Part shown: piece after piece, positions 1 to 64,000 of the stretch | Layout: every line of letters starts with the position of its first letter | Numbering within the stretch: the first letter of the stretch is position 1 | DNA from: Arthrobacter mangrovi | GTDB taxonomy: Bacteria; Actinomycetota; Actinomycetes; Actinomycetales; Micrococcaceae | DNA length: 64,000 nt | Assembly: GCF_026011795.1 (NCBI RefSeq) | Contig: NZ_BRVS01000011.1 | Location: forward strand, 1 to 64,000 | Reading direction: 5' to 3' | The notes under the pieces: model-generated | The model's input: only the letters and a program-made list of their open reading frames with translations | Databases searched by the model: none | Told to the model about the DNA's origin: nothing | Program-made: the position numbers and the translations under genes

Positions 1-1293
1 CACCCGGGCTGGCCGATGCCCACCCGGCCGCAGCAGCTGCTCGAAGGCCTGGTCGGCTCCTGCCGCATCGCGCTCTCCACCGACAAGCTGCCCGCCAGCG
101 GGGGCCACCGGCCCCAGGTCATGGTCACCATCGACTACCAAGACCTCGTCCAACAGATCGGCACCGAGACCGGCACCGAGACCGGCACGTCCGGGCAGGC
201 CGTGTTCGGCGGACTCATCACCCCGGCCACGGTCCGCAAAATGGCGTGCGACGCCGACCTGATCCCCATCGTGTTCGGCGGCAAAGGCGAAGTCCTCGAC
301 GTCGGACGCGCCCAACGCCTCTTCACCCCCGCCCAGCTCCGCGCCCTCGTCGCCCGCGACAAAGGCTGCGCCTTCCCCGGCTGCACCATGCCCGCGCACT
401 GGACCGAAGCCCACCACATCCGCTACTGGAAAAAACACAAAGGCCGCACCTCCGTCGCCAACGGCGTCCTCCTGTGCTCCTTCCACCACCACCTCATCCA
501 CGCCGGCGACTGGACCATCGAAACCATAGACGGCATTCCCTGGTTCATCCCGCCCGCCTACACCGACCCCTCCCAAGTTCCACGACGCAACCACTACCGG
601 CACCCGCCCAACCTCAAACGCGCCCAACAGCCCACCACACCCGCCCCATGGACGGACGGCCGCAGTGGAAACCTTGCAGGCCCGCCCCTGCGGACGGACG
701 CCCGACGCCCAAGTCCCGCTGCATCGCCGCCCGCGGGCACCCCCGCGGATTCCCCCGCACTGGCACGGGCCGCAGGGGCGCCGACCACATCAACCCACGG
801 CTGGAACCGGCCCTCGGTGATGGTCCGCTGCAACCGGACACGCCTCCCTGGTAGGGACCGGCGTTCACTCCGCTGGAATCCTTGCCGGTTCACTCGCCAG
901 ATCGCCGGCCGCCACACCACAGCCCGCGAGGGCGGACTTCGTCCTCGCAATGTGCCCTACCCCCTCCCCAACCCACCATCGCGGCCGCAACTTGCTCCCG
1001 CGCCTTGCCTCAAAGCAGGTTTGGAGGCGCTTAGGCAGGTAAGGCGCCGCCCGCTTGCCTTGACCGGGACCGAATTCCGCCGGGAGGGAACCCGGGCGCC
1101 GCCGTCGTTAGCTGTTCTGCCCGATTGCCGCCGCCGGCCGTGCCGCGGCCCTGCTGCGGTGATAGAGTCGAAGGCGAATTATGCTGTCCCGCTGTCGACG
1201 CGCGGGCAGCCGCCGATCCGTCGCAGGGCGTCTCGGCCCCAGGACATTCAGCCGGCCAGCCGGCACAACGGGCCTTGCTGCCCGACCTTGTAA
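1..1293 (+). CDS. DUF222/HNH endonuclease-type protein, 5'-truncated by window edge
   Basis: The reading frame is open from the first base, so the N-terminus lies outside the window. An HNH module is visible: CAFPGC near 367-384, AHHIRYW near 412-430 and CSFHHHLIHAGDW near 475-513. This is the layout of the actinobacterial DUF222/HNH (13E12-like) family, whose cellular role is not settled. A GTETGTETGT stretch near 160-190 comes from a short tandem repeat. Family members usually end shortly after the RRNHY motif (about 586-600). Here the frame stays open for another 690 bases, giving Arg/Pro-rich sequence that does not look like a folded domain and that runs through a GTCGTT repeat arm at 1087-1112. 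The true stop was probably lost or altered. The HNH identity is secure; the tail is not. Confidence 0.75.
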   Translation, partial: HPGWPMPTRPQQLLEGLVGSCRIALSTDKLPASGGHRPQVMVTIDYQDLVQQIGTETGTETGTSGQAVFGGLITPATVRKMACDADLIPIVFGGKGEVLDVGRAQRLFTPAQLRALVARDKGCAFPGCTMPAHWTEAHHIRYWKKHKGRTSVANGVLLCSFHHHLIHAGDWTIETIDGIPWFIPPAYTDPSQVPRRNHYRHPPNLKRAQQPTTPAPWTDGRSGNLAGPPLRTDARRPSPAASPPAGTPADSPALARAAGAPTTSTHGWNRPSVMVRCNRTRLPGRDRRSLRWNPCRFTRQIAGRHTTAREGGLRPRNVPYPLPNPPSRPQLAPAPCLKAGLEALRQVRRRPLALTGTEFRREGTRAPPSLAVLPDCRRRPCRGPAAVIESKANYAVPLSTRGQPPIRRRASRPQDIQPASRHNGPCCPTL

Positions 1294-1315
1294 ATCGCCA
1301 TAGAGATCGGATCCC

Positions 1316-3010
1316 ATGACCAGGACTTCACGCCATTCCACCCCCGTTGCGCGGCAGACCCCGCCCCGGCTCGCGAAGGGGGCCATGCGGATCGTCTCGC
1401 TTGGCGGCCTCGGCGAGATCGGCCGGAACATGACGGTGTTCGAATACGGCGGCAAGCTGCTGATCGTGGACTGCGGCGTGCTGTTCCCGGAGGAGCACCA
1501 CCCCGGCGTGGACCTGATCCTGCCGGACTTCTCCTCGCTGCGCGACCGGCTGGACGACATCGTCGGCGTGGTGCTGACGCACGGCCACGAGGACCACATC
1601 GGCGGGATCCCGTACCTGCTGAAGGAACGCAGCGACATCCCGCTGATCTCGGCGAAGCTGACGCTGGCCTTCATCAAGACCAAGCTGCAGGAACACCGGA
1701 TCACCGCCAAGACCGTGCAGGTCAAGGAGGGCGACCGGAAGAAGTTCGGCCCGTTCGACCTGGAGTTCCTGGCCGTCAACCACTCCATTCCGGACGGCCT
1801 GGCCGTGGCGATCCGCACCCCCGCGGGCTTGGTGCTGGCCACCGGCGACTTCAAGATGGACCAGTTCCCGCTGGACGGCCGGATCACCGACCTGGCCGGT
1901 TTCGCACGGCTCGGCGAGGAGGGCGTGGACCTGTTCCTGCCGGACTCCACCAACGCCGACGTTCCCGGATTCCAGATCTCCGAGCAGGACCTGGCGCCGG
2001 CGATCGACGAGGTGTTCCGCACCGCGCCGCGGCGGATCATTGTCTCCAGCTTCGCCAGCCACATCCACCGGATCCAGCAGGTGATCGACGCCGCCGCCCT
2101 GTACGGACGCAAGGTCGCCTTCGTGGGGCGGTCCATGGTGCGCAACATGAAGACCGCGGGCGACCTCGGCTACCTGAACATCCCCAAGGGGATGCTGGTG
2201 GACTTCAAGGAACTCGAGAAGATGGCCCCGACCAAGGCCGTGCTGATCTGCACCGGTTCGCAGGGCGAGCCGATGGCGGCGCTGGCCCGCATGGCGAACA
2301 AGGACCACGTCATCGACCTGACCGAGGGCGACACGGTCCTGCTGGCGAGCTCGCTCATCCCGGGCAACGAGACCTCGATCTACCGCCTCATCAACGACAT
2401 GACCAAGCTCGGCGCCAACGTGGTGCACAAGGGCAATGCGAAGGTGCACGTTTCCGGGCACGCATCCGCTGGCGAGCTGGTCTACTGCTACAACCTGGTC
2501 CGGCCGCGCAACGTCATGCCGGTCCACGGCGAGCACCGGCACCTGAAGGCCAACGCCGAACTCGCCGTCCGCACCGGCGTGGACCCGAAGAGGGCCCTGG
2601 TGCTTGAGGACGGCGTCACCGTCGACCTCAAGGGCGGCGTGGCCAGCGTGTCCGGCAGGGTCGCGGCGGACTACGTCTACGTGGAGAACATGGTGGCCGG
2701 AGCCGCCACCGAAGAGTCGCTGCAGGACCGGCTCCGGCTGGCCGAGGACGGCGCGGTCACCGTGCTGGCGATCGTCAACCCGGACACCGGGAAGCTCGAG
2801 GAAGACCCCGAGTTCTTCCCCGTGGGCTTCGCGCCCAAGGACGGCGAGCTCAACAAGGCGACGTCGATCGTGGAGAAGACGCTGGCCAACTTCAAGGGCG
2901 ACAAGCTCGGCCCCGACGCCGAACAGGCGATCGCCCGCGACCTGGTGCGCTGGTCCGACCGTCAGCTGCGGCGCAAGCCGGTGGTCACCGTCATCATCGT
3001 CGAGGCGTAG
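1316..3010 (+). CDS. rnj: Ribonuclease J
   Basis: This 564-residue protein is a metallo-beta-lactamase-fold ribonuclease with 5'-3' exonuclease and endonuclease activity in RNA decay and rRNA/mRNA maturation. The zinc motif THGHEDH lies at residues 88-94 (H89, H91, D93, H94). The N-terminal block LGGLGEIGRNMTVFE and the beta-CASP region containing the SGHAS motif are characteristic of RNase J. Length matches the family. The start at 1316 has a weak Shine-Dalgarno sequence, but the 23-residue lead before MRIVSLGG is typical of actinobacterial homologues. The 3' end overlaps the convergent PNPOx-like gene by 17 bases. In many actinobacteria rnj follows dapA; here an HNH-family gene precedes it. 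Confidence 0.95.
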   Translation: MTRTSRHSTPVARQTPPRLAKGAMRIVSLGGLGEIGRNMTVFEYGGKLLIVDCGVLFPEEHHPGVDLILPDFSSLRDRLDDIVGVVLTHGHEDHIGGIPYLLKERSDIPLISAKLTLAFIKTKLQEHRITAKTVQVKEGDRKKFGPFDLEFLAVNHSIPDGLAVAIRTPAGLVLATGDFKMDQFPLDGRITDLAGFARLGEEGVDLFLPDSTNADVPGFQISEQDLAPAIDEVFRTAPRRIIVSSFASHIHRIQQVIDAAALYGRKVAFVGRSMVRNMKTAGDLGYLNIPKGMLVDFKELEKMAPTKAVLICTGSQGEPMAALARMANKDHVIDLTEGDTVLLASSLIPGNETSIYRLINDMTKLGANVVHKGNAKVHVSGHASAGELVYCYNLVRPRNVMPVHGEHRHLKANAELAVRTGVDPKRALVLEDGVTVDLKGGVASVSGRVAADYVYVENMVAGAATEESLQDRLRLAEDGAVTVLAIVNPDTGKLEEDPEFFPVGFAPKDGELNKATSIVEKTLANFKGDKLGPDAEQAIARDLVRWSDRQLRRKPVVTVIIVEA

Positions 3011-3440
3011 CCGCGCCGCCGGCCTGCACCCGGAACCGGCGGCCGGTCACCTCGTCCGGCACGATCCTGACGTAGCGGCTCTTGATGCCGCCTTGCCAGG
3101 GGAAGATGGGCAGCTCCAGCGTCTCGACGATGTCCCGGGTGCTTTCCGGCATCCCGGCCTCGCCCTTGACCACGGCGCTCCATGCGCGCTTGGACTCCGG
3201 GTCGAGGCCGTCCACTTCGAACACCACCGGGTTGCCGGAGAGGGCGCCGTCCAGCTTGGTGCCCTCACCGGTGCGGAAGACCACGGTCTCGCCGTCCACG
3301 GTGTAGTTCACCGGGAAGATCTCCGGGCGCCCGTCGATGATCACGCCGAGCCTGCCCACTTCGGCGCTCCGGATGGCGTCCCAGCATTCGGCCGGAGTGA
3401 GGTGCTTGATTCCGTACAGGGCATCGTCCTGGTCAGTCAT
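2994..3440 (-). CDS. Pyridoxamine 5'-phosphate oxidase-like flavin-binding protein
   Basis: A 148-residue split-barrel protein. The segment after LTPAECWDAIRSAEVGRLG, followed by FPVNYTVDG and VVFRTGEGTKL, is the usual pattern of small PNPOx-like proteins that bind FMN or F420. Their substrates are rarely known; many are stress-related or inactive scavengers. The gene stands alone and converges on rnj, overlapping its last 17 bases. The start ATG at 3440 is followed by the typical acidic leader. No partner gene hints at a specific substrate, so only the fold-level assignment is made. Confidence 0.8.
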   Translation of the reverse strand: MTDQDDALYGIKHLTPAECWDAIRSAEVGRLGVIIDGRPEIFPVNYTVDGETVVFRTGEGTKLDGALSGNPVVFEVDGLDPESKRAWSAVVKGEAGMPESTRDIVETLELPIFPWQGGIKSRYVRIVPDEVTGRRFRVQAGGAATPRR

Positions 3441-3495
3441 GGCCCCAGTCTAGGCACGGGCGCGCAAGAGGGGGAGAGCGACGGCGGCATCTTGG

Positions 3496-3514
3496 GTTCC
3501 GCGGGCCACGGAAC
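3496..3514 (-). terminator. Small hairpin downstream of the MFS gene
   Basis: GTTCCG at 3496-3501 pairs with CGGAAC at 3509-3514 around a seven-base loop. It lies 3' of the minus-strand MFS gene. The preceding stretch GAGCGACGGCGGC (3475-3487) resembles the AACGACGGCGG arm seen at other gene ends. There is no long T run, so terminator function is an inference. Confidence 0.4.
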
Positions 3515-3605
3515 GCAGGTGCCAGCATCGTTGCTCCCCGTCTGCCGCCGCATCAGCTGCGCAGCCGATGCGGTTGGCTGGGTGCAGCCCGGCAGGCGAC
3601 CCGGC

Positions 3606-4898
3606 TTAGTGCCGTTCGGACTGCCGCGCGGCCAGCAGCCCGCCGACGTTGAAGGCCAAGGTCAGCCCGAGGACCATCAGTAGCGGCGCAGACCAGCCGC
3701 CGGTGGCACTGTTGAGCCAGCCGGCCAGGGGCGGAGTGCAGGTGGCCGCCAGGTATCCGCCGGCCTGCACGCGCGCCGAGGCCGAAGCCGCCTCCGAGTC
3801 GCTCCGGGCCACGCGCGGAATGATGGAGAATATCGCCGTGAAACCGCCGCCCTGCGCGATGCCGCCGATGATGGACCAGAAAACGTAGGCCTCCGGGGCA
3901 AGGAGCAGGCCGATCGGCAGGGTGACCCAGAAGAGCCCGATGACCGCCACCGGGACCCATGTGCGGGTTCTCGCGGCCAGCAGCGGCACGCCGAAGGCGC
4001 CGACGATGGCGGCGATCTGGAACAGTGAGGCGGTGGCACCCGACGCGGCCGGGGCGAGCCCTCGCATGTCGGCAAGGAGCAGCGGCAGCCAGGCTGTGGT
4101 GGCGTAATAGGCACCGGATTGTCCGCAGAACGCGAGGATGAGCAGGGCGACGATCCGCCGGTTCCGGCTCGTCGCTGCCGCCGCCCCGGGGCCGTCAGCG
4201 GCGGCCGGATCCGGCCTCGTTTCCCGCACCCGCGCTGCGCCGGCTGCGCCGTCCGCCGGGCCGAACCGCGGGCGCCCCCAGATCAGCCAGTAGGCCAGGC
4301 CCGCCGCGGTCACCACCGTCCAGGCCGCGATCGCCCACCGCCAGCCGACCAGCGCGGCGAGCGGCGCGGTTCCGAGCAGGACCGCCATGGAGCCGACATT
4401 CATCGTGGCCGAGTAGGCTCCCGTGACCGCCGAGACCTTCCGCCACGGCACGTCGCGGCGGATGATCACCGGCACAACGATGTTGCCCAGCGTCAGCGAG
4501 ACGCCAATAATCGCAGTCCCGGCCAGCACGACGGCCGCGGGGCCGATCGAACGGATCACGGTGCCCGCCAGCACCCCGGCCAGGCACAGGATGACGGTGG
4601 CCTCCGGCCCGAAGCGGCGGATCGTCCGCGTTGCCAGCGGTGTGGCCAGGGCGAAGAGCAGTACCGGCAGCCCGGTGAGCAGGCCGGCGCCCGCGGCAGT
4701 GAGGCCGGTGTCCGCCTGGATGTCGCCGATCACCGCCGTTGGCGCGATGATCGGGGCGCGCAGGCTCAGCGCCAGCACGACGATTCCGGCGATGACCCAG
4801 GGCAGCGCCTGGCGGGGGCTTGATGGTCCGTGCGTGGGAGGCTCCTTGGAGTAGGCGTCACGGGCACGTTGCCCGGGTCCCTTAGCACCATATGCCAC
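3606..4898 (-). CDS. MFS transporter, CynX/NimT type
   Basis: An integral membrane carrier with about 12 predicted helices and a long Ala/Gly-rich central loop (RETRPDPAAADGPGAAAA) between the two six-helix halves. LSLRAPIIAPTAVIGDIQ near the N-terminus and the overall layout match the cyanate/nitroimidazole (CynX/NimT) branch of the major facilitator superfamily; the substrate is unknown. The frame is open upstream to 4937, but a perfect 16-bp hairpin arm starts at 4936, so an internal GTG at 4898 is preferred. No good Shine-Dalgarno sequence settles the start. A short GTTCCG/CGGAAC hairpin at 3496-3514 may terminate it. Confidence 0.8.
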   Translation of the reverse strand: MAYGAKGPGQRARDAYSKEPPTHGPSSPRQALPWVIAGIVVLALSLRAPIIAPTAVIGDIQADTGLTAAGAGLLTGLPVLLFALATPLATRTIRRFGPEATVILCLAGVLAGTVIRSIGPAAVVLAGTAIIGVSLTLGNIVVPVIIRRDVPWRKVSAVTGAYSATMNVGSMAVLLGTAPLAALVGWRWAIAAWTVVTAAGLAYWLIWGRPRFGPADGAAGAARVRETRPDPAAADGPGAAAATSRNRRIVALLILAFCGQSGAYYATTAWLPLLLADMRGLAPAASGATASLFQIAAIVGAFGVPLLAARTRTWVPVAVIGLFWVTLPIGLLLAPEAYVFWSIIGGIAQGGGFTAIFSIIPRVARSDSEAASASARVQAGGYLAATCTPPLAGWLNSATGGWSAPLLMVLGLTLAFNVGGLLAARQSERH

Positions 4899-4935
4899 TC
4901 GGGCCGTCCGCGCCGTGCGCGCGCAACAGGGGGAC

Positions 4936-4989
4936 AACGACGCCGGCGCCCAAGTCCCGCAACTGCGGAACCCGGGCGCCGGCGTCGTT
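4936..4989. repeat. Perfect 16-bp inverted repeat of the GTCGTT family
   Basis: AACGACGCCGGCGCCC at 4936-4951 is the exact reverse complement of 4974-4989, with a 22-base loop. It lies just 3' of the minus-strand carboxypeptidase gene and 5' of the MFS gene. Related arms occur at 1087-1112, 22981-22992, 33976-34007 and 35260-35272. It is best read as a terminator or REP-like element. Confidence 0.7.
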
Positions 4990-5006
4990 AGCAGCGAACG
5001 CAGCCG

Positions 5007-6194
5007 CTACGGGAGAGGGATGGTTCCGGCGTAGTCGGTGCTGTAACCGTTGACCGGCTGGTGCGGGATGTCCTCCCAGCGGTCGGCGTCCTCCTTCTGC
5101 ACTTCGCCGGTGGCGAGGCCGAGCAGCAGTTCCTTCATAGCGAGGATGTTCTGCCGGATGCTCTTGCCGCGGGCCTTCTGGCCGAGACTGCCGTCCGAGG
5201 TGTTGCCGGAGGTTTCGAAGAAGACCACGGGATTGGAGTGGCCCTCCGGGTTGAGGCCCTGGTAGTCCAGGCCCAGCATCATGGCGGAGACGACGCCGCC
5301 TTTGATGTCGATTTCCAGACCGTTGCCCACCTGGTAGCGGTCCATGTTGATGGACCCGTACTTGGAGAGCTCGTCATACACATGCACGTGCATCTGGCGG
5401 GTCAGCTCATCGTAGGCGCCGCCCTTGATGCCCGGCAGGGTCGGACCGCCCGGAGCAAGCGAGATGCCCAGCGACAGGGTGACGTCGTCGCCGGTGCCCC
5501 ATTCCTTCTTCAGGCCCTGGTGGTGGATGTCGATGCCGTAGGCGGGTTTCACCTTGGTCCAGTACTCGTAGAAGGCCAGCGACTCGTTCGCCGTGAAGCC
5601 CTCCGGCGTCCAGTCCCGGTTCAGGTCGACCCGCTGTTCACGTCCGTTGGAGCCAAGCTCCGGCAGGTCGGTGGCCTTGTCCCAGAGGATGGTGTGGCGG
5701 ATATTGGCCTCGGAGCCGTCCGGGTTGTACATCGGGATGAAGTGGAAGGTGAATTTCTCCCGCAGCAGTTGGTAATCGGCCGAGCCGTTGGTTCCAAGGT
5801 CCTTCAGCAGGGACAGGATCGAATCGGTGCCATACGGCTCGTTGCCGTGGATGCGGCCTTGGATCCACACGTGCTCGGCGCCGGTGCCAACCGTGGCCAC
5901 CCAGAGATCACGGCCCTGTTCCGACTTGTTGACCTGTGTCCCCGCTTCCTCAAGGGTGAAGGCGTCGACGCCGAACCGTCCGTTCTCTTCGAGTCTCTGC
6001 AGTTCCTGCACCAGGTCGTCGTAGGTCAGGATGCTGGCGATGCTCGTGTTCCCCTCCGGGGAGGGGAAGTTGGCGTCGGCGAGGACCGGTGCGGCGGCAC
6101 TAAACGGAATAACGACGGCGAGGGCCGCCGCCGCTGCCAGGCTGCGGTAACGTGCGGGCCGTTGGCCGGTGCTGCTCTTGGGCTGGTGCTTCAC
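5007..6194 (-). CDS. Secreted M14-family zinc carboxypeptidase
   Basis: A 395-residue protein with an N-terminal signal peptide: a basic start, then a hydrophobic stretch ending near AAAPVLADA. The M14 zinc site is visible as RIHGNEPYG (His and Glu ligands) and DIHHQG (third ligand). A candidate catalytic Glu sits in VVFFETSG near the C-terminus. It should therefore be an exported metallocarboxypeptidase or related amidase that trims peptides or cell-wall material. It is monocistronic. A 16-bp hairpin lies directly beyond its stop. Exact substrate class (A/B, gamma-glutamyl or other) cannot be told from the sequence alone. Confidence 0.87.
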   Translation of the reverse strand: MKHQPKSSTGQRPARYRSLAAAAALAVVIPFSAAAPVLADANFPSPEGNTSIASILTYDDLVQELQRLEENGRFGVDAFTLEEAGTQVNKSEQGRDLWVATVGTGAEHVWIQGRIHGNEPYGTDSILSLLKDLGTNGSADYQLLREKFTFHFIPMYNPDGSEANIRHTILWDKATDLPELGSNGREQRVDLNRDWTPEGFTANESLAFYEYWTKVKPAYGIDIHHQGLKKEWGTGDDVTLSLGISLAPGGPTLPGIKGGAYDELTRQMHVHVYDELSKYGSINMDRYQVGNGLEIDIKGGVVSAMMLGLDYQGLNPEGHSNPVVFFETSGNTSDGSLGQKARGKSIRQNILAMKELLLGLATGEVQKEDADRWEDIPHQPVNGYSTDYAGTIPLP

Positions 6195-6593
6195 TACATG
6201 TCCTCCACAGGTTGAGCGATTAATCCCCCGGCGCGGCGAATAGGGGCGGCTGCGGGCCCGGGAGCCGGCAGGGCGAGTGGACTGCCGGTAGGCGTGACGC
6301 TAGCCGCGGCCGACGGCTTCCACCAGAGGTCCCGGCCGAAACCAGACGGTCTGCCCGTGGTTTTGCCGCTGCCGGACACATTGTCTGTGCAGTCAGGCCC
6401 TGCCGCCGTCGTCGCGACATCTTTCTGTTCTGCAGAATTAGGCGCCCGCCAGCGGAAGGGGCCCTGTGTAATAAAGGGTTCTGATTCTGGCAGGCAGAAC
6501 TCTTTTGTCCGCGCGTAACCGTGCTCACTACGCTGTGAGGCAAAGCTCCCACGCCGACGGCGCACGGGGCCCCTCACATTTCCAGGAGCATCC
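6195..6593. promoter_or_regulatory. 399-base divergent intergenic region with TTCTG/CAGAA palindromes
   Basis: No credible gene is seen between the carboxypeptidase and the hydroxylase, which are transcribed divergently. It holds a perfect 10-bp palindrome TTCTGCAGAA at 6428-6437. A second, spaced copy, TTCTG-N5-CAGAA, lies at 6485-6499. They may be operator sites for the hydroxylase gene. The Shine-Dalgarno sequence AGGAG is at 6583-6587. Confidence 0.4.
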
Positions 6594-8519
6594 TTGCAGT
6601 TCTATCTTGACGGCTACCGTCCCGGCGACCCCGAAGACCGTCCCGCAGCCCCGGGCCACGAAGAAGGCCACGGCGGCCGGCTGCCCGAAGAGGTGGACGT
6701 GCTGGTGGTCGGCACCGGCCCCGCGGGAGTGGTGCTGGCGGCACAGTTGGCCGAGTTCCCCGGCATCCGGACCATGGTGGCCGAAAGGCGCGAGGGACCG
6801 CTGGAACTCGGCCAGGCGGACGGCGTGGCCTGCCGGACGGTGGAGATGTTCAACGCGTTCGGGCTGGCGGAGAAGCTGGTCCGCGAGGCGTACTGGGTCA
6901 ACGAGACCGTGTTCTGGCGGCCGGACGAGCAGGACCACTCGAAGATCGTCCGCAGCGGCCGCGTGCAGGATGTTGCCGACGGCCTTTCCGAATACCCGCA
7001 CGTGATCGTCAACCAGGCGCGCATGCAGGCCTACCTGCTCGAGCACATGCGGAAGTCGCCCAGCCGACTGGAACCGGACTACGGGCTGGAGGCGACCGCC
7101 GTCGTCGTCCACCCTGACGGTGAGTACCCCGTTGAGGCGACCCTGCGCCGGACCACCGGGCCCGGCGGCAGCGAGGACGTCACCGTGCGCGCCAAGTACG
7201 TGGTCGGCTGCGACGGGGCGCGCTCGGCCGTGCGGAAATCGATGGGCGTGGAACTGCGCGGCGACGCACGCAACCATGCGTGGGGGGTCATGGACGTCCT
7301 GGCCGTGACCCACTTTCCCGACGTCCGCTTCAAGGCAGCCATCCAGTCCGCCGGCGGCAACATCCTGCTCATCCCGCGCGAGGGCGGCTACCTGGTCCGC
7401 TTCTACGTGGACCTGGGTGATTTGGACCCCGCGGACCGCGAAGCGCGCAAGCGGTTCACGGTGGACACGATCATCGAGCACGCGCAGCAGGTCCTGCACC
7501 CCTACACGCTTGAGGTCAAGGACGTGGCCTGGTGGTCCGTCTACGAAGTGGGCCAGCGGATCGCGGACCGGTTCGACGACGTGCTGCCGGAGGAGCGCGG
7601 CACCCGCAGCCCGCGCGTCTTCATCGCCGGCGACGCGTGCCACACCCATTCGGCCAAGGCCGGCCAGGGCATGAACGTCTCGATGCAGGACGGCTTCAAC
7701 CTCGGCTGGAAGCTGGCCGCCGTGCTCGAGGGGCGCAGCCCGGAGTCCCTGCTGGACACCTACGCCGAGGAGCGCCGCGCCATTGCCCAGGAGCTGATCG
7801 ACTTCGACACCCGCTGGTCCAAGACCATGGGCTCCAAGGTGAAGGACCCGAACAACCCCGACGACGAGGGCCTGGACCCGCAGGAAGTGGAGCGGCAGTT
7901 CGTGCAGGCCGGCCGCTTCACCGCGGGCTTCGGTACCGACTATGCGCCGAACATGATCACCGGCGAGGACACGCACGAGCACCTGGCCAAGGGCTTCCCG
8001 GTGGGCGAACGCTTCTACTCCGCGCCGGTGGTGCGGCTGGCCGACGGCAAGCCGCTGGGCCTGGGGCACGTGGCGCAGGCCGACGGCCGCTGGCGGCTCT
8101 ACGCCTTCGCCGATTCCGCCCGCCCGGACGCCGACGACTCCCGCCTCGCCGGGCTGCTCGGTTTCCTGGTCGAATCGCCGGATTCTCCGCTGCGCCGCTT
8201 CACCCCGGCCGGTGCGGACCCGGACTCCGTCTTCGACCTGCGGGCCGTCTACCAGCAGGGCCACCGCGAGCTCGACGTCAACCAGGTGCCGGAGATCCTG
8301 CTGCCGAAGAAGGGACCGTTCGGCCTGACCGACTACGAGAAGGTCTTCACTCCGGACCTCAAGTCCGGCGTCGACATCTTCGACGAACGCGGCATCGACC
8401 GCCAGCAGGGCGCCCTCGTGGTGGTCCGCCCGGACCAGTACGTCGCGCACGTCCTGCCGCTCGATGCGCATGAGGAACTCGCCGCCTTCTTCAACGCCGT
8501 CCTGGTGCCGCAGGGCTAA
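6594..8519 (+). CDS. FAD-dependent aromatic hydroxylase, 3-hydroxybenzoate 4-monooxygenase-like
   Basis: A 641-residue class A flavoprotein monooxygenase. The FAD/NAD fold starts with VVGTGPAG at about residues 38-45. A second FAD motif, GDACHTHSAKAGQGMN, lies near residue 345, and a thioredoxin-like C-terminal domain follows, as in phenol 2-monooxygenase and MobA. QADGVACRTVEMFNAFG is typical of the MobA branch, which turns 3-hydroxybenzoate into protocatechuate with NADPH and O2. Translation starts at TTG 6594, supported by AGGAG six bases upstream. A paralogue of nearly equal length lies at 31842-33740. Substrate is inferred from family resemblance; no ring-cleavage genes are in the window. 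Confidence 0.82.
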   Translation: MQFYLDGYRPGDPEDRPAAPGHEEGHGGRLPEEVDVLVVGTGPAGVVLAAQLAEFPGIRTMVAERREGPLELGQADGVACRTVEMFNAFGLAEKLVREAYWVNETVFWRPDEQDHSKIVRSGRVQDVADGLSEYPHVIVNQARMQAYLLEHMRKSPSRLEPDYGLEATAVVVHPDGEYPVEATLRRTTGPGGSEDVTVRAKYVVGCDGARSAVRKSMGVELRGDARNHAWGVMDVLAVTHFPDVRFKAAIQSAGGNILLIPREGGYLVRFYVDLGDLDPADREARKRFTVDTIIEHAQQVLHPYTLEVKDVAWWSVYEVGQRIADRFDDVLPEERGTRSPRVFIAGDACHTHSAKAGQGMNVSMQDGFNLGWKLAAVLEGRSPESLLDTYAEERRAIAQELIDFDTRWSKTMGSKVKDPNNPDDEGLDPQEVERQFVQAGRFTAGFGTDYAPNMITGEDTHEHLAKGFPVGERFYSAPVVRLADGKPLGLGHVAQADGRWRLYAFADSARPDADDSRLAGLLGFLVESPDSPLRRFTPAGADPDSVFDLRAVYQQGHRELDVNQVPEILLPKKGPFGLTDYEKVFTPDLKSGVDIFDERGIDRQQGALVVVRPDQYVAHVLPLDAHEELAAFFNAVLVPQG

Positions 8520-8567
8520 GCCCCGGCATTTTGTGACGGAGCGGCGGTCCGGGGCGAGAATGGTCGG

Positions 8568-9089
8568 GTGAGCGATGCCGGTGACTTCGTGGACGCCGCC
8601 CTTCAGCGGGAGGCATCGTGGGAGCGCGCCGCAGATTGGGAGGCGCGGCTCGGCAGCGGCCTGCGGTACTACGGTTCGAGTGTGGGCGCGGTCCGCGGGA
8701 CGATCCGGGACGCCGGCCGCCGCTACCCGGGGCTGGCCCACGACGAGGTGACCGCGCTGGCGTCGGAGCTGTGGTCGGTGCCGGTGTTCGAGCGGCGCCT
8801 CGCGGCCGTGGTGCTGCTGCAGTCCAACCTGCGGCTGCTGGACAACTCGGACCTGACGCGGATCGAGGGGTTCGTGCGCTCGGCCAGGCTGCGTGAACTG
8901 GTGGATCCGCTGGCCGGGGACGTAGTGGGGCCCATGATGGAGGGGCTGGCCGGCAGGGCGCGGGAGAAGGCGGATGCCGTGCTCGACCGGTGGGCGCATG
9001 AAGCCGACCCCTTGCTCCGCGGCGCTGCCCTGCTGGCCCGCGCCGCCGGGGCCGATGATGCCGGCCTTGACGTCAATCAGCGCCGGTAG
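8568..9089 (+). CDS. DNA alkylation repair (AlkD-like HEAT-repeat) protein, C-terminally truncated
   Basis: A 173-residue protein starting at GTG 8568. The segments LRYYGSSVGAVRGTIRDAG, FERRLAAVVLLQ, LVDPLAGDVVGPMM and LDRWAHEADPLLRGAALLARAAG match the helical-repeat pattern of AlkD-type DNA glycosylases, which excise N3/N7-alkylated bases. Full-length members run about 220-240 residues. This one stops about 50-60 residues early, at a junction where it overlaps the convergent DHFR-like gene by 13 bases. A full-length relative is present at 31108-31776, so the truncated copy may be redundant or decaying. Confidence 0.65.
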   Translation: MSDAGDFVDAALQREASWERAADWEARLGSGLRYYGSSVGAVRGTIRDAGRRYPGLAHDEVTALASELWSVPVFERRLAAVVLLQSNLRLLDNSDLTRIEGFVRSARLRELVDPLAGDVVGPMMEGLAGRAREKADAVLDRWAHEADPLLRGAALLARAAGADDAGLDVNQRR

Positions 9090-9679
9090 GTGTTGATGAG
9101 GACGCCGGAGCGGAGGGCGCGGGTCTCGACCAGTTCGAGCCTGCTGAGCGGGAATCCCTCGGAGAAGAGCTTCTTGCCGGCTCCCAGCACGAGCGGGTAG
9201 ACGGCGAGCCGGTACTCGTCGATCAGGTCATGCTCGGCCAGCGTCCTGGCCAGCCGGGTGCTGCCCCAGACGCGTATTTCGCCGCCCGGCCTGGCACGCA
9301 GTTCGGCCACCGCGGCCGGCACGTCGGGGCCGAGGAGCTGCGAGTTCCGCCAGCCGAGTTCGGTCAGCGTCCGCGAGGCCACGTACTTGGGGATGCGGTT
9401 GTACCGGCGGGTCAGTTCCCCCTGCAGGCCCTCGGCGTCCTCGTCCCACACGCCCCAGGAGCCGGCGAAGATCTCGTAGGTCTTGCGGCCGAGGAGGAGC
9501 GCCTCGGTCCGGCTCTCCCACTCGGCGACGATTTCCCCGCTTTCGCCGCCGTCGCGCTGGTCCTACTCGGCCGTCCAGCCGCCGTGCTTGAAGCCGCCCT
9601 CGCGGTCCTCGTCCGGTCCGCCGCCCGCCTGGACGACGCCGTCGAGGGTGATGAATGCCTGCAGCACGATCGTGCTCAT
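9077..9679 (-). pseudogene. Dihydrofolate reductase-family (RibD C-terminal-like) gene with one in-frame amber stop
   Basis: Reading from ATG 9679, the frame gives MSTIVLQAFITLDGVVQAGG and GGFKHGGWTAE, then a TAG at 9565-9563. It continues in the same frame with DQRDGGESGEIVAEWESRTE, LLLGRKTYEIFAGSWG and a normal C-terminal half with VWGSTRLARTL and LGAGKKLFSEG. Both halves belong to the small DHFR-like reductase family common in actinobacteria. Apart from the stop, the frame is intact, so the gene was lost recently, is read through, or carries a base error. Its ATG overlaps the stop of the upstream TetR gene, which suggests translational coupling. A GTG at 9451 could initiate the distal half. 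Confidence 0.8.
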
Positions 9680-10281
9680 AGCCGGTCCTCCTTCATTCCG
9701 TTCCGGACCTGGAAGTCGACCCCCACGTGCGGAGCGACGGCATCCAGCAGCAGGCTCGATGCCTGCCGGAGGGTGATGCCGTCGTCGTCCGCTGCCACCG
9801 CAAGCATGAGGCCGTCCACCAGGGCGACCAGCATCTTGGCCGTTTCGGCGGGGCTGGCACGAAGCGTGAAGGTGCCGTCCGCCACGCCGCGTTCGATCGT
9901 TTCCACCACCCAGCTGCGCCAGGCGTTGTTGGTGTCCGAGACCAGCGGCTGGAGGAACTCGTGCCGGCTGGCCGCGGCACAGCTTTCCGTCCAGACGATG
10001 CATCGCTCGCGGCTGCTCAGCGCCCCGGACAGCAGCAGGCGCAGCCGCTCGCGGTTGTCCTCCACGCCGTCCAGCTGGGCGGTCCATTGGCGGATGCGGT
10101 CCTCGTTGGCTGCCAGCAGCATTTCGCGCACCACGTCGTCGCGGCTGCCGAAGTGGTGCTGGATCAGGCCGATGGAGACCCCGGCCTCGGCGGCGATGTC
10201 CCGGAGCCGGATCCCGTCCACGCCGTACACGGCAAGGAGCCGCTCCGCAGCCTTGAGGACGCGGTCGCGTTTGAGCGGCAT
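9676..10281 (-). CDS. TetR-family transcriptional regulator
   Basis: A 201-residue repressor. The N-terminal helix-turn-helix reads DIAAEAGVSIGLIQHHFGSRDDVVREML. The C-terminal half is a ligand-binding helical domain ending AVAPHVGVDFQVRNG. The start at 10281 gives MPLKRDRVLKAAE, the usual TetR beginning. It is divergent from the FAD/GcvT gene at 10415, with a perfect palindrome CAATAAT-TC-ATTATTG between them, and its stop overlaps the start of the broken DHFR-like gene. Family practice suggests it controls itself and the divergent cluster. The effector is unknown but may be an amine. Confidence 0.85.
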   Translation of the reverse strand: MPLKRDRVLKAAERLLAVYGVDGIRLRDIAAEAGVSIGLIQHHFGSRDDVVREMLLAANEDRIRQWTAQLDGVEDNRERLRLLLSGALSSRERCIVWTESCAAASRHEFLQPLVSDTNNAWRSWVVETIERGVADGTFTLRASPAETAKMLVALVDGLMLAVAADDDGITLRQASSLLLDAVAPHVGVDFQVRNGMKEDRL

Positions 10282-10362
10282 CTTCCCCCCGATCCTCGTG
10301 TGGAACTGGTCCGAGCCTAGTCCGTCAAAATAAGCGTGCCCGAACCCTTGCCGACAGCAAAA

Positions 10363-10378
10363 CAATAATTCATTATTG
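10363..10378. promoter_or_regulatory. Palindromic operator CAATAAT-TC-ATTATTG
   Basis: Seven-base arms at 10363-10369 and 10372-10378 pair perfectly around TC. The site sits in the divergent gap between the TetR gene and the FAD/GcvT gene. A closely matching site recurs at 12911-12926 before the XRE gene. Confidence 0.7.
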
Positions 10379-10414
10379 GACCCACTGGCTGCCTCGCTCG
10401 GAAGGATGTTTCGC

Positions 10415-12898
10415 ATGGACCGGCTCGTCGACAAGACCATTGGTGCCCACCTGTTCCTGACGGAGGACGAGGCCGCTGCCCCGCTCCCCGAACGGGTCGA
10501 GAACCTGGTGATCGGCGGCGGCATTGCCGGCGCCAGCATCGCGGCCCACCTCGCCGAGCGCGGCGCGGGCGTCGCGCTGCTGGAAGCCAACGTCCTCGGA
10601 TCAGGCACCACGTGGCACGCGGCGGGCCTCGTCACGGGCAGCAGGACGACGACGGCGCTCACCAAGCTTGCGAGCTACGGCATCGGTCTCTACTCGGGTC
10701 TGGAGTCCCGCACCGGGATCGAAGTGGCGTTCGAGCGGCGGGGTTCGCTGATGGTGGCCCGGACCCCCGGGCGGGCGGACGAGGTGGACTATGCCTACGA
10801 CGTCGCCGTCCTCAACGGGGTCGATGCCAAACTGCTGGAACCCGAGGACGTGCGCAGCCTGTGGCCGGCGGCCGATCCGTCCGGCATCCTCAAGGCCCTG
10901 CTGGTCCCGGGCGACGGCCATATCAATCCGGGCTACGCGGCGATTGCGCTGGCGAAGCTGGCCCGCGGGCACGGCGCCTCGATCCACGAGCACGTCCGGG
11001 TGGAGGAGGTCCTCGTCGAAGACGGGCGCGCGATGGGGGTCCGTACCAACCGCGGAGTGGTCCGCGCCGAGCGGGTCGTGCTGGCCTGCGGGCTGTGGAC
11101 GCGGGAACTGGCCGCCACGGCGGGGGCACCCGTGCCGCTGTATCCCGCCGAGCATGTGCACGTCCGCACGGCGAAGGTCGACGACGACATCGCCCGGCCG
11201 CCGGTTTTCCGGGACCTGGACAACCACTACTACATCCGCGGCGAGGACGGGCACCTGCTGGTCGGTGCCTTCGAGCCGGACGGCATTCCCCGCAGCGCCG
11301 CAGAGGTCGCCTCCGGCGGCTTCGCCGAGTTCCCCGCGGCGTGGGAACACTTCGGCCCGATCCGCGCGAAGGCCGAGGCCGCCGTTCCGGTCCTCGCCGA
11401 CACGGGCTTCGAGCGCTTCCTGAATGCGCCGGAGTCCTTCACCCCGGACGGAAACTTCCTGCTGGGCGAGACGGCGGAGGTGGGTTCGCTCTTCGTTGCC
11501 GCGGGCTTCAACTCGCAGGGCATCATCTTCGCACCCGGGATCGGCAAGGAGCTCGCCGAATGGATGCTCTCCGGGTCTCCGGCGTTCGACGCCTCCGCCG
11601 TCGATGTGCGCCGGTTCTCGCGGCACCAGTCCAATCCGAGCTACCTCCACGAGCGCACCGCGGAGGCGCTGGGCCGGCTGTACGCGATGCACTGGCCGCA
11701 GCTCCAGCCGGTGACGGCGCGCAATGTCCGCCGCAGCCCGCTGCACGAACGGGTGGCCGCCCTGGGTGCCTGCTTCGGGGAACAGAACGGCTGGGAACGA
11801 GCCAACTGGTACGGCGAGCCCGGCTCGTCGCCGGCCTACGAGTACAGCTACGGGCGCCAGAATTGGTTCGAGCCGGTCCGCCGCGAACATGAGGCGGCCC
11901 GCAACGGGGTCGCAATCTTCGACCTCTCCTCCTTCGCGAAGATCGAGATTGCGGGACCGGACGCGCTGGAGGTCCTGCAGCGCACGGTCACGGCCGACGT
12001 CGACGTGGCCGCCGGAAAGGCGGTCTACACCCTGGCCCTGACGGCCCGCGGCGGCATCCAGCTGGACGGCACGGTCCTTCGGCTCGAGGCAGACAGGTTC
12101 TGGCTGATCACCCCGGCGGCGACCCAGGACCTGGCCCTGGGGCTGCTGCGCACACAGGCGCGGGGGAGGGCAGCGGCGGTCTTCGATGCGACCAGCGGGT
12201 GGGCGGTGCTCGGCGTCATGGGGCCGCAGAGCCGGAAGCTGCTGGAGTCGGTCTCGCCCGGCGTCTGGTCCGACGCGGATCTTCCGTACACGCACTCGGC
12301 GGAGGTTCCGCTCGGCGGCGGGACCGTGCGGGCGCTGCGGCTGAGTTTCGTGGGGGAGCTCGGCTACGAGCTGTACGTGCCGGCGGAGCTCGCGGTCGCC
12401 GTGTTCGACCAGCTCTGGGAGGCGGGAAGCGCCTTCGAGGCCCGTCTGGCCGGGTACCACGCGCTGGATTCGCTGCGCAGCGAGAAGGGCTTCCGCCACC
12501 TCGGCCACGACATCGGCCCCGCCGACGACCCCTACACGGCCGGCCTCGGCTTCACGGTCGCCGCTTCCAAGGACTTCGGCTTCACGGGTGGCGCCGCGCT
12601 GCGGAACCTGGACCGGAAGGCGCTGGCGGAGCGGACGGTCTACGTGAAGCTGCTCGACCCTGAGCCGCTGCTGCACCATGACGAGGCCGTGCTGGTAGGC
12701 GGGGCCCTGGTGGGCCGGATGACCAGTGGCGCCTACGGCCACACAGTAGGTGCCTCGGTGGGGCTTGCCCGCGTCGCCGCCGACGCGGTTTCCGCGGGCG
12801 AGGTCGAGGCACAGGTCCGGATCAAGGGCGTGCCGGTGCCGGCCCTGCTCAGCCGCCGCCCGTTCTACGATCCTGCGGGCGAGCGGATGCGCGGATAG
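10415..12898 (+). CDS. FAD-dependent amine oxidoreductase with GcvT domain (dimethylglycine/sarcosine dehydrogenase-like)
   Basis: An 827-residue fusion. The N-terminal DAO domain begins NLVIGGGIAGASIAAHLAER (dinucleotide site) and carries GTTWHAAGLV, the conserved flavin-attachment context of dimethylglycine and sarcosine dehydrogenases. A linker (FAO_M-like) with NWFEPVRREHEAARNGVAIFDLSSFAK leads into a C-terminal GcvT aminomethyltransferase domain. Such fusions oxidise N-methyl groups and pass the one-carbon unit to tetrahydrofolate. ATG 10415 is chosen because GGAAGG lies at 10400-10405; upstream TTG 10376 falls inside the operator. It opens a cluster with an XRE-cupin regulator, polyamine-type ABC importer and a second amine oxidase. 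The natural substrate is not identifiable. Confidence 0.87.
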   Translation: MDRLVDKTIGAHLFLTEDEAAAPLPERVENLVIGGGIAGASIAAHLAERGAGVALLEANVLGSGTTWHAAGLVTGSRTTTALTKLASYGIGLYSGLESRTGIEVAFERRGSLMVARTPGRADEVDYAYDVAVLNGVDAKLLEPEDVRSLWPAADPSGILKALLVPGDGHINPGYAAIALAKLARGHGASIHEHVRVEEVLVEDGRAMGVRTNRGVVRAERVVLACGLWTRELAATAGAPVPLYPAEHVHVRTAKVDDDIARPPVFRDLDNHYYIRGEDGHLLVGAFEPDGIPRSAAEVASGGFAEFPAAWEHFGPIRAKAEAAVPVLADTGFERFLNAPESFTPDGNFLLGETAEVGSLFVAAGFNSQGIIFAPGIGKELAEWMLSGSPAFDASAVDVRRFSRHQSNPSYLHERTAEALGRLYAMHWPQLQPVTARNVRRSPLHERVAALGACFGEQNGWERANWYGEPGSSPAYEYSYGRQNWFEPVRREHEAARNGVAIFDLSSFAKIEIAGPDALEVLQRTVTADVDVAAGKAVYTLALTARGGIQLDGTVLRLEADRFWLITPAATQDLALGLLRTQARGRAAAVFDATSGWAVLGVMGPQSRKLLESVSPGVWSDADLPYTHSAEVPLGGGTVRALRLSFVGELGYELYVPAELAVAVFDQLWEAGSAFEARLAGYHALDSLRSEKGFRHLGHDIGPADDPYTAGLGFTVAASKDFGFTGGAALRNLDRKALAERTVYVKLLDPEPLLHHDEAVLVGGALVGRMTSGAYGHTVGASVGLARVAADAVSAGEVEAQVRIKGVPVPALLSRRPFYDPAGERMRG

Positions 12899-12910
12899 GG
12901 TAGGCGCACC

Positions 12911-12926
12911 CAATAACGAATTATTA
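12911..12926. promoter_or_regulatory. Second copy of the CAATAAT-type operator
   Basis: The reverse complement of this 16-mer agrees at 14 of 16 positions with the palindrome at 10363-10378. It lies 12 bases after the FAD/GcvT stop and about 90 bases before the XRE-cupin gene. A separate inverted repeat ACATT-CTGT-AATGT is at 12982-12995. Confidence 0.6.
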
Positions 12927-13018
12927 AATCTGCCTCACAGGCCTAGCCATGGGTGTTGTCTCTTTCGTATGGTGTTACTAAACATTCTGTAATGTGATTC
13001 ATGTCACTTGGAGGTGTC

Positions 13019-13594
13019 GTGGCGGTTCAGCAGGTTTCGCCGGATGGCGTGGAGATCGGGGGCCGGATTCGTTCCGCCCGCGCGCTGCGCGGCATTTCGC
13101 TCCGCCGGCTGGCTGCCGACGCCGGGGTGAGCGCGGGTTTCATCTCCCACCTCGAGCACGGCCGCTCCGGGGTCAGCATCTCGACCCTGCGCAACATTGC
13201 GCAGGTGCTCGGCATGACGATTGCGGAACTTGTCGACGGCGAGCACAGCCAGGGCCGCGGGGTCCTGCGCCGGGAGGACCGGAAGAAGGTGCAGGCGGAG
13301 GGCGGCCTGACCAAGTACCTGCTCTCGGCCACGCCGCTTCGCAACCTCGAAGTCTATGCCGGCGAGCTCCTGCCGGGCGGTTCCACCGGCGCGGAACCCT
13401 ACAGCCACGGGCACGCGCAGGAAATGGTCATCTGCCTCAAGGGCAGCGTCGAGGTCACCGTCGGCGGCCAGTCCTACGTCCTGGCGGAAGGGGACCTCGT
13501 GGACCTGCACAGCTCGGTGCCGCACAAACTGCGCAACGCCGGCAGCAGCACGGCCGAAGTGCTGTGGATCATCAGCCCGCCCACCCCCGACTAA
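13019..13594 (+). CDS. XRE-family regulator with C-terminal cupin domain
   Basis: A regulator of about 191 residues. The helix-turn-helix (LRRLAADAGVSAGFISHLEHG and SISTLRNIAQVLGM) is followed by a cupin barrel with SHGHAQEMVICLKGSVEVTVGG and LAEGDLVDLHSSVPHKLRNAG. The PuuR-type fusion is widely used to sense small metabolites, especially polyamines and amines. GTG 13019 is favoured because GGAGG lies at 13010-13014; ATG 13001 in the same frame has no Shine-Dalgarno sequence. It sits directly ahead of the ABC importer, in the same direction, and has a CAATAAT-type operator and an ACATT/AATGT repeat upstream. It is the likely local controller of uptake. Confidence 0.85.
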   Translation: MAVQQVSPDGVEIGGRIRSARALRGISLRRLAADAGVSAGFISHLEHGRSGVSISTLRNIAQVLGMTIAELVDGEHSQGRGVLRREDRKKVQAEGGLTKYLLSATPLRNLEVYAGELLPGGSTGAEPYSHGHAQEMVICLKGSVEVTVGGQSYVLAEGDLVDLHSSVPHKLRNAGSSTAEVLWIISPPTPD

Positions 13595-13644
13595 CCTTCA
13601 GCTCCCGCTTAAGAACGCGATAACGCATGTTGAAAGGAAGCACT

Positions 13645-14754
13645 ATGAGGATGACCAAGAACCGCGGCCGCGCAGCACTGGCGCTCGCCGCCGTCGGACT
13701 CCTGGGCCTGACGGCCTGCGGGGGAGGCGCCCCGTCCGCCGAGGTGGACCTGGGCAGCGGTCCGGCCGAAGCGGGAACCGTCAAGGCGGACGCGCTCAGC
13801 GGACACACGCTGACCTTCGCCTCCTACGGAGGCATCTACCAGGACGGGCAGATGGAGGCCGCCGGCAAGCCGTTCGGTGAGGAATCGGGCGCAACCATCC
13901 TCTCCGACGGACCCATGGAGTACGCGAAGATCCAGGCGCAGGTCGAATCGAACAACGTCACTTGGGACGTCGTGGACATGGACTCCACCTGGGCCGCCGG
14001 CCAGTGCGGGAAGAACCTGCAGAAGCTGGACTACAGCATCATCGATATCTCCAACGTCCCGGAGGAGCTCACCAGCGACTGCTACGTCCCGGCGATGCAG
14101 TACGCCAACGTCGTCATGTACAACACGGAGAAGTACGGGCAGAACGCGCCGAAGACCTGGGCGGACTTCTTCGACGTCGAGAAGTTCCCGGGCAAGCGCG
14201 CGATCAACGGCTCCGACGTCGGACCGGTCATCGAGGGCGCGCTGCTCGCCGACGGCGTGGCGGAGAAGGATCTCTACCCGCTCGACGTCGACCGCGCGCT
14301 GAAGAAGCTCGACACCATCAAGGACCAGCTCATCTACTGGTCCACCGGCGCCGAGTCGCAGCAGATGCTCGAAACCGGCGAGGCGGACATGGCCGTGGTC
14401 TGGTCCGGCCGGGCCTACTCGGCCGTGAAGAACGGCGCGAAGTACGAGCCGGCCTGGGATACCGGGGTGCTGGTCGCGGACGTCCTCGGCGTGCCGACGA
14501 ACGCCAAGAACCCGAAGGCCTCCATGGCGTTCATCAACTACTACCTGGGCAAGGAACAGCAGGAGAAGCTGACGGAGACGACGTCCTACTCGCCGATCAA
14601 CACGCAGTCCGAGCCCATGATCGACGACCTCGCCAAGAAGTACCTCGTCTCGGCGCCGGAGATCAAGGACAAGCTCGTGGTCTCGGACTTCACCTGGTGG
14701 GGCGAGAACTACCCGGCGGCACTCGAGAAGTACCTGGCCTGGATTAACGGATGA
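13645..14754 (+). CDS. ABC transporter substrate-binding lipoprotein, spermidine/putrescine (PotD) type
   Basis: A 369-residue lipoprotein with a basic N-terminus, hydrophobic stretch and lipobox LTAC, giving lipidated Cys25. The mature part begins LTFASYGGIYQDGQ and contains WDVVDMDSTWAAGQCG and VVMYNTEKYGQNAPKTWADFFD. These are features of PotD-like family 1 solute-binding proteins, which capture polyamines or similar cationic compounds outside the cell. AAAGGA supports ATG 13645 over the upstream in-frame ATG 13627. It overlaps the next permease gene by ATGA, the first of a chain of overlaps through the importer operon. Confidence 0.9.
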   Translation: MRMTKNRGRAALALAAVGLLGLTACGGGAPSAEVDLGSGPAEAGTVKADALSGHTLTFASYGGIYQDGQMEAAGKPFGEESGATILSDGPMEYAKIQAQVESNNVTWDVVDMDSTWAAGQCGKNLQKLDYSIIDISNVPEELTSDCYVPAMQYANVVMYNTEKYGQNAPKTWADFFDVEKFPGKRAINGSDVGPVIEGALLADGVAEKDLYPLDVDRALKKLDTIKDQLIYWSTGAESQQMLETGEADMAVVWSGRAYSAVKNGAKYEPAWDTGVLVADVLGVPTNAKNPKASMAFINYYLGKEQQEKLTETTSYSPINTQSEPMIDDLAKKYLVSAPEIKDKLVVSDFTWWGENYPAALEKYLAWING

Positions 14755-15671
14755 CAGCCCTGCTTGAAAGCAGCGTTGGGCCCGCGGCACCCGCGGGCCC
14801 AACGCCCGGGACGGCGGCCGGCCGGCGGGGCCGCGGATGGACGGTCTTCCTGCTGCTGCTGCCGGCGGCGCTGCTGGTCGTCGCGATGTTCTCCTATCCG
14901 TTGCTGGTGGCGGCCTGGCGCAGTTTCGCCTACCCGGAGCTCGGCACGCAGAACTATGCCTGGTTCTTCGACGGCGCCACCAACATCGGCGTCCTGCTCC
15001 GTACGGTCTGGGTGGCTTTCCTGACCACGGTCATCTGCCTCGCGTTCGCCTATCCGTACGCCTACCTGATGGTCATCTCGGGCCGTCGCCTGAAGACGCT
15101 GCTGCTCGTCCTGGTGATGGTGCCCTTCTGGACGTCGCTGATGATCCGGACTTTCGCGTGGATCATCCTGCTGCAGGACAACGGCCTGGTCAATGAGGGG
15201 CTGGGCCTGTTCGGCATCGGGCCGCTGCCGCTCATGCGCAACACCACCGGCGTACTGATCGGCATGGTGCAGGTGCTGCTGCCGTTCATGGTGCTGCCGC
15301 TCTACAACGCGATGGCGGGCGTGGACATGCGGCTCATGCAGGCGGCAACGAGCCTGGGCGCCAGGCCGAGCACGGCCTTCCTCAAGGTCTTCGTCCCGCT
15401 GGCCATGCCCGGCGTCCTCTCCGGAAGCCTGCTCGTCTTCATCCAGGCGCTGGGCTTCTACATCACTCCGGCCCTGCTCGGGTCGCCGACCGAGATGCTG
15501 GTCTCGCAGTACATCTACGCCCAGGTCAACGGCCAGCTGCAGTGGGGCCGCGGCAGCGTGCTCGGCGTGGTCCTGCTGGTGACCGTCCTGGTGCTGCTGG
15601 CGGCCGCGGCGGCGCTCGGCAGGGCGGGCCGGCGCCGGCAAGGTGCCACGGCGAAACGGGAGGCGGCATGA
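14751..15671 (+). CDS. ABC transporter permease, PotB type
   Basis: A 306-residue inner-membrane protein with a Gly/Pro/Ala-rich cytoplasmic lead, then about six helices beginning WTVFLLLLPAALLVVAMFSYP. The coupling loop with the EAA-like motif reads MRLMQAATSLGARPSTAFLKV, the segment that docks on the ATPase. WTSLMIRTFAWIILLQDNG is typical of PotB proteins. It begins at ATG 14751 within the stop of the lipoprotein gene and ends overlapping the second permease. It should form a heterodimer with that protein. Confidence 0.9.
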   Translation: MTALLESSVGPAAPAGPTPGTAAGRRGRGWTVFLLLLPAALLVVAMFSYPLLVAAWRSFAYPELGTQNYAWFFDGATNIGVLLRTVWVAFLTTVICLAFAYPYAYLMVISGRRLKTLLLVLVMVPFWTSLMIRTFAWIILLQDNGLVNEGLGLFGIGPLPLMRNTTGVLIGMVQVLLPFMVLPLYNAMAGVDMRLMQAATSLGARPSTAFLKVFVPLAMPGVLSGSLLVFIQALGFYITPALLGSPTEMLVSQYIYAQVNGQLQWGRGSVLGVVLLVTVLVLLAAAAALGRAGRRRQGATAKREAA

Positions 15672-16462
15672 AGCACACCATGGTGACCCGCAGCCTCCTG
15701 TGGGCGTTTGCCGCAGTGGTGGCCGCACTGCTGGTGCTGCCGACCGCCGTCGTTATTCCGCTCAGCTTCACGGATAAGGCGTCGTTGGCCTTCCCGCCGG
15801 CCGGCTGGTCGACGCGCTGGTACGAAAACTTCTTCACCGACCCCACCTGGATGCGGGCGCTGGGCAACTCCCTGACCGTCGGCCTGCTGGTGGCGGTCGT
15901 GGCGACGGTGTTCGGCACGGCCGCCGCAGTGGGACTGCGCCGCTGGGCCAACCGCAGGGCGGCCGGCGTCACGCAGGCCGTGCTGCTGGCCCCGATCGTG
16001 GTGCCGGCGATCGTGCTGGCCATCGGCGTCTACGCCACGTTCCTGCAGCTGCAGCTGCTTGGCACCGTGCCCGGCTTCGTCCTGGCGCACAGCGTCCTGG
16101 CGCTGCCGTTCGTGGTCATTTCGGTCTCGGCGACGCTGGTCGGCTACGACGACCGGCTGACCCTGGCCGCGCTGAGCCTGGGCGCCTCGCGGTGGGCGGC
16201 CTTCCGCCAGGTCCAGCTGCCGCTGATCATGCCCGGCGTGGTCTCCGGCGCACTCTTCGCGTTCGTCACGTCCTTCGACGAGGTCGTCCTGTCCATCTTC
16301 ATCAAGAGCCCCTACCTGGAAACGCTGCCCGTGAAGATGTACGCGTCCGTCACACGGGACACCGATCCCACCATCGCGGCGGCCGCCACCATGATCATGC
16401 TTCTGACCACCGCGATCATCACCATTGGACTTCTCAGCCTGCGCAGGAGGAAACGTGCTTGA
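15668..16462 (+). CDS. ABC transporter permease, PotC type
   Basis: A 264-residue membrane protein starting MKHTMVTRSLLWAF at 15668, overlapping the stop of the PotB-like gene by ATGA. It has about six helices; ALSLGASRWAAFRQVQLPLIMPGV is the EAA coupling loop and SFDEVVLSIFI the conserved PotC-type segment. It pairs with the upstream permease to make the channel. Its last eight bases overlap the ATPase gene, so all four importer genes are probably translated together. Confidence 0.9.
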   Translation: MKHTMVTRSLLWAFAAVVAALLVLPTAVVIPLSFTDKASLAFPPAGWSTRWYENFFTDPTWMRALGNSLTVGLLVAVVATVFGTAAAVGLRRWANRRAAGVTQAVLLAPIVVPAIVLAIGVYATFLQLQLLGTVPGFVLAHSVLALPFVVISVSATLVGYDDRLTLAALSLGASRWAAFRQVQLPLIMPGVVSGALFAFVTSFDEVVLSIFIKSPYLETLPVKMYASVTRDTDPTIAAAATMIMLLTTAIITIGLLSLRRRKRA

Positions 16463-17570
16463 GAGCAGCACCATCACCAAGACGGGGACCCGGATCGATA
16501 TCCGCAACGTCTCCAAGCACTACGCCGGGTCCACGGCCGTCGAGGACATCGACCTGACCATCGAGCCTGGCGAATTCCTGACCCTCCTCGGGCCGTCGGG
16601 GTCGGGCAAGACCACGACCCTGAACCTGATCGCGGGGTTCACCGACCTCAGCGCGGGGCACATCGAGATCGACGGCGAACGGGTGGACAACATCCCCTCC
16701 CACCGGAGGGGGCTCGGCGTCGTGTTCCAGCACTACGCGCTCTTCCCGCACATGAGCGTCGAAGACAACATTGCGTTCCCGCTCAAGCAGCGCAAGGTTG
16801 CCAAGGCGGAGCAGAAGCGCCGCGTGGCCGAGGTCCTCGAGACCGTGGGCCTGGGCGGCTATGAAAACCGCCAGCCGGCCGAGCTCTCCGGCGGCCAGCA
16901 GCAGCGGGTCGCCTTCGCCCGGGCCATGGTCTTCGAGCCCCGCGCGCTCCTGATGGACGAGCCGCTCGGCGCGCTGGACAAGAACCTGCGGGAGAAGCTG
17001 CAGCTCGAGATCAAGCGGATCCACCAGGACGTGGGACGGACCTTCGTCTTCGTCACGCACGACCAGGAGGAGGCACTGGTCCTCAGCGACAGGATCGCGA
17101 TCTTCAACAACGGGCGCATCGAACAGGTCGGCGCCAGCCACGAGCTCTACGAGCGGCCGCGCACCCTCTTCGTGGCGACCTTCATGGGCGAATCGACGGT
17201 CCTCCGCGGCGAGCCCGAATGGCACGGCACCGAGTGGACCCTCGGCTTCCACGGCGCCGCCCTGCGCGGCACCGCGGAGCCCTTCAGCGGTCCGGCCGCG
17301 CTGGTGCTGCGGCCCGAGGACATCCACCTGTCGTCGCGCGAGGATGACATTCCGGCCGGCCACCAGTACTGCCCGGTGACCATCACGCAGAGCATCTACC
17401 TGGGCTCCGGCCGCAAGTTCGAGCTGGCCCTGGCCGATGGTTCGACCGGCATCGTGCGCGGCCCGCTGGCCCGGGGAGCCGGGCTGGAGGCCGGGGACCG
17501 GGCGTTCGCCTCCTGGCGCCCGGAGCGCGGCTCGCTGCTGCCGGACACCGGCTCCCGCTCCACGACCTAG
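16455..17570 (+). CDS. ABC transporter ATP-binding protein, PotA type
   Basis: A 371-residue ATPase starting at GTG 16455, with AGGAGG at 16445-16450. Walker A GPSGSGKTT is at about residues 46-54, signature LSGGQQQR near 143 and Walker B ALLMDEP near 165. H-loop FVTHDQEE follows. A C-terminal TOBE domain starts near residue 250. This is the usual architecture of PotA/CUT1-type importer ATPases. It energises the preceding two permeases and overlaps the second one by eight bases. A putative oxidase for the imported substrate follows after 72 bases. Confidence 0.9.
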   Translation: MLESSTITKTGTRIDIRNVSKHYAGSTAVEDIDLTIEPGEFLTLLGPSGSGKTTTLNLIAGFTDLSAGHIEIDGERVDNIPSHRRGLGVVFQHYALFPHMSVEDNIAFPLKQRKVAKAEQKRRVAEVLETVGLGGYENRQPAELSGGQQQRVAFARAMVFEPRALLMDEPLGALDKNLREKLQLEIKRIHQDVGRTFVFVTHDQEEALVLSDRIAIFNNGRIEQVGASHELYERPRTLFVATFMGESTVLRGEPEWHGTEWTLGFHGAALRGTAEPFSGPAALVLRPEDIHLSSREDDIPAGHQYCPVTITQSIYLGSGRKFELALADGSTGIVRGPLARGAGLEAGDRAFASWRPERGSLLPDTGSRSTT

Positions 17571-17642
17571 ATCCCTCCCGCAAGCCAAGTTCCTCGCGGG
17601 CTCATCCTCCCGAGGTCCGTACTCCTCCGGAAAGGTTCCCCA

Positions 17643-19019
17643 GTGACAGTCAGTGGCAACGTCTCCTTCTGGTACGCCGCGGGCGGCGTCCCGTCGCCCC
17701 GTCCTTCGCTGCCGGGCGACCTCCGGGCCGACGTCGCGATTGTCGGCGCCGGGTACACCGGGCTGTGGACGGCCTACTACCTGAAGAAGGCCGAGCCCTC
17801 GCTCAACGTCGTGGTCCTGGAGGCCCGGTTCGCCGGCTTCGGGGCCTCGGGCCGCAACGGGGGATGGCTGGCCAACACCATCACCGGAGGGCGGACCGGC
17901 TACGAAAAGTCGCACGGCCGCGCCGTCGTCGGCCGATTCCAGGAACTGCTGAACGAGGCCGTCGACGAGGTGTGCAAAGTAGCCGAGGCCGAAGGGATCG
18001 ACGCGGACATCGTCAAGGGCGGGGAGCTGCTGGTGGCCCGCAACCGCGCGCAGCTGGCCCGCCTGCACGACCTCGCCGCGGAGGAGCGGCGGTGGCCCGA
18101 GGGCGGGGCGCGGCTGCTGACCGCGGAGGAAACCACGGACCGGGTGCACGTCGCCGCCGCGCTCGGCGGCATGCACGTCCCGCACTGTGCCCGCATCCAC
18201 CCGGCCAAACTCGTGCGGGGGCTGGCCGCCGCCGTCGAACGCCTCGGCGTGCCGATCTACGAGGACACGGAGGTCACGGATATCCTGCCCGGCGCGGCGG
18301 TCACGCGGCGCGGGCGGGTCGAGGCGCGGCACGTCCTGCGGGCGACCGAGGGGTTCACCGCGAACCTCAAGGGGCTGCACCGCGAGTGGCTGCCGATGAA
18401 CTCGTCGATGATTGTCACGGCGCCGCTGCCCGCCGCGGCCTGGGAAGAGATCGGCTGGGAGGGGCGGGAAACCCTGGAGGACCTCGCCCACGCCTACGTC
18501 TACCTGCAGCGCACGGCCGACGACCGCATCGCGATCGGCGGCCGCGGCGTGCCCTACCGCTACGGCTCCCGCACGGATACGGACGGGGCCACGCAGCCGG
18601 GCACCATCACGATGCTGACCTCCATCCTGCACGACATGTTCCCGGCGGCCCGCGGCCAGGAGATCGAACATGCATGGTCCGGCGTGCTCGGCGTGCCGCG
18701 GGACTGGAAAGCGACCGTCGGCTACGACCCGGCCAGCGGCCTCGGCTGGGCCGGAGGCTACGTCGGCACCGGCGTCACCGCGACCAACCTGGCCGGCAGG
18801 ACGCTGAGCGGCCTGGTGCTGGGCGGCGCCGGCGAGCTGGCCGCCATGCCGTGGGTCAACCGGAAGATCCGGCGGTGGGAGTTCGAGCCGCTGCGCTGGA
18901 TCGCGGTGCAGGCGATGTACGCGCTGTACCATCGGGCCGACCGCGCCGAGGCGGGCGGCCTGGCGAGGACGTCGAAGCTGGCCCGGTTCGCTGACAAGGT
19001 GTCGGGCCGGGGCTACTAG
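17643..19019 (+). CDS. FAD-dependent oxidoreductase, gamma-glutamylputrescine oxidase (PuuB)-like
   Basis: A 458-residue DAO-fold flavoprotein. VAIVGAGYTGLWTAYYL at residues 32-48 is the FAD site, and ARFAGFGASGRNGGWL is the conserved flavin-contact segment of the PuuB/OrdL group. The C-terminal GYDPASGLGWAGGYVGTGV is the second conserved FAD contact. Members oxidise primary or secondary amines to aldehydes, releasing ammonia or an amine and hydrogen peroxide. Placement right after a polyamine-type importer suggests it acts on the imported amine. It may instead act on another amino compound, because no glutamyl-putrescine synthetase is present. Confidence 0.85.
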   Translation: MTVSGNVSFWYAAGGVPSPRPSLPGDLRADVAIVGAGYTGLWTAYYLKKAEPSLNVVVLEARFAGFGASGRNGGWLANTITGGRTGYEKSHGRAVVGRFQELLNEAVDEVCKVAEAEGIDADIVKGGELLVARNRAQLARLHDLAAEERRWPEGGARLLTAEETTDRVHVAAALGGMHVPHCARIHPAKLVRGLAAAVERLGVPIYEDTEVTDILPGAAVTRRGRVEARHVLRATEGFTANLKGLHREWLPMNSSMIVTAPLPAAAWEEIGWEGRETLEDLAHAYVYLQRTADDRIAIGGRGVPYRYGSRTDTDGATQPGTITMLTSILHDMFPAARGQEIEHAWSGVLGVPRDWKATVGYDPASGLGWAGGYVGTGVTATNLAGRTLSGLVLGGAGELAAMPWVNRKIRRWEFEPLRWIAVQAMYALYHRADRAEAGGLARTSKLARFADKVSGRGY

Positions 19020-19061
19020 CACCGGGGGGCTGGCCAGTCCGGGGCCCCTAAGCCCCGGTGC
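19019..19061 (+). terminator. Hairpin at the end of the amine cluster
   Basis: GCACCGGGG at 19019-19027 pairs with CCCCGGTGC at 19053-19061, enclosing smaller GC pairs. It starts on the last base of the oxidase stop codon. There is no T tract, so factor-independent termination is uncertain. The remaining gap to the P450 gene (19062-19215) shows nothing else convincing. Confidence 0.45.
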
Positions 19062-19215
19062 TGGCCGGCTCCGTCCGAAAAGGGGCATTCTTTCGCTGGA
19101 GCGCAGGCTGGCGCCGGGTATAGGATCGGGCCTCACCGGGCCGTGAGCCCGCCCATCCGGAGGCTTCCGCACAGGCGTTGACCGGAGGCTGCCGGACCGA
19201 TCAGGAAGGCCGGCC

Positions 19216-20421
19216 ATGGAGAATCTGCGGGACCTCGAGCGGTCGCTGGATCCTTACCCCTTCTACGCGCAGATGCGGGAATCGGCGCCGGTCTTCCGCG
19301 GGGAGCGGGCCGGACTGTGGCACGTTTTCCTCTACGACGACGTGCAGCGGGTGCTCTCCGACTACGAGGCGTTCTCCTCGCACCAGCCGCGCGAGGAACA
19401 GTCGGTCACGGGGCAGCTGTTCGCGGCGAGCCTGATCAACACGGACCCGCCGCGGCACCGGCAGCTGCGCTCGCTGGTCAGCCAGGCCTTCACGCCGCGT
19501 GCGGTGGAGGCGCTGGGCCCGCGGATCGAGGAGATCACCGGGGAGCTGCTGGACCAGGTTGTTCCCGCCGGAGCGGCCGACCTGGTCGAGGCGCTGGCCT
19601 ACCCCCTGCCGGTGATCGTGATCGCGGAGCTCATGGGCATCCCCGCCGAGGACCGCGACCGCTTCAAGAAGTGGTCCGACGCCGTGGTGCAGGCAGCCGG
19701 CCCGGAACGGGTGCGGGAAGGGGGGTCCGACCCCGCTCCGGCCCCCAACCACGGCGAGATGGTGGGCTACTTCCTGGCCATGATCGAACAGCGCCGGCGC
19801 GACCCGGGCCCGGACCTGATCAGCGCGCTGCTGGCCGCGGAGATCGACGGGCAGCAGCTCACCGTTCCCGAGCTGATCGGCTTCTGCGCCCTGCTGCTGG
19901 TGGCCGGCAACGAGACGACGACCAACCTGATCGGCAACGCCGTGCTGGCCTTCTCCGGCGCAACCGGAAACTCCGGGGACTCCGGAAATCCCGGAGTCAT
20001 GGAGCGGCTGCGCGCCGAGCCCGACCTGCTGCCGCAGGCGATCGAGGAGGTGCTGCGCTACCGCTCGCCCGTGCACGCCATGTACCGCACGGCCATTGCC
20101 GACGTGGAGCTGGGCGGCCAGCGGATCCCCGTCGGCGACTCGCTCGTGGCGTGGATCGGCTCCGCCAACCATGACGCGCTGCACTTCGAGCGGCCGGAGG
20201 AGTTCGACGTCGACCGTGGCCACATCCGGCACCTCGCCTTCGGGCAGGGGGTGCATTTCTGCCTCGGCGCGCCGCTGGCCCGGCTCGAGGCCCGGATCGC
20301 GCTGCAAGCGGTGCTGGCCCGGCTGCCCGGCCTGGCCGTCGCCCCCGACGCCCGGCTGGAACGGATGGAAAGCCCCATCATCTTCGGAGTCAAGCAGCTT
20401 CCGGTCATCTGGCAGAGTTAG
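19216..20421 (+). CDS. Cytochrome P450 (first)
   Basis: A 401-residue soluble bacterial P450. I-helix oxygen-activation motif LLVAGNETTTNLIG is near residues 226-239. EEVLRYRSPV is the K-helix ExxR. Heme loop FGQGVHFCLG has the cysteine ligand near residue 348. The sequence is 8-10% shorter at the N-terminus than eukaryotic forms, as expected. Electron partners are not adjacent, though a ferredoxin/reductase pair lies 3-4 kb away on the other strand. GGA/TCC-rich repeats (GDSGNPG segment near residue 255) make a Gly/Asn-rich loop. Substrate unknown. It converges on the PhoX-like gene. Confidence 0.92.
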   Translation: MENLRDLERSLDPYPFYAQMRESAPVFRGERAGLWHVFLYDDVQRVLSDYEAFSSHQPREEQSVTGQLFAASLINTDPPRHRQLRSLVSQAFTPRAVEALGPRIEEITGELLDQVVPAGAADLVEALAYPLPVIVIAELMGIPAEDRDRFKKWSDAVVQAAGPERVREGGSDPAPAPNHGEMVGYFLAMIEQRRRDPGPDLISALLAAEIDGQQLTVPELIGFCALLLVAGNETTTNLIGNAVLAFSGATGNSGDSGNPGVMERLRAEPDLLPQAIEEVLRYRSPVHAMYRTAIADVELGGQRIPVGDSLVAWIGSANHDALHFERPEEFDVDRGHIRHLAFGQGVHFCLGAPLARLEARIALQAVLARLPGLAVAPDARLERMESPIIFGVKQLPVIWQS

Positions 20422-20500
20422 CCCCAGGTTCGGCCGGCAGCCGTGCCGGATCCTTGAGGCCGGGGAGCAGCGCGGCGCTGTTCCGCTGCCGCCATGACGC

Positions 20501-20540
20501 CAACGGCGGAGCCCACCGGAAGGCGGGCCCCGCCGTCGTT
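20501..20540. terminator. Imperfect GTCGTT-family hairpin between convergent genes
   Basis: CAACGGCGG-A-GCCC at 20501-20514 faces GGGCCCCGCCGTCGTT at 20525-20540. One arm lacks three bases of the usual AACGACGGCGG. It lies midway between the 3' ends of the P450 and PhoX-like genes, so it could serve both. Confidence 0.45.
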
Positions 20541-20563
20541 GTCCGGCGCGGAACCGGACGAAG

Positions 20564-21979
20564 CTACGCGGCCGCGTTGCTTGGGCGTCCCCACGGGCCG
20601 GTGATGGCCAGGGTGAAACCGGGGGACTGGATGTTGACGAAGAGGGTCTTGCCATCGGCGCTGAAGGCCGGGCCGCAGAACTCGCTGTCGTTGTACTCGT
20701 TGCGGGCGAGCGGGTAGGCCTTGCCTTCGGAAGTGACGCCGACCAGGTGCGAGACGCCGTCGCCGTCCTCGGCGAGGATGAGGCCGCCGTGGGCGGAGAC
20801 GGTGATGTTGTCGGGGCCGTCGAAGTGGCCTTCCGCCTCCGGGTCCGGGTTGACGCCGAAAATGGTCTTGAGCGTGATGCTCTCGGTGGCCGGGTCGTAG
20901 AACCAGACCTGGCCGTCATGCTCGTTGGCGCTGCCGTCGGCAAGGCGGGCGAAGCTGGAGACGAAGAAGGCGCCGCCGTCGGCCCACCACTGGCCCTCGA
21001 GCTTGCGGGCGCGGGTGATCCGGCCGTCCTCGAACTGCTTGCGGACGGCCGTGTCGACGGCGTCGCGGTCCTGGACGTCGACCCACTCGACCTTCAGGCG
21101 GGTACCCACCTCGGTGGCCTCGGACAGGTCCGCGATGTGGTTGCTCCCGAGGAAGCAGTTCATCGCCTGCAGCCGGCCGGCGGTGTCGCCGCCTTCGGAC
21201 AGGGCGAGCTCGCGCAGGGCGTCCTTGCCGGGGACGAACCCGGCCGGCGGGACCCAGCGGAAGTACAGGCCGTTGGGCTTGCCGGCGTCCTCGGTCAGGT
21301 AGATGACGCTGGTCTTGGGATCAACCGCGACGGCCTCGTGCGAGTAGCGGCCCATGAATTTCAGCGGGACCGGGCTCTTGCCGATGTTGGCCTCGCGGCT
21401 CGTCGGGTCCACCTCGAAGACATAGCCGTGGTCCTTGGTGTTGCCGCCTTCTCCGGCGCGGCTGTCGGTTTCCTCGCAGGTCAGCCAGGTGCCCCAGGGG
21501 GTGATGCCGCCGGCGCAGTTGTTGTCGGTGCCGGCCAGCGAGGTGTACTGCTCCACGCGGTTGCCGGCCTTGTCGACGACGATGGTCGAGGTTCCGCCGA
21601 TGGCGCCGGGATCGTAGGTCACGCCGTCGATGACGGGGACGCCCCAGGGCTCGCTGCCGCTGTTCTCGTGGTTGATGACGAGGACGGAGCCGCCGTCCTC
21701 GGCGGCGAAGACGCCCATACCGTCGGGGTCGCTGGGGTGGACGCCGTCGGCGGTGCGGGTCTCGCCGGAGCGCGCGATCAGCTTGTAGGAGAAGCCTTCC
21801 GGCAGGGCCAGGATGCCCTTGGGATCGGAGACGAGGGCCCCGTAGCCCGTGGCGGTGCGGGTGGCGGCGGAGGCCGGGCGGACGAAGGCGTCGAGGCTGC
21901 CGGCGCCGGCGAACGCGAAGCCGAGGCCGGCGGCTGCGGAGCCGCCGAGGAAGCCGCGGCGGGAAACGGAAGATGTCAT
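20564..21979 (-). CDS. PhoX/DUF839-family phosphatase-like protein, Tat-exported
   Basis: A 471-residue protein with a twin-arginine signal (SRRGFLGGSAAAGLGFAFAG) for export of folded, cofactor-bearing protein. The body has beta-propeller-type segments characteristic of DUF839/PhoX: YGALVSDPKGILALPEGFSY, VLINHENSG, CAGGITPWGTWLTCEE and MGRYSHEAVAVDP. PhoX enzymes are calcium/iron-dependent alkaline phosphatases. This one is shorter than classical PhoX, as is usual for the actinobacterial DUF839 branch. Start ATG 21979 is preceded by GGGAGG. Phosphatase activity is an inference. It is transcribed alone, converging on the P450 gene. Confidence 0.83.
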   Translation of the reverse strand: MTSSVSRRGFLGGSAAAGLGFAFAGAGSLDAFVRPASAATRTATGYGALVSDPKGILALPEGFSYKLIARSGETRTADGVHPSDPDGMGVFAAEDGGSVLVINHENSGSEPWGVPVIDGVTYDPGAIGGTSTIVVDKAGNRVEQYTSLAGTDNNCAGGITPWGTWLTCEETDSRAGEGGNTKDHGYVFEVDPTSREANIGKSPVPLKFMGRYSHEAVAVDPKTSVIYLTEDAGKPNGLYFRWVPPAGFVPGKDALRELALSEGGDTAGRLQAMNCFLGSNHIADLSEATEVGTRLKVEWVDVQDRDAVDTAVRKQFEDGRITRARKLEGQWWADGGAFFVSSFARLADGSANEHDGQVWFYDPATESITLKTIFGVNPDPEAEGHFDGPDNITVSAHGGLILAEDGDGVSHLVGVTSEGKAYPLARNEYNDSEFCGPAFSADGKTLFVNIQSPGFTLAITGPWGRPSNAAA

Positions 21980-22079
21980 GGAGGAGCCTCCCGGGCTGTT
22001 CAGGTGCTGATGGACCGTCCCATCGTGCTGGGCCGCGGTGAGCAGAAACGGGCCGGCGGGTGGCCGGCGGGTGAAGAAA

Positions 22080-22928
22080 TCAGGCAGGAATGCCGAGCAT
22101 GCCCGCGCTGGCCTGCCAGTGCCGCAGGACCAGGTCGTCGTCGGCGGCCTGGGGGCTGGTGCGGCCGGGCCGGCGGTGGTCGTCATAGTAGCGGCCGGAC
22201 TGCCAGTCGGTGCCGGGCGTGCCGGCGCAGAAGTGGGCGAGGTTGGCGCCGCCTCGTTCGGACGAGATCAGGAAGCGGCGCAGCCAGGTGTGGTAGAAGG
22301 GGCGGAGGTAGCTGGTGCTTTCCGCCGCGAAGTTCGTGGCGACGTTGCCCGGATGGAACGCCACGGAGGAGAGGCCCCGGCCGGCATGGCGGGCGTGCAG
22401 CCCGCGGGTGAAGAGGATGTTGGCGAGCTTGCCGTTGCCGTAGGCGCGGTTGGGGGTGAAGCCGCGCCAAGTGTTGAGGTCCTCGATGTCCACGCGGCCG
22501 AACAGACGGGCGCCGATGCTCGAGGTGTTGACGATGCTGGCGCGGCTGCCGAGCAGGACGTCGAGGAGTTCATGCGTGAGCAGGAACGGCGCCAGATGGT
22601 TGATCTGGAAGGTCTTTTCGAACCCGTCCCTGGTCCGCTCGGGACCGGCGAAGAGGCCGCCGGCGTTGTTCGCGAGGACATCGATACGCGGGTAGGCCGC
22701 CTTCAGGTCCCGGGCAAGCGAACGCACCTGGCCGAGGTCGGCAAAATCCGCGGTGTACCAGTCGGCGGCGAGCTGCCGGGCGACGTTCTCGGTCTTGCCC
22801 GGCGACCGCCCCACGAGGACCACGCGGTGTCCTTCGGCATGGAGGAGCCGGGCGGCGGCCGCGCCGATCCCGTCGCTGGCGCCCGTCAGGACGATGGTCT
22901 TCGGTTCGTTCGTCTTCGGCTCGGTCAT
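22080..22928 (-). CDS. SDR-family oxidoreductase (retinol dehydrogenase/protochlorophyllide reductase-like)
   Basis: A 282-residue short-chain dehydrogenase. The cofactor motif TGASDGIG is at residues 15-22, NNAG is present, and the catalytic set is Ser in NTSSIG plus YGNGK (Tyr, Lys). RVVLVGRS before the acidic region suggests NADP preference. The long C-terminus with ARHAGRGLSSVAFHPGNVATNF is typical of the WW-oxidoreductase/retinol dehydrogenase-like group. Start MTEPKTN at 22928 has AAGGGA upstream. It stands alone 3' of the PhoX gene on the same strand, and the substrate is not apparent. Confidence 0.85.
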   Translation of the reverse strand: MTEPKTNEPKTIVLTGASDGIGAAAARLLHAEGHRVVLVGRSPGKTENVARQLAADWYTADFADLGQVRSLARDLKAAYPRIDVLANNAGGLFAGPERTRDGFEKTFQINHLAPFLLTHELLDVLLGSRASIVNTSSIGARLFGRVDIEDLNTWRGFTPNRAYGNGKLANILFTRGLHARHAGRGLSSVAFHPGNVATNFAAESTSYLRPFYHTWLRRFLISSERGGANLAHFCAGTPGTDWQSGRYYDDHRRPGRTSPQAADDDLVLRHWQASAGMLGIPA

Positions 22929-22975
22929 CCGCAGTCCCTTCGTCGGCAGGCGCTTGGTGCGCTGCAGGCACAACG

Positions 22976-22994
22976 TTAGCGCCGCCGTCGTTAT
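22976..22994. repeat. Single GTCGTT repeat arm
   Basis: GCGCCGCCGTCGTTATT occurs 3' of the ferredoxin reductase operon end and 5' of the SDR. It matches the conserved arm at 1100-1110, 4980-4989 and 33976-33986 but has no full partner arm nearby. Confidence 0.4.
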
Positions 22995-23128
22995 TCTGCC
23001 GCCCTCCCGTTACCCTCAGCCCCTCCTCGCCTCCTTCGACCCCATCGACTGGGCAGCAGGTGCCCGATTTTCGCGTGGTAAGGGCATCTGCTGCCCGGTC
23101 GGCGGGAGGGCGGGAGAGGGTCGGGAGG

Positions 23129-24292
23129 TCAGGCGGCGGATGGTGCGGCGGCGGGCGCGTGGGCCAGGCGGCGCAGCTTCGGGATCGGGATCCGGTAATT
23201 AAGGCCGACGGCGGTGCCCGTGCCGTCCGCGTGCGGCCAGCGCATCAGGGCAGAGCCGGCGTGCGGATCCCCCTCGAGGAGCTCGGGCCGGCCGGTCAGC
23301 GGAAGGAAGCCGCTCGCCTTGAGGTTCAGGCCGAACTGCTCGGTCCAGAAGTAGGGCTGGAAGTCCAGCTCCGGGGTCTCGTCGCCCTTGAGCAGCGCGA
23401 GGGCCGCCACCTTGCTCTGCTCGATGGCGCTGGTCCAGAGCGGGATCCGGCCGATGCCCCGGGCCGTGGGGAAGGCGGCCACGTCTCCGGCGGCGACGAT
23501 GTCCGGACGGACGCGGCCGCGGGTGTCGACCTCGAGCCGGCCGTTGGCGAGGAGGCCGCTGGTCGCCAGCCACTCCGTGTTGGGCGCGTCGCCGACGGCG
23601 CTGACGACGAGGTCGGGCTCGAGGGCGGAACCGTCGGCGAGGGAGACGCGCGGCCGGCCGCCGTCCTCATGGAGGCCGAGGGCCTGGGAGGGCGCGAGCT
23701 TCAGCCCGGCGCGCAGGGCGGCGGTGAGGAAGACCTCGGACAGGTACGGGCCCAGTTGGCTGGTGAGCGGCCGGTCCCGGGACACGAGCGTGACCTCGCA
23801 GCCGGCGGACAGGCAGCCGGAGGCGATCTCCATTCCCAGGGCGCCGCCGCCGACCACGACGACGGACGGGCGGCCGGCGAGCCTGCGCCGCAGTGCCAGG
23901 GCGTCCTCGAGGGTGCGCAGCGTCAGTTCGTTCCGGTGCGCCGTGCCGCCGGTTCCCAGGCGGCGGGCGCGCGATCCGGTGGCGAGGACGACGCCGTCGT
24001 AGGGCAGGCCGGTGCCGTCCTCGAGGAGCACGAGCTTCCGTCCGGCATCCAGCCCGGCCGCGCTGACTCCGAGGATCTCCTGCGCTTCGTGGCTCGCGGC
24101 CGGCAGCTCGTGGGACGTCATGTCCTCGGTGTCGAGCAGTGCCGCCTTGGACAGCGCGGGACGGCTGTACGGCGTATGATGCTCATCGCCGACGATGGTC
24201 AGCTCGCCGTCGAACCCGGCCGCCCGCAGCGAGTCTGCGGCCGTCAGGCCGGCAATGCCGTTTCCGACGACGACGATCCGTTCCATCGGCAT
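23129..24292 (-). CDS. Ferredoxin reductase (NADH-dependent, FAD)
   Basis: A 387-residue two-dinucleotide-fold flavoprotein. IVVVGNGIAGLTAADSLR near residues 6-23 binds FAD. VVVVGGGALGMEIASGCLSAGCEVTLV near 145-170 binds NAD(P)H, and DIVAAGDVAAFP is the C-terminal FAD contact. The layout is that of putidaredoxin reductase-type electron-transfer proteins. It begins two bases after the stop of the 61-residue ferredoxin gene, so both form a P450 electron chain. The likely client is the P450 at 26283, which lies in the same divergent locus. Confidence 0.92.
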   Translation of the reverse strand: MPMERIVVVGNGIAGLTAADSLRAAGFDGELTIVGDEHHTPYSRPALSKAALLDTEDMTSHELPAASHEAQEILGVSAAGLDAGRKLVLLEDGTGLPYDGVVLATGSRARRLGTGGTAHRNELTLRTLEDALALRRRLAGRPSVVVVGGGALGMEIASGCLSAGCEVTLVSRDRPLTSQLGPYLSEVFLTAALRAGLKLAPSQALGLHEDGGRPRVSLADGSALEPDLVVSAVGDAPNTEWLATSGLLANGRLEVDTRGRVRPDIVAAGDVAAFPTARGIGRIPLWTSAIEQSKVAALALLKGDETPELDFQPYFWTEQFGLNLKASGFLPLTGRPELLEGDPHAGSALMRWPHADGTGTAVGLNYRIPIPKLRRLAHAPAAAPSAA

Positions 24293-24294
24293 GG

Positions 24295-24480
24295 TCAGGC
24301 CAGCTTCAGGGCGGCAACGGGGCAGACGCGCACGGCCGCTTTGGCGGTTTCGAGGTCGCCATCGACCTGCTCGACGTCCAGGACAAGTTCGCCGTCATCG
24401 TCCAGATGCATCAGCTGCGGTGCGACTTCTTCGCACAGGCCGTGCCCTTCGCAACGCGGCCGATCCAGGATGATGTTCAT
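24295..24480 (-). CDS. Ferredoxin of the CxxHxxC...CP type, P450 partner
   Basis: A 61-residue acidic ferredoxin. Cluster ligands are Cys10 and Cys16 in CEGHGLC and the later Cys in VCPVAAL. The second position of the usual four-cysteine motif is His, a pattern seen in single-cluster [3Fe-4S] (or His-ligated [4Fe-4S]) ferredoxins that serve actinobacterial P450s. It is translated ahead of its reductase. It is divergent from the HtaA/LysR/P450 genes across a region with repeated AAATGAATA motifs. Confidence 0.9.
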   Translation of the reverse strand: MNIILDRPRCEGHGLCEEVAPQLMHLDDDGELVLDVEQVDGDLETAKAAVRVCPVAALKLA

Positions 24481-24563
24481 TGCTTCCTCCGCTGGCTTTG
24501 GGCTGTGGCTGGTGTCACAGCCGGGGTGTCTGAAAAGCTTGGCAGGCGGTGTTGATGTTCGGC

Positions 24564-24603
24564 AAATGAATACTTTTCATCGCTTATGTGCACGAAATGA
24601 ATA
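24564..24603. promoter_or_regulatory. LysR-type binding region in the ferredoxin/HtaA divergent promoter
   Basis: ATGAA-TACTT-TTCAT at 24566-24580 is an inverted repeat fitting the LysR T-N11-A rule (T24567, A24579). AAATGAATA is repeated directly at 24564-24572 and 24595-24603, 31 bases apart, close to three helical turns. The LysR gene lies one gene downstream. Confidence 0.6.
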
Positions 24604-24664
24604 GCTTGGTAGGCTGGCCCGGGAGAGCGCCGGGGCAGCCGGCCCCGATGAATGAGGTGTTTCG

Positions 24665-25162
24665 ATGCCACTGCAGCCTGGACTGATCTGGAACGTGAAG
24701 GACAGTTTCGTTGCCTACGTGGAGGCCCTCGATGACGGCACCGCGGAGGCGCTTTCGCCGGCCTCCCGCCAGGAGGGCGGGTTCCACTTTCCGTGGGACG
24801 AGGCCGCGCCGCTCCAGGACCCCGGCGGCTTTTCCGGTGCTTTGCAGTTCCTGGGCACGGTCCGGTTCGGCGGTCACTGGGGCGCCCTCGATGTCGAACT
24901 GCGGGATCCGCGGATCGAATTGGCCGGCGGCTCGGGCACGCTGCTGGTCCGGGAACGGGGCGGGCTGGATGCGGGCAGGATGCTCCCGTTTGCCGGCCTT
25001 GAGGCGGGTCCGGGCGTGGAAGGGGCCGACGGCTCCCTCCTGCTGGAACTGACTGCTGCCCTGGCCGGCCACGGACGCCTGCTGCTGGGAGGGCAGTACG
25101 CCGTCGGACAGCCGCTGAGCCCGCTCCAGGTCGCCTTCCCCGCCCGCCATGGCCGAGCGTAA
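24665..25162 (+). CDS. HtaA-domain protein
   Basis: A 165-residue protein without a signal peptide or membrane anchor. LIWNVKDSFVAYVEAL at the N-terminus, GGFHFPWDEA and FLGTVRFGGHWGALDVELRDPRIEL match the HtaA domain. In corynebacteria that domain binds heme at the cell surface. Here it is single, short and apparently cytoplasmic, as in many Arthrobacter-like genomes, so a heme surface role should not be assumed. Its end overlaps the LysR gene by 14 bases. Its place beside a P450 system raises the idea of heme or ligand handling, which is inference only. Confidence 0.7.
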   Translation: MPLQPGLIWNVKDSFVAYVEALDDGTAEALSPASRQEGGFHFPWDEAAPLQDPGGFSGALQFLGTVRFGGHWGALDVELRDPRIELAGGSGTLLVRERGGLDAGRMLPFAGLEAGPGVEGADGSLLLELTAALAGHGRLLLGGQYAVGQPLSPLQVAFPARHGRA

Positions 25163-26105
25163 CGTGGACTCCGCCACGGATGCGGACCTGTCCCGGCTGG
25201 CCTCGGTAGACCTCAACCTGCTGGTGCCGCTGCTGGCACTCCTCGAGGAGCGGTCCGTCACCAGGGCGGCCCGCAAGGTGGGGCTGTCGCAGCCCGCCAT
25301 GAGCCATGGGCTGAACCGGACCCGCCGCCTGCTCAATGACGAACTCCTGGTCCGGCAGGGGCGCGGGATGGTGCTCACGCCCCGGGCCGCCGAGCTCATC
25401 GTGCCGCTGCGCCAGGCGCTGCACCAGGCGGCGACGATCGTTACGGGTACCAGCTTCGATCCCGCCGTCGACCGCCGCCTGATCACCGTGGCGATGACCA
25501 ACAGCACCGCGTTCGTGATCGGCAGCGAGCTGAGCCGGCTCCTGGCGGAGCGGGCGCCAAACACGGTGCTGCGGCTTCGCACCACGAGCGTCACGACCAG
25601 CGCGGCGTTCGCCGAGGACGCGGCCGACGTCGTGCTGCTCCCTGAGGCGTTTCCCACGCCGCATCCGCGCGAGCGCCTGTACGACGACCGGTGGGTGGTG
25701 GTTGCATCATGGAACGAGCCCAAGGATGCCGATGCGCTGGAGCTGCTGGAGAAGGTGCCGCACGTCTTCCTCGATGAGCCCGCGGAACGCCAGCGGCCCT
25801 ACGAAATCCTGGACGAGAAGAAGATCCAGTACCGGGTGCGCCAGCGGGTGTCGGACTACCTGTTCATCCCGCACCTGATCGCGCAGTCCGGCGGCGGGGT
25901 GGCCATCCACCGCTACCAGGTCGGGCTGGAATTCGAGGGCCGGTTCGACCTGCGGGTAGAGGAGTTTCCGTTTCCCATCGAGGCGCTCGGAATCGACATG
26001 GTATGGAATCCGTGGCTGGCCGACGGCCCCTTCAAGACCTGGCTGCGCGAAATGCTCATCGAGGCGGCCGAGCCGCTGCGGGCCCGCTACCTGCCCCCGG
26101 GATAG
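25149..26105 (+). CDS. LysR-family transcriptional regulator
   Basis: A 318-residue regulator. The N-terminal winged helix reads SVDLNLLVPLLALLEERSVTRAARKVGLSQPAMSHGLNRTRRLLNDELL in segments, close to NodD/LinR-type LysR proteins. The C-terminal two-lobed effector domain starts near residue 95 (RRLITVAMTNS). It overlaps the HtaA gene by 14 bases. It is flanked by T-N11-A boxes upstream (24567-24579) and downstream before the P450 gene (26128-26140), suggesting control of both the ferredoxin chain and the P450. The effector may be an aromatic acid, by analogy only. Confidence 0.88.
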   Translation: MAERNVDSATDADLSRLASVDLNLLVPLLALLEERSVTRAARKVGLSQPAMSHGLNRTRRLLNDELLVRQGRGMVLTPRAAELIVPLRQALHQAATIVTGTSFDPAVDRRLITVAMTNSTAFVIGSELSRLLAERAPNTVLRLRTTSVTTSAAFAEDAADVVLLPEAFPTPHPRERLYDDRWVVVASWNEPKDADALELLEKVPHVFLDEPAERQRPYEILDEKKIQYRVRQRVSDYLFIPHLIAQSGGGVAIHRYQVGLEFEGRFDLRVEEFPFPIEALGIDMVWNPWLADGPFKTWLREMLIEAAEPLRARYLPPG

Positions 26106-26124
26106 TTCATTCAGATCCTGCATG

Positions 26125-26143
26125 GAATATATGCGAAATATTC
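26125..26143. promoter_or_regulatory. Inverted repeat GAATAT-N7-ATATTC ahead of the second P450
   Basis: Arms 26125-26130 and 26138-26143 are perfectly complementary. The core ATAT-N7-ATAT contains T-N11-A (T26128, A26140), the LysR box pattern. TTCATTC at 26107-26113 echoes the ATGAAT motif of the divergent promoter. Confidence 0.6.
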
Positions 26144-26282
26144 AGTTCCCCTATTGTCCGAACGTGGCTTGAATGTGTGTTGCGGTGCCGTGAGGCAGGT
26201 CTCACCACCGGAAGCAGCCAACGATTCGCCGGGGCGGGCCTTCCCGCCGGTGCGGATCCCGAGCCACCATGTGAGGTGCCTG

Positions 26283-27461
26283 ATGACCGTAGAGACACCG
26301 GTTTCATCCAAGATCGACCTGTTCTCCGATGAGGTCCTGCTGGACCCGTACCCCTTCTTCGCCGAACTGCGGGAGCAGGCCTCCGTGGTCCGTCTCGAGA
26401 AGAACGGTGTCTGGGCCCTGACCCGCTACGACGCCATCCGCGACGCGCTGGCGAACTGGGAAGTCTTTTCCTCCACTGCCGTTGCCTTCAACGACGACAT
26501 GAATGCCGCCCTCGCCGGGACGAGCCTGGCGACCGATCCGCCGGAACACCAGCGGCTCCGCGCCGCGCTGACCGAGAACCTCACTCCGCGCGCGCTCCGC
26601 AAGCTCAAGGGAAGCATCGACGAAAAGGCCGACGCGCTCGTGGCCGAACTGGTGGAGCGCGGCTCCTTCGACGCGATCGACGACCTGGCCCGGGCGCTGC
26701 CCATTGCCGTGGTGACGGACCTGATCGGCCTGCAGGGCGTGGCCCGCGAGAACATCCTCCGCTGGGGTGAGGCGGCTTTCAACGTCCTTGGCCCGATGAA
26801 CGAGCGCACCATCCGGAATTTCCCGGTCGCCGGCGAGCTCTTCCAGTGGTGCTCCGGCGTTCAGGCCAGCGACCTGGCCGAGGGCAGCATGGGCCGCGCC
26901 ATCTTCGCCGCCGCCGAGCGCGGCGAGATTCCGCTGGAGAGCTGCGGCCACATCATCCACCAGTACCTTGGCGCCGGCGTGGACACCACCATCGCGGCCA
27001 TCGGCAACGCCATCGCGCAGTTCGCGGCGAACCCCGACCAGTTCGACCTGGTCCGCGAGGACCGGTCCATCATCCCGTCCGCCTTCAACGAAGTCCTGCG
27101 TTATGAAGCGCCCGCCCACGCCTTCGCGCGGCTGGTCAAGCAGGACATCGAAATCGACGGCAGGTTTATCCCGGCGGGGGACAAGGTCGCCATCCTCTAC
27201 GGCTCCGGCAACCGGGACCCGCGCCACTATGAGAACCCCGATGCCTTCCTGGCCAAGCGGAACCCGGTGGACCACCTCTCCTTCGGCTACGGCGTCCATA
27301 GCTGCGCCGGGCAGGGCCTGGCCCGGCTCGAGGCCCACGCCGTGATCGATGCCCTGGCCCGGCGGGTGCGCCGCTTCACGGTCGGCGAGGCAGAGCGCTC
27401 CATCAACAACATGACCCACAGCCTCAACAAGCTGCCGGTCCTGGAGATCGAGCCGGCCTAG
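26283..27461 (+). CDS. Cytochrome P450 (second), aromatic-acid (CYP199-like) type
   Basis: A 392-residue P450. I-helix AGVDTT is near residues 231-236, K-helix EVLRYEAPAH carries ExxR, and heme loop FGYGVHSCAGQGLARLE carries the Cys ligand near 341. The CAGQGLAR heme region and GAGVDTT I-helix resemble the CYP199 group, which oxidises or O-demethylates para-substituted benzoates; this is a by-eye resemblance. ATG 26283 has GAGG upstream, while the frame extends back to 26154 with non-homologous sequence containing no membrane anchor. Ferredoxin and reductase for it are encoded 2 kb away on the other strand. Confidence 0.9.
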   Translation: MTVETPVSSKIDLFSDEVLLDPYPFFAELREQASVVRLEKNGVWALTRYDAIRDALANWEVFSSTAVAFNDDMNAALAGTSLATDPPEHQRLRAALTENLTPRALRKLKGSIDEKADALVAELVERGSFDAIDDLARALPIAVVTDLIGLQGVARENILRWGEAAFNVLGPMNERTIRNFPVAGELFQWCSGVQASDLAEGSMGRAIFAAAERGEIPLESCGHIIHQYLGAGVDTTIAAIGNAIAQFAANPDQFDLVREDRSIIPSAFNEVLRYEAPAHAFARLVKQDIEIDGRFIPAGDKVAILYGSGNRDPRHYENPDAFLAKRNPVDHLSFGYGVHSCAGQGLARLEAHAVIDALARRVRRFTVGEAERSINNMTHSLNKLPVLEIEPA

Positions 27462-27527
27462 GCTGCCGCCCCGGCCCGCCACGGCCCAGTTGCGGGAGCG
27501 GGAAAGATCCTGGCGCGGCCGAAAGGG

Positions 27528-27557
27528 ATGGGTCCCTCCGAAGCCGGAGGGACCCAT
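27528..27557 (+). terminator. Perfect 13-bp terminator hairpin after the second P450
   Basis: ATGGGTCCCTCCG at 27528-27540 pairs with 27545-27557 around loop AAGC. It lies 66 bases after the P450 stop. The T tract is poor. Confidence 0.75.
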
Positions 27558-27649
27558 TCACCGAAGCGCGTGCGGATGGCTGCAGCTGCTAGGGGATGGT
27601 GTTGAGGCCGCCGGAAGAGGATCAGCGGACTGATCGGGAACGTCTCGGC

Positions 27650-28159
27650 TTACAGGGTGCGATCCACCGGCACGAGCCGGATGTCGCGCAGCTTTCCGGC
27701 GTCGGCGACGGCGGTCAGGTAGGTGCACGCTGGCTGCCGCCGCCGGTCCGTCGGAGAGCCCGGGTTGAGCAGGCGCAGGCCCGTGGCCGCCGTGCTGTCC
27801 CAGGGGATGTGGCTGTGGCCGAAGACCAGCACGTCGGCGTCCGGGAACCGTGCCGCGCAGCGGGCCTCCCGGCCGGCGGCGGCGCCCGTCTCGTGGACCA
27901 TGGCGAAGCGGAGCCCCTCCAGTTCCACGCGTGCGACCTCCGGCAGCCGCGCGCGCAGCTCGCCGCCGTCGTTATTGCCCCACACACCCACCAGCCGGCG
28001 GGCCCGCGACTCCAGGACGTCAAGCGTCGCCGCATCCACCCAGTCCCCGGCGTGGAAGACCACATCGGCGTGGTCGACGGCGGAGAGCACCTGCGCGGGC
28101 AGGCCGCGGGCGCGCTTTGGGACGTGAGTGTCGGCGAGGAGCAGGATGCGGGTGGCCAT
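27650..28159 (-). CDS. Metallophosphoesterase, YfcE/MJ0936 type
   Basis: A 169-residue calcineurin-fold phosphodiesterase. Metal ligands appear in order: LLLADTHVPKR (Asp, His), FHAGDWVD (Asp), GVWGNNDGGE (Asn), MVHE and GHSHIPW (His residues). It is close to YfcE-type small phosphodiesterases. ATG 28159 gives MATRILL; two upstream ATGs in frame are less consistent with the fold. It follows the ABM-like gene by 35 bases in the same direction, so the two may be co-transcribed. The physiological substrate is unknown. Confidence 0.88.
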   Translation of the reverse strand: MATRILLLADTHVPKRARGLPAQVLSAVDHADVVFHAGDWVDAATLDVLESRARRLVGVWGNNDGGELRARLPEVARVELEGLRFAMVHETGAAAGREARCAARFPDADVLVFGHSHIPWDSTAATGLRLLNPGSPTDRRRQPACTYLTAVADAGKLRDIRLVPVDRTL

Positions 28160-28194
28160 GTACGGCATGGTCCCACACACGCGGGCCTAAGGGT

Positions 28195-28458
28195 TCAGGC
28201 GGTCACCGCATTGATCAGCTCGTGCTTGTGCGGGGTGACCTCCACGGGAAGGTGCGGCCGCACGTTGTTGTCGAACCAGTCGTCATGCTGTTCGGCGCTG
28301 TCCCAGATTTCGACGACGTTGATGCCGCTTTCGGATTCCCAGGCGTAGTGGGAAACGAAGCCGGGGGTCGCCTTGAGCTTGTCGATCAGGACGGCCGCGA
28401 TCTGGTCATACTGCTCTCGCTTCAGGCCGCTCACCGTGCTGTAGGTCAGGGTAGCCAT
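28195..28458 (-). CDS. Small ABM-like (dimeric alpha/beta barrel) protein
   Basis: An 87-residue protein beginning MATLTYSTVSGLKREQYDQI with AGGAGG just before the ATG. LKATPGFVSHYAWESESGINVVEIWDSAEQHDDWF resembles the ferredoxin-like half of antibiotic biosynthesis monooxygenase (ABM) proteins. Many of these are hypothetical or quinone/heme-handling enzymes. The size and the pattern of alternating strands and helices fit a homodimer. No catalytic claim is made. It precedes the YfcE-type phosphodiesterase. Confidence 0.65.
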   Translation of the reverse strand: MATLTYSTVSGLKREQYDQIAAVLIDKLKATPGFVSHYAWESESGINVVEIWDSAEQHDDWFDNNVRPHLPVEVTPHKHELINAVTA

Positions 28459-28567
28459 TCCGGCCTCCTCATGAAGGGGTGCCGGCCGGGCGGACGGGCG
28501 CCCGCGGACAGAGCCGGCAGGGCCGAATGTACGCTTCTGCGGCCGCCGCCGACAGGGGCGTGCTGCC

Positions 28568-29242
28568 CTACCTCCGCCGGCGGATGACGTACTCGGCCAC
28601 CGCGAGGTTGACCAGCCACGCCGCCCCCATGAGGAGGGCCCGCGGCAGTTCCGGCGTGGGGCCGAACAGCAGGACGGCTGGCAGGAGCAGGACCACCTGG
28701 GTGCCGGCCCCGAGGCCGAGGGCGTACGCGCGCGTCATCCAGTCGCCGTGCGCCGCGAAGTCGCGGCGCCGGATCGCGAGGACGCCCAGGACGATGCCTG
28801 CGGCCATGGCGGTGCCGACCACCAGGCGGATGGCGAGCAGCAGGTCGCCGTCGCCGGGCGGAAGGACGTAGAAGGCTGCCATCCACAGGCCGGACAGGGC
28901 CGTGAGCAGGCCGGCCGGTACCAGAATCCGCCCGGCGATGCGGTGCCAGCGGCGCCGGGTGCGCAAGGCCGGGACGAACTGGAAGGCGCCAAGCAGGCAG
29001 TAGACGGTCACCGCGACGATGTGCACGACGACCGGGACGGGTGAGGTGAAGAAGCGCTCGTTGGCCGGCGTGACCGGGCCGTCTCCGGCCAGCTCGGCCA
29101 TCCGCAGCGAGCCCTGGAGCAGCGGAACGAGGCTCAGGAGGATCAGGCCGGCGGGCACGAGCCACTGCGCGCGCTGGCTGGCGATGCCGGGGACAACGGC
29201 GGGGACGACGGCGGCGGGCCGGGTTTTGCTGGTGGGATTCAC
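28568..29242 (-). CDS. DUF2306-family membrane protein
   Basis: A 224-residue integral membrane protein with about six hydrophobic segments. The sequence VVHIVAVTVYCLLGAFQF, followed by RRRWHRIAGR and DWMTRAYALGLGAGTQ, is characteristic of DUF2306, a heme-b-like or uncharacterised four-helix membrane family with conserved His residues (VHI, WHR, AHG). GTG 29242 is chosen because AGAGGACC lies just upstream. It is divergent from a TetR gene across two copies of GGTGTAC-N3-GTACACC, so it is almost surely that repressor's target. Its function is unknown. Confidence 0.75.
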   Translation of the reverse strand: MNPTSKTRPAAVVPAVVPGIASQRAQWLVPAGLILLSLVPLLQGSLRMAELAGDGPVTPANERFFTSPVPVVVHIVAVTVYCLLGAFQFVPALRTRRRWHRIAGRILVPAGLLTALSGLWMAAFYVLPPGDGDLLLAIRLVVGTAMAAGIVLGVLAIRRRDFAAHGDWMTRAYALGLGAGTQVVLLLPAVLLFGPTPELPRALLMGAAWLVNLAVAEYVIRRRR

Positions 29243-29263
29243 GAGAGGTCCTCTGCTGCCGGA

Positions 29264-29280
29264 GGTGTACGACGTACACC
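29264..29280. promoter_or_regulatory. TetR-type operator copy 1, GGTGTAC-GAC-GTACACC
   Basis: A perfect 7+3+7 palindrome, 22 bases before the DUF2306 start. A second copy starts 34 bases further on. Confidence 0.85.
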
Positions 29281-29297
29281 TTGTGGAAATCAACCTA

Positions 29298-29314
29298 GGT
29301 GTACGGCGTACACT
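29298..29314. promoter_or_regulatory. TetR-type operator copy 2, GGTGTAC-GGC-GTACACT
   Basis: It matches copy 1 at all but two positions and lies 43 bases before the TetR gene. The two sites in the divergent gap indicate joint control of DUF2306 and tetR. Confidence 0.85.
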
Positions 29315-29356
29315 TGTCAAGGGCGGCTAGAGTGCCGTTCCGGATAGGGTGGCTAG

Positions 29357-30070
29357 ATGGTTCAGCAGGGCGAAGGCGGGCAGCGGGTGCGGCTGACCCG
29401 GGACCGCGTCCTGGAGGCAGCCGTGGCGCTCGCCGACGAGATCGGCATCGAGGCGGTCAGCATGCGCCGGCTCGCACAGGAAGTCGGCGTGGTGCCGATG
29501 GCGCTCTACAAACACGTCGCGAACAAGGAAGAGCTGCTCGACGGCATGGTGGACCTGCTGGTTGCCGAGATCGATCCGCCGGCCCGGGACGTCGGCTGGA
29601 AACCGGCGGTCCGGCTGCGGGTCCTCTCGGCGCGGAGGGCGCTGCTGCGGCATCCGTGGGCGCGGCCGGTGCTCGAAACCCGCGTCAACAAGACACCGGC
29701 GGTTCTCGATTACATGGACTCGTTCATCGGCATGTTCCTTGCCGGAGGCTTCTCCGTCGACCTCACGCACCACGTCATGCACGCCCTCGGCAGCAGGATG
29801 TGGGGCTTCACCCAGGAGCTGTTCCAGGAGCCTGCGCCAGCTGCGGCAGAGCCGCCGCCCGCCCCGCCCCCGGAAGCCATGGCCGCGATGCTCGGGCAGA
29901 TGGCGGCGCTGTATCCGAACGTAGCGCGGGTTGCGACGGCGTCGGCTCATGACGACGGGTCGGTCGTCGGCCCGGGCTGCGACGACCAGTTCGAGTTCGA
30001 GTTCGCCCTGGACCTGCTGCTGGACGGTTTCGAGCGGCTGCACGCGCAGGGCTGGAGTTCAAGGTCCTGA
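29357..30070 (+). CDS. TetR-family regulator with TetR_C-type ligand domain
   Basis: A 237-residue repressor with helix-turn-helix LAQEVGVVPMALYKHVANKEELLDGMVD and a C-terminal domain of the TetR/TetR_C class: RHPWARPVLETRV and GSRMWGFTQELF. A short Pro/Ala/Glu linker sits near residue 160. It is divergent from the DUF2306 membrane protein with twin operators between them, matching the classic repressor-plus-membrane-target layout. The effector is unknown. Beyond its stop a GCGGCG/CGCCGC hairpin (30078-30097) leads into a GTCGTT remnant. Confidence 0.87.
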   Translation: MVQQGEGGQRVRLTRDRVLEAAVALADEIGIEAVSMRRLAQEVGVVPMALYKHVANKEELLDGMVDLLVAEIDPPARDVGWKPAVRLRVLSARRALLRHPWARPVLETRVNKTPAVLDYMDSFIGMFLAGGFSVDLTHHVMHALGSRMWGFTQELFQEPAPAAAEPPPAPPPEAMAAMLGQMAALYPNVARVATASAHDDGSVVGPGCDDQFEFEFALDLLLDGFERLHAQGWSSRS

Positions 30071-30077
30071 TTGGCTT

Positions 30078-30104
30078 GCGGCGGAGGCGGACGCCGCTGT
30101 CGTT
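30078..30104 (+). terminator. Short hairpin with GTCGTT tail after tetR
   Basis: GCGGCG at 30078-30083 pairs with CGCCGC at 30092-30097 and is followed by TGTCGTTC. It is a weak, degenerate member of the gene-end hairpins described at 4936 and 33976. Confidence 0.35.
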
Positions 30105-30152
30105 CGCCACGGTTTCACTGACCACCGGCGATCCGGCCGCTACAGTTGGGGC

Positions 30153-31034
30153 ATGCCCGAGATGCCTGAAGTGCAGGGACTCGTAGACTTCCTGCGGCTG
30201 AAGCTCCTTCCGCCCGATGCTCCGGCGGCCGTGGTCGACGATGTCGAGGTGCTGTCCTTCTCCGTGCTGAAGACGGCGAACGTCCCGCTGGACCTGCTGG
30301 CCGCCGGGCCGGTGTCGGGGGTGGAACGCCGAGGCAAGTTCATTGTCATCGCGGCGGGCGGCGCTAACCTGGTGATGCATCTGGCCAAGGCCGGCTGGCT
30401 TCGTTGGTCGGACGGGCTGAAGCCGGGGCGGCTGCGGCCCGGCAAGGGGCCGATCGCGCTGCGCGTACGGTTCGCGGCGGATGTTGACGAGAAGCCGGGA
30501 TTCGACCTGACGGAGGCCGGTACCAAGAAGTCCCTGGCGGCCTACGTCGTCAAGGATCCGCTCGAGGTCCCGGGCATCGCCCGGCTGGGACCGGATGCGC
30601 TCGACGTCGACCAGGAGTCTTTCGTGCGGCTGGTCGGGTCGCACTCAAGCCAGATCAAGGGGCTGCTGCGGGACCAGTCGGTGCTCGCCGGGATCGGGAA
30701 CGCCTACAGCGACGAGATCCTGCATGCGGCGCACCTCTCGCCCTTCGCCATTGCTTCGAAGCTCGGGGACGACGACGTGCAACGGCTGTTCGAGGCAATG
30801 CGCGGCACGCTGGAGGCCGCGATCGCGGGGGCGTCGGGCCGGCCGGCGGCGGAGCTGAAGGATTCCAAGCGGAAGGCGATGCGCGTGCACGGCCGCACAG
30901 GCCAGGCCTGCCCGGTCTGCGGGGACGAGGTCCGGGAGGTCTCCTTCGCCGACTCGTCGCTGCAGTACTGTCCCACCTGCCAGACCGGCGGCAAGCTGCT
31001 GGCGGACCGGAGGACGTCCAAGTTCCTCAAGTGA
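30153..31034 (+). CDS. Fpg/Nei-family DNA glycosylase
   Basis: A 293-residue base-excision repair enzyme. The N-terminus MPEMPEVQ has the catalytic Pro2 and Glu3 expected after Met removal. RRGKFIVI carries the conserved Lys, QSVLAGIGNAYSDEIL is the helix-two-turn-helix, and the C-terminal zinc finger is CPVC-x16-CPTC. It removes oxidised bases such as 8-oxoguanine or fragmented purines with AP-lyase activity. Whether it is strictly MutM or Nei-like cannot be decided by eye; actinobacteria carry several. It is followed after 73 bases by an AlkD protein, giving a small DNA-repair pair. Confidence 0.88.
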   Translation: MPEMPEVQGLVDFLRLKLLPPDAPAAVVDDVEVLSFSVLKTANVPLDLLAAGPVSGVERRGKFIVIAAGGANLVMHLAKAGWLRWSDGLKPGRLRPGKGPIALRVRFAADVDEKPGFDLTEAGTKKSLAAYVVKDPLEVPGIARLGPDALDVDQESFVRLVGSHSSQIKGLLRDQSVLAGIGNAYSDEILHAAHLSPFAIASKLGDDDVQRLFEAMRGTLEAAIAGASGRPAAELKDSKRKAMRVHGRTGQACPVCGDEVREVSFADSSLQYCPTCQTGGKLLADRRTSKFLK

Positions 31035-31107
31035 GCGGGGGGTTGGGCGCCGCTTCCGGGAATGAATAGGCTGGTGCCCGTACAGCTGGCGATGGGGGAG
31101 GGGCAGG

Positions 31108-31776
31108 ATGTCGGAGACGACCGCGGCCGAGGTATTGGCAGAGCTGGCCACGCTCGAAGATCCGAAAATGCGCGAGGCGAATGAAAAGCGCGGCGACGAC
31201 CACGGGGTGAACCTGTCCAAGCTGCGCGCGGTGGCCAAGCGGCTCAAGACGCAGCAGGATCTTGCCCGCGACCTGTGGGCGACCAACGACACCGCCGCGC
31301 GGCTGCTGGCCCTGCTGATCTGCCGCCCCAAGGCGTTCGAACGCGGGGAACTGGACGCCATGCTGCGCGAAGCCCGGGCGCCCAAGGTGCATGACTGGCT
31401 CGTGAATTACGTGGTCAAGAAGAGCCCGCATGCCGAAGAGCTGCGGGTGGCCTGGTCCGCGGACGCGGACCCCGTTGTTGCCAGCGCCGGCTGGGCCCTG
31501 ACCACCGAGCGGGTCGCGAAGAAGCCCGAGGGCCTGGACCTCGACGGCCTCCTCGACACGATAGAGGCGGAGATGAAGGATGCGCCGGACCGCCTGCAGT
31601 GGGCGATGAACCATACCCTCGCGCAGATCGGCATCGAGCATCCCGGGCACCGCGCCCGCGCCCTTGAAATCGGCGAACGCCTGGGAGTGCTCAAGGACTA
31701 CCCGACGCCGCCCAACTGCACCTCCCCATACGCACCCGCCTGGATCAACGAGATGGTCAGCCGGCGGGGAGCTTAG
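31108..31776 (+). CDS. DNA alkylation repair protein (AlkD-like), full length
   Basis: A 222-residue HEAT-like repeat protein. Segments NEKRGDDHGVNLSKLRAVAKRLK, LARDLWATNDTAARLLALLIC, VHDWLVNYVVKKSP and AWSADADPVVASAGWALTTERVAKKP follow the AlkD repeat pattern. It should excise alkylated bases without base flipping, as studied AlkD enzymes do. It is co-directional with the Fpg/Nei gene. A truncated relative lies at 8568-9089. A perfect 21-bp hairpin follows it. Confidence 0.85.
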   Translation: MSETTAAEVLAELATLEDPKMREANEKRGDDHGVNLSKLRAVAKRLKTQQDLARDLWATNDTAARLLALLICRPKAFERGELDAMLREARAPKVHDWLVNYVVKKSPHAEELRVAWSADADPVVASAGWALTTERVAKKPEGLDLDGLLDTIEAEMKDAPDRLQWAMNHTLAQIGIEHPGHRARALEIGERLGVLKDYPTPPNCTSPYAPAWINEMVSRRGA

Positions 31777-31787
31777 AAGCTCATAAA

Positions 31788-31831
31788 AAGGAGGACGACG
31801 GCGGCACGTGCGTGCCGCCGTCGTCCTCCTT
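31788..31831. terminator. Perfect 21-bp bidirectional terminator
   Basis: Bases 31788-31808 are exactly complementary to 31811-31831, with core GACGACGGCGGCAC. The hairpin stands between convergent alkD and the second MobA-like gene. An AAAAA run at 31785-31789 gives a U tract for minus-strand transcripts, so termination of the hydroxylase gene is especially likely. Confidence 0.9.
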
Positions 31832-31841
31832 GAGCTGTGGA

Positions 31842-33740
31842 TCAGTGCTGGGGCTGGCGGGCCTGCAGCAGCGGCGCGAAGAACGCGCCCAGCTCGTCCT
31901 TCGCGGTCAGCGGCAGGACGTTCGCCACGTACTGGTCCGGGCGGACCACCACGACGACGCCGTTGCGGTCCAGGCCGCGGGCATCGAAGATGTCGTCGTC
32001 CGGGACGATGCCGTAGACCTTCTGCAGGTCGGTCAGCTTGAACGGGCCCACCTCCGGCTTGAAGACCGTGGGGACGGCGTTGATGTCGATGTCCTCGTGC
32101 GGCTGCTGGTAGATGACCTTGACGTCGAACCACGCGTCGTCGTCCCCGCCCTGCGGCTGGGCCGCCAGCGGGGAATCCTGCGAGGTGGAGAGCCACTCGG
32201 CGAGCTCGGCAGTGGGGGACTCCGCGCCGGGAGCGGCCGGGTCCGCAAAGACGTAGATGCGCCAGCGGCCGTCGGCAGAGGCCTGGTGTCCCAGGTGCAG
32301 CGGGTTCGTGTCGGCTACGCGGCAGGCCATCGCGGACTTGAAGCGCTTGCCGATCGGGAAGCCGGTGGCGAGCGACTGGTGCTTGGCTTCGCCGATGATC
32401 AGCGACGGCGTGTACTCGGTCATGAACCCGGCCGGGAACTCGGCGGTGCGCACGTAGAAGTCCTCGAGCTCCGAGGGATCCTCGAACTCCTCGGGCTTCT
32501 TGGCCATCATGGTGGACCAGGTCTTGTCGAAGTCGATGAGGTTCTTCGCAACGACCTGGCGCTCGGCCGAGTAGGTGGACAGCAGCGACTCGGGGCTGCG
32601 GCCCTCGAGGACGTGCCCCAGCTTCCAGGCGATATTGAAGCCGTCCTGCATGGACACGTTCATGCCCTGGCCGGCCTTCGCGGAGTGGGTGTGGCAGGCG
32701 TCGCCGGTGATGAACACGCGCGGGGTGCGGGTGCCCAGCTGCTCCGGGGTGACGTCGTCGAAGCGGTCCGTGAGCCGGTGCCCGACCTCGTAGACGCTGT
32801 GCCACGCGACGTCGCGCACCTCGACGGTGTACGGGTGCATGATCTCGTTGGCCTTACGGATGATGGTCTCGATCGAGGTCTTGCGGATGGCTCCATTGTC
32901 GTTTTCCGGGACGACCCCGAGGTCGACGTACATGCGGAACAGGTGCCCGCCCTCGCGCGGAATGAGCAGGATGCTGCCGCCGTCGTGGGACTGGATGGCG
33001 CACTTGAGGCGGATGTCCGGGAAGTCGGTCTTGGCGACGACGTCCATGACGCCCCACGCGTGGTTGGCCTGGTCGCCGGCCATGGTGCAGCCGATCGAGG
33101 CGCGGACCTTGCTGCGCGCGCCGTCGGAGCCGATGACGTACTTGGCGTGCACGATCTTCTCCGTGCCCTCCTCCGGGCCGGCGCTGCGCACGAGGGTGAC
33201 CTTGACCGGGTACTCGCCCTCGTCGGCGACCTCCAGCGTCTGGAAGTCCCAGCCGTAGTCGGGCTTCAGGCGGGTGGGGGACTGGGCGGCCACGCGGGCG
33301 AAGTAGTCGAGGACGCGGGCCTGGTTGACGATCAGGTGCTTGAACTCGCTGATGCCGGCCTCGTCGTCCTTGGCGCGGCCGCCGCGGACGATGTTCTTCG
33401 GGTTCTCCGTATCCGGGCGCCAGAACGCCATCTCGGTGATCCAGTACGCCTCGGCGGTGATCTCCTCGGCGAAACCGAAGGCCTGGAACGTCTCGACGCT
33501 GCGGGCCTGGATGCCGTCCGCCTGCCCGATCTCCAGCCGGCCCGGGCGGCGCTCGATGATGCGGGTGGTGATGTCCGGGAACTGGGCAAGCTGCGCGGCG
33601 GCAAGCATGCCCGCGGGGCCGGAGCCGACAATCAGGACGTCCACCTCGGAGGGCAGTTCCTCGGGACGATTGATACCGACGCCGGCGGCCGGCTGGATGC
33701 GCGGGTCACCGGATACGTAACCGTGGTGGTGGAACTGCAC
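31842..33740 (-). CDS. FAD-dependent aromatic hydroxylase, MobA/phenol 2-monooxygenase-like (second copy)
   Basis: A 632-residue flavoprotein monooxygenase. VLIVGSGPAGMLAAAQL near residues 35-51 is the FAD fold. QADGIQARSVETFQAFGFAEE and the second FAD motif GDACHTHSAKAGQGMN are shared almost verbatim with the protein at 6594-8519. A thioredoxin-like C-terminal domain follows. The likely reaction is ring hydroxylation of a hydroxybenzoate. It ends at the 21-bp terminator and starts next to a TTCGAT-A-ATCGAA palindrome of the kind bound by IclR-family regulators of aromatic pathways. No IclR gene is in the window. Confidence 0.85.
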   Translation of the reverse strand: MQFHHHGYVSGDPRIQPAAGVGINRPEELPSEVDVLIVGSGPAGMLAAAQLAQFPDITTRIIERRPGRLEIGQADGIQARSVETFQAFGFAEEITAEAYWITEMAFWRPDTENPKNIVRGGRAKDDEAGISEFKHLIVNQARVLDYFARVAAQSPTRLKPDYGWDFQTLEVADEGEYPVKVTLVRSAGPEEGTEKIVHAKYVIGSDGARSKVRASIGCTMAGDQANHAWGVMDVVAKTDFPDIRLKCAIQSHDGGSILLIPREGGHLFRMYVDLGVVPENDNGAIRKTSIETIIRKANEIMHPYTVEVRDVAWHSVYEVGHRLTDRFDDVTPEQLGTRTPRVFITGDACHTHSAKAGQGMNVSMQDGFNIAWKLGHVLEGRSPESLLSTYSAERQVVAKNLIDFDKTWSTMMAKKPEEFEDPSELEDFYVRTAEFPAGFMTEYTPSLIIGEAKHQSLATGFPIGKRFKSAMACRVADTNPLHLGHQASADGRWRIYVFADPAAPGAESPTAELAEWLSTSQDSPLAAQPQGGDDDAWFDVKVIYQQPHEDIDINAVPTVFKPEVGPFKLTDLQKVYGIVPDDDIFDARGLDRNGVVVVVRPDQYVANVLPLTAKDELGAFFAPLLQARQPQH

Positions 33741-33806
33741 GGGCTTTCCTCACTTCGTTCTGCTGTTAGTGGCCATCTGGCGTGTGTTCGTTATCGGAAT
33801 GCTCGG

Positions 33807-33819
33807 TTCGATAATCGAA
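33807..33819. promoter_or_regulatory. IclR-type palindrome TTCGAT-A-ATCGAA upstream of the second hydroxylase
   Basis: A perfect 6+1+6 palindrome 67 bases before the hydroxylase start. It is flanked by CGTTAT at 33789-33794 and ATAACG at 33819-33824, which extend the symmetry. From memory it resembles operators of PcaR/PobR-type IclR regulators. Confidence 0.55.
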
Positions 33820-33916
33820 TAACGTGTGCTAAGACACTGTACGACAAACATGACGCAGGTAACAACTGTGACTTTTTGGCATTTGGGCCGCGCGGCGATG
33901 CGCGCGGCGGGGCGGC

Positions 33917-34007
33917 GTGAGGAGCCGCCGAAACAGCAGCGGGCGGAGGCGACCTTTCGCCTCCGCCCGCTGGCACCGCCGTCGTTAGCTTTCGGCAACG
34001 ACGGCGG
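33917..34007. terminator. Cluster of three hairpins at the end of the secreted phosphoesterase gene
   Basis: A GGCGGC/GCCGCC stem lies near 33911-33930. It is followed by a perfect 14-bp stem, AGCGGGCGGAGGCG at 33938-33951 with 33958-33971. The third is CCGCCGTCGTT at 33976-33986 with AACGACGGCGG at 33997-34007. The gap 33741-34119 shows no credible gene. The hairpins lie 3' of the minus-strand gene ending at 34120. Confidence 0.65.
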
Positions 34008-34119
34008 ACGGGGTGCCTCTAGTGCTGTTTGGCGCGGTTGCGCTCGATGGCCGCGCGGACAAGGGTGCCGGGTCGGTGTGCCGGCGGCCCGCGAAGCGCG
34101 AGCCGCCGGCAGGCCTGCC

Positions 34120-35160
34120 CTACTTGGTGCCGGTGTAGGGGACGCGCTCCCAGGTGAGGACCTCGTCCGTGGCGGCCGCGTTGGGGGCGACGGTGAAGCG
34201 CATCCACTCGTTGGACGTGGCGGCGCCCTCGACGGTGACGCGGTCCAGATTCCCGAGCGGCTGCTGTCCGTAGACCTCGAGCCAAGGCGAGCCGGCGGCC
34301 AGCGGCTGGTCGGCGTTGTAGGAGTGGCTGTCGCCGTTGATCAAGTAGACGGGGCCGCCGAAGGACCGCGCGCCGGCGGCGAGGGCGTCGACGATCGGGC
34401 GGAAGCCGGAGACCTGGTCCGGGTTTTCCTCGACGCCGTTGGCCAGCTGGAAGGGATCGAACATGTCCGCCTGGGTCATAACGACGACGGCGCGGGCGTT
34501 GGTGCGCCGGGCGTCGGCGAAGGTTTCCTGCAGCTGGGCGACGTCCGCGGCGGTGCGGGTAGCGACCTCATCGAGCTGCTCGTTGGTGGCCTCGGTGAGT
34601 CCGAGCCCGCTCCACGGCGCGAGCGAGTTGTTGGAGCCTTGGGTGTTGATGACGGAGAAGGCAGCGCGGTTCTTTCCGAAGGTGACGTTCTCCGGCAGGC
34701 CCAGGTGCGCCTGGGAATCCACCGGCATGGTGCCGCCGAGGGTCTTGCCCGGGTCGGCGAAGAACATGCCGCGCAGGGTGTCCAGGCGCTCCAGCGGGTT
34801 GTAGGAGCCGTTGTTGGCCCGGTGGCAGTCAACCCACTCGTTGTCGCCCGGCGTGTAGACCAGCGGGGCCTCGAAGCGGTCGAACTGCTCCTTGATGTTG
34901 GCGAAGTACTCGTCGGTGCACTGTGCGGAGCCGGCCTTGATGTCGCCAACGTGGGCGATGAAGCCCAGGTCGTCCTGCTGGTTGAGTTCGGAGACCATCT
35001 CCGGGAACTGTGCCACCTGGGCTTCGCCGTAGGGGACGTCGCCGATGACGCCGAAGGTGTAGGCATCATCGGCGGAGGCGAGCGCCGGTGCCGCCGCCAT
35101 CAACGAGGCGGTGGCGGCGACGGCCAGGGCGGAGGCGGCGGCGAGCAAGCGGGACTTCAT
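34120..35160 (-). CDS. Secreted calcineurin-like metallophosphoesterase
   Basis: A 346-residue protein with a Sec signal peptide (MKSRLLAAASALAVAATASL then LASADD). Metal-site elements are FGVIGDVPYG (Asp), FIAHVGDIKAG (Asp), VYTPGDNEWVDC (GDN) and LINGDSHSYN (His). This places it in the calcineurin-type phosphoesterase superfamily, exported to the cell surface or medium. ATG 35160 has GCAGGAG upstream. Its substrate, perhaps organic phosphates or nucleotides, is not evident. Three stacked hairpins lie after its stop. Confidence 0.85.
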   Translation of the reverse strand: MKSRLLAAASALAVAATASLMAAAPALASADDAYTFGVIGDVPYGEAQVAQFPEMVSELNQQDDLGFIAHVGDIKAGSAQCTDEYFANIKEQFDRFEAPLVYTPGDNEWVDCHRANNGSYNPLERLDTLRGMFFADPGKTLGGTMPVDSQAHLGLPENVTFGKNRAAFSVINTQGSNNSLAPWSGLGLTEATNEQLDEVATRTAADVAQLQETFADARRTNARAVVVMTQADMFDPFQLANGVEENPDQVSGFRPIVDALAAGARSFGGPVYLINGDSHSYNADQPLAAGSPWLEVYGQQPLGNLDRVTVEGAATSNEWMRFTVAPNAAATDEVLTWERVPYTGTK

Positions 35161-35259
35161 GGTGTGCTCCTGCGAGTGGTTCGAGGGGAGGGACACCATG
35201 AAGTTAGGCGGGCGGGGTGGACGGACGGAGGCGGTGGGGTGGCCGGCGGGTTAACCGTT

Positions 35260-35272
35260 CCGCCGCCGTCGT
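35260..35272. repeat. Single GTCGTT repeat arm after the isomerase gene
   Basis: CCGCCGCCGTCGTT lies about 30 bases 3' of the RpiB-type isomerase stop. It matches the arm found at other gene ends, but no partner arm is seen. Confidence 0.4.
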
Positions 35273-35300
35273 TCCCGTGCCGGTGTCCTGGACCGGTGCC

Positions 35301-35786
35301 TCAGGCGCCGCCCGTGGCCGCGGCCGCCCCTTCGAAGTCCTCAAGCACCTGGACCTTCGCCGCCGAGGCGGAGGACGGGTCGAAGGTGTAGCCGATCCAC
35401 TCCTTGGCGAGCCGCCGGGCCAGTTCGAGGCCGATGACGCGCTGGCCCATGGTCAGGATCTGGCAGTTGTTCGAGAGCACGGAGCGCTCCACGGAGAAGG
35501 AATCGTGCGCGGTGGCCGCGCGGATGCCCTCGACCTTGTTGGCGGAGATGGCCACGCCCAGGCCCGTGCCGCAGAACAGGATGGCGCGGTCGGCGCGGCC
35601 GTCCCGGATGAGCTCGCCGGCGGCGATGCCGATGTACGGGTAGGGCTTGTTGAAGTCCTCGTCAGCGCGGTTGACGCCGATGTCGATGATTTCGCCCACG
35701 CGCGGGTCCTGCCGCAGGTCGGCCAGGATCTGGTCCTTGTAATCGACGCCGGCTTCGTCCGAGCCGAGGATGAGTCGCAGTGTCAT
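35301..35786 (-). CDS. derI: RpiB/LacAB-family sugar-phosphate isomerase, probable D-erythrulose 4-phosphate isomerase
   Basis: A 161-residue enzyme. LGSDEAGVDYKDQI, LFCGTGLGVAISANKVEGIRAA (catalytic Cys) and TMGQRVIGLELARRL are hallmarks of the RpiB fold, which interconverts aldose and ketose phosphates. It lies nine bases after the DAK-family kinase. That kinase/isomerase pair is known from mycobacterial erythrulose catabolism (DerK/DerI), where it makes erythrose 4-phosphate. A ribose- or other pentose-phosphate substrate is the main alternative. It is the last gene of a four-gene minus-strand operon. Confidence 0.75.
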   Translation of the reverse strand: MTLRLILGSDEAGVDYKDQILADLRQDPRVGEIIDIGVNRADEDFNKPYPYIGIAAGELIRDGRADRAILFCGTGLGVAISANKVEGIRAATAHDSFSVERSVLSNNCQILTMGQRVIGLELARRLAKEWIGYTFDPSSASAAKVQVLEDFEGAAAATGGA

Positions 35787-35795
35787 GGGAGGTCC

Positions 35796-37550
35796 TTACT
35801 TCGTTTGCGCGTTGGTAGTGGTGAAGCGGTCGACGACGGCGGCGGCCACCATCGCGAGGGACGTGGCGCCCGGGTCAGGGGTGCCGATGCTCTTTTCCGC
35901 CAGCGGCCTGGCGCGGCCCTTCTTCGGGATGAAGGCCGCCGTAGCCTCGGCGGCCGACGCGGCCGCGCGGGCGGCTTCGTGCCAGGCGGCCTGCGGGGCG
36001 GCGCCGTTGCCGGTGGCATCAACCAGGGTGCGGACGAGCGGCAGCAGGGCGTCCACGAGGGTCTTGTCGCCGGCTTCGGCCTTGCCCAGGGTGAGGATAC
36101 GGTTCGTGAAGGCCTGGGCCGCGGCGACGAGCCCGGCCGGTGAGGGGGCCGCCTCGTCGCCGAGGCTTTCCCCGGCGGCCCGCAGGCCACCGCCCCACAG
36201 GACGCCGGAGGTGCCGCCTGCCTTGGCCGCCCACGCGTCGCCCGCCGTGGCCAGCATGGTTCCGGCCCCCGCGCCGTTGTCGAGGGCGAGGACGGCGGCG
36301 TCGAACGCGGCGTCGATGCCGCGGACCATGCCGCGGCCGTGGTCGCCGTCGCCCGCGATGGCGTCCATGTCCCCGAGCCTGGATTCAGCCTCGTGGAGCG
36401 TCAGCCGCGCGGTTTCCAGCGCGGACATGCAATGCTGCGCGAACCGCCGGGATTCCTCGGAGGAGGCGGGGACCGGGGCGGCCGAAGCCTGCGCTTCGTC
36501 CGGCGCCGCCTCGGCAGCGTCCGTACTTTCGCCGCCCGCGGCTGCCGCGCCGGCCAGCGAGCCGCGGCGGAAGGCCGGGGTCTCCGCGGGGGCGGCCCAG
36601 AGCTGCTCGAGTTCGTCGTCCAGCCAGGTGACCGTGAGCGAGACGCCCGCCATGTCGAGGGAGGTCACGAGCTCGCCGACCTCGGGCAGGACCAGGGTGT
36701 GGCCGGCCTCGCGGAGCAGCGCCGAGACGGTCCGCCACAGCACGAAGAGTTCCTCATGCTTGGTGGAGCCTAGGCCGTTGAGGATGACGGCGAGCCGGGA
36801 GCCGCCCTCGACGGGTGCCTCGGCCAGCACGCGCCCGACGAGTTCCCGGGCCAGCTCCGCGGCGGAGGGCAGTTCGGTGTCGTGCAGCCCGGGTTCGCCG
36901 TGGATCCCGAGCCCGAGGCCCATCTGCCCGTCCGCGACCGTGAACAGCGGGGTGTCCGCGCCGGGGAAGGTGCAGCCGGCGAAGGCGGCGCCCATGGTAC
37001 GGGTGAGGCTGTTGGCCTTGCGCCCCAGCCGGACCACATCGTCGAAGCCCGCTCCGGCCTCGGCCGCGGCGCCCATGACCTTGAAGACCGTGAAGTCGCC
37101 GGCGATGCCGCGGCGCTTGTCGACCTCGCCCGCCGCCGCGGACGCGATGTCGTCCGTGACGATGACGTTCTCCACCCGGATGCCCTCGGCCGCCAGCCGC
37201 TCGGTGGCGAGGCCGAAGTTCATTACGTCGCCGGCGTAGTTGCCGTAGGTGAAGACGACGCCGCCGCCGGACTCGGCGGCCCTGGCCACCGAGTAGGCCT
37301 GCTGCGCGGACGGCGAGGTGAAGATGTTGCCCACCACGGCGCCGTCGGCAAAGCCCGGCCCGATCAGTCCGGCGAACGCTGGGTAGTGGCCCGAGCCGCC
37401 GCCGGGAATGACGGCCACCTTCGGCTGCGCCGGACGGTGCCGGCGGACGGCCCCGCCGTCGACCTGGCGCACCTGGTTCGGGTGGAGCTCGCAGAAGCCC
37501 TGCAGGGCCTCTTCGGCGAAGACGGCCGGGTCATTGAAGATTCTGGTCAT
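35796..37550 (-). CDS. derK: DAK1-DAK2 fused dihydroxyacetone/erythrulose kinase
   Basis: A 584-residue two-domain kinase. The N-terminal DhaK domain has IPGGGSGHYPAFAGLIG and GIHGEPG, whose His covalently holds the keto sugar. A linker rich in Ala/Glu near residues 335-365 leads to a DhaL domain with AIAGDGDHGRGM (Mg/ATP site) and GGTSGVLWGGGL. ATP-dependent DAK fusions phosphorylate dihydroxyacetone or tetruloses. With an RpiB-type isomerase next to it, D-erythrulose 4-kinase is the leading idea. Dihydroxyacetone kinase remains possible because a transketolase is also in the locus. The linker is longer than usual. Confidence 0.8.
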   Translation of the reverse strand: MTRIFNDPAVFAEEALQGFCELHPNQVRQVDGGAVRRHRPAQPKVAVIPGGGSGHYPAFAGLIGPGFADGAVVGNIFTSPSAQQAYSVARAAESGGGVVFTYGNYAGDVMNFGLATERLAAEGIRVENVIVTDDIASAAAGEVDKRRGIAGDFTVFKVMGAAAEAGAGFDDVVRLGRKANSLTRTMGAAFAGCTFPGADTPLFTVADGQMGLGLGIHGEPGLHDTELPSAAELARELVGRVLAEAPVEGGSRLAVILNGLGSTKHEELFVLWRTVSALLREAGHTLVLPEVGELVTSLDMAGVSLTVTWLDDELEQLWAAPAETPAFRRGSLAGAAAAGGESTDAAEAAPDEAQASAAPVPASSEESRRFAQHCMSALETARLTLHEAESRLGDMDAIAGDGDHGRGMVRGIDAAFDAAVLALDNGAGAGTMLATAGDAWAAKAGGTSGVLWGGGLRAAGESLGDEAAPSPAGLVAAAQAFTNRILTLGKAEAGDKTLVDALLPLVRTLVDATGNGAAPQAAWHEAARAAASAAEATAAFIPKKGRARPLAEKSIGTPDPGATSLAMVAAAVVDRFTTTNAQTK

Positions 37551-37583
37551 GGGAGTTCTTTCGGTCTGGGGAGCCGGAACCGG

Positions 37584-38357
37584 CTAGTGCAGGTGGCTTC
37601 CGCCGTTGATGTCGAACGTGGCGCCGGTCAGGTAAGCGGCGTCCTGGCTGGAGAGGAAGGTGATGACGGCGGCGACTTCCTCGGTGGTGGCGGTGCGGCC
37701 GAGCGGGACGTCGGCCGCGATGGCTGCCTCCAGTTCGGGGGTGGTGCCGACGCGAATGTTCGTGTCGACGGCGCCGGGCGTCACCGCGTTGACGGTGACG
37801 CCGCTGTCGCCCAGCTCGCGGGCCAGGGCCTTGGTGAAGCCGAGGATGGCTGCCTTGGCGGAGGAGTAGGGAACCTTGCCGAACACGCCGCCGCCGCGCT
37901 GCGCGGAGACCGAGGACATGTTGACGATGCGGCCCCACTTGTTCTCCAGCATCGCGGGCAGGAAGGCCTTCGTGACCAGGTAGGTGCCGGTGGCGTTGAC
38001 GGCCATGACCTTGTTCCAGAGGTCGAGCGTGGTCTCCAGGAACGGCACGGGCGAGGTGATGCCGGCGATGTTGGCCAGCGCCCCCACGGGAGGCAGGTTG
38101 CCGGCCCGGACTTCGGCGTCGACCGCGGCCTGGGCGGCGGCCACGGACGCTTCGCTGGTGACGTCGATTTCGTGGCCGAAGGCCGGGACGTTCAGCTCGT
38201 TGCCGATCGCGCGGGCAACCTTCGCGGACTTCTCGCCGTCGAGGTCGAGGATGACGATGGCCCAGCCCTCGCGGGCATAGCGGCGGGCGGTGGCCTCGCC
38301 GATGCCGCGCTCGGACGTGGCGCCGGTGACGACGGCGGTGCGCTGGATGGTGGTCAT
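37584..38357 (-). CDS. SDR-family polyol/sugar dehydrogenase
   Basis: A 257-residue classical short-chain dehydrogenase. The cofactor loop TGATSERGIG is unusual in having two extra residues before GIG. VILDLDG provides the acidic residue for NAD preference. NIAG, the Ser of VNMSSVS and Tyr/Lys of YSSAK complete the active site, and the C-terminus ends YLTGATFDINGG. In this operon it could oxidise a tetritol or related polyol to the ketose that the DAK kinase phosphorylates. That role is inferred from position. It lies 33 bases before the kinase gene. Confidence 0.85.
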   Translation of the reverse strand: MTTIQRTAVVTGATSERGIGEATARRYAREGWAIVILDLDGEKSAKVARAIGNELNVPAFGHEIDVTSEASVAAAQAAVDAEVRAGNLPPVGALANIAGITSPVPFLETTLDLWNKVMAVNATGTYLVTKAFLPAMLENKWGRIVNMSSVSAQRGGGVFGKVPYSSAKAAILGFTKALARELGDSGVTVNAVTPGAVDTNIRVGTTPELEAAIAADVPLGRTATTEEVAAVITFLSSQDAAYLTGATFDINGGSHLH

Positions 38358-38382
38358 GGTGTCTCCTTGGGTTGTTGCGTTG

Positions 38383-39210
38383 CTAGATGAGGTCCGAGAT
38401 GAAGGCGGCCGCCGCTGCGGCTGCCGCCGGGCGTTCGTCGTGGTCGACGTCGCGGGTTTCGAGTTCCAGGGAAAAGCGGCCGGTGTAGCCCTTGTCCGCC
38501 AGCGACTTCAGGCCGGCCGCGAAGTCCGCCTGGCCGTTGCCGATGCTGAGGTTGATGTTTCCGGGGACGGCATCGCGCAGGTGGACGTGCGCGATGCGCC
38601 CATGGAAGCGCTCCACGAAGTCCTCGGGGCTGCCGCCGGAGGCGACGATGTGGCTGAAATCCATGACGACCTGCACGTCCGTGCCGGCGAGCCGGTCGGT
38701 CAGCCGCTGCGCGCGTTCGGTGTCGTGGCAGAGGCGGAAGAAGTGCAGGGATTCGGTCCAGAGTCCGACGCCGGTCTCCGCCGCGCGCTCGCCGGCTACG
38801 GCGAGTTCGGCGGCGACGAGGTCGAGGTCCTGGTCCAGGGTGCCGAGGGGGTTGTTGTCCAGCGCGCCGCACGGCAGTACCAGCGCCTCCGCGGCGGTCT
38901 GCCCCGCGAGGGCGAGCAGCATGTCCAGGTGCCGGGAGCGCTGCGCCCGCTCTTCCGCGGAGAGCGGGCGGTTCAGGTCGCCGATGTCGCCGTTGATGGA
39001 GCGCACGCGCAGTCCGGAGGCGGCGACGATCCCTGCGACGGCGGTGACCGCCTGCTCGTCGAGGACGTAGGGCACGTGGTCGCACACGCCCGGCAGGGCA
39101 CCCAGATCGATCTCGGTGAAGCCGAGGCCGGCGATGGTGGCCAGCGCCGTGGCGAGGTCCTGGTGCCGAAAGCTGATGGTGGAGCAGCCCAGCCGCGAAT
39201 GGAAGGTCAT
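38383..39210 (-). CDS. TIM-barrel sugar isomerase/epimerase (AP endonuclease family 2)
   Basis: A 275-residue barrel protein starting MTFHSRLGCSTISFRHQDL. Typical metal-site strands are GLGFTEIDLGALPG, GLWTESLHFFRL, VQVVMDFSHIVASGGSPE, HVHLRDAVPGNINLSIGNG and FSLELETRD, which carry the Glu, Asp, His and Glu ligands of the xylose-isomerase-like superfamily. It is first in the minus-strand operon, directly behind the operator region. It may isomerise or epimerise the C4/C5 ketose or its phosphate. A run of alanines in the C-terminus (residues 260-270) is a benign local expansion. Confidence 0.82.
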   Translation of the reverse strand: MTFHSRLGCSTISFRHQDLATALATIAGLGFTEIDLGALPGVCDHVPYVLDEQAVTAVAGIVAASGLRVRSINGDIGDLNRPLSAEERAQRSRHLDMLLALAGQTAAEALVLPCGALDNNPLGTLDQDLDLVAAELAVAGERAAETGVGLWTESLHFFRLCHDTERAQRLTDRLAGTDVQVVMDFSHIVASGGSPEDFVERFHGRIAHVHLRDAVPGNINLSIGNGQADFAAGLKSLADKGYTGRFSLELETRDVDHDERPAAAAAAAAFISDLI

Positions 39211-39280
39211 GGGGTCCCTTTTAGGAAGTCGGAACGGGTGGAGCAGTGTTGTGACGCGAACCACGTTAGAGCAGTCGACT

Positions 39281-39377
39281 GTTGACAGTCAACGGTTGAA
39301 GAAATTTTCTGTCGACTGTTGACAGATGCGAGTGGCGCGGCTCACACTGTTTGGCATATCCTGTTGACTGTCAACAG
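39281..39377. promoter_or_regulatory. Three GntR-type operators in the divergent sugar promoter
   Basis: GTTGAC-A-GTCAAC at 39281-39293 and CTGTTGAC-T-GTCAACAG at 39361-39377 are perfect palindromes. A half-site ACTGTTGACAG is at 39315-39325. They lie between the isomerase operon and the transporter gene. The same motif precedes the gntR gene at 42873-42901. Confidence 0.85.
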
Positions 39378-39425
39378 TGACGGAGGTTTCCTCCAGCCTC
39401 CGCCATCGCTTCGAAAGGTAATTCG

Positions 39426-40766
39426 ATGAGCAACGAAGCCCTGACAATGCGCGGCCCCGTTCACGGCACAAAGGACGCCAAGCGCGTCGCCATCGGCTCC
39501 GGAGTTGGCGCCGTTATCGAAACGTACGACTTCATTGGCTTCGGCACCGCCGCGGCCCTGTACTTCGGCACCGCCTTCTTCCCGGGCGGCGACCCCCTCA
39601 CCGGCACCCTGGCGGCGTTCGCGACCCTCGGCGTCGGCTTCGCGGCCCGCCCGCTGGGCGGCATCATCGGCGGGCACCTCGGCGACCGGATCGGACGCAA
39701 GCCGGTGCTGGTCTCCTCGCTGATCCTCATGGGTTTGGCCACCTTCGCCATCGGCCTGCTGCCGACCTACGCGCAGGTCGGCCTCCTGGCTCCGGCGCTG
39801 CTGGTCACCGTCCGAGTCATCCAGGGCCTGGCCTTCGGCGCCGAGTGGGGCGGGGCCATCCTGATGAGCTACGAGCACGCGCCCTGGAAGCAGAAGGGCA
39901 AGTACACCGGCATCGTGCAGGCCGGCTTCCCGGTGGGCCTGCTCCTGGCCAATCTCGTCTTCCTCTTCAGCGTGCATCTGGGCAACGAGTGGGCCTGGCG
40001 CGTGCCGTTCCTGGCCAGCATCATCCTGGTCGCGGTGGGCCTGATCATCCGCTCCAAGGTGCCCGAGTCCCCGGTCTTCGAGGACGTCAAGGAACACGGC
40101 GACATCGTGAAGTCCCCGATCGTCGAGGTCATCCGCGACGACTGGCGCAACATCGTGCGCGGCATCGGCCTGCGCATCGCGGAGACCGCCGGCTACGCCG
40201 TGTCCGTCACTTACATGATTTCCTACCTGCACAACTCCGGGCTGGCCGACAAGACCCAGACCCTGGTCGCGCTGTGCATCGCCTCCGGCATCGGCATCTT
40301 CGCCACCATGGCCTGGGGCCGCCTGACGGACAAGGTGGGCCGCCGCCCGGTCTACATCGCCTCCACCGCGTTCGCCGTCCTCTTCGGCGTCCCGATGTTC
40401 CTGCTGGTCAACACGGGCCTGTTCCTCTTCATCATCGCCACCATCGTGATCTCCTACGCGGTCTGCCAGAACTCGCTGGCCGGTGCCCAGGGCGCCTGGT
40501 TCCCCGAGCTGTTCCAGGCCAAGACCCGCTCGACGGGCGCCTCGCTGGCCTACCAGATCTCGGCGATGGTCTCCGGCTTCACCCCCTTCATCACCACCCT
40601 GCTGTTCGTGGCCCTGGGCTGGGTCGGACCGGCGCTGCTGTTCAGCCTCTACGGCGCCATCGGCCTGTGGGCCGCGCTGGCAACCCGCGAAACCTGGGGC
40701 CCCCGGGAGCGCCGCCTGGCCGCGGAGGCCGCGGCGACCACCAAGCCGGCCAAAGTGACCGCCTGA
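39426..40766 (+). CDS. MFS transporter, metabolite:H+ symporter (MHS/ProP-ShiA) type
   Basis: A 446-residue carrier with about 12 helices. GVGAVIETYDFIGFGTAA, RPLGGIIGGHLGDRIGRKPVL, RVIQGLAFGAEWGGAILMSYEHAP and the second-half motif GRLTDKVGRRPVY are signatures of the MHS branch of the major facilitator superfamily. It is expected to import an organic solute with protons. Position points to the sugar, polyol or sugar acid used by the flanking enzymes. It is the first plus-strand gene after the three operators. A 140-base gap separates it from the transketolase genes. Confidence 0.87.
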   Translation: MSNEALTMRGPVHGTKDAKRVAIGSGVGAVIETYDFIGFGTAAALYFGTAFFPGGDPLTGTLAAFATLGVGFAARPLGGIIGGHLGDRIGRKPVLVSSLILMGLATFAIGLLPTYAQVGLLAPALLVTVRVIQGLAFGAEWGGAILMSYEHAPWKQKGKYTGIVQAGFPVGLLLANLVFLFSVHLGNEWAWRVPFLASIILVAVGLIIRSKVPESPVFEDVKEHGDIVKSPIVEVIRDDWRNIVRGIGLRIAETAGYAVSVTYMISYLHNSGLADKTQTLVALCIASGIGIFATMAWGRLTDKVGRRPVYIASTAFAVLFGVPMFLLVNTGLFLFIIATIVISYAVCQNSLAGAQGAWFPELFQAKTRSTGASLAYQISAMVSGFTPFITTLLFVALGWVGPALLFSLYGAIGLWAALATRETWGPRERRLAAEAAATTKPAKVTA

Positions 40767-40906
40767 ATCCGGACCCGAGCAGGCGCAACCGCCACGTCCT
40801 CCAGGACCGGTAAGCGCCCGATCTTCCTCAACCCGAGCCGCGCCGGGGCGGGACCTACCGCCCGCCCCGGCGCCACGCCGTCGTACTTTTCCCGAAAGGA
40901 AATCCT

Positions 40907-41815
40907 GTGACCATCACCGAAACCGTCCGCGCTCCCGAGACTGCGTCATTGCAGGAACGGGTGGCACGCGTCGAAGCCGCGGCCTACCGGATGCGCCACC
41001 ACGTGCTGAACATGGGCGAGGCGCAGGGGCAGGGCTACGTGGGCCAGGCGCTCGACGCGGCCGACGTCCTCGCCGCGGTCTACGCCGACCAGCTGCGCTA
41101 CCGGGCCGAGGACCCGGAGTGGGAGGGGCGGGACCGCTTCCTGCTCTCCACCGGACACTACGCGATCGGCCACTACGCCGCGCTGGCCGAGGCCGGGATC
41201 GTCCCGGTCGACGAGCTGGAGACGTACGGCTCGGACGATTCGCGGCTGCCGATGTCCGGCATGTCCACCTACACCCCCGGGATGGAAATTTCCGGCGGCT
41301 CGCTCGGGCACGGCCTGACCATCGCCGTGGGCACCGCGCTGGGCCTGCGCCTGCAGGGCTCCGGCGCCCGCGTGTTCAACTTCCTCTCCGACGGGGAACT
41401 GGACGAGGGTTCCACCTGGGAAGCCGCGATGGGCGCGCACCACCACCAGCTGGGCAACCTGACCGCGATCGTGGACATCAACGCCCTGCAGGCCGACGGC
41501 AAGACCGACACGGTGCTGCGGACCGAGCCGGTGCTGGACAAGTGGGCGGCGTGCGGCTGGTTCGTGCAGCGCGTGGACGGCAACGACGTCGGGGCCCTGC
41601 TGGCCGCCTTCGACTCGGCCGCCGCCAAGGCCGAGGCCGAGGGCAAGCCGTCAGTCATCCTGTGCGACACCAAGGTCGGCCGCGGCGTGCCGCTGCTCGA
41701 AGACCGGGAGAAGGCGCACTTCATGCGCATCGATGAACACGAATGGCAGATCTGCCGCGAGCAGCTGACCGCCGGGTACGAAGCCCGCACCGCATCCGAA
41801 GGAGAATCCAAGTGA
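40907..41815 (+). CDS. Transketolase, N-terminal (thiamine diphosphate) subunit
   Basis: A 302-residue protein equal to the first domain of transketolase. YVGQALDAADVLAAVY, STGHYAIGHYAALAEAG and GSLGHGLTIAVGTALGL are conserved. SDGELDEGSTWEAAM and IVDIN form the ThDP/Mg motif. In split transketolases the second polypeptide supplies the pyrimidine-binding and C-terminal domains; it follows here with a GTGA overlap. The pair would move two-carbon units, for instance consuming erythrose 4-phosphate made by the divergent operon. It is dedicated to this locus and is not the main pentose-phosphate enzyme, by inference. Confidence 0.88.
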   Translation: MTITETVRAPETASLQERVARVEAAAYRMRHHVLNMGEAQGQGYVGQALDAADVLAAVYADQLRYRAEDPEWEGRDRFLLSTGHYAIGHYAALAEAGIVPVDELETYGSDDSRLPMSGMSTYTPGMEISGGSLGHGLTIAVGTALGLRLQGSGARVFNFLSDGELDEGSTWEAAMGAHHHQLGNLTAIVDINALQADGKTDTVLRTEPVLDKWAACGWFVQRVDGNDVGALLAAFDSAAAKAEAEGKPSVILCDTKVGRGVPLLEDREKAHFMRIDEHEWQICREQLTAGYEARTASEGESK

Positions 41816-42831
41816 CCGCGACTACTGCAGCCGGACCCACCGTGAAGACCGCGCCGAAGCCGAAGCTGAAGACCTCGGCCATGATCGCTTCCTTCGCCGA
41901 CCCCGGCCAGAAGACCACACCGGCTCCGTTCGGCCACGCCCTGGTCAAGGCCGCGCAGGAGAACGAGAAGATCGTCGGGCTGACCGCCGACCTGGGCAAG
42001 TACACGGACATGCACATCTTCGCCAAGGCCTTCCCGGAGCGGTTCTTCCAGATGGGCATGGCCGAGCAGCTGCTCTTCGGCGCGGCCGCCGGCATGGCGC
42101 AGACCGGTGTGGTCCCGTTCGCCTCGACCTACTCGGTGTTCGCCGCGCGCCGGGCCTACGACTTCCTTTGCCTGGACGCCGCGGAGCCGAACCTGAACGT
42201 GAACATCGTCGGCGGGCTGCCCGGCCTGACCACCGGCTACGGGCCGTCCCACCAGGCCACCGAGGACATGGCCATTTTCCGCGGCATGCCGAACCTGACC
42301 ATCGTGGACCCCTGCGACTCGGTGGACATTGAACAGGCGGTGCCGCAGCTCGCCGCGAGCGAGGGGCCGACCTACCTGCGCCTGCTGCGCGGCAACGTGC
42401 CCACCGTGCTGGACGAGTACGACTACACGTTCGAACTGGGCAAGGCCAAGGTGCTGCGCGGCGGCAACGACGTGGTCTTCGTCTCCAGCGGGCTCATGAC
42501 CATGCGGGCACTGCAGGCAGCCAAGGAACTCGCCGCGCACAACGTCGATGTCGCCGTGGTCCACACGCCGACCATCAAGCCGTTCGACGCCGAGACCGTC
42601 CTGGGCGAAATCAACACCGACCGGCTGGTGGTGACCCTGGAGAACCACACCGTGGTCGGCGGCCTGTTCGAAACCGTCGCCGCGGCCGCCGCCCGCGCCG
42701 GGGTCGCCAAGCGCATCCTGCCCGTGGCCCTGCCCGACGAGTTCCTGCATGCCGGCGCCCTGCCGACCCTGCACGAACGCTACGGACTCTCCGTCGACCG
42801 CATCGTCGCGGCCGTCCTCGGCGCACTCTAG
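41812..42831 (+). CDS. Transketolase, C-terminal (pyrimidine-binding) subunit
   Basis: A 339-residue protein beginning at GTG 41812, which overlaps the stop of the N-subunit gene, so equimolar synthesis is likely. After a Lys/Pro-rich lead, the PYR domain shows ADLGKYTDMHIF, then QMGMAEQLLFGAAAGMAQTG with the ThDP-contacting Glu, and FASTYSVFAARRAYDF. A C-terminal ketoacid-binding-type domain follows (LGKAKVLRGGNDVVFVSSGLMTM). Related pairs include apulose-4-phosphate transketolase, so branched sugars are an alternative to tetrulose. The regulator gene follows after 99 bases. Confidence 0.88.
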   Translation: MTATTAAGPTVKTAPKPKLKTSAMIASFADPGQKTTPAPFGHALVKAAQENEKIVGLTADLGKYTDMHIFAKAFPERFFQMGMAEQLLFGAAAGMAQTGVVPFASTYSVFAARRAYDFLCLDAAEPNLNVNIVGGLPGLTTGYGPSHQATEDMAIFRGMPNLTIVDPCDSVDIEQAVPQLAASEGPTYLRLLRGNVPTVLDEYDYTFELGKAKVLRGGNDVVFVSSGLMTMRALQAAKELAAHNVDVAVVHTPTIKPFDAETVLGEINTDRLVVTLENHTVVGGLFETVAAAAARAGVAKRILPVALPDEFLHAGALPTLHERYGLSVDRIVAAVLGAL

Positions 42832-42872
42832 CGGGGCGGCATGGAGCTCGCACCGGCGACAGCCGTCCGACC

Positions 42873-42901
42873 GACTGTTAACATGGCAACTGTCAACAGT
42901 C
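42873..42901. promoter_or_regulatory. GntR autoregulatory operator GACTGTT...AACAGTC
   Basis: Arms GACTGTT (42873-42879) and AACAGTC (42895-42901) enclose a site with the half-site TGTCAACAG. It is the same motif as at 39361-39377. It lies inside the longest possible gntR frame, which argues for a downstream start at 42931. Confidence 0.75.
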
Positions 42902-42930
42902 TTGCTTCCAAGCGCCCGAGGATGAAAACG

Positions 42931-43590
42931 ATGGCTACAGAATCGATGTCGCTGCTGGGACTGGAAAAGACCAGCCTCCGGCAGCAGGCCCTGGCCGCCC
43001 TGCGCCGAGCCATCACCACCGGCGAGATCGCTCCCGGGACCCACTTGGTGGAAACCGAACTGTCCGAAACCCTGCAGATCAGCCGCGGCACCCTGCGGGA
43101 GGCCATGCGGCAGCTGCAGCAGGAAGGTCTGATTTCCGCCGGGCCGCGGGGCCGGCTGTCGGTCCGCCATCTGGATGCCAAGGAAATCTGCGACATCTTC
43201 GCCGTCCGGGCCGCGCTCGAGTCCCTGGCCGCGCGGGAGCTCTGCGCCCTGGAGGACCGCGCCCAGGTCATCAAGGAGCTGCGCCGGGCGCTGGAGGAGA
43301 TGGACCGGGCCAGCAAGGACGGGCTGGAGGAGCGGATCGAGGCGGACCTGAACTTCCACCGGACGCTCTGCGGCCTCACCGGCAATGAGACGCTGCTGCA
43401 CTCGTGGGGCTCGCTGGAAGGCAATATCCGCATGTCCATCATGTTTGCCGGCTTCGAACGCGCGGCCCAGAACATGAGCGTCAAGCGGCACGGCGAGATC
43501 GTGGACGCGATCGAAACCGGCGACGCGGCCAAGGCCAGCGAGGCGATCACCGAGCACATGGACGGTGCGGCCAAGGTCCTCGTCGGCTAG
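42931..43590 (+). CDS. GntR-family regulator (FadR/FCD type) of the sugar locus
   Basis: A 219-residue regulator. The winged helix is SLRQQALAALRRAITTGEIAPGTHLVETELSETLQISRGTLREAMRQL read in segments, and the C-terminal FCD domain has DIFAVRAALESLAARELC, DLNFHRTLCGLTGN and ITEHMDGA with metal-binding Asp/His positions. ATG 42931 has GAGGA eight bases upstream. The open frame back to 42841 contains the operator and is not expected to be translated. Shared palindromes put the divergent isomerase operon, the transporter and itself under this protein. The inducer is probably a sugar phosphate or acid. Confidence 0.88.
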   Translation: MATESMSLLGLEKTSLRQQALAALRRAITTGEIAPGTHLVETELSETLQISRGTLREAMRQLQQEGLISAGPRGRLSVRHLDAKEICDIFAVRAALESLAARELCALEDRAQVIKELRRALEEMDRASKDGLEERIEADLNFHRTLCGLTGNETLLHSWGSLEGNIRMSIMFAGFERAAQNMSVKRHGEIVDAIETGDAAKASEAITEHMDGAAKVLVG

Positions 43591-43645
43591 GAACGCCCAA
43601 GCGAGGGAAGTTTGGCCCAGCCGGCGCCGTGCCGACCGTGCCCGC

Positions 43646-44332
43646 CTACTTCGCCGGGGCGGAATCCGCGCTGAGGTGTTCCAGCAGTTCGGCCTCGGCC
43701 TGGTCCATGTAGCCGCGCAGCGTGTCGGCCGCCTCTTCCCGGCGCCCGGCCGCGAGCAGCGCCACAAGCCGGGCGTTCTGCTCCACGTAGTGGCTATGGA
43801 AATCCGGGGTCCGGCTCATGGTGTGGAAGACCAGGCGCATCTGGGCCAGCACCCGGGTCATCAGTTCCTGCAGCAGCTTGCTGCCGGTGCCGCGGATCAG
43901 GGTTTCATGGAAGCGCTGGTTGGCGCCGGCCATCTCGGCGATGTCGCCCCGTTCCCGGGCGTCCCGGGCATCCGCGACAATCGCCGCCAGCGCATCCACG
44001 TCCACGTCCTCGCCCCAGCGGACCGCGGCAGGCTCGAGGATCCGCCGCACGCTGTAGATCTCGCGTACGCCCTCGGGGCCGGGCGAGGTCACGATGACGC
44101 CGCGGTTGGGGATGCGCGTGACAACGTGTTCGCCGGCGAGGACGGTGAAGGCCTCGCGCAGCGTGTTGCGGGAGACCCCGAAGGACGTGGCCAGCGCCTG
44201 CTCGGACAGCTTGGAGCCGGGCAGCAGCTGGCCCTCCGCGATGCGGATGCGCAGCGACTCGGCCACCCAGGCCGCGGTGTGCGCATGCGTCGCCTCGCTC
44301 CGGGCGGCGATCCCCGTCAGCGGTGCGTTCAT
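43646..44332 (-). CDS. GntR-family regulator (FCD type), probable controller of the 5-oxoproline locus
   Basis: A 228-residue regulator. Winged helix AESLRIRIAEGQLLPGSKLSE, QALATSFGVSRNTLREAF and NRGVIV are followed by an FCD domain with REIYSVRRILEPAAVRWG, ANQRFHETLIRGTGSK and YVEQNARLVALLAAG. It lies downstream of the biotin carboxylase gene on the same strand, behind a long hairpin. Family habit and location suggest it reads the three ATTGTTCAACAAT-type sites between pxpA and the NRAMP-like gene. Proof would need binding data. It converges on the other GntR gene with a 55-base gap. Confidence 0.85.
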   Translation of the reverse strand: MNAPLTGIAARSEATHAHTAAWVAESLRIRIAEGQLLPGSKLSEQALATSFGVSRNTLREAFTVLAGEHVVTRIPNRGVIVTSPGPEGVREIYSVRRILEPAAVRWGEDVDVDALAAIVADARDARERGDIAEMAGANQRFHETLIRGTGSKLLQELMTRVLAQMRLVFHTMSRTPDFHSHYVEQNARLVALLAAGRREEAADTLRGYMDQAEAELLEHLSADSAPAK

Positions 44333-44383
44333 CCGTTCGTCCCATCCCTCGCCGGTCGAACCGGGCCTGCAATTGCGGATCTG

Positions 44384-44433
44384 TTGGCCCGTAATGGCTG
44401 GATAGGGCGGCCTATCGAGCCATTACGGGCCAA
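44384..44433. terminator. 50-base near-perfect hairpin between the biotin carboxylase and gntR genes
   Basis: TTGGCCCGTAATGGCT at 44384-44399 pairs fully with 44418-44433. After one G-G mismatch, GATAGG at 44401-44406 pairs with CCTATC at 44411-44416 around loop GCGG. No T tract follows on either strand. It may be a factor-assisted terminator, RNA-processing site or operator. Confidence 0.65.
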
Positions 44434-44459
44434 TCGTTTGAGGCGCGGCCAGGGGCCGG

Positions 44460-46189
<1,730 letters not shown>

Positions 46190-46193
<4 letters not shown>

Positions 46194-47977
46194 GCGCGGT
46201 ACCTTTCCGGCGGGTTCGAAGTGCCGGCACTGCCGGCGGGAAGCAGGGTGTCCGGGTCGACCAGGACGAAGCGGACGGTGCTGCCGGGCGGCAGCTGGGC
46301 CACCACCGGCAGGTCCTCGGGAACCACGGCGGCAATAACGGGGTAGCCGCCCGTGACGGGATGGTCGGCCAGGAACAGCACGGGCAGCCCGGACGGCGGG
46401 ACCTGCAGGGCTCCGGCCACGGTGCCCTCGCTTTGGAGCTCGCCGTCCCGGATGCGCTCCAGCGGCGCGGGCGTTTCCGCAGGGGCGCCGCCCGTCGGCG
46501 TTCCGTTGCTGCCGCCGGCCGGAGCCCCGCCGCCCGGCAGTTCCAGGCGTACGCCGATCCGGTCCGAGGCCGAGCCGGATACCCAGTCCTGTCCGGTGAG
46601 CCGGTCGAGCCCGGCCTGGCCGAACCAGTCGTCGCGGGGGCCGGGCGTGATGCGCAGCAGCGCGGTTTCGCCGGGGCAGACCCGCAGGACGGGCGGTTCC
46701 GGTGTGCCGACCACGTGCCCGCTGCCGGCGTGGCCCACCGGCAGGATGAAGCCGGCCTCCATCGGCGCGGGTCCCAGTCCGGACAACGTGTCGGTGGAGC
46801 GGCTCCCCAGCTCCGCGGCGAGTTCGATCCCGCCGCGGACGGCGACATATGCCCGGAGCCCGGCGGTCGCCGGTCCGAGGGACAGGGTCTCGCCGTCGAG
46901 CAGGGCGAAGGGCGCGTCCTGCGCCGGACGACGTCCGGACGGCGCGATGTCCAGCTGCACGCGTGCACCGGTGACCGCTAGGACCTGGTCACCGCAGGCC
47001 CGCAGGGCCAGCGAGCCGAAGAGATTCTCGACGACGGCGTCCCCGGGGGAGTTGCCGGCCAGCCGGTTCGCCTGGCGTGCGGCCGGCACGTCGAGCGCAC
47101 CGGAGCTGCCGACGCCGAGGTTGCCCATGCCCGGCCGGCCCAGGTCCTGCACCAGCGACTGCAGGCCGGTGGAAACCACCTCGAGCGAGCCGGCGGTGTG
47201 CGGCTGCGGGGGAGCCGGCTCCTCCTCGACGGGGCCGGCGGGGACCGGGCGGGACCCGGCCAGGATGGCATCGGCAGGCCGGGCCGGTCCTGCAGGTTCG
47301 GCTGACCCGGCAGAGCCTGCTGGTTCCGCGGAACCAGCCGACACCGCCAGGCCGAGCGACTCCCGCACGGCCGTGAAGCGGACCAGGTCCTGCGGCCGGA
47401 TCAGCGCCGGATCCGGCCGGGCGACGTCCCACAGCACGCTCTCGGTGCGTCCGATCAGCTGCCAGCCGCCCGGCGACTTGCGCGGATAGACGGCGGAGTA
47501 TCCGCCGGCCAGGGCCACCGCGCCGGCCGGGACGGCGGTCCGCGGCGTGGCGCGCCGCGGCACCTCGAGCGAGCCGTCCTCGCCCGTGAGGTAGGCAAAG
47601 CCGGGGGCGAAACCGCCGAAGGCGGCGGTCCAGACCTGCCCGGTGTGGGCGTTGACCACACCCTCGGGGCTGAGGCCGGTGAGACGCGCCACCTCGGCGA
47701 GGTCCTCGCCGTCGTACGTCACGGGAATTTCAACGGTTTTCCCCGTCCCGGCGGGGGCGTGCTCCAGTTCCAGCCGTTCGACGGCGGTCCTCGCCGCGAC
47801 CGCGTGGGCGCGGGTGTCGCACTGGACCAGCACGGTGGAGGCCGCGGCCAGCACATCGAGCTGGCCGGGCAGCGGGTCGGCGGTCAGCCGGGCATGCAGG
47901 GCGAGCACGGAGTCCAGGCCGGAGAGCTCGACCAGCAGCGCGCGCGGCCCGGCAAACCGGACGGCGGTCACGCTCAC
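46190..47977 (-). CDS. pxpBC: Fused 5-oxoprolinase subunits PxpB-PxpC (KipI-KipA)
   Basis: A 595-residue fusion. The PxpB (KipI/allophanate hydrolase subunit 1) part has [16 protein letters not shown], and the segment [20 protein letters not shown] is followed by [14 protein letters not shown] flexible repeat of Ser-Ala-Glu-Pro-Ala-Gly near residues 213-232 links it to the PxpC (KipA) part with [19 protein letters not shown] and [15 protein letters not shown]. PxpABC hydrolyses 5-oxoproline to glutamate with ATP. Most bacteria encode B and C separately. GTG 47977 overlaps the pxpA stop, and the end overlaps the biotin carboxylase gene. Confidence 0.88.
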
Positions 47978-48732
47978 GCAAAACTCCGGACCGTCACGCC
48001 GGCGGACTCGAGCCCGGCCCGCACGGCCGCCGCCATTGCGACCGAGCCCGGGGTGTCGCCGTGGACGCAGATGCTCTCGGCGTCCACCCTGATGATGGAG
48101 CCGTCGATGGCCGTAATCTTGCCGGTCTGGGCCAGCCGCACCATGTTGGCGACGACGAGGTCCGGATCGTGGAGGACGGCCCCCGGCTCGCGGCGCGAGA
48201 CCAGCGTGCCGTCCGGGTTGTAGGCGCGGTCGGCGAAGGCCTCGGCAACGCCGCGAAGTCCGGCGGCCGCGGCCCTCGCCAGCGCCACCGAGCCCGGGAG
48301 CAGGAGCAGCGGCAGGTCCCCGCCGAAGGCACGCACGGCATCGACTACGGCCTGGGCATGTGCCTCGTGGTGGACGATCGTGTTGTAGAGGGCGCCGTGC
48401 GGCTTGACGTAGCGGATCCGCGCTCCGGCGGCCTGGGCCAGCGCCTGCAGGGCACCGAGCTGGTAGAGCACGTCATCCGCCAGTTCCGTGGGGGAGCAGT
48501 CGAGGAAACGCCGCCCGAAGCCCGCGAGGTCCCGGTAGCCCACGTGGGCGCCGATGGTCACTCCGGCGGCCACCGCGTCGCGGCAGGTTCCGGCGATCGT
48601 GCTCGGGTCCCCGGCATGGAAACCGCAGGCCACGTTGGCGCTGGAGACGGAGCGGAAGATTGCCGCGTCGTCGCCCATTTCCCAGTTGCCGAAGGATTCT
48701 CCGACGTCGCTGTTGAGGTCGATAATAGCCAT
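47974..48732 (-). CDS. pxpA: 5-oxoprolinase subunit A (LamB/YcsF family)
   Basis: A 252-residue protein with the full YcsF set of motifs: [47 protein letters not shown] and [10 protein letters not shown]. These form the TIM-like barrel that opens the pyroglutamate ring together with PxpBC. ATG 48732 starts MAIIDLN; the open frame upstream runs through the operators and is not coding. It leads an operon of pxpA, pxpBC and biotin carboxylase genes tied by four-base overlaps, divergent from the NRAMP-like gene. Confidence 0.92.
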
Positions 48733-48785
48733 GTGTGACACCCGTCTCGTTGGTTTCCTGTTTCCAGCATGCACCACATTCCAGG

Positions 48786-48869
48786 ATTGTTCAACAATCG
48801 CTAGCGGCCGGGGCTGACGCCCGGCACCCCTCTTTGTTGAACAATTTCTTGCCAGCATTGTTCAACAAC
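48786..48869. promoter_or_regulatory. Three ATTGTTCAACAAT-type operators in the pxpA/NRAMP divergent promoter
   Basis: A perfect palindrome ATTGTT-C-AACAAT lies at 48786-48798. Copies differing at one position occur at 48833-48845 (opposite orientation) and 48857-48869. Their number and divergent placement point to a dedicated regulator, probably the GntR at 43646. Confidence 0.85.
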
Positions 48870-48927
48870 ATGTAAGGTCGCTCCAATGTCCGTGTGACAG
48901 CAGTCACCGATGCAGATGGGAAACCCA

Positions 48928-50142
48928 ATGGACAAGACCACGCCAACCAAGGTGCGCCCGAACTTCCAGCGCACCGCGATGCTCGGTGCCATGTTCCTGA
49001 TGGCCACCAGCGCGATCGGCCCCGGCTTCATCACCCAGACCACGGTCTTCACCGTGCAGCTCGGCGCGGCCTTCGCGTTCGCCATCCTGCTCTCGGTCCT
49101 CGTGGATATCGCCGTCCAGCTCAATGTCTGGCGGATTATCGGCATCTCCGGCATGCGCGCGCACGAACTGGGCAACAAGGTGCTGCCGGGGGCCGGCTGG
49201 ATCCTGGCCGCGCTGGTGTTCCTGGGCGGCGTGGTCTTCAACATCGGCAACATCGCCGGCACCGGGCTCGGCGTCAACGCGATGATGGGGCTTGATCCGA
49301 AGATCGGCGGCGCGGCTTCGGCGCTCGTCGCCATCCTGATCTTCCTCTCCAAGAAGGCGGGCATGGCCCTGGACCGGATCGTCGTGCTGCTCGGCGCGGT
49401 GATGATCCTGCTGATGCTCTACGTGGCGATCGTCGCGGCTCCGCCGCTCGGCGAGGCGCTGAAGAACACCGTCCTGCCGGAGGAGGTCGACTTCCTCGTC
49501 ATCACCACCCTGATCGGCGGCACTGTCGGCGGCTACATCACCTACGCCGGCGCCCACCGCATGCTCGATTCCGGCGCCCACGGCGTCGAAAACGTCAAGG
49601 CCATCTCCCGCAGCTCCATCCTGGGCATTATCGTCACCGGCATCATGCGCGTCCTGCTCTTCCTCGCGATCCTCGGCGTGGTGTCCGGCGGAGTGGCGCT
49701 GACCAGCGACAACATGGCGGCCGAGGCGTTCGGCGCCGCGGCGGGCGAGATCGGCATGCGGATGTTCGGCGTGGTGCTCTGGGCCGCCGCCCTGACCTCG
49801 GTCATCGGCGCCGCCTACACGTCCGTTTCCTTCATTACCCGGACGACCACGTCCGAACGCAAGCGCAACCTGATCATCGTGGCCTTCATTGCCGTCTGCG
49901 CCGTGATCTACCTGCTCCTGGGGCAGGCCCCGCAGCAGCTGCTCATCTTCGCCGGCGCGTTCAACGGCCTGATCCTCCCGTTCGGCCTCGCGGTCCTGCT
50001 CTGGGCCGCCTGGCGCCGCCGCGACCTCCTGCACGGCTACGCCTATCCGAAGTGGCTGCTGGTCCTGGGGGCGGCCGCCTGGCTGCTGACCCTGTACCTC
50101 GGCTGGAATTCGCTGGCCGGGCTCGCCGAGATGTGGGGCTAG
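48928..50142 (+). CDS. NRAMP-like transporter (YcsG type)
   Basis: A 404-residue membrane protein with 11 or so helices. ATSAIGPGFITQTTVFTVQLG, GAGWILAALVFLGG and TYAGAHRMLDSGAHG match the NRAMP-related YcsG group, which accompanies ycsF/ycsI/kip genes in Bacillus. Classical metal-binding DPGN and MPH motifs are not seen (the first is GPGF), so metal transport is doubtful; an organic substrate such as 5-oxoproline is more plausible. In-frame ATGs at 48910 and 48916 are alternative starts; GGGA upstream slightly favours 48928. It is coupled to the DUF1445 gene by a three-base gap. Confidence 0.83.
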   Translation: MDKTTPTKVRPNFQRTAMLGAMFLMATSAIGPGFITQTTVFTVQLGAAFAFAILLSVLVDIAVQLNVWRIIGISGMRAHELGNKVLPGAGWILAALVFLGGVVFNIGNIAGTGLGVNAMMGLDPKIGGAASALVAILIFLSKKAGMALDRIVVLLGAVMILLMLYVAIVAAPPLGEALKNTVLPEEVDFLVITTLIGGTVGGYITYAGAHRMLDSGAHGVENVKAISRSSILGIIVTGIMRVLLFLAILGVVSGGVALTSDNMAAEAFGAAAGEIGMRMFGVVLWAAALTSVIGAAYTSVSFITRTTTSERKRNLIIVAFIAVCAVIYLLLGQAPQQLLIFAGAFNGLILPFGLAVLLWAAWRRRDLLHGYAYPKWLLVLGAAAWLLTLYLGWNSLAGLAEMWG

Positions 50143-50145
50143 CCG

Positions 50146-50967
50146 ATGGATACCCAACAGGCGGCCGGCACCTCCGTCCTCCCGGCCGACCCGGGCGCCC
50201 TCACTCCGGCCGAGGCGCGCGCCGCCTTCCGCTCCGGGCTGGCCGTCCCCACCGCCGGCTGGTCGCGCGGCTTTGCCCAGGCCAACCTCATCATCGTGCC
50301 GCGGGACCTGGCGTTCGACGTGCTGCTCTTCGCGCAGCGCAACCCGAAGCCGTGCCCGGTCCTCGGCGTGCTCGACGCGGGCGAAACCAGCGGGCCGCTG
50401 CTGGCCGGCGGGGACATCCGCACCGACGTGCCGCGCTACACCGTCTACCGGGACGGGCAGAAGGTCGACGAACCGACGGACATCAGGCAGTACTGGCGGG
50501 ACGACCTCGTCACCTTCATCGTCGGCTGCTCATTCACCTTCGAGTCCGCGCTGCGCGAGGGCGGCATCTCCATTGCGCACATCGACCAGAACGTGAACGT
50601 GCCGATGTACCGGACCGAAGTGCGGTGCGAACCGGCCGGATCGATGGCGGGCCCGCTCGTGGTCTCGATGCGCCCGGTCCCCGCGTCCCAGGTGGCCGAC
50701 GCCGTCCGCATCACCTCCCGCTACCCGGCGGTCCACGGCGCGCCGGTACATGTGGGCAACCCGCACGAACTGGGCATTGCGGACCTGGCCAGGCCGGACT
50801 TCGGCGACCCGGTGGACATGCCCGAGGGCCATGTGCCGGTGTTCTGGGCCTGCGGCGTCACCCCGCAGGCGGCCGTGATGGAGTCCCGTCCCGCGCTGGC
50901 CATCGGCCACGCGCCCGGGCACATGCTCATCACGGATGCCCGGGACAGCCAGTACCTGGTCCCTTAA
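50146..50967 (+). CDS. DUF1445/YcsI-family putative hydro-lyase
   Basis: A 273-residue protein. [46 protein letters not shown] and [14 protein letters not shown] are the hallmark blocks of DUF1445, which includes a mitochondrial D-glutamate cyclase. D-glutamate cyclase makes 5-oxo-D-proline, so the enzyme would feed or balance the neighbouring 5-oxoprolinase. That link is an inference from family knowledge and position. It begins three bases after the NRAMP-like gene and probably shares its promoter. Confidence 0.88.
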
Positions 50968-50988
50968 TCCGCGAACGACGGGCGGGAC

Positions 50989-51642
50989 TCAGGCCCGGGT
51001 GACCTTGACGGTCGCCGCGGGGCAGGAGTCGGCATAGCGGATCAGGGCCGCGCGCTCCCGGCTGTCCGCCTTCAGGCCCCAGCGGATCTTCATGGCGACC
51101 CAGTCCGCCACGTACTTGCAGCGGTTCCTGGCCGGCATCCAGTCCTCGGGGCCCTTCGCCTGCTTGGCCGAATTCAGCCTGGACGTCTGCGCGTTCAGGA
51201 GGCGGCCGTCGCCCAGGTCGTTGTAGAACGCGACGCGGCGGGCCTGCGACCAGGAACGGGCCCCGGAACCCCAGGCCTCGTGGACCGGGACGAGGTGGTC
51301 GATCTGCACGGCCGACGCCGAATAGTGCGTGCGGTTGTCCCAGTTCGTGACCCACTTGCCGCTCCGGACCGTGCAGCCCCTGGAGGTCGTGTAGGTCGTG
51401 CGGACCTTGGATTCCTGGATCAGCACCTCCGCCCGGGTGTTCTGGCAGTCCCGGTTGGTGTCCTTCCAGTCGCCGAAGTAGCGGTCCCGGTCGTAGCCGG
51501 TGTTTTTCTCCGCCGCGACCGGAAGCGAGCGGGCGGCGGTGCGCAGCGACGCCTTGTAGGTGCCGGCCGCTTCAGCCGGTGCGGCCAGCCCGCCCAGCAG
51601 CAGGGCAGCCGTGAAGACGGCAGCGATGATTTTCCCCAACAT
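50989..51642 (-). CDS. Secreted HNH-family endonuclease (DUF1524/GmrSD-like C-terminal)
   Basis: A 217-residue protein starting MLGKIIAAVFTAALLLGGLA, a Sec signal cut near AEAAG. The mature domain has DKWKD-like and DNRTHYSASAVQIDHLVPVHEAW segments, with the DH catalytic pair, plus FYNDLGDGRLLNAQTSRLNSAKQAKGP and WMPARNRCKYVADW. This is the small exported HNH nuclease common in actinobacteria, with conserved Cys pairs that may form disulfides. Roles in nutrient DNA use or competition are proposed but unproven. It stands alone, converging on the DUF1445 gene with a short gap. Confidence 0.87.
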   Translation of the reverse strand: MLGKIIAAVFTAALLLGGLAAPAEAAGTYKASLRTAARSLPVAAEKNTGYDRDRYFGDWKDTNRDCQNTRAEVLIQESKVRTTYTTSRGCTVRSGKWVTNWDNRTHYSASAVQIDHLVPVHEAWGSGARSWSQARRVAFYNDLGDGRLLNAQTSRLNSAKQAKGPEDWMPARNRCKYVADWVAMKIRWGLKADSRERAALIRYADSCPAATVKVTRA

Positions 51643-51795
51643 TGAAGGTCCCCCAACCTTGTCTTTCCCCATGCTGCCGAACAAATAAACCCCAACGGTT
51701 CCAGGCAGCGGTTATACGATACATGATGGTTCATCCTGCGGCCATCCCCGGGAGGCGGCGCAGTTGGGTGGGGCGGCTCCTCGGCGGCGCGTTGT

Positions 51796-51838
51796 CCGCA
51801 CAGGCCCTGCCCGCCCAGGCCCTGCCCGCACAGGGCGC
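51796..51838. repeat. 2.9 copies of a 15-base tandem repeat
   Basis: CCGCACAGGCCCTGC (51796-51810) is repeated once with one change and then partly (51826-51838). It lies just 3' of the nitrilase gene. The flanking gap 51643-51795 shows no gene. Confidence 0.6.
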
Positions 51839-51842
51839 AAGG

Positions 51843-52625
51843 TCAGCGCAGCCGGCGCTGGCGGTGCATGGGGAAAGCTGCACGGGTGGTGTCGACGGCC
51901 TCCACCGGGACGTCGACGACGGCGAGACCCGGCTCGGTGCCGAGCTGCTGCAGGGACGCACCCATCGGGCTCACGACGACGCTGTGTCCGATGGAGTTGG
52001 GCGGGGACTGGCAGGCGCCGGCAAGGTAGAGACCGTTCTCGATGGCGCGGGCGGCGGTGAGACTGAGCCACTGGTTCGTTTTGTGCTCTCCGGGAACCCA
52101 CGCCGCACAGACGAGCAGGACCTGGGCTCCGGCGTCGGACAGTGCCCGTGAAAGCTCGGGGAAGCGGAGGTCGTAGCAGGTCATCAGGCCGAAGCGGACC
52201 CCGCCCAGGTCGAACAGGACGGGGTCCGCGGTGGGCGCGGGTTTGATGAACCGGGACTCGGTGTAGCCCTGGGCGTCGAAGAGGTGGATCTTCCGGTACC
52301 GGGCGAGCCGGGAGCCGTCCGCGGCGAAGGCGGCGAGGGTGTTGTAGGCACGGCCGGGTTCGTCGCTGGATTCGACGACCCCGGCCACGAGGGCGATGCC
52401 GTACCGCCGGGCGGTCTCCGCGAGGGCCGCACAGACGGGACCGTCCAGCGGCTCGGCAACCTCCGGAAACGAAGCGTCCAGTACCTTCTTGTCGTAGGTG
52501 GCGTATTCGGGCAGGACCAGCAGCTGTGCCCCGCCTTCCGCCGCGGCACCCGCGAACGCGTCGATGGCAGCAAGGTTCGCACCGACGTCGTGCCCTGACG
52601 CAAGCTGTCCCAGTGCAACACGCAT
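51843..52625 (-). CDS. Carbon-nitrogen hydrolase (nitrilase superfamily), first
   Basis: A 260-residue amidase with the Glu-Lys-Cys triad: Glu40 in LVLPEYATY, Lys near 108 in RYRKIHLFD and Cys near 146 in MTCYDLRFPEL. The layout matches the omega-amidase/deaminated-glutathione amidase branch. It lies downstream of an APC permease and a second nitrilase in a minus-strand operon, divergent from a GntR gene. Together they may import and hydrolyse an amide or carbamoyl compound. ATG 52625 is used; the upstream frame simply overlaps the permease in another reading. Confidence 0.9.
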   Translation of the reverse strand: MRVALGQLASGHDVGANLAAIDAFAGAAAEGGAQLLVLPEYATYDKKVLDASFPEVAEPLDGPVCAALAETARRYGIALVAGVVESSDEPGRAYNTLAAFAADGSRLARYRKIHLFDAQGYTESRFIKPAPTADPVLFDLGGVRFGLMTCYDLRFPELSRALSDAGAQVLLVCAAWVPGEHKTNQWLSLTAARAIENGLYLAGACQSPPNSIGHSVVVSPMGASLQQLGTEPGLAVVDVPVEAVDTTRAAFPMHRQRRLR

Positions 52626-52651
52626 AGTGCGGTCCTTCCTCGCTGCCGCTG

Positions 52652-54001
52652 CTAGGCGGCGACTTCCTCGGTGGCCTTCATCTCCGGCGGGGCGGTCCGG
52701 AAGCCTCTGGTGATGATGGCCAGCAGGATTGTTCCGGCCACCAGCCAGATCAGTCCGAGCGTAATCGCGTTGACGTCCAGCCGCGAGAGCAGGTACGCAC
52801 AGACGACGGCTCCGACAACGGGAGCGACCAGGTAACCGAAGGGGTTCAGCGCGATGCCTTCGCGCCGCCGCCGGAAGAAGTGGAAGATGACGGAGATGTT
52901 GACCAGTGTGAAGGCGGTGAACGCCCCGAAGTTGATGAACGACGTCGAGGTCGCGACATCGAGGAAGATGGCGATCAGCCCGACTGCACCCGTAATCGCC
53001 AGGTTGACCACCGGCGTGTGGAAGCGGGGATTGAGCCGGCCGAAGACGGCCTTGGGCAGCACGGCATCGCGTCCCATCGCGTAGAGCAGGCGCGAGGCAC
53101 TGGCCTGGGCGGCGAGGCCGGAGGCGAACTGCGCCGCCACCAGCCCGGCGAGGAAGACCGCGCCGAAGAGCTGTCCGCCGATCTGCAGTGCGATCTCGCT
53201 CGCGGCGGAGGCGGAATCCTCGAAGGCACCGCCGGGGTGTACGAGCTGGGTGAAGTAGGAAACGGTGATGAAGATGCCGCCGCCGATCAGCGCGATGAGC
53301 ATGATGGCCCGCGGCATGTTCTTCCGCGGCTCGATGGTCTCCTCGGTGAGCGTGGTGACGGCATCGAAGCCGAGGAAGGAATAGGCGGCGATGGCCGCGC
53401 CGGCCGTGATGGCGCCGAAACCCGATTCCGGATTGATGAACGGCTGGGAGCTGATGAGTCCGGCGGCCCCCGAGCTGGAGACGATATGTCCGATGGACAG
53501 CCCGACGAAGAACACGATGACCAGCAGCTGGAATGACATCAGGAGGTAGTTGGCCTTGTCCGCGACCTTGATGCCCAGGATGTTCAGCAAAGTGGTGACG
53601 GCGATGAAGCCGATGATCCAGGCCGCGATCGGCACTCCGGGGAACTGCGCAGTCAGGTAGGAGCCGCCGATCAGCCAGATCACCATGGGCAGGAAGAGGT
53701 AGTCCAGCAGGATGGCCCAGCCAACCAGGAAACCGACGCGCGGGTCGATGGACTTGCGCACGTACGTGTAGGCGGAGCCGGCCACCGGGTAGGCGATGGC
53801 CATGCGGCCGTAGCTGTGCGCGGTGAAGAGCATGGCAATCAAGGCGACGAGGTAGGCCGAGGGGGAGGCGCCGGCCGTGGTTTCCGCGATAACGCCGAAG
53901 ATGCCGAGGACGATCAGCGGCGTCAGGTAGGCCAGGCCGAAGAGCACCAGCGACGGCAGTTTCAGCGTGCGGGTCAGCGCAGGGGAAATGGGTGTGCTCA
54001 C
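52652..54001 (-). CDS. APC-family amino acid/amine permease
   Basis: A 449-residue carrier with about 12 helices. SLVLFGLAYLTPLIVLGIFG, GRMAIAYPVAGSAYTYVRKS and AAYSFLGFDAVTTLTEETIEP are typical of the amino acid-polyamine-organocation family. A Ser/Thr-rich C-terminal tail ends TEEVAA. The start GTG 54001 abuts the stop of the second nitrilase gene. The flanking hydrolases suggest it imports their amide substrate or exports/recovers the amine product. Confidence 0.9.
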   Translation of the reverse strand: MSTPISPALTRTLKLPSLVLFGLAYLTPLIVLGIFGVIAETTAGASPSAYLVALIAMLFTAHSYGRMAIAYPVAGSAYTYVRKSIDPRVGFLVGWAILLDYLFLPMVIWLIGGSYLTAQFPGVPIAAWIIGFIAVTTLLNILGIKVADKANYLLMSFQLLVIVFFVGLSIGHIVSSSGAAGLISSQPFINPESGFGAITAGAAIAAYSFLGFDAVTTLTEETIEPRKNMPRAIMLIALIGGGIFITVSYFTQLVHPGGAFEDSASAASEIALQIGGQLFGAVFLAGLVAAQFASGLAAQASASRLLYAMGRDAVLPKAVFGRLNPRFHTPVVNLAITGAVGLIAIFLDVATSTSFINFGAFTAFTLVNISVIFHFFRRRREGIALNPFGYLVAPVVGAVVCAYLLSRLDVNAITLGLIWLVAGTILLAIITRGFRTAPPEMKATEEVAA

Positions 54002-54889
54002 TTAGATGTTCCTCATGTCCGGGACCTTCGGGGTCCAGTTGGCCGGGTCGATCCGGCCTTGGTAGATGGGCAGCTCGATGGGTGGTTCCCCCGGGTGGAA
54101 TTGGGACCACGGGCGGTTCACGTTTTCGGTTCCGTGCGTCCGGACGCGGTCGACGACGGCGAGATCGAGTTCCGCGGCGAGCAGTGCCGGAGCATCGTCC
54201 CCGGCTTCCGCAATGACGTTTCCCTCCGGATCGACGATCAGGCTGCGGCCCTGGCCGGTGGGGCCGGCACAGTTGACGCTGACCATGAAGACCTGGTTGA
54301 CGATCGCGTTGGCTTGCGCGAGCACCAGTTCCTGCCGGCGGTCGGGGGTGGTGGTTTTGACGACATTGAGGATTACCTCGGCGCCCATCCAGGCCAGTTG
54401 GCGGGTGACTTCCGGGTACCAGGCGTCGTAGCAAATGTGCAGTCCCACCCGGCCCATGCCGTCCAGGTCGACGACGCTGAAGCTGTCGCCCGGATCGTAA
54501 GGCTCGTGCGGCCGCCACGGGAAGATCTTGCGGTAGTAGCCGGCGAGTTCCCCGGCAGGCGAGAGCACCAGCTGCGTGTTGAAGAGCTGGCCTTCCGGGC
54601 CGCGCTCGCAGACACTGCCGGGCACGAGCCATACGCCGAGGTCTCCGGCGAGCTGCCTGAGGTCCCGGACACGGGGGCCGTCGAGCGGCTCGGCGCTGTC
54701 CTGCAGGGCCTCGGTGCGCTGCAGGTCCGGGGAGCCGTCGGCAAACAGATGCAGCTCCGGAAAGACCAACAGCTTGGCCGAAGGGTAGCTGGACAACGCG
54801 CTGCGGACCTCGTCCGCGAAGGCCGAGACCGGTTCGCCGATAAGGCGCGGCCGGGCCTGCGCTGCAACGAGGGGGAGGGGTCTTTGCAT
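54002..54889 (-). CDS. Carbon-nitrogen hydrolase (nitrilase superfamily), second
   Basis: A 295-residue hydrolase with Glu in LLVFPELHLF, Lys in YYRKIFPW and Cys in HICYDAWYPEV. The C-terminal extension ENVNRPWSQFHPGEPPIELPIYQG is more typical of plant-like or aliphatic amidase/N-carbamoyl branches than of the first copy. It is the promoter-proximal gene. An ACTTG-N13-CAAGT repeat lies between it and gntR. It and the downstream enzyme probably act in one pathway, perhaps on sequential amide bonds. Substrate unknown. Confidence 0.88.
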   Translation of the reverse strand: MQRPLPLVAAQARPRLIGEPVSAFADEVRSALSSYPSAKLLVFPELHLFADGSPDLQRTEALQDSAEPLDGPRVRDLRQLAGDLGVWLVPGSVCERGPEGQLFNTQLVLSPAGELAGYYRKIFPWRPHEPYDPGDSFSVVDLDGMGRVGLHICYDAWYPEVTRQLAWMGAEVILNVVKTTTPDRRQELVLAQANAIVNQVFMVSVNCAGPTGQGRSLIVDPEGNVIAEAGDDAPALLAAELDLAVVDRVRTHGTENVNRPWSQFHPGEPPIELPIYQGRIDPANWTPKVPDMRNI

Positions 54890-54915
54890 GGGTAGCTTCC
54901 AGTCGATCGTGAGTG

Positions 54916-54938
54916 ACTTGTGACATAATAGATCAAGT
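54916..54938. promoter_or_regulatory. Inverted repeat ACTTG-N13-CAAGT in the nitrilase/gntR divergent promoter
   Basis: Arms 54916-54920 and 54934-54938 flank an AT-rich centre containing TAATA. It lies between the two divergent starts and is a candidate GntR site, but the arms are short. Confidence 0.4.
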
Positions 54939-54973
54939 TGAACCAATAAAGGAAGGGGCTGGATGAGGCCCGT

Positions 54974-55762
54974 ATGGTTGTTCCTATGACCACCGGCACC
55001 GCACCCTCGGAGCGAGCCCTGACCGAAGCGGCGGGCTCCGCGATCGACGAGGGCGTGCTGGCCGGCATCGACCGCCGCAGCGCCATCGATGCGGTGCGGC
55101 TTCGGATCAGCACCGCGATCCTGCTCGGCCTGCTGCGGCCGGGGGAGCGGTTGCCCGACCAGAAAGAGCTTGCCCTCGGGCTCTCCGTCAGTCCGATTAC
55201 CGCGCGGCGGGCGCTCACGAACCTGGCCGAGCAGGGCATTGTGGTGCGTCGGCGCGGCCGCGGCGGCGGCACGTTCGTCGCGGACGAACCGCCCCGGCAG
55301 CTGCTGCAGGAACTCACGGCCGGGCCGGAAGAGTTCACGGCCATCCACCGGTTGGTGGACCGCCGCCTGCTCTTTGAATGCACCGTCACGCACTATGCCG
55401 CGCTGAATGCCTCCGAGGAGCAGTTGGAGGAGCTGGATCGGCTCACCCGGCGGATGGCCGGCGCGACCGGCTGGTCGGAGTACCACCAGGCCGACGACGA
55501 GTTCCACCGGCTGGTGGCGCGCTGCTCAGGGATGGGTACTGCTGTCGACGAATACAACCATGCGCTTGCCGACTTGTACGCCTACTTCCTGCCGTACCCG
55601 ATCGAGCACCTGCACAATTCCAACCGGGACCACGTCCGGCTGGTCGAGGCCTTGCGCGCACGGGACGTGCTTGCCGCGGTCGACGTATCCCGGCGGCATG
55701 TGGCGATCCTGCACAGGACAATGTTCATGGGACTCCTGGAGGACGGGCAGCCGAATCCCTGA
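54974..55762 (+). CDS. GntR-family regulator (FCD type) of the nitrilase operon
   Basis: A 262-residue regulator (258 if ATG 54986 is used). Winged helix: AVRLRISTAILLGLLRPGERL, then ELALGLSVSPITARRALTNL and RRRGRGGGTFV. An FCD-like domain has IHRLVDRRLLFECTVTHYAAL and DDEFHRLVARCSGMG. The charged GRGGG wing is longer than in the other two GntR proteins here. It is divergent from the nitrilase/permease operon and so is its likely controller. Neither candidate start has a strong Shine-Dalgarno sequence. Confidence 0.85.
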   Translation: MVVPMTTGTAPSERALTEAAGSAIDEGVLAGIDRRSAIDAVRLRISTAILLGLLRPGERLPDQKELALGLSVSPITARRALTNLAEQGIVVRRRGRGGGTFVADEPPRQLLQELTAGPEEFTAIHRLVDRRLLFECTVTHYAALNASEEQLEELDRLTRRMAGATGWSEYHQADDEFHRLVARCSGMGTAVDEYNHALADLYAYFLPYPIEHLHNSNRDHVRLVEALRARDVLAAVDVSRRHVAILHRTMFMGLLEDGQPNP

Positions 55763-55779
55763 GCGGGGCGGGGCTTCCC

Positions 55780-55833
55780 GCGGGCGTGGACGGCCTCGTC
55801 GGGGAGAACGGCAGCGGCAAGTCCACGCCCGTG
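55780..55833 (+). pseudogene. Possible ABC-ATPase Walker A remnant
   Basis: In one plus-strand frame this stretch reads GVDGLVGENGSGKST, almost the GENGAGKST Walker A of sugar-type ABC ATPases, preceded by the usual hydrophobic strand. No other ABC motif follows before the kinase gene, whose coding strand runs opposite. It looks like a relic of a lost transporter gene, but chance in GC-rich DNA cannot be excluded. Confidence 0.3.
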
Positions 55834-55835
55834 TT

Positions 55836-56720
55836 TCAAAGGTTGATGCGGTGGAGCATGCGGAGGGCCTGGCGGGCGGTCGGGCGGTCTTCGGGCCGCG
55901 CCGCGGTCATGGTTCCGAGCAGGGCGTTCCAGCGCCGCCCCAAGGTGTAGGGGAGGGCCGGGCCGCGCAGCGTGCGCGCGACCATCGATTCCACCGCTGT
56001 GCCGGGGAAGGCCTTGGCTCCGGTCAGGCATTCCAGGGCTACCAGGCCCAGCGCGTAGATGTCGCTGGCCGCCGTGGCCTTGGTGCCGAACGCCTCTTCC
56101 GGGCTGATGTAGTGCGCGGTGCCGGACGTAGATGCCAGCGGAGCGTGGCGCCGGCTCGTGGCGACACCGAAATCGGCCAACTTCGCAACGACCGAAGGCG
56201 AGCCGTCGGCCGCGGACGGGACCAGGATGTTCGCCGGCTTGATGTCGTTGTGGACGATGCCTTTCCGGTGCACCTGGACGAGCGCGTCCAGGATGGAGCC
56301 GAGCCACGCGGCCGTCATGGCCGGGGTGGCCGGACCGGCGTACAGGATGCTGCGCAGGTTCCGTCCCTCCACCAGGTCCATGACCGTGAATCGCCGCGGT
56401 GCATCGCCGTCGTGGTCCGCCGGAATCAGGCCGTGGTCCCGGACCGGCACGACTGCCCAGTGGCGCAGGCGCCGGTGCATGTCCACTTCCCGCTGGAAGC
56501 GCTCGTCGGCGTGGGAGGCCTCGGGCCGGAAGATCTTGACGGCGACGCGCTCGCTCGTGCGCAGGTCCCCGGCGTCGTACACCACCGCCTCCGAACCGCT
56601 GCCCAGCACGGGGCCGAGCTGGTAGCGCCCGGCGATGGGACGAGGTCCGGAGGTGTCCGTGGCGGCGGGGGCAGGACGGGGCGTCTCCGTGTGCTTGGTG
56701 GTTAGGCCGGGGAGGGTCAC
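55836..56720 (-). CDS. Soluble Ser/Thr protein kinase (PknB-like catalytic domain only)
   Basis: A 294-residue Hanks-type kinase. The glycine loop reads LGSGSEAVVYDAG, the ATP-binding Lys is in VAVKIF, the catalytic loop is IVHNDIKPANI (Arg replaced by Asn at the HRD position, so non-RD), DFGVATS is present, and the P+1 region is SGTAHYISPEEAFG. No transmembrane segment or PASTA/sensor domain follows, so it is cytoplasmic. Its start overlaps the stop of a 144-residue gene by four bases; the two probably work together. Targets are unknown. Confidence 0.88.
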   Translation of the reverse strand: MTLPGLTTKHTETPRPAPAATDTSGPRPIAGRYQLGPVLGSGSEAVVYDAGDLRTSERVAVKIFRPEASHADERFQREVDMHRRLRHWAVVPVRDHGLIPADHDGDAPRRFTVMDLVEGRNLRSILYAGPATPAMTAAWLGSILDALVQVHRKGIVHNDIKPANILVPSAADGSPSVVAKLADFGVATSRRHAPLASTSGTAHYISPEEAFGTKATAASDIYALGLVALECLTGAKAFPGTAVESMVARTLRGPALPYTLGRRWNALLGTMTAARPEDRPTARQALRMLHRINL

Positions 56721-57151
56721 TGAAGCACAGCTTCAAGCTCGGCCTCCGTGAGGCCGGCGGCCGTGCGGAGTGCTGTCCGCTCCGCTCCCTGTGCTGCGGC
56801 CGCCCTCACGGCCTTGCCCAGCGCTTGCTGCGCGGCGTCAAGTTCCCACTGCAGGCTTTCGAGCCGTGCTGCGGCCAGCCAGACGCCGTCCAGCGGGTGG
56901 AGCGTCAGCGCCGGTGCGGTGTCCTTGCGGAACCCGCACGCGCAGGTCCACTCCAGGTTCGTGGACCCGGAGGCCGCCGCCTCGGCCAGGATCATGGGGC
57001 GGCGGCAATGGATCGGGGCCGCCGGTCCATCGAAGGATTCGGCTGAGGGCGCCATCGCCGCGAATTGGAAGGCCGTCTCTGCCGCACTGCCCTGGCCGTC
57101 GAAAACGGACTGCAGGCCGGTTGCCTGGATCGGATCAACTACTTCAGTCAC
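56717..57151 (-). CDS. Hypothetical Cys-containing protein coupled to the kinase gene
   Basis: A 144-residue protein of unknown function. IHCRRPMI and WTCACGFRKD provide His/Cys residues that could form a metal site. The C-terminal third is helical, and LGKAVRAAAAQGAERTAL, then RTAAGLTEAELEAVL, resembles a small helix-turn-helix as in many actinobacterial proteins. It overlaps the kinase gene by ATGA, so it may be a substrate, adaptor or co-regulated factor. A TAACTAGTTA palindrome lies upstream, between it and the marR gene. Confidence 0.6.
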   Translation of the reverse strand: MTEVVDPIQATGLQSVFDGQGSAAETAFQFAAMAPSAESFDGPAAPIHCRRPMILAEAAASGSTNLEWTCACGFRKDTAPALTLHPLDGVWLAAARLESLQWELDAAQQALGKAVRAAAAQGAERTALRTAAGLTEAELEAVLQ

Positions 57152-57198
57152 AGCGAACTCCTAATCTTGCTGATAGTTCAGGGTGAAAGTATCTCGCC

Positions 57199-57208
57199 TA
57201 ACTAGTTA
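57199..57208. promoter_or_regulatory. Palindrome TAACTAGTTA, candidate MarR operator
   Basis: A perfect 10-base palindrome between the marR 3' end and the start of the hypothetical/kinase operon. A related CTAGTAATC lies upstream of marR at 57808-57816. Confidence 0.4.
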
Positions 57209-57255
57209 TATGGGGGTTTAGCGATTAAGTCCACTCGAGGAGCACGGCGTGTTAG

Positions 57256-57771
57256 TCATCGTCCCTCATCGTTCTCGGAGTCGATTGCGTCGACGGCATC
57301 GCGCATGCTGGTGAGGAACCTGGCGATGATCTCGGCCTCCTTGGCCGAGAGGGAGCTGGCGACTGCGATCATGCGCTGGTGCATCAGCCCGAGGGTGCGG
57401 CGCACCTCCTCATCCGAGCCGGGGGTGGGGCGAAGGATGAGCGCCCGCCGGTCGGTGGGGTGCGGCTCCCGGCGGATGTGGCCGGTCTTGACGAGCCGGT
57501 CGATGAGGGTCGTCATGGAGGCCGATGTAACCCCTAGCTGGGAGCCGAGTTCCTTGGGGCCGACGGCCCTGCCCTGTGCCTCGGCCTGGAGCAGGTAGCG
57601 CAAGGCCAGCAGGTCCGTTTCACCCATGCCCATGGAGGATCGGGTCCGCCTGCGCATGGCGGCCTCGGAGGCGCGGTACTCCCGCAGCGCGTTGAGGACG
57701 CCGACGGCGCCGGCCTGCTGCTCCGTGTCCTGCGTGTACCAGTAGCCTCCCGCTCCGGCTTTTTCCTGCAC
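57256..57771 (-). CDS. MarR-family transcriptional regulator
   Basis: A 171-residue regulator. GETDLLALRYLLQAEAQGRAVGPKELGSQLGVTSASMTTLIDRLVKTGHIRREPHPTDRRALIL, read in segments, gives the winged helix and the DRR wing of MarR proteins. The N-terminal lead is longer than usual and Gln/Tyr-rich (GYWYTQDTEQQAG). It is upstream of, and co-directional with, the hypothetical/kinase pair, so regulation of that pair or itself is plausible. The ligand is unknown. Confidence 0.87.
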   Translation of the reverse strand: MQEKAGAGGYWYTQDTEQQAGAVGVLNALREYRASEAAMRRRTRSSMGMGETDLLALRYLLQAEAQGRAVGPKELGSQLGVTSASMTTLIDRLVKTGHIRREPHPTDRRALILRPTPGSDEEVRRTLGLMHQRMIAVASSLSAKEAEIIARFLTSMRDAVDAIDSENDEGR

Positions 57772-58003
57772 GTTCTCGGTCCTTCGATAGACGTAAATCT
57801 TGCTTGTCTAGTAATCGATCATAACCATTCACCAGGGAAGGCTTCCAGCGGACGCCCGCGCCTCCGGCCGATTCTTGAGCAGGAATTGCGGTCCCGCAGG
57901 GTTTGTCCTTGAGGTTCGCCCGGGAAACTGGAGCAACTGGTTGATGTACCTGCGTTCCGGCCGGGCCGGAACGCCTCGTAGTGGCGGAGGAGGGGCGCGT
58001 GTC

Positions 58004-58648
58004 ATGAGCGCGCAATGTATCGGGGTCTCCCGGGTCGTGGTGGTGAGCAGGCATGCCCTGGTGGGCGAGCTGCTGGTCGCCTCGCTGGCCCGCCACGACG
58101 ACCTGCACCCGGCCGGCTTCGCCTCGACCATCGAGCAGGCGGTCGCGCTGTGCCTCGAACAGGCTCCCGACGTGGTGCTCATGGACTACCGGATGCCCGG
58201 CGGCACCGGGCTGGACGCCGCCGAGCAGATCCTGCAGCGGCTGCCCCGAACGAGGATCATCCTGCTCGCCGTCGACCTGTCGTCGGAGGAACTCCTGCGG
58301 GTGGTTGAGGCAGGCGTGAGCGGCCTGCTGCCGCTGGACGCCTCGCTGTCATCGGTGCTGGAGGCGCTGCGCTACGCCACCCCCGCGGCCATGGCCGTCC
58401 ACCCCTCCTTCCTGATCCCTTCCTTCGGCGCCGACGGTGTCAGCTTCGACGGCCCGGCACTGACCCGGCGGGAGCTGCAGGTCCTGGGCATCCTGGCATG
58501 CGGGAACGACGCCCGTGCCGCAGCCCGCGACCTCGACATCTCGCTCAACACTTGCCGCGGCTACATCAAGTCGGTGCTCGCCAAGCTCGGCGCGCACAGC
58601 CAGCTGGAGGCCGTGGCCACCGCCCGCAACCTGCGGCTTATCGCCTGA
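58004..58648 (+). CDS. LuxR/NarL-type regulator with a degenerate receiver domain
   Basis: A 214-residue protein with a receiver-like domain (residues 8-125) and a LuxR helix-turn-helix (LTRRELQVLGILACG and LDISLNTCRGYIKSVLAKLG). The Asp of VVLMDYRM is at the phosphoacceptor position. However, the acidic pair usually following strand 1 is replaced by Ser-Arg (VVVVSRHALV), and the conserved Lys of GYLLK is replaced (GLLPLD). Phosphorylation by the usual magnesium mechanism is therefore doubtful. No histidine kinase is nearby. ATG 58004 has GGAGGAGG upstream. Confidence 0.85.
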   Translation: MSAQCIGVSRVVVVSRHALVGELLVASLARHDDLHPAGFASTIEQAVALCLEQAPDVVLMDYRMPGGTGLDAAEQILQRLPRTRIILLAVDLSSEELLRVVEAGVSGLLPLDASLSSVLEALRYATPAAMAVHPSFLIPSFGADGVSFDGPALTRRELQVLGILACGNDARAAARDLDISLNTCRGYIKSVLAKLGAHSQLEAVATARNLRLIA

Positions 58649-59506
58649 CTACCGGTGCCGGGTACCTCTCCCGGCCAGCACCGCCCGGTAGCCGGAGCGG
58701 TAGTCCGGGTAGGCGAACTCGAAGCCGGTCCCGCGCAGCCGCGCATTCGAGAGCCGGCGGTTGCCGCCCCGTGCGGACTTTCCCTCAGACTGTTCCGGCG
58801 CGGGAGCGCCCGTTTCGTGCGCAAGGAAATTCACGACGTCGGACATTTCCGCCGGCGCATCATCCACCCCGATGTAGGTCCCGGGAGAGGCATTCGAACG
58901 GATGAGGTGGACGACGGCGGCAGCGGCGTCGTCGCGGTGGATGCGGTTGGTCGGGTGGGGCGCCGCCGGGGCGGCTGCCGTGCCGGAGCGAACCTGGTCG
59001 ATCAGCCGGGTCCTGCCGGGACCATAGATGCCCGCCAGCCGGAGCACCAGGCCGTCCGGCCGCCGCCGGAGGAGCAGCTCCTCGGTTGCCAGCAGGACCT
59101 TGCCCGTCGGCGTCGCCGGGGCCGCCGGGGTGTCCTCGTCTACCCAGGCCCCGTCCGCATCCCCGTACACCGCGGTGGATGAGACCAGCAGGATCCTGGC
59201 GGGTTCCGCGGGGCCTGAATCGATGGCATCCAGCACGCGCTCCAGGCCGCGCAGGTAGGTGGCCTCGTACGCTTCGACGCTGCGTTCGGGGGCGGCCGGG
59301 GCGAACACCACGGCTTCGGCATCCGCCGGCAGCGCGGGCAGCGGCCCGCCCAGGTCCGCCTGTACGCCGGCCAGTTCGGCGGGCAGGAGTTCGGGCCGCC
59401 GCCGCCAGCCCTGTACACGGTAGCCTGCCTCGGCGAAGCGCAGCCCGGCCTCGGTCCCCAGGTCTCCGCAGCCGATGATGACGATGCTTCCGCGCTTTTG
59501 GTCCAT
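58649..59506 (-). CDS. NAD-dependent epimerase/dehydratase-like SDR
   Basis: A 285-residue atypical SDR. IVIIGCGDLGTEAGLRFAEAGY is the nucleotide-binding fold, VSSTAVYGD the strand-4/Ser region, and LRLAGIYGPGRTRLI and HRDDAAAAVVHLI are epimerase-family blocks. The Tyr of the usual YxxxK is not evident (PTGKVLLATE occupies that place), so classical catalysis is uncertain; related YeeZ-like proteins share this. Its stop abuts the convergent LuxR gene end. Function unknown. Confidence 0.8.
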   Translation of the reverse strand: MDQKRGSIVIIGCGDLGTEAGLRFAEAGYRVQGWRRRPELLPAELAGVQADLGGPLPALPADAEAVVFAPAAPERSVEAYEATYLRGLERVLDAIDSGPAEPARILLVSSTAVYGDADGAWVDEDTPAAPATPTGKVLLATEELLLRRRPDGLVLRLAGIYGPGRTRLIDQVRSGTAAAPAAPHPTNRIHRDDAAAAVVHLIRSNASPGTYIGVDDAPAEMSDVVNFLAHETGAPAPEQSEGKSARGGNRRLSNARLRGTGFEFAYPDYRSGYRAVLAGRGTRHR

Positions 59507-59587
59507 GCCCGCCTAACGCACGGCGGCCGCAGCTTTGTTCCGCAACAGCGGGAAGCGCAAAAACTGCGGCAGCCGGGTGCGCGGGTT

Positions 59588-60244
59588 TTATCCTGCGGCG
59601 ATGGATTCGAGGTCGACGACGAGGTCCGCCCGGTCCCGGGTGGCCCGGATGAGTTCGGCGTTCCGCTCGTCCACCTCGCGGACCCAGGCCGCGGCCGCCT
59701 CCGGGGTCTTGCCGAAGAGGACATGGCGTTCGGTCAGCCGCCGGAGCCGAAGGGCATCGTCCTGCTGGCAGTACCAGACCTCGGTGCACTGCTGCCGCAC
59801 CTCCCGCCAGCCCGGCCGGTCCAGCAGCAGGTAGTTGCCCTCGGAGACCACGGTTTCCGCAGCGGGGAAGACCGGGACCGTTCCGGCGACGGGCTGCTCA
59901 AGTACCCGCTCGAAGCCGGGCGCGTAGACCACGTGGCCGCGTTCGGTCCGCAGCCGCGCCAGCAGGGCCGCATAGCCGTAGGCGTCGAAGGTTTCCGGCG
60001 CCCCCTTGCGGTCCAGCAGCCCGAGCCTGGCCAGCTCGGCATCGGACAGGTGGAACCCGTCCATGGGAACGTGGGCAAAGCGGGCCTCCTCCGGCGCCGC
60101 CGCCCCCGCATTGAGCCCGCGGACCAGGGCCTCCGCGAGGGTAGTCTTGCCTGCCCCGGGCGCTCCCACGATCCCGATGACCGTCCGGCCGCCGCGCGGG
60201 TCGGCGAGCGACGAGGCCCGGTCCAGCAGTTCCGGCAGCATCAT
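59588..60244 (-). CDS. P-loop nucleoside/nucleotide kinase-like protein
   Basis: A 218-residue protein with Walker A GIVGAPGAGKTT near residues 23-34. HVPMDGFHLSDAEL and the ETFDAYGYAALLARLR segment are typical of the uridine kinase/pantothenate kinase-like group, and EGNYLLLDRPGW is the Walker-B-like strand. These kinases phosphorylate nucleosides, pantothenate or sugars such as fructose; the exact substrate is unresolved. It begins at ATG 60244 overlapping the stop of a 39-residue ORF, indicating translational coupling. Confidence 0.85.
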   Translation of the reverse strand: MMLPELLDRASSLADPRGGRTVIGIVGAPGAGKTTLAEALVRGLNAGAAAPEEARFAHVPMDGFHLSDAELARLGLLDRKGAPETFDAYGYAALLARLRTERGHVVYAPGFERVLEQPVAGTVPVFPAAETVVSEGNYLLLDRPGWREVRQQCTEVWYCQQDDALRLRRLTERHVLFGKTPEAAAAWVREVDERNAELIRATRDRADLVVDLESIAAG

Positions 60245-60360
60245 CGGACCGCGTTGGCCTGGAGGTGGTTCTCCATGAAGCGGCGGGCGTGGACGGCGAG
60301 GCCAGCGCCGTCGGTCCACAGGTTCCGCCAGATCGCCAGGTCGTTCTCATTGATATTCAT
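60241..60360 (-). CDS. Small 39-residue coupled ORF
   Basis: MNINENDLAIWRNLWTDG at the N-terminus is followed by a short basic/aliphatic tail ending ANAVR. Its stop overlaps the start of the P-loop kinase gene by ATGA, and its ATG overlaps the TGA of a further upstream reading frame. No Shine-Dalgarno sequence is clear, so it is probably translated by coupling if at all. It may be a remnant of a larger gene. No homologue is recognised. Confidence 0.4.
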   Translation of the reverse strand: MNINENDLAIWRNLWTDGAGLAVHARRFMENHLQANAVR

Positions 60361-60537
60361 GGGCCGGGTGTCCAAAGGATCAGGGCGTGGTCGTGGCCGA
60401 TGTTGTCGGCCAGCCGGAGCGCGTCGCAGGCGGTGCTTATGACGTTGGTATCCTAGCGGCCGCAGAACGCCTTCAGCCACGGACACCAGCGCCTGAGGCC
60501 GGCCGTTTGTCCGGATGACGCCGGTGACACTAGACAT
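60357..60537 (-). pseudogene. Probable frameshifted small gene upstream of the coupled ORFs
   Basis: From ATG 60537 the frame reads MSSVTGVIRTNG then ALVSVAEGVLRPL. Shifting by one base near 60455 gives DTNVISTACDALRLADNIG then HDHALILWTPGP and a TGA overlapping the next ORF's ATG. Both parts look protein-like and together would make about 59 residues. The joint needs one base removed in CTAGGAT. This is either a real frameshift mutation or a sequencing error. Confidence 0.35.
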
Positions 60538-60634
60538 GGCCCGACATTCGCCGGCGCACGCCGCGGGCACCGGCGTCGTGCATAGGATTGCTCCAGACGC
60601 AGTTCGGCTGCAGACCCGGGACAGGAGAATTCCA

Positions 60635-61303
60635 GTGCTAAACGTCATCAGCTACAACCTCCGCAAGCATGCCGCGAGCGGCGAGCTCATGGACCTCAGC
60701 GTCAACTACGACGTCGATGTGATGTGCCTGCAGGAGTGCGACACGGAGAAGCTGCCGCACAAACTCGACGACCTGGAACTGGCCGATTCGACCAAGGGCA
60801 ACCGGCTGGGACTCGCCGTCTATTACCGCCGCAGCCGCTTCACCGCGCTCGAGACCAACACCTTCTCGCTCAAGAAGTCGCTGCACGACTACGTGCTGTC
60901 GCCGGCGCACGAGCGGCTGCTCGGGGTGCGGCTGGTGGACGATGAGACGGAGCGCGAGGTGGTGGTCGGGGACTTCCATGCGGCGCCGCTGACCGCCACC
61001 AACTCGCTCCGCCGGCACCAGATCCGCGCCGGCCATGCGGCCCTGCTGGGCATGGGCGGCGCCAAGACCCTCATGGTCGGCGACTTCAACTACCCGTTCT
61101 TCACCAAGAGCCTCACCGAACACCTGAAGGAAACCGGCTACGAACTCTCGCTGAGCAACCGCCGGACCTACACGCGCTACGCCGTATTCAAGGGGCATTT
61201 CGACTTCGCCACCTCGCTGGGACTGGACATCAAGAGCGTGGAAACCCTGCCGCGCGGCGAATCCGACCACCTGCCCATCCTGGTGACTGCCGAATACACC
61301 TGA
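60635..61303 (+). CDS. Endonuclease/exonuclease/phosphatase (EEP) family protein
   Basis: A 222-residue metal-dependent phosphodiesterase. NVISYNLRKHAA and VMCLQECD (catalytic Glu) mark the N-terminal sheet, MVGDFNYPFF carries Asp/Asn, and GESDHLPIL the C-terminal Asp/His. Members cleave nucleic acids, inositol phosphates or lipid head groups; this short form is closest to small intracellular EEP proteins. GTG 60635 has AGGAG at 60623-60627. It is divergent from the small ORF/kinase group. Confidence 0.87.
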   Translation: MLNVISYNLRKHAASGELMDLSVNYDVDVMCLQECDTEKLPHKLDDLELADSTKGNRLGLAVYYRRSRFTALETNTFSLKKSLHDYVLSPAHERLLGVRLVDDETEREVVVGDFHAAPLTATNSLRRHQIRAGHAALLGMGGAKTLMVGDFNYPFFTKSLTEHLKETGYELSLSNRRTYTRYAVFKGHFDFATSLGLDIKSVETLPRGESDHLPILVTAEYT

Positions 61304-61377
61304 CCCCTTGACCAGGCCGTGTCCCCGGGGTGCACTGGAGATGTTGCGCGGCGCCGCTCCAGGGAAGGACATTGGCG

Positions 61378-61575
61378 ATGAAGGCAGGAACACGCGTCAG
61401 CTGGAACACCCCGCAGGGCCGGACCCGCGGGAAGGTTATCGAGCGCAAGACCAGCGACTTCCAGCTGGACGGCCACACCTTCCGCGCCAGCGAGGATAAT
61501 CCGATGTTCGTCGTTGAATCTGAAGCCTCGGGGGCCCGCGCGGCGCACCGGGCCGACGCCCTGGCGGAGGACTGA
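61378..61575 (+). CDS. Hypervirulence-associated TUDOR-like domain protein (DUF2945)
   Basis: A 65-residue protein: MKAGTRVSWNTPQGRTRGKV then FRASEDNPMFVVESEASGARAAH. The short beta-barrel pattern matches the DUF2945/HVA1-TUDOR family, small proteins of unknown function often next to oxidoreductase or stress genes. GGAAGG precedes the ATG. It is coupled to the SQR-like gene, whose GTG lies one base after its stop. Confidence 0.82.
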   Translation: MKAGTRVSWNTPQGRTRGKVIERKTSDFQLDGHTFRASEDNPMFVVESEASGARAAHRADALAED

Positions 61576-61576
61576 C

Positions 61577-62767
61577 GTGGCGGCCCGCCACGAAGTGCTG
61601 GTCATCGGCGGCGGCAACGCCGGCATCTCGCTCGCCGCCCGGCTGCGGCGGTACAAGGTCGGGGACATCGGGCTGGTCGAGCCGCGCACCACCCACTACT
61701 TCCAGCCCTTGTTCTCCCACATCGGCGCGGGTGCCGCCAGGATGAGCGAGGCCATGCGGGACCAGGCCAAGGTCATGCCGCGCGGGGTCGAATGGATCAG
61801 GGGCTCCGTGGCGGACATCCTGCCCGATGAAAACGTAGTGGTCCTCGCGGACGGGAGTCGGGTGGGCTACGGGCAGCTCGTGGTGTGCCCGGGCCTGCAG
61901 CTGGACTGGGACGGGGTACCGGGCCTCGCGGAGGCCATGGCTTCGCCGGACGTGACGTCCAACTACGATCCGGCAATGCCGGAAAAGACCTGGGCGCTGG
62001 TGCGGTCCCTGCGGCACGGCACGGCCGTCTTCACGCAGCCGCCCGGCCCTGCGAAGTGCGCCGGCGCCGCCCAGAAGATCGCCTACATGGCCTGCGACTA
62101 CTGGCGCGAACAGGACGTGCTCCGCGACATCCGGGTGGTCCTCGTGGTTCCCACGCCCACGGTCTTCGGCGTCGAGGGCGTGGACGCGTTGCTCGACGCA
62201 AAGGTCGCCGAGTACGGGATCGAGCTGCGGACCGGCACCACGCTGGCCGGCGTGGATGCCGCGCGCCGGACGGTGTCCCTGGCGGGCCCGGCGGGGACCG
62301 AGGAGCTCGCCTTCGACCTGCTGCACGTGGTGCCGCCGCAGTCCGCGCCGGACTGGTTGAAATCCACGGCGCTGCCGGCCGCAGGGGATGCCGGCGGCTT
62401 CGTGGAGGTGGACCCGGAGCTGCTCCGGCACCGGCGCTATCCGAATGTGTGGTCCCTGGGCGATGCGGCGGCGACGCCGAACTCCAAGTGCGGCGGGGCC
62501 CTGCGCAAGCAGGTCAAGGTGCTGGCCAAGAACCTCAAGGCCGTGCTGGCCGGGACCGAGCCGCAGCAGCGCTACAACCACTATGGCGTCTGCCCGTTCA
62601 CCCTGACGCGGCACACGGTCCTGTTCGCCGAGTTCGACCACCAGTACCGACCCATGCCGACGTTCCCCTGGCTCGACCCGGCCAAGGAGCGCCGCTGGGC
62701 GTGGGTGCTGGACCGCCGGATCTTCCCGCAGATCTACTGGCACCTGATCCTCAAGGGGCGTGCCTGA
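61577..62767 (+). CDS. SQR-like NAD(P)/FAD-dependent oxidoreductase
   Basis: A 396-residue flavoprotein with VLVIGGGNAGISLAARLRR at the FAD site, QPLFSHIGAGAA near residue 45, FTQPPGPAKCAGAAQKIAYM near 155 and WSLGDAAATPNSKCGGALRKQ near 300. The Cys residues in AKCAG and SKCGG are at the positions of the redox pair in sulfide:quinone oxidoreductases. It may oxidise sulfide or a thiol at the membrane surface. GTG 61577 has GGCGGAGG upstream. It forms an operon with the TUDOR-like protein. Confidence 0.83.
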   Translation: MAARHEVLVIGGGNAGISLAARLRRYKVGDIGLVEPRTTHYFQPLFSHIGAGAARMSEAMRDQAKVMPRGVEWIRGSVADILPDENVVVLADGSRVGYGQLVVCPGLQLDWDGVPGLAEAMASPDVTSNYDPAMPEKTWALVRSLRHGTAVFTQPPGPAKCAGAAQKIAYMACDYWREQDVLRDIRVVLVVPTPTVFGVEGVDALLDAKVAEYGIELRTGTTLAGVDAARRTVSLAGPAGTEELAFDLLHVVPPQSAPDWLKSTALPAAGDAGGFVEVDPELLRHRRYPNVWSLGDAAATPNSKCGGALRKQVKVLAKNLKAVLAGTEPQQRYNHYGVCPFTLTRHTVLFAEFDHQYRPMPTFPWLDPAKERRWAWVLDRRIFPQIYWHLILKGRA

Positions 62768-62795
62768 CCGCAAGGGAGGCTACTGCAGAGCGAGG

Positions 62796-63713
62796 CTACT
62801 GCGGGACGATGATCTGCCAGGCGTCCGGTTCCACGGTCCAGGAACGGCGGGTGTAGGGGCCGCGGATTTCGCCGTCGTCAATGGTGGAAAACGGACCGCG
62901 CGTCCCGGAGATAACGACGGCGGTGCCTCGCCCGGCCGTTACGTCCTTCCTCCTCGCGTGGTTGCCGTCCTTCAGTTCGAGGGCGTAGGCGACTCGGGCC
63001 GGAAGGCTGACGGCTTCCCAGACGATGACGTCGACCTGGCCGTCGTGGGGATCGGCCTCGGGCACCAGCCGGGCGCCGCCGCCGATCGTGCCGCCCAGGG
63101 CCAGCGCGGCCATGAGGACGGGTTCCTCGCCGGAGTGGATGACCTTGCCGTCGACAGTGACCTCGAGCTGCCAGCCCTTCTCAGTGGCGCCGGCCGCAAT
63201 GGCCCCGGCGACGTAGCCGAGCTTGCCCAGTTTGACCCGGCCGAAGGTCTTCTTGGCGGCCGCGCCTTTCTGGACCGCGGCGACCCCGATCCCGACGTGG
63301 ACCGCGTTGACCGCGATGCCGCCGTCGTCGGCCACCAGCAGTTCGATAGGCCGCGCCCGGCCGGACAGGACGATGCCGGCTGCCTGCTCGGGATCCGGCG
63401 GGATGCCCAGGGTTCCCGCGAGGTCGTTGCCGGTCCCGAGCGGGACGAGGCCAATGGGGCCGGCGTCCCGGAGCTGCCCCTTCGTGTGGAGGCACTGCAC
63501 CGCGGCGTGCAGCGAGCCGTCGCCGCCGAGCACCACCAGCCGCCGTCCGTCCAGGCCGTCGAGCGCGCGGTCCAGTTCGTCGAGGCTGTGGGTGGCGGCC
63601 GATTCCACCGGGTGTCCGGCACGCCGGAGCACCCCGAGTGCGGCCTCGACCGCGTTCTCGTCGGCGGTTCCGGCCGACGCATTGACAACAGCCAGAAATC
63701 CGGGCCCAGCCAT
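62796..63713 (-). CDS. Diacylglycerol kinase-family lipid kinase
   Basis: A 305-residue DAGK-catalytic-domain protein. AVVNASAGTADENAVE opens the domain, LVVLGGDGSLHAAVQCL is the conserved GGDG loop and GLVPLGTGNDLAGTLGIP the second nucleotide-binding block. The C-terminal beta-sandwich ends RRSWTVEPDAWQIIVPQ. It should phosphorylate a lipid such as diacylglycerol, sphingosine or an undecaprenyl-linked precursor. ATG 63713 has GGGAGG upstream. It converges on the SQR-like gene. Confidence 0.9.
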   Translation of the reverse strand: MAGPGFLAVVNASAGTADENAVEAALGVLRRAGHPVESAATHSLDELDRALDGLDGRRLVVLGGDGSLHAAVQCLHTKGQLRDAGPIGLVPLGTGNDLAGTLGIPPDPEQAAGIVLSGRARPIELLVADDGGIAVNAVHVGIGVAAVQKGAAAKKTFGRVKLGKLGYVAGAIAAGATEKGWQLEVTVDGKVIHSGEEPVLMAALALGGTIGGGARLVPEADPHDGQVDVIVWEAVSLPARVAYALELKDGNHARRKDVTAGRGTAVVISGTRGPFSTIDDGEIRGPYTRRSWTVEPDAWQIIVPQ

Positions 63714-63796
63714 GGTGCCCTCCCGTCGCAGTTTTGGACTCATCATAGGCGCCCGGTCTCAAGGCCTTGCGGGGAGACCCCGGCGGGGCCGGACGG

Positions 63797-64000
63797 CTAG
63801 CGCTGCGGGGAGGTCCGGACGGCGCCGATGCTGGCCGTGATGACCAGGGCGATGGCCACCAGATGGCTCCAGCCGAGTTCCTGGCCCAGCACGGCGAACC
63901 CGGCCAGTGCCGCGACTGCGGGAGCCAGGCACGTCAGCACCGAGAAGGTCGCCGCCGGGATGCGCCGGAGCGCAATGAGTTCGAAGGCGTAGGGGAGCGC
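63797..64000 (-). CDS. EamA/RhtA-type exporter, C-terminal part (gene cut by window edge)
   Basis: The minus strand from the window end reads LPYAFELIALRRIPAATFSVL, then LAPAVAALAGFAVLGQEL and HLVAIALVITASIGAVRTSPQR, ending at TAG 63799-63797. These are the last two helices and loop of a DMT-superfamily (EamA) carrier, close to RhtA threonine/homoserine exporters. The N-terminal part lies outside the window. About 68 residues are visible. Confidence 0.8.
   Translation of the reverse strand, partial: ALPYAFELIALRRIPAATFSVLTCLAPAVAALAGFAVLGQELGWSHLVAIALVITASIGAVRTSPQR

Follow-up and report, generated by a model that had tools for sequence, protein, structure and literature searches.

In the erythritol and threitol pathways of Mycolicibacterium smegmatis (DerK/LerK, LerI, DerI), a DAK fusion kinase is followed by an RpiB-family isomerase, with erythrose 4-phosphate as the expected product, and a sugar ABC importer and a polyol dehydrogenase are defining features of such loci. 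AptAB, a split transketolase in the D-apiose catabolic locus, acts on a phosphorylated ketose, and the sulfo-transketolase SqwGH likewise consists of two subunits. The L-threonate/D-erythronate DUF1537 pathway (ltnD, otnK, otnI, denD, otnC) handles sugar acids with a HIBADH-like dehydrogenase and isomerases of TIM-barrel types. In the available text of PMC12890257, SqwGH (with SqwI) cleaves an unphosphorylated sulfonated ketose, a substrate with a non-phosphate acid group, with GAP as the acceptor; as described there, this route differs from ours in its sulfonate substrate, its anaerobic hosts and the lack of a described SDR or DAK. Our locus lies in a 64,000-nucleotide window of Arthrobacter mangrovi (contig NZ_BRVS01000011.1, positions 1 to 64,000). 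Compared with the M. smegmatis tetritol pathways, its DAK-RpiB pair is optional, its transporter is of the MHS type, a split transketolase and a TIM barrel belong to the apparent conserved core, and polyol-type DAK loci stand elsewhere in the genome. Unlike AptAB, its transketolase has a replaced phosphate site, and unlike in the DUF1537 pathway, its TIM barrel is not closely related to OtnI, with no DUF1537 kinase/OtnK or class II aldolase/OtnC among the nine window proteins scanned. Literature searches that covered little of the subscription literature returned no paper combining "apulose" and "transketolase", none with the phrase "split transketolase" ("split-gene" transketolase exists), and none on this module among those on transketolase with TRAP, SDR, sugar acid or tetronate. 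The module is apparently undescribed.

All genes named in the initial annotation were recovered, with the RpiB, DAK, SDR and TIM-barrel genes on the minus strand opposite the MHS transporter and the split transketolase on the plus strand. The minus arm comprises two accessory genes, a DerI-like sugar-phosphate isomerase of the RpiB/LacAB family (35301..35786; PF02502, 134.5 bits) and a DAK1-DAK2 fusion kinase (35796..37550; PF02733, PF02734), together with a classical FabG-like SDR dehydrogenase (37584..38357; PF13561; YSSAK at residue 164) and an AP_endonuc_2 TIM barrel of the isomerase/epimerase type (38383..39210; PF01261, 83.8 bits), whose start was set at about 39210 because the conserved MFH/MTFH start fits there. 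The plus arm carries the MHS-type MFS transporter (39426..40766; best NCBIfam model, TIGR00883), the thiamine-diphosphate domain subunit of the split transketolase (N part, 40907..41815; PF00456), its pyrimidine and C-terminal domain subunit (C part, 41812..42831; PF02779, PF02780), and a GntR/FCD regulator (42931..43590; PF00392, PF07729). The regulator frame is open from 42841, and a start at ATG 42931 (or 42922) is likelier because the initial 20 codons of the longer version contain half sites resembling the operator.

The operator region common to both divergent arms (39271..39380) holds two perfect GTTGACNGTCAAC sites (39281-39293 and 39363-39375) and weaker sites at 39274 and 39311. Within the window alone, four sites with at most two mismatches against 1.78 expected are not unusual (10 of 100 shuffles reach four). 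Among related loci, 63 of 79 have a site with one mismatch or none in the approximately 430 bases ending at the TIM-barrel start, against 0.25 loci expected from two-base-block shuffles; this operator, placed between the two arms, is genuine and conserved. The proposal that one operator type frames the whole locus held for this promoter region and, as degenerate half sites (42875..42899), for the stretch preceding the GntR gene; it failed at the DAK-RpiB end, where no operator within two mismatches was found and the nearest site (34821) lies beyond the operon.

The split transketolase has both domains of the superfamily and its catalytic residues, H66 and H261 (E. coli numbers) being kept in 97/97 N-subunit rows and E411 and H473 in 96/96 C-subunit rows. 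The available text of PMC7661550 identifies H100 as a donor residue and R358, S385 and D469 as substrate residues of transketolase. All 97 N-subunit rows have Y in place of H26 and S in place of H100, and none of the 96 C-subunit rows shows the E. coli residue at R358, S385, H461 or D469; this recount gave zero in both alignments, which are gappy around these four positions and differ there in letters or gaps, with row L043 (49% coverage) left out. Thus, among the residues of a canonical sugar-phosphate transketolase (H100, R358, S385, H461, D469, R520), only R520 is kept (96/96 rows). Among solved structures, the C subunit is closest in sequence to the Carboxydothermus hydrogenoformans split transketolase (6yaj; 231.9 bits), which shares the domain split and, in contrast to the window family, keeps R, S, H and D at its substrate site, while the human enzyme retains R, S and H. 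Judged by these alignments, the window enzyme is a distinct subfamily, as unusual as the initial annotation had held, and its supposed role in clearing erythrose 4-phosphate is not favored because the substrate-phosphate residues are replaced.

To separate core from accessory genes, we retrieved 80 related loci using the TIM-barrel protein as the query, so that its presence in all follows by construction. Orthologs were counted from BLAST hits passing identity thresholds on stop-to-stop frames, a simple GC-frame script supplied approximate gene calls where loci were unannotated, and contig-end loci (e.g., L047, L048, L054, L056, L061 and L096) were retained. GntR and SDR genes were present in 80/80 loci, the MHS-type transporter in 79/80 and both transketolase genes in 77/80. 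DAK and RpiB occurred together in only 49/80 loci (DAK alone in 4, RpiB alone in 3, neither in 24) and are thus not the constant part that they are in the M. smegmatis tetritol type; the pair was missing or incomplete in 31 loci, a few of them at contig ends, and DAK was not found in 27. Arthrobacter sp. SF27 retains the core, with no more of the accessory pair there than a fragment of RpiB; a search of its genome at E 1e-60 gave no DAK fusion outside the locus, though it does encode a DhaK whose neighbor resembles DhaL. By these counts, DAK-RpiB look like an optional add-on to a core of TIM barrel, SDR, GntR, MHS transporter and split transketolase.

The accessory pair itself combines a DAK kinase with an RpiB-family isomerase in the manner of the M. 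smegmatis tetritol loci, here accompanied by an MHS-type MFS and a FabG-like SDR rather than a sugar ABC importer and a polyol dehydrogenase. The kinase scored 732.6 with NF011049 (cut-off, 492) and 342.4 with the glycerone kinase model (574.95), making a tetrulose or dihydroxyacetone kinase likely from model matches. RpiB scored just above the TIGR02133 cut-off (168.9 against 168.2) and under that of the rhizobial DerI model (139.5 bits against 240), with E. coli H10, H99, R133 and R137 replaced as in polyol-locus copies. Because of these matching departures, the DerK/DerI-like last step initially proposed is plausible. Two further DAK-RpiB loci with sugar ABC importers occur in the same genome; one resembles the known tetritol type, and one holds a TPI-like protein and a Zn-alcohol-dehydrogenase-like protein. 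In the tree, DAKs of Mycobacteriales loci group (100/97) with same-lineage DAKs of ABC-importer loci, and those of Arthrobacter loci do not group with ABC-importer-locus DAKs of their own lineage. DAK-RpiB was apparently recruited twice from polyol loci, a reading of the tree that is not forced because one own-genome polyol copy of DAK (L125) joins the Arthrobacter group (90/83) and GntR diverges between the lineages as much as the TIM barrel does.

In all, 189 plasmid records match the window C subunit below 1e-70. Outside Actinomycetota, we examined 18 proteobacterial plasmid loci with a split transketolase. A TRAP transporter was found in 13 (10 annotated, 3 by Pfam) and an MFS transporter in the other 5 (4 annotated, 1 by Pfam). 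An SDR 40-46% identical to ours was present in 16/18, the two exceptions being Pantoea and Klebsiella aerogenes, where none adjoins the transketolase, and DAK occurred in 1/18. HIBADH-like proteins accompany 9/18 loci, in one case encoded on the other strand. Six of them share 63-100% identity with the Skermanella copy and are nearer to E. coli YgbJ (L-threonate dehydrogenase; 38-41%) than to GlxR (28-34%); the Pantoea, K. aerogenes and Burkholderia proteins are about equally near both. The NCBIfam L-threonate dehydrogenase model gave 314.1 bits (cut-off, 350) for a HIBADH-like companion. Skermanella, Azoarcus and Microvirga loci add a D-2-hydroxyacid dehydrogenase and a full-length transketolase. 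Solved transport proteins were compared in an attempt to name the substrate, an approach that was set aside; the nearest TRAP receptors include 4p9k, 4pdd and 4pdh, whose ligands we take to be erythronate or pantoate, and the ABC receptor was too distant. The recurrence of TRAP/MFS, SDR and split transketolase across phyla points to a sugar acid. The C4-ketose or polyol locus of the initial annotation is not supported for the core, given this cross-phyla set and the 31 of 80 related loci with an incomplete pair.

The SDR weakly matches the GolD/DthD family (144 bits; cut-off, 286) and likely oxidizes an imported acid. The MHS transporter, which likely imports this acid, scored 343.7 bits with the metabolite/H+ symporter model TIGR00883, under its cut-off (443.45), and is 47-48% identical to the MFS proteins adjoining split transketolases in Pantoea and K. 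aerogenes. The predicted TIM-barrel model (pLDDT, 87.6) had IolE, YcjR and ketose 3-epimerases as top Foldseek matches (TM, about 0.7-0.76), a fold search that identifies the superfamily only; residues E156, D187, H213 and E252 were invariant in 16 rows. The protein is distinct from OtnI (20% identity across 187 residues; E about 0.04), and a hydroxypyruvate or 2-oxo-tetronate isomerase was rejected, similarity to Hyi and YgbM being at chance level and NCBIfam scores far under the cut-offs.

From the observed anatomy, operator and core conservation, proteobacterial recurrence and residue changes, we infer a substrate, chain length and reactions, and give a probability of roughly 40% to a catabolic locus under GntR control whose substrate is a hydroxy-carboxylic sugar of the aldonate type, probably a straight or branched C4 or C5 acid. 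The acid would be taken up by the MHS-type symporter, and the SDR would oxidize one of its hydroxyls, producing an oxo acid that bears a terminal ketol, with the TIM barrel isomerizing, epimerizing or decarboxylating around this step. The split transketolase may then transfer the two-carbon ketol from the unphosphorylated oxo acid to an acceptor, leaving glyoxylate if the substrate is C4, and hydroxypyruvate or tartronate semialdehyde if it is C5, as a carboxylate counterpart of the sulfo-transketolase route. Optionally, a decarboxylated portion would yield tetrulose or dihydroxyacetone for phosphorylation by DAK, and the DerI-like isomerase could form erythrose 4-phosphate. Several points weigh against this sugar-acid reading. 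The MHS assignment comes from a model under its cut-off, SDRs are so common that a nearby 40-46% identical one is weak alone, and the Pantoea, K. aerogenes and Burkholderia HIBADH-like proteins resemble GlxR about as closely as YgbJ. A sugar-phosphate acceptor would fit poorly with an enzyme that has lost three of its four phosphate-site residues, a C4 acid leaves RpiB without a task, and a straight C5 acid cannot feed both branches from one intermediate because 4-oxo-pentonate would not decarboxylate.

A tetritol or erythrulose locus, as first proposed, could also show the TIM-SDR-DAK-RpiB order; the SDR would form D-erythrulose, DAK and RpiB would act as DerK and DerI, and the transketolase would consume the resulting erythrose 4-phosphate. 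The adjacency of DAK-RpiB to the SDR, the polyol-like departures of RpiB and the weak GolD/DthD match of the SDR are consistent with it, as is the conversion of tetritols via erythrulose to erythrose 4-phosphate in M. smegmatis (available text of PMC12780249). Nevertheless, we consider it unlikely, given the 49/80 loci with both genes, the core kept in Arthrobacter sp. SF27, the two other DAK-RpiB loci with ABC importers in the same genome, the TRAP or MFS transporters in 18/18 proteobacterial loci and the replaced phosphate site. The narrower case of an erythronate- or threonate-type C4 acid, in which the SDR yields 3-oxo-tetronate, the transketolase leaves glyoxylate and a decarboxylation leak supplies dihydroxyacetone to DAK, would unite a terminal ketol and a β-keto acid in a single intermediate. 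The HIBADH-like companion nearest L-threonate dehydrogenase, the 2-hydroxyacid dehydrogenases that could reduce glyoxylate and the presumed ligands of the TRAP receptors agree with this chemistry; RpiB is unexplained by it, the DUF1537 kinase and class II aldolase are absent from the nine scanned proteins and the TIM barrel is not OtnI, which together make it quite doubtful. Most improbable is an apiose-type route, in which DAK would form apulose 4-phosphate for an AptAB-like transketolase; the locus does hold a split transketolase, a kinase (as in the apulose route) and a TIM-barrel enzyme, but DAK was not found in 27/80 related and 17/18 proteobacterial loci (DAK-type kinases alone were searched), and the phosphate-site residues are replaced.

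If the sugar-acid reading is true, carboxylates would join phosphate and sulfonate sugars as a class of transketolase-cut substrates, genes named merely "transketolase" or unannotated (189 plasmid C-subunit matches) would gain a role, and a substrate would be suggested for many TRAP/MFS transporters of soil and plant bacteria. Slightly less probable is a widespread, undescribed "carboxy-transketolase" pathway shared by relatives of Arthrobacter, by Mycobacteriales and by numerous Proteobacteria. Its divergent split transketolase would cut unphosphorylated keto acids derived from a sugar acid that is plentiful in plants or soil, and DAK-RpiB would have been added on two occasions to recover a decarboxylated side product.

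We also considered the transketolase and DAK-RpiB as alternative outlets, at least one of which, in part or whole, is held by 80/80 loci. This idea was rejected because chance alone predicts only about one locus without both (our own arithmetic), and because two of the three transketolase-less loci (L028 and L049) carry the transketolase elsewhere in the genome, at 73% and 90% identity, respectively. The third, L070, belongs to a 2.5 Mb MAG and is the sole case of the three with no transketolase of the window subfamily in its genome. A DUF1537 gene adjoins this MAG locus.

The two divergent arms described in the initial annotation were both found in the window with their named genes. The minus strand carries a TIM barrel protein (38383-39210), an SDR (37584-38357), a DAK1-DAK2 fusion (35796-37550) and an RpiB-type isomerase (35301-35786), and the plus strand an MHS-type transporter (39426-40766), two split-transketolase genes overlapping by 4 bases (N, 40907-41815; C, 41812-42831) and a GntR/FCD regulator ending at 43590. 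Related loci were fetched with the TIM protein (best 80 of 117 relatives, in a collection of one genome per species), the named ones belonging mainly to Arthrobacter and Pseudarthrobacter, and next to Mycolicibacterium and its kin. The SDR and GntR genes were present in 80/80 of these loci, MHS in 79/80 and both transketolase genes in 77/80. DAK and RpiB occurred together in 49/80, DAK without RpiB in four (three reaching contig ends, one partial), RpiB without DAK in three (one a fragment) and neither gene in 24. In Arthrobacter sp. SF27, the DAK gene is gone and an RpiB fragment remains; elsewhere in this strain no DAK fusion was found at E 1e-60, just a DhaK that has a DhaL-like neighbor. 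The conserved unit is therefore the transporter, SDR, TIM barrel, transketolase and regulator, and the tetritol interpretation proposed initially fits the DAK-RpiB add-on, present as a pair in only those 49 loci, but not for the core. The TIM gene was detected at E 1e-30 in 20 of 149 sampled genomes of the same family, and this transketolase at E 1e-80 in 3 of 396 phylum-sample genomes (two of the same family, one from another family of the class), the 4.4-Mb genome containing the window being included in both counts. M. senegalense additionally carries a second set that has diverged, with identities of 47% for MHS, 57% and 73% for transketolase and 31% for SDR. In Pseudarthrobacter enclensis NIO-1008 (L173:1800-7885), the split transketolase lies away from the locus, where its neighbors are an importer that includes a family 3 binding protein and an FCD regulator distinct from that of the locus. 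Neighbors of the locus in a Microbacteriaceae MAG (L070:749-8089) include a TRAP permease, a DRL-family oxidoreductase, a regulator of GntR-like appearance and a DUF1537 kinase, the last nearest to D-threonate kinase with a score far under the cut-off.

Relatives of the module extend beyond Actinomycetota. Plasmid records matching the transketolase C subunit numbered 633 below 1e-5 and 189 below 1e-70, 182 of the latter at 60% identity or more. Nineteen plasmid loci, picked for variety from the 40 best matches, were read (18 proteobacterial, one Arthrobacter). An SDR 40-46% identical to that of the window was found in 16 of the 18 proteobacterial loci; the Pantoea and Klebsiella aerogenes loci are without a related SDR and have a HIBADH-like gene and a 47-48% MHS relative. 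HIBADH-like proteins, with an NCBIfam model score under its cut-off, occurred in 9/18: six, akin to that of Skermanella, shared 38-41% identity with E. coli YgbJ and 28-34% with GlxR, and the Pantoea, K. aerogenes and Burkholderia proteins (the last encoded on the opposite strand) were less decided. A full-length transketolase with a D-2-hydroxyacid dehydrogenase was present in 3/18 loci; the Shinella and Photobacterium loci have AP_endonuc_2 TIM barrels from another subfamily, and Shinella alone has a DAK relative. Four rhizobial versions include an additional annotated ABC importer and an amidohydrolase, the one scanned being related to L-fuconolactonase, far under the cut-off. The transporters were TRAP systems in 13/18 loci (10 annotated, 3 by Pfam) and MFS proteins in 5/18 (4 annotated, 1 by Pfam). 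Because TRAP and MHS carriers mostly transport carboxylates, the substrate common to the module is most likely an acid.

The split transketolase retains its catalytic residues, with an altered substrate site, as judged from alignments in E. coli numbering. H26 and H461 of transketolase have substrate-site roles. H26 is replaced by tyrosine and H100 by serine in 97/97 N subunits; among 96 C subunits, none has the E. coli residue at R358, S385, H461 or D469, and all retain E411, H473 and R520. The Carboxydothermus and human transketolases retain the arginine, serine and histidine in pairwise alignments. One study assigns donor binding to H100 and effects on aldehyde substrates to R358, S385, D469 and R520 (PMC7661550). 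The altered substrate site makes a donor lacking a phosphate end likely. The full-length transketolase of the Skermanella module (L112:13989-15968) was also without E. coli R358 and S385 in alignment.

We propose that an acid would be imported via MHS and oxidized by the SDR to a terminal ketol acid, from which the split transketolase would move a two-carbon unit, leaving glyoxylate, hydroxypyruvate or tartronate semialdehyde. Two candidate intermediates, 3-oxo-tetronate and 3-oxo-isoapionate, combine a terminal ketol with a beta-keto acid; decarboxylation would yield dihydroxyacetone from the former and erythrulose from the latter, so that 3-oxo-isoapionate would account for both DAK and RpiB and 3-oxo-tetronate for DAK only. 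The closest precedent in logic is the sulfo-transketolase route (PMC12890257), and a tartaric acid review describes a proposed transketolase cleavage of a keto acid, 5-keto-D-gluconate (PMC7970118). No description of the SDR with a divergent split transketolase was found in the literature search, as judged from its listings, and this module is a more interesting object than the DAK-RpiB add-on.

A DAK tree built from the window copy, eight non-locus copies and those of 20 among the 49 loci carrying the pair placed the 13 Micrococcales locus DAKs in a single group (100/99) and the eight Mycobacteriales locus DAKs with two Mycolicibacterium non-locus copies (100/97). Both of these copies adjoin ABC importer genes, one also a DeoR regulator; neither has the TIM or MHS of this locus nearby, and one has two weak SDR-family matches in its vicinity. 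Between 11 Arthrobacter-type and eight Mycobacteriales loci, identity averaged 56% for DAK and 60% for RpiB, versus 65-82% for TIM, SDR, MHS and transketolase and 64% for GntR. The tree grouping and the lower DAK and RpiB identity between lineages suggest, without proving, that the pair was recruited twice. Two more DAK-RpiB pairs occur in the same genome. One belongs to a tetritol-type locus (L124; contig C8, 80000-95000) that also encodes a DeoR regulator, ABC importer components, a Zn-alcohol-dehydrogenase-like protein and a TPI-like protein scoring 177 bits (cut-off, 293). The second (L125; contig C4, 276000-291000) likewise has ABC importer genes, which share 58-63% identity with their counterparts in L175, a Mycolicibacterium DAK locus. 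The L125 DAK, one of the polyol-type copies of this genome, clusters with the Arthrobacter group, but not strongly (90/83). RpiB residues at E. coli H10, H99, R133 and R137 are replaced, likewise in the polyol-locus copies. H99 opens the sugar ring in RpiB; if this role holds, an open-chain tetrulose phosphate would therefore suit this protein better than ribose 5-phosphate.

The AlphaFold2 model of the TIM protein is a confident barrel (pLDDT, 87.6), and the 50 listed fold matches included inosose dehydratase IolE, 3-keto-glucoside 4-epimerase YcjR and ketose 3-epimerases at 13-24% identity. E156, D187, H213 and E252, putative metal ligands, were invariant in 16/16 rows. This supports, at most, an isomerase, epimerase or lyase whose substrate is a keto sugar or keto acid.

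The region between the divergent arms contains two perfect GTTGACNGTCAAC sites. In the stretch of approximately 430 bases that runs up to the TIM start, 63/79 related loci had a site with no more than one mismatch (0.25 expected from block shuffles), and 22/79 had two. Degenerate half sites fall within the first codons of the annotated GntR frame, the true start of which is probably 42931. Near the GntR start, in a roughly set stretch, a site with no more than one mismatch was present in only 3/79 loci, so autoregulation by GntR is weakly supported. The next gene encodes a second GntR/FCD regulator (43646-44332, minus strand), which was left out of the locus; it begins a stretch (43646-48858) followed, by eye, by biotin carboxylase-, allophanate hydrolase- and LamB/YcsF-like proteins, which may represent 5-oxoprolinase genes.
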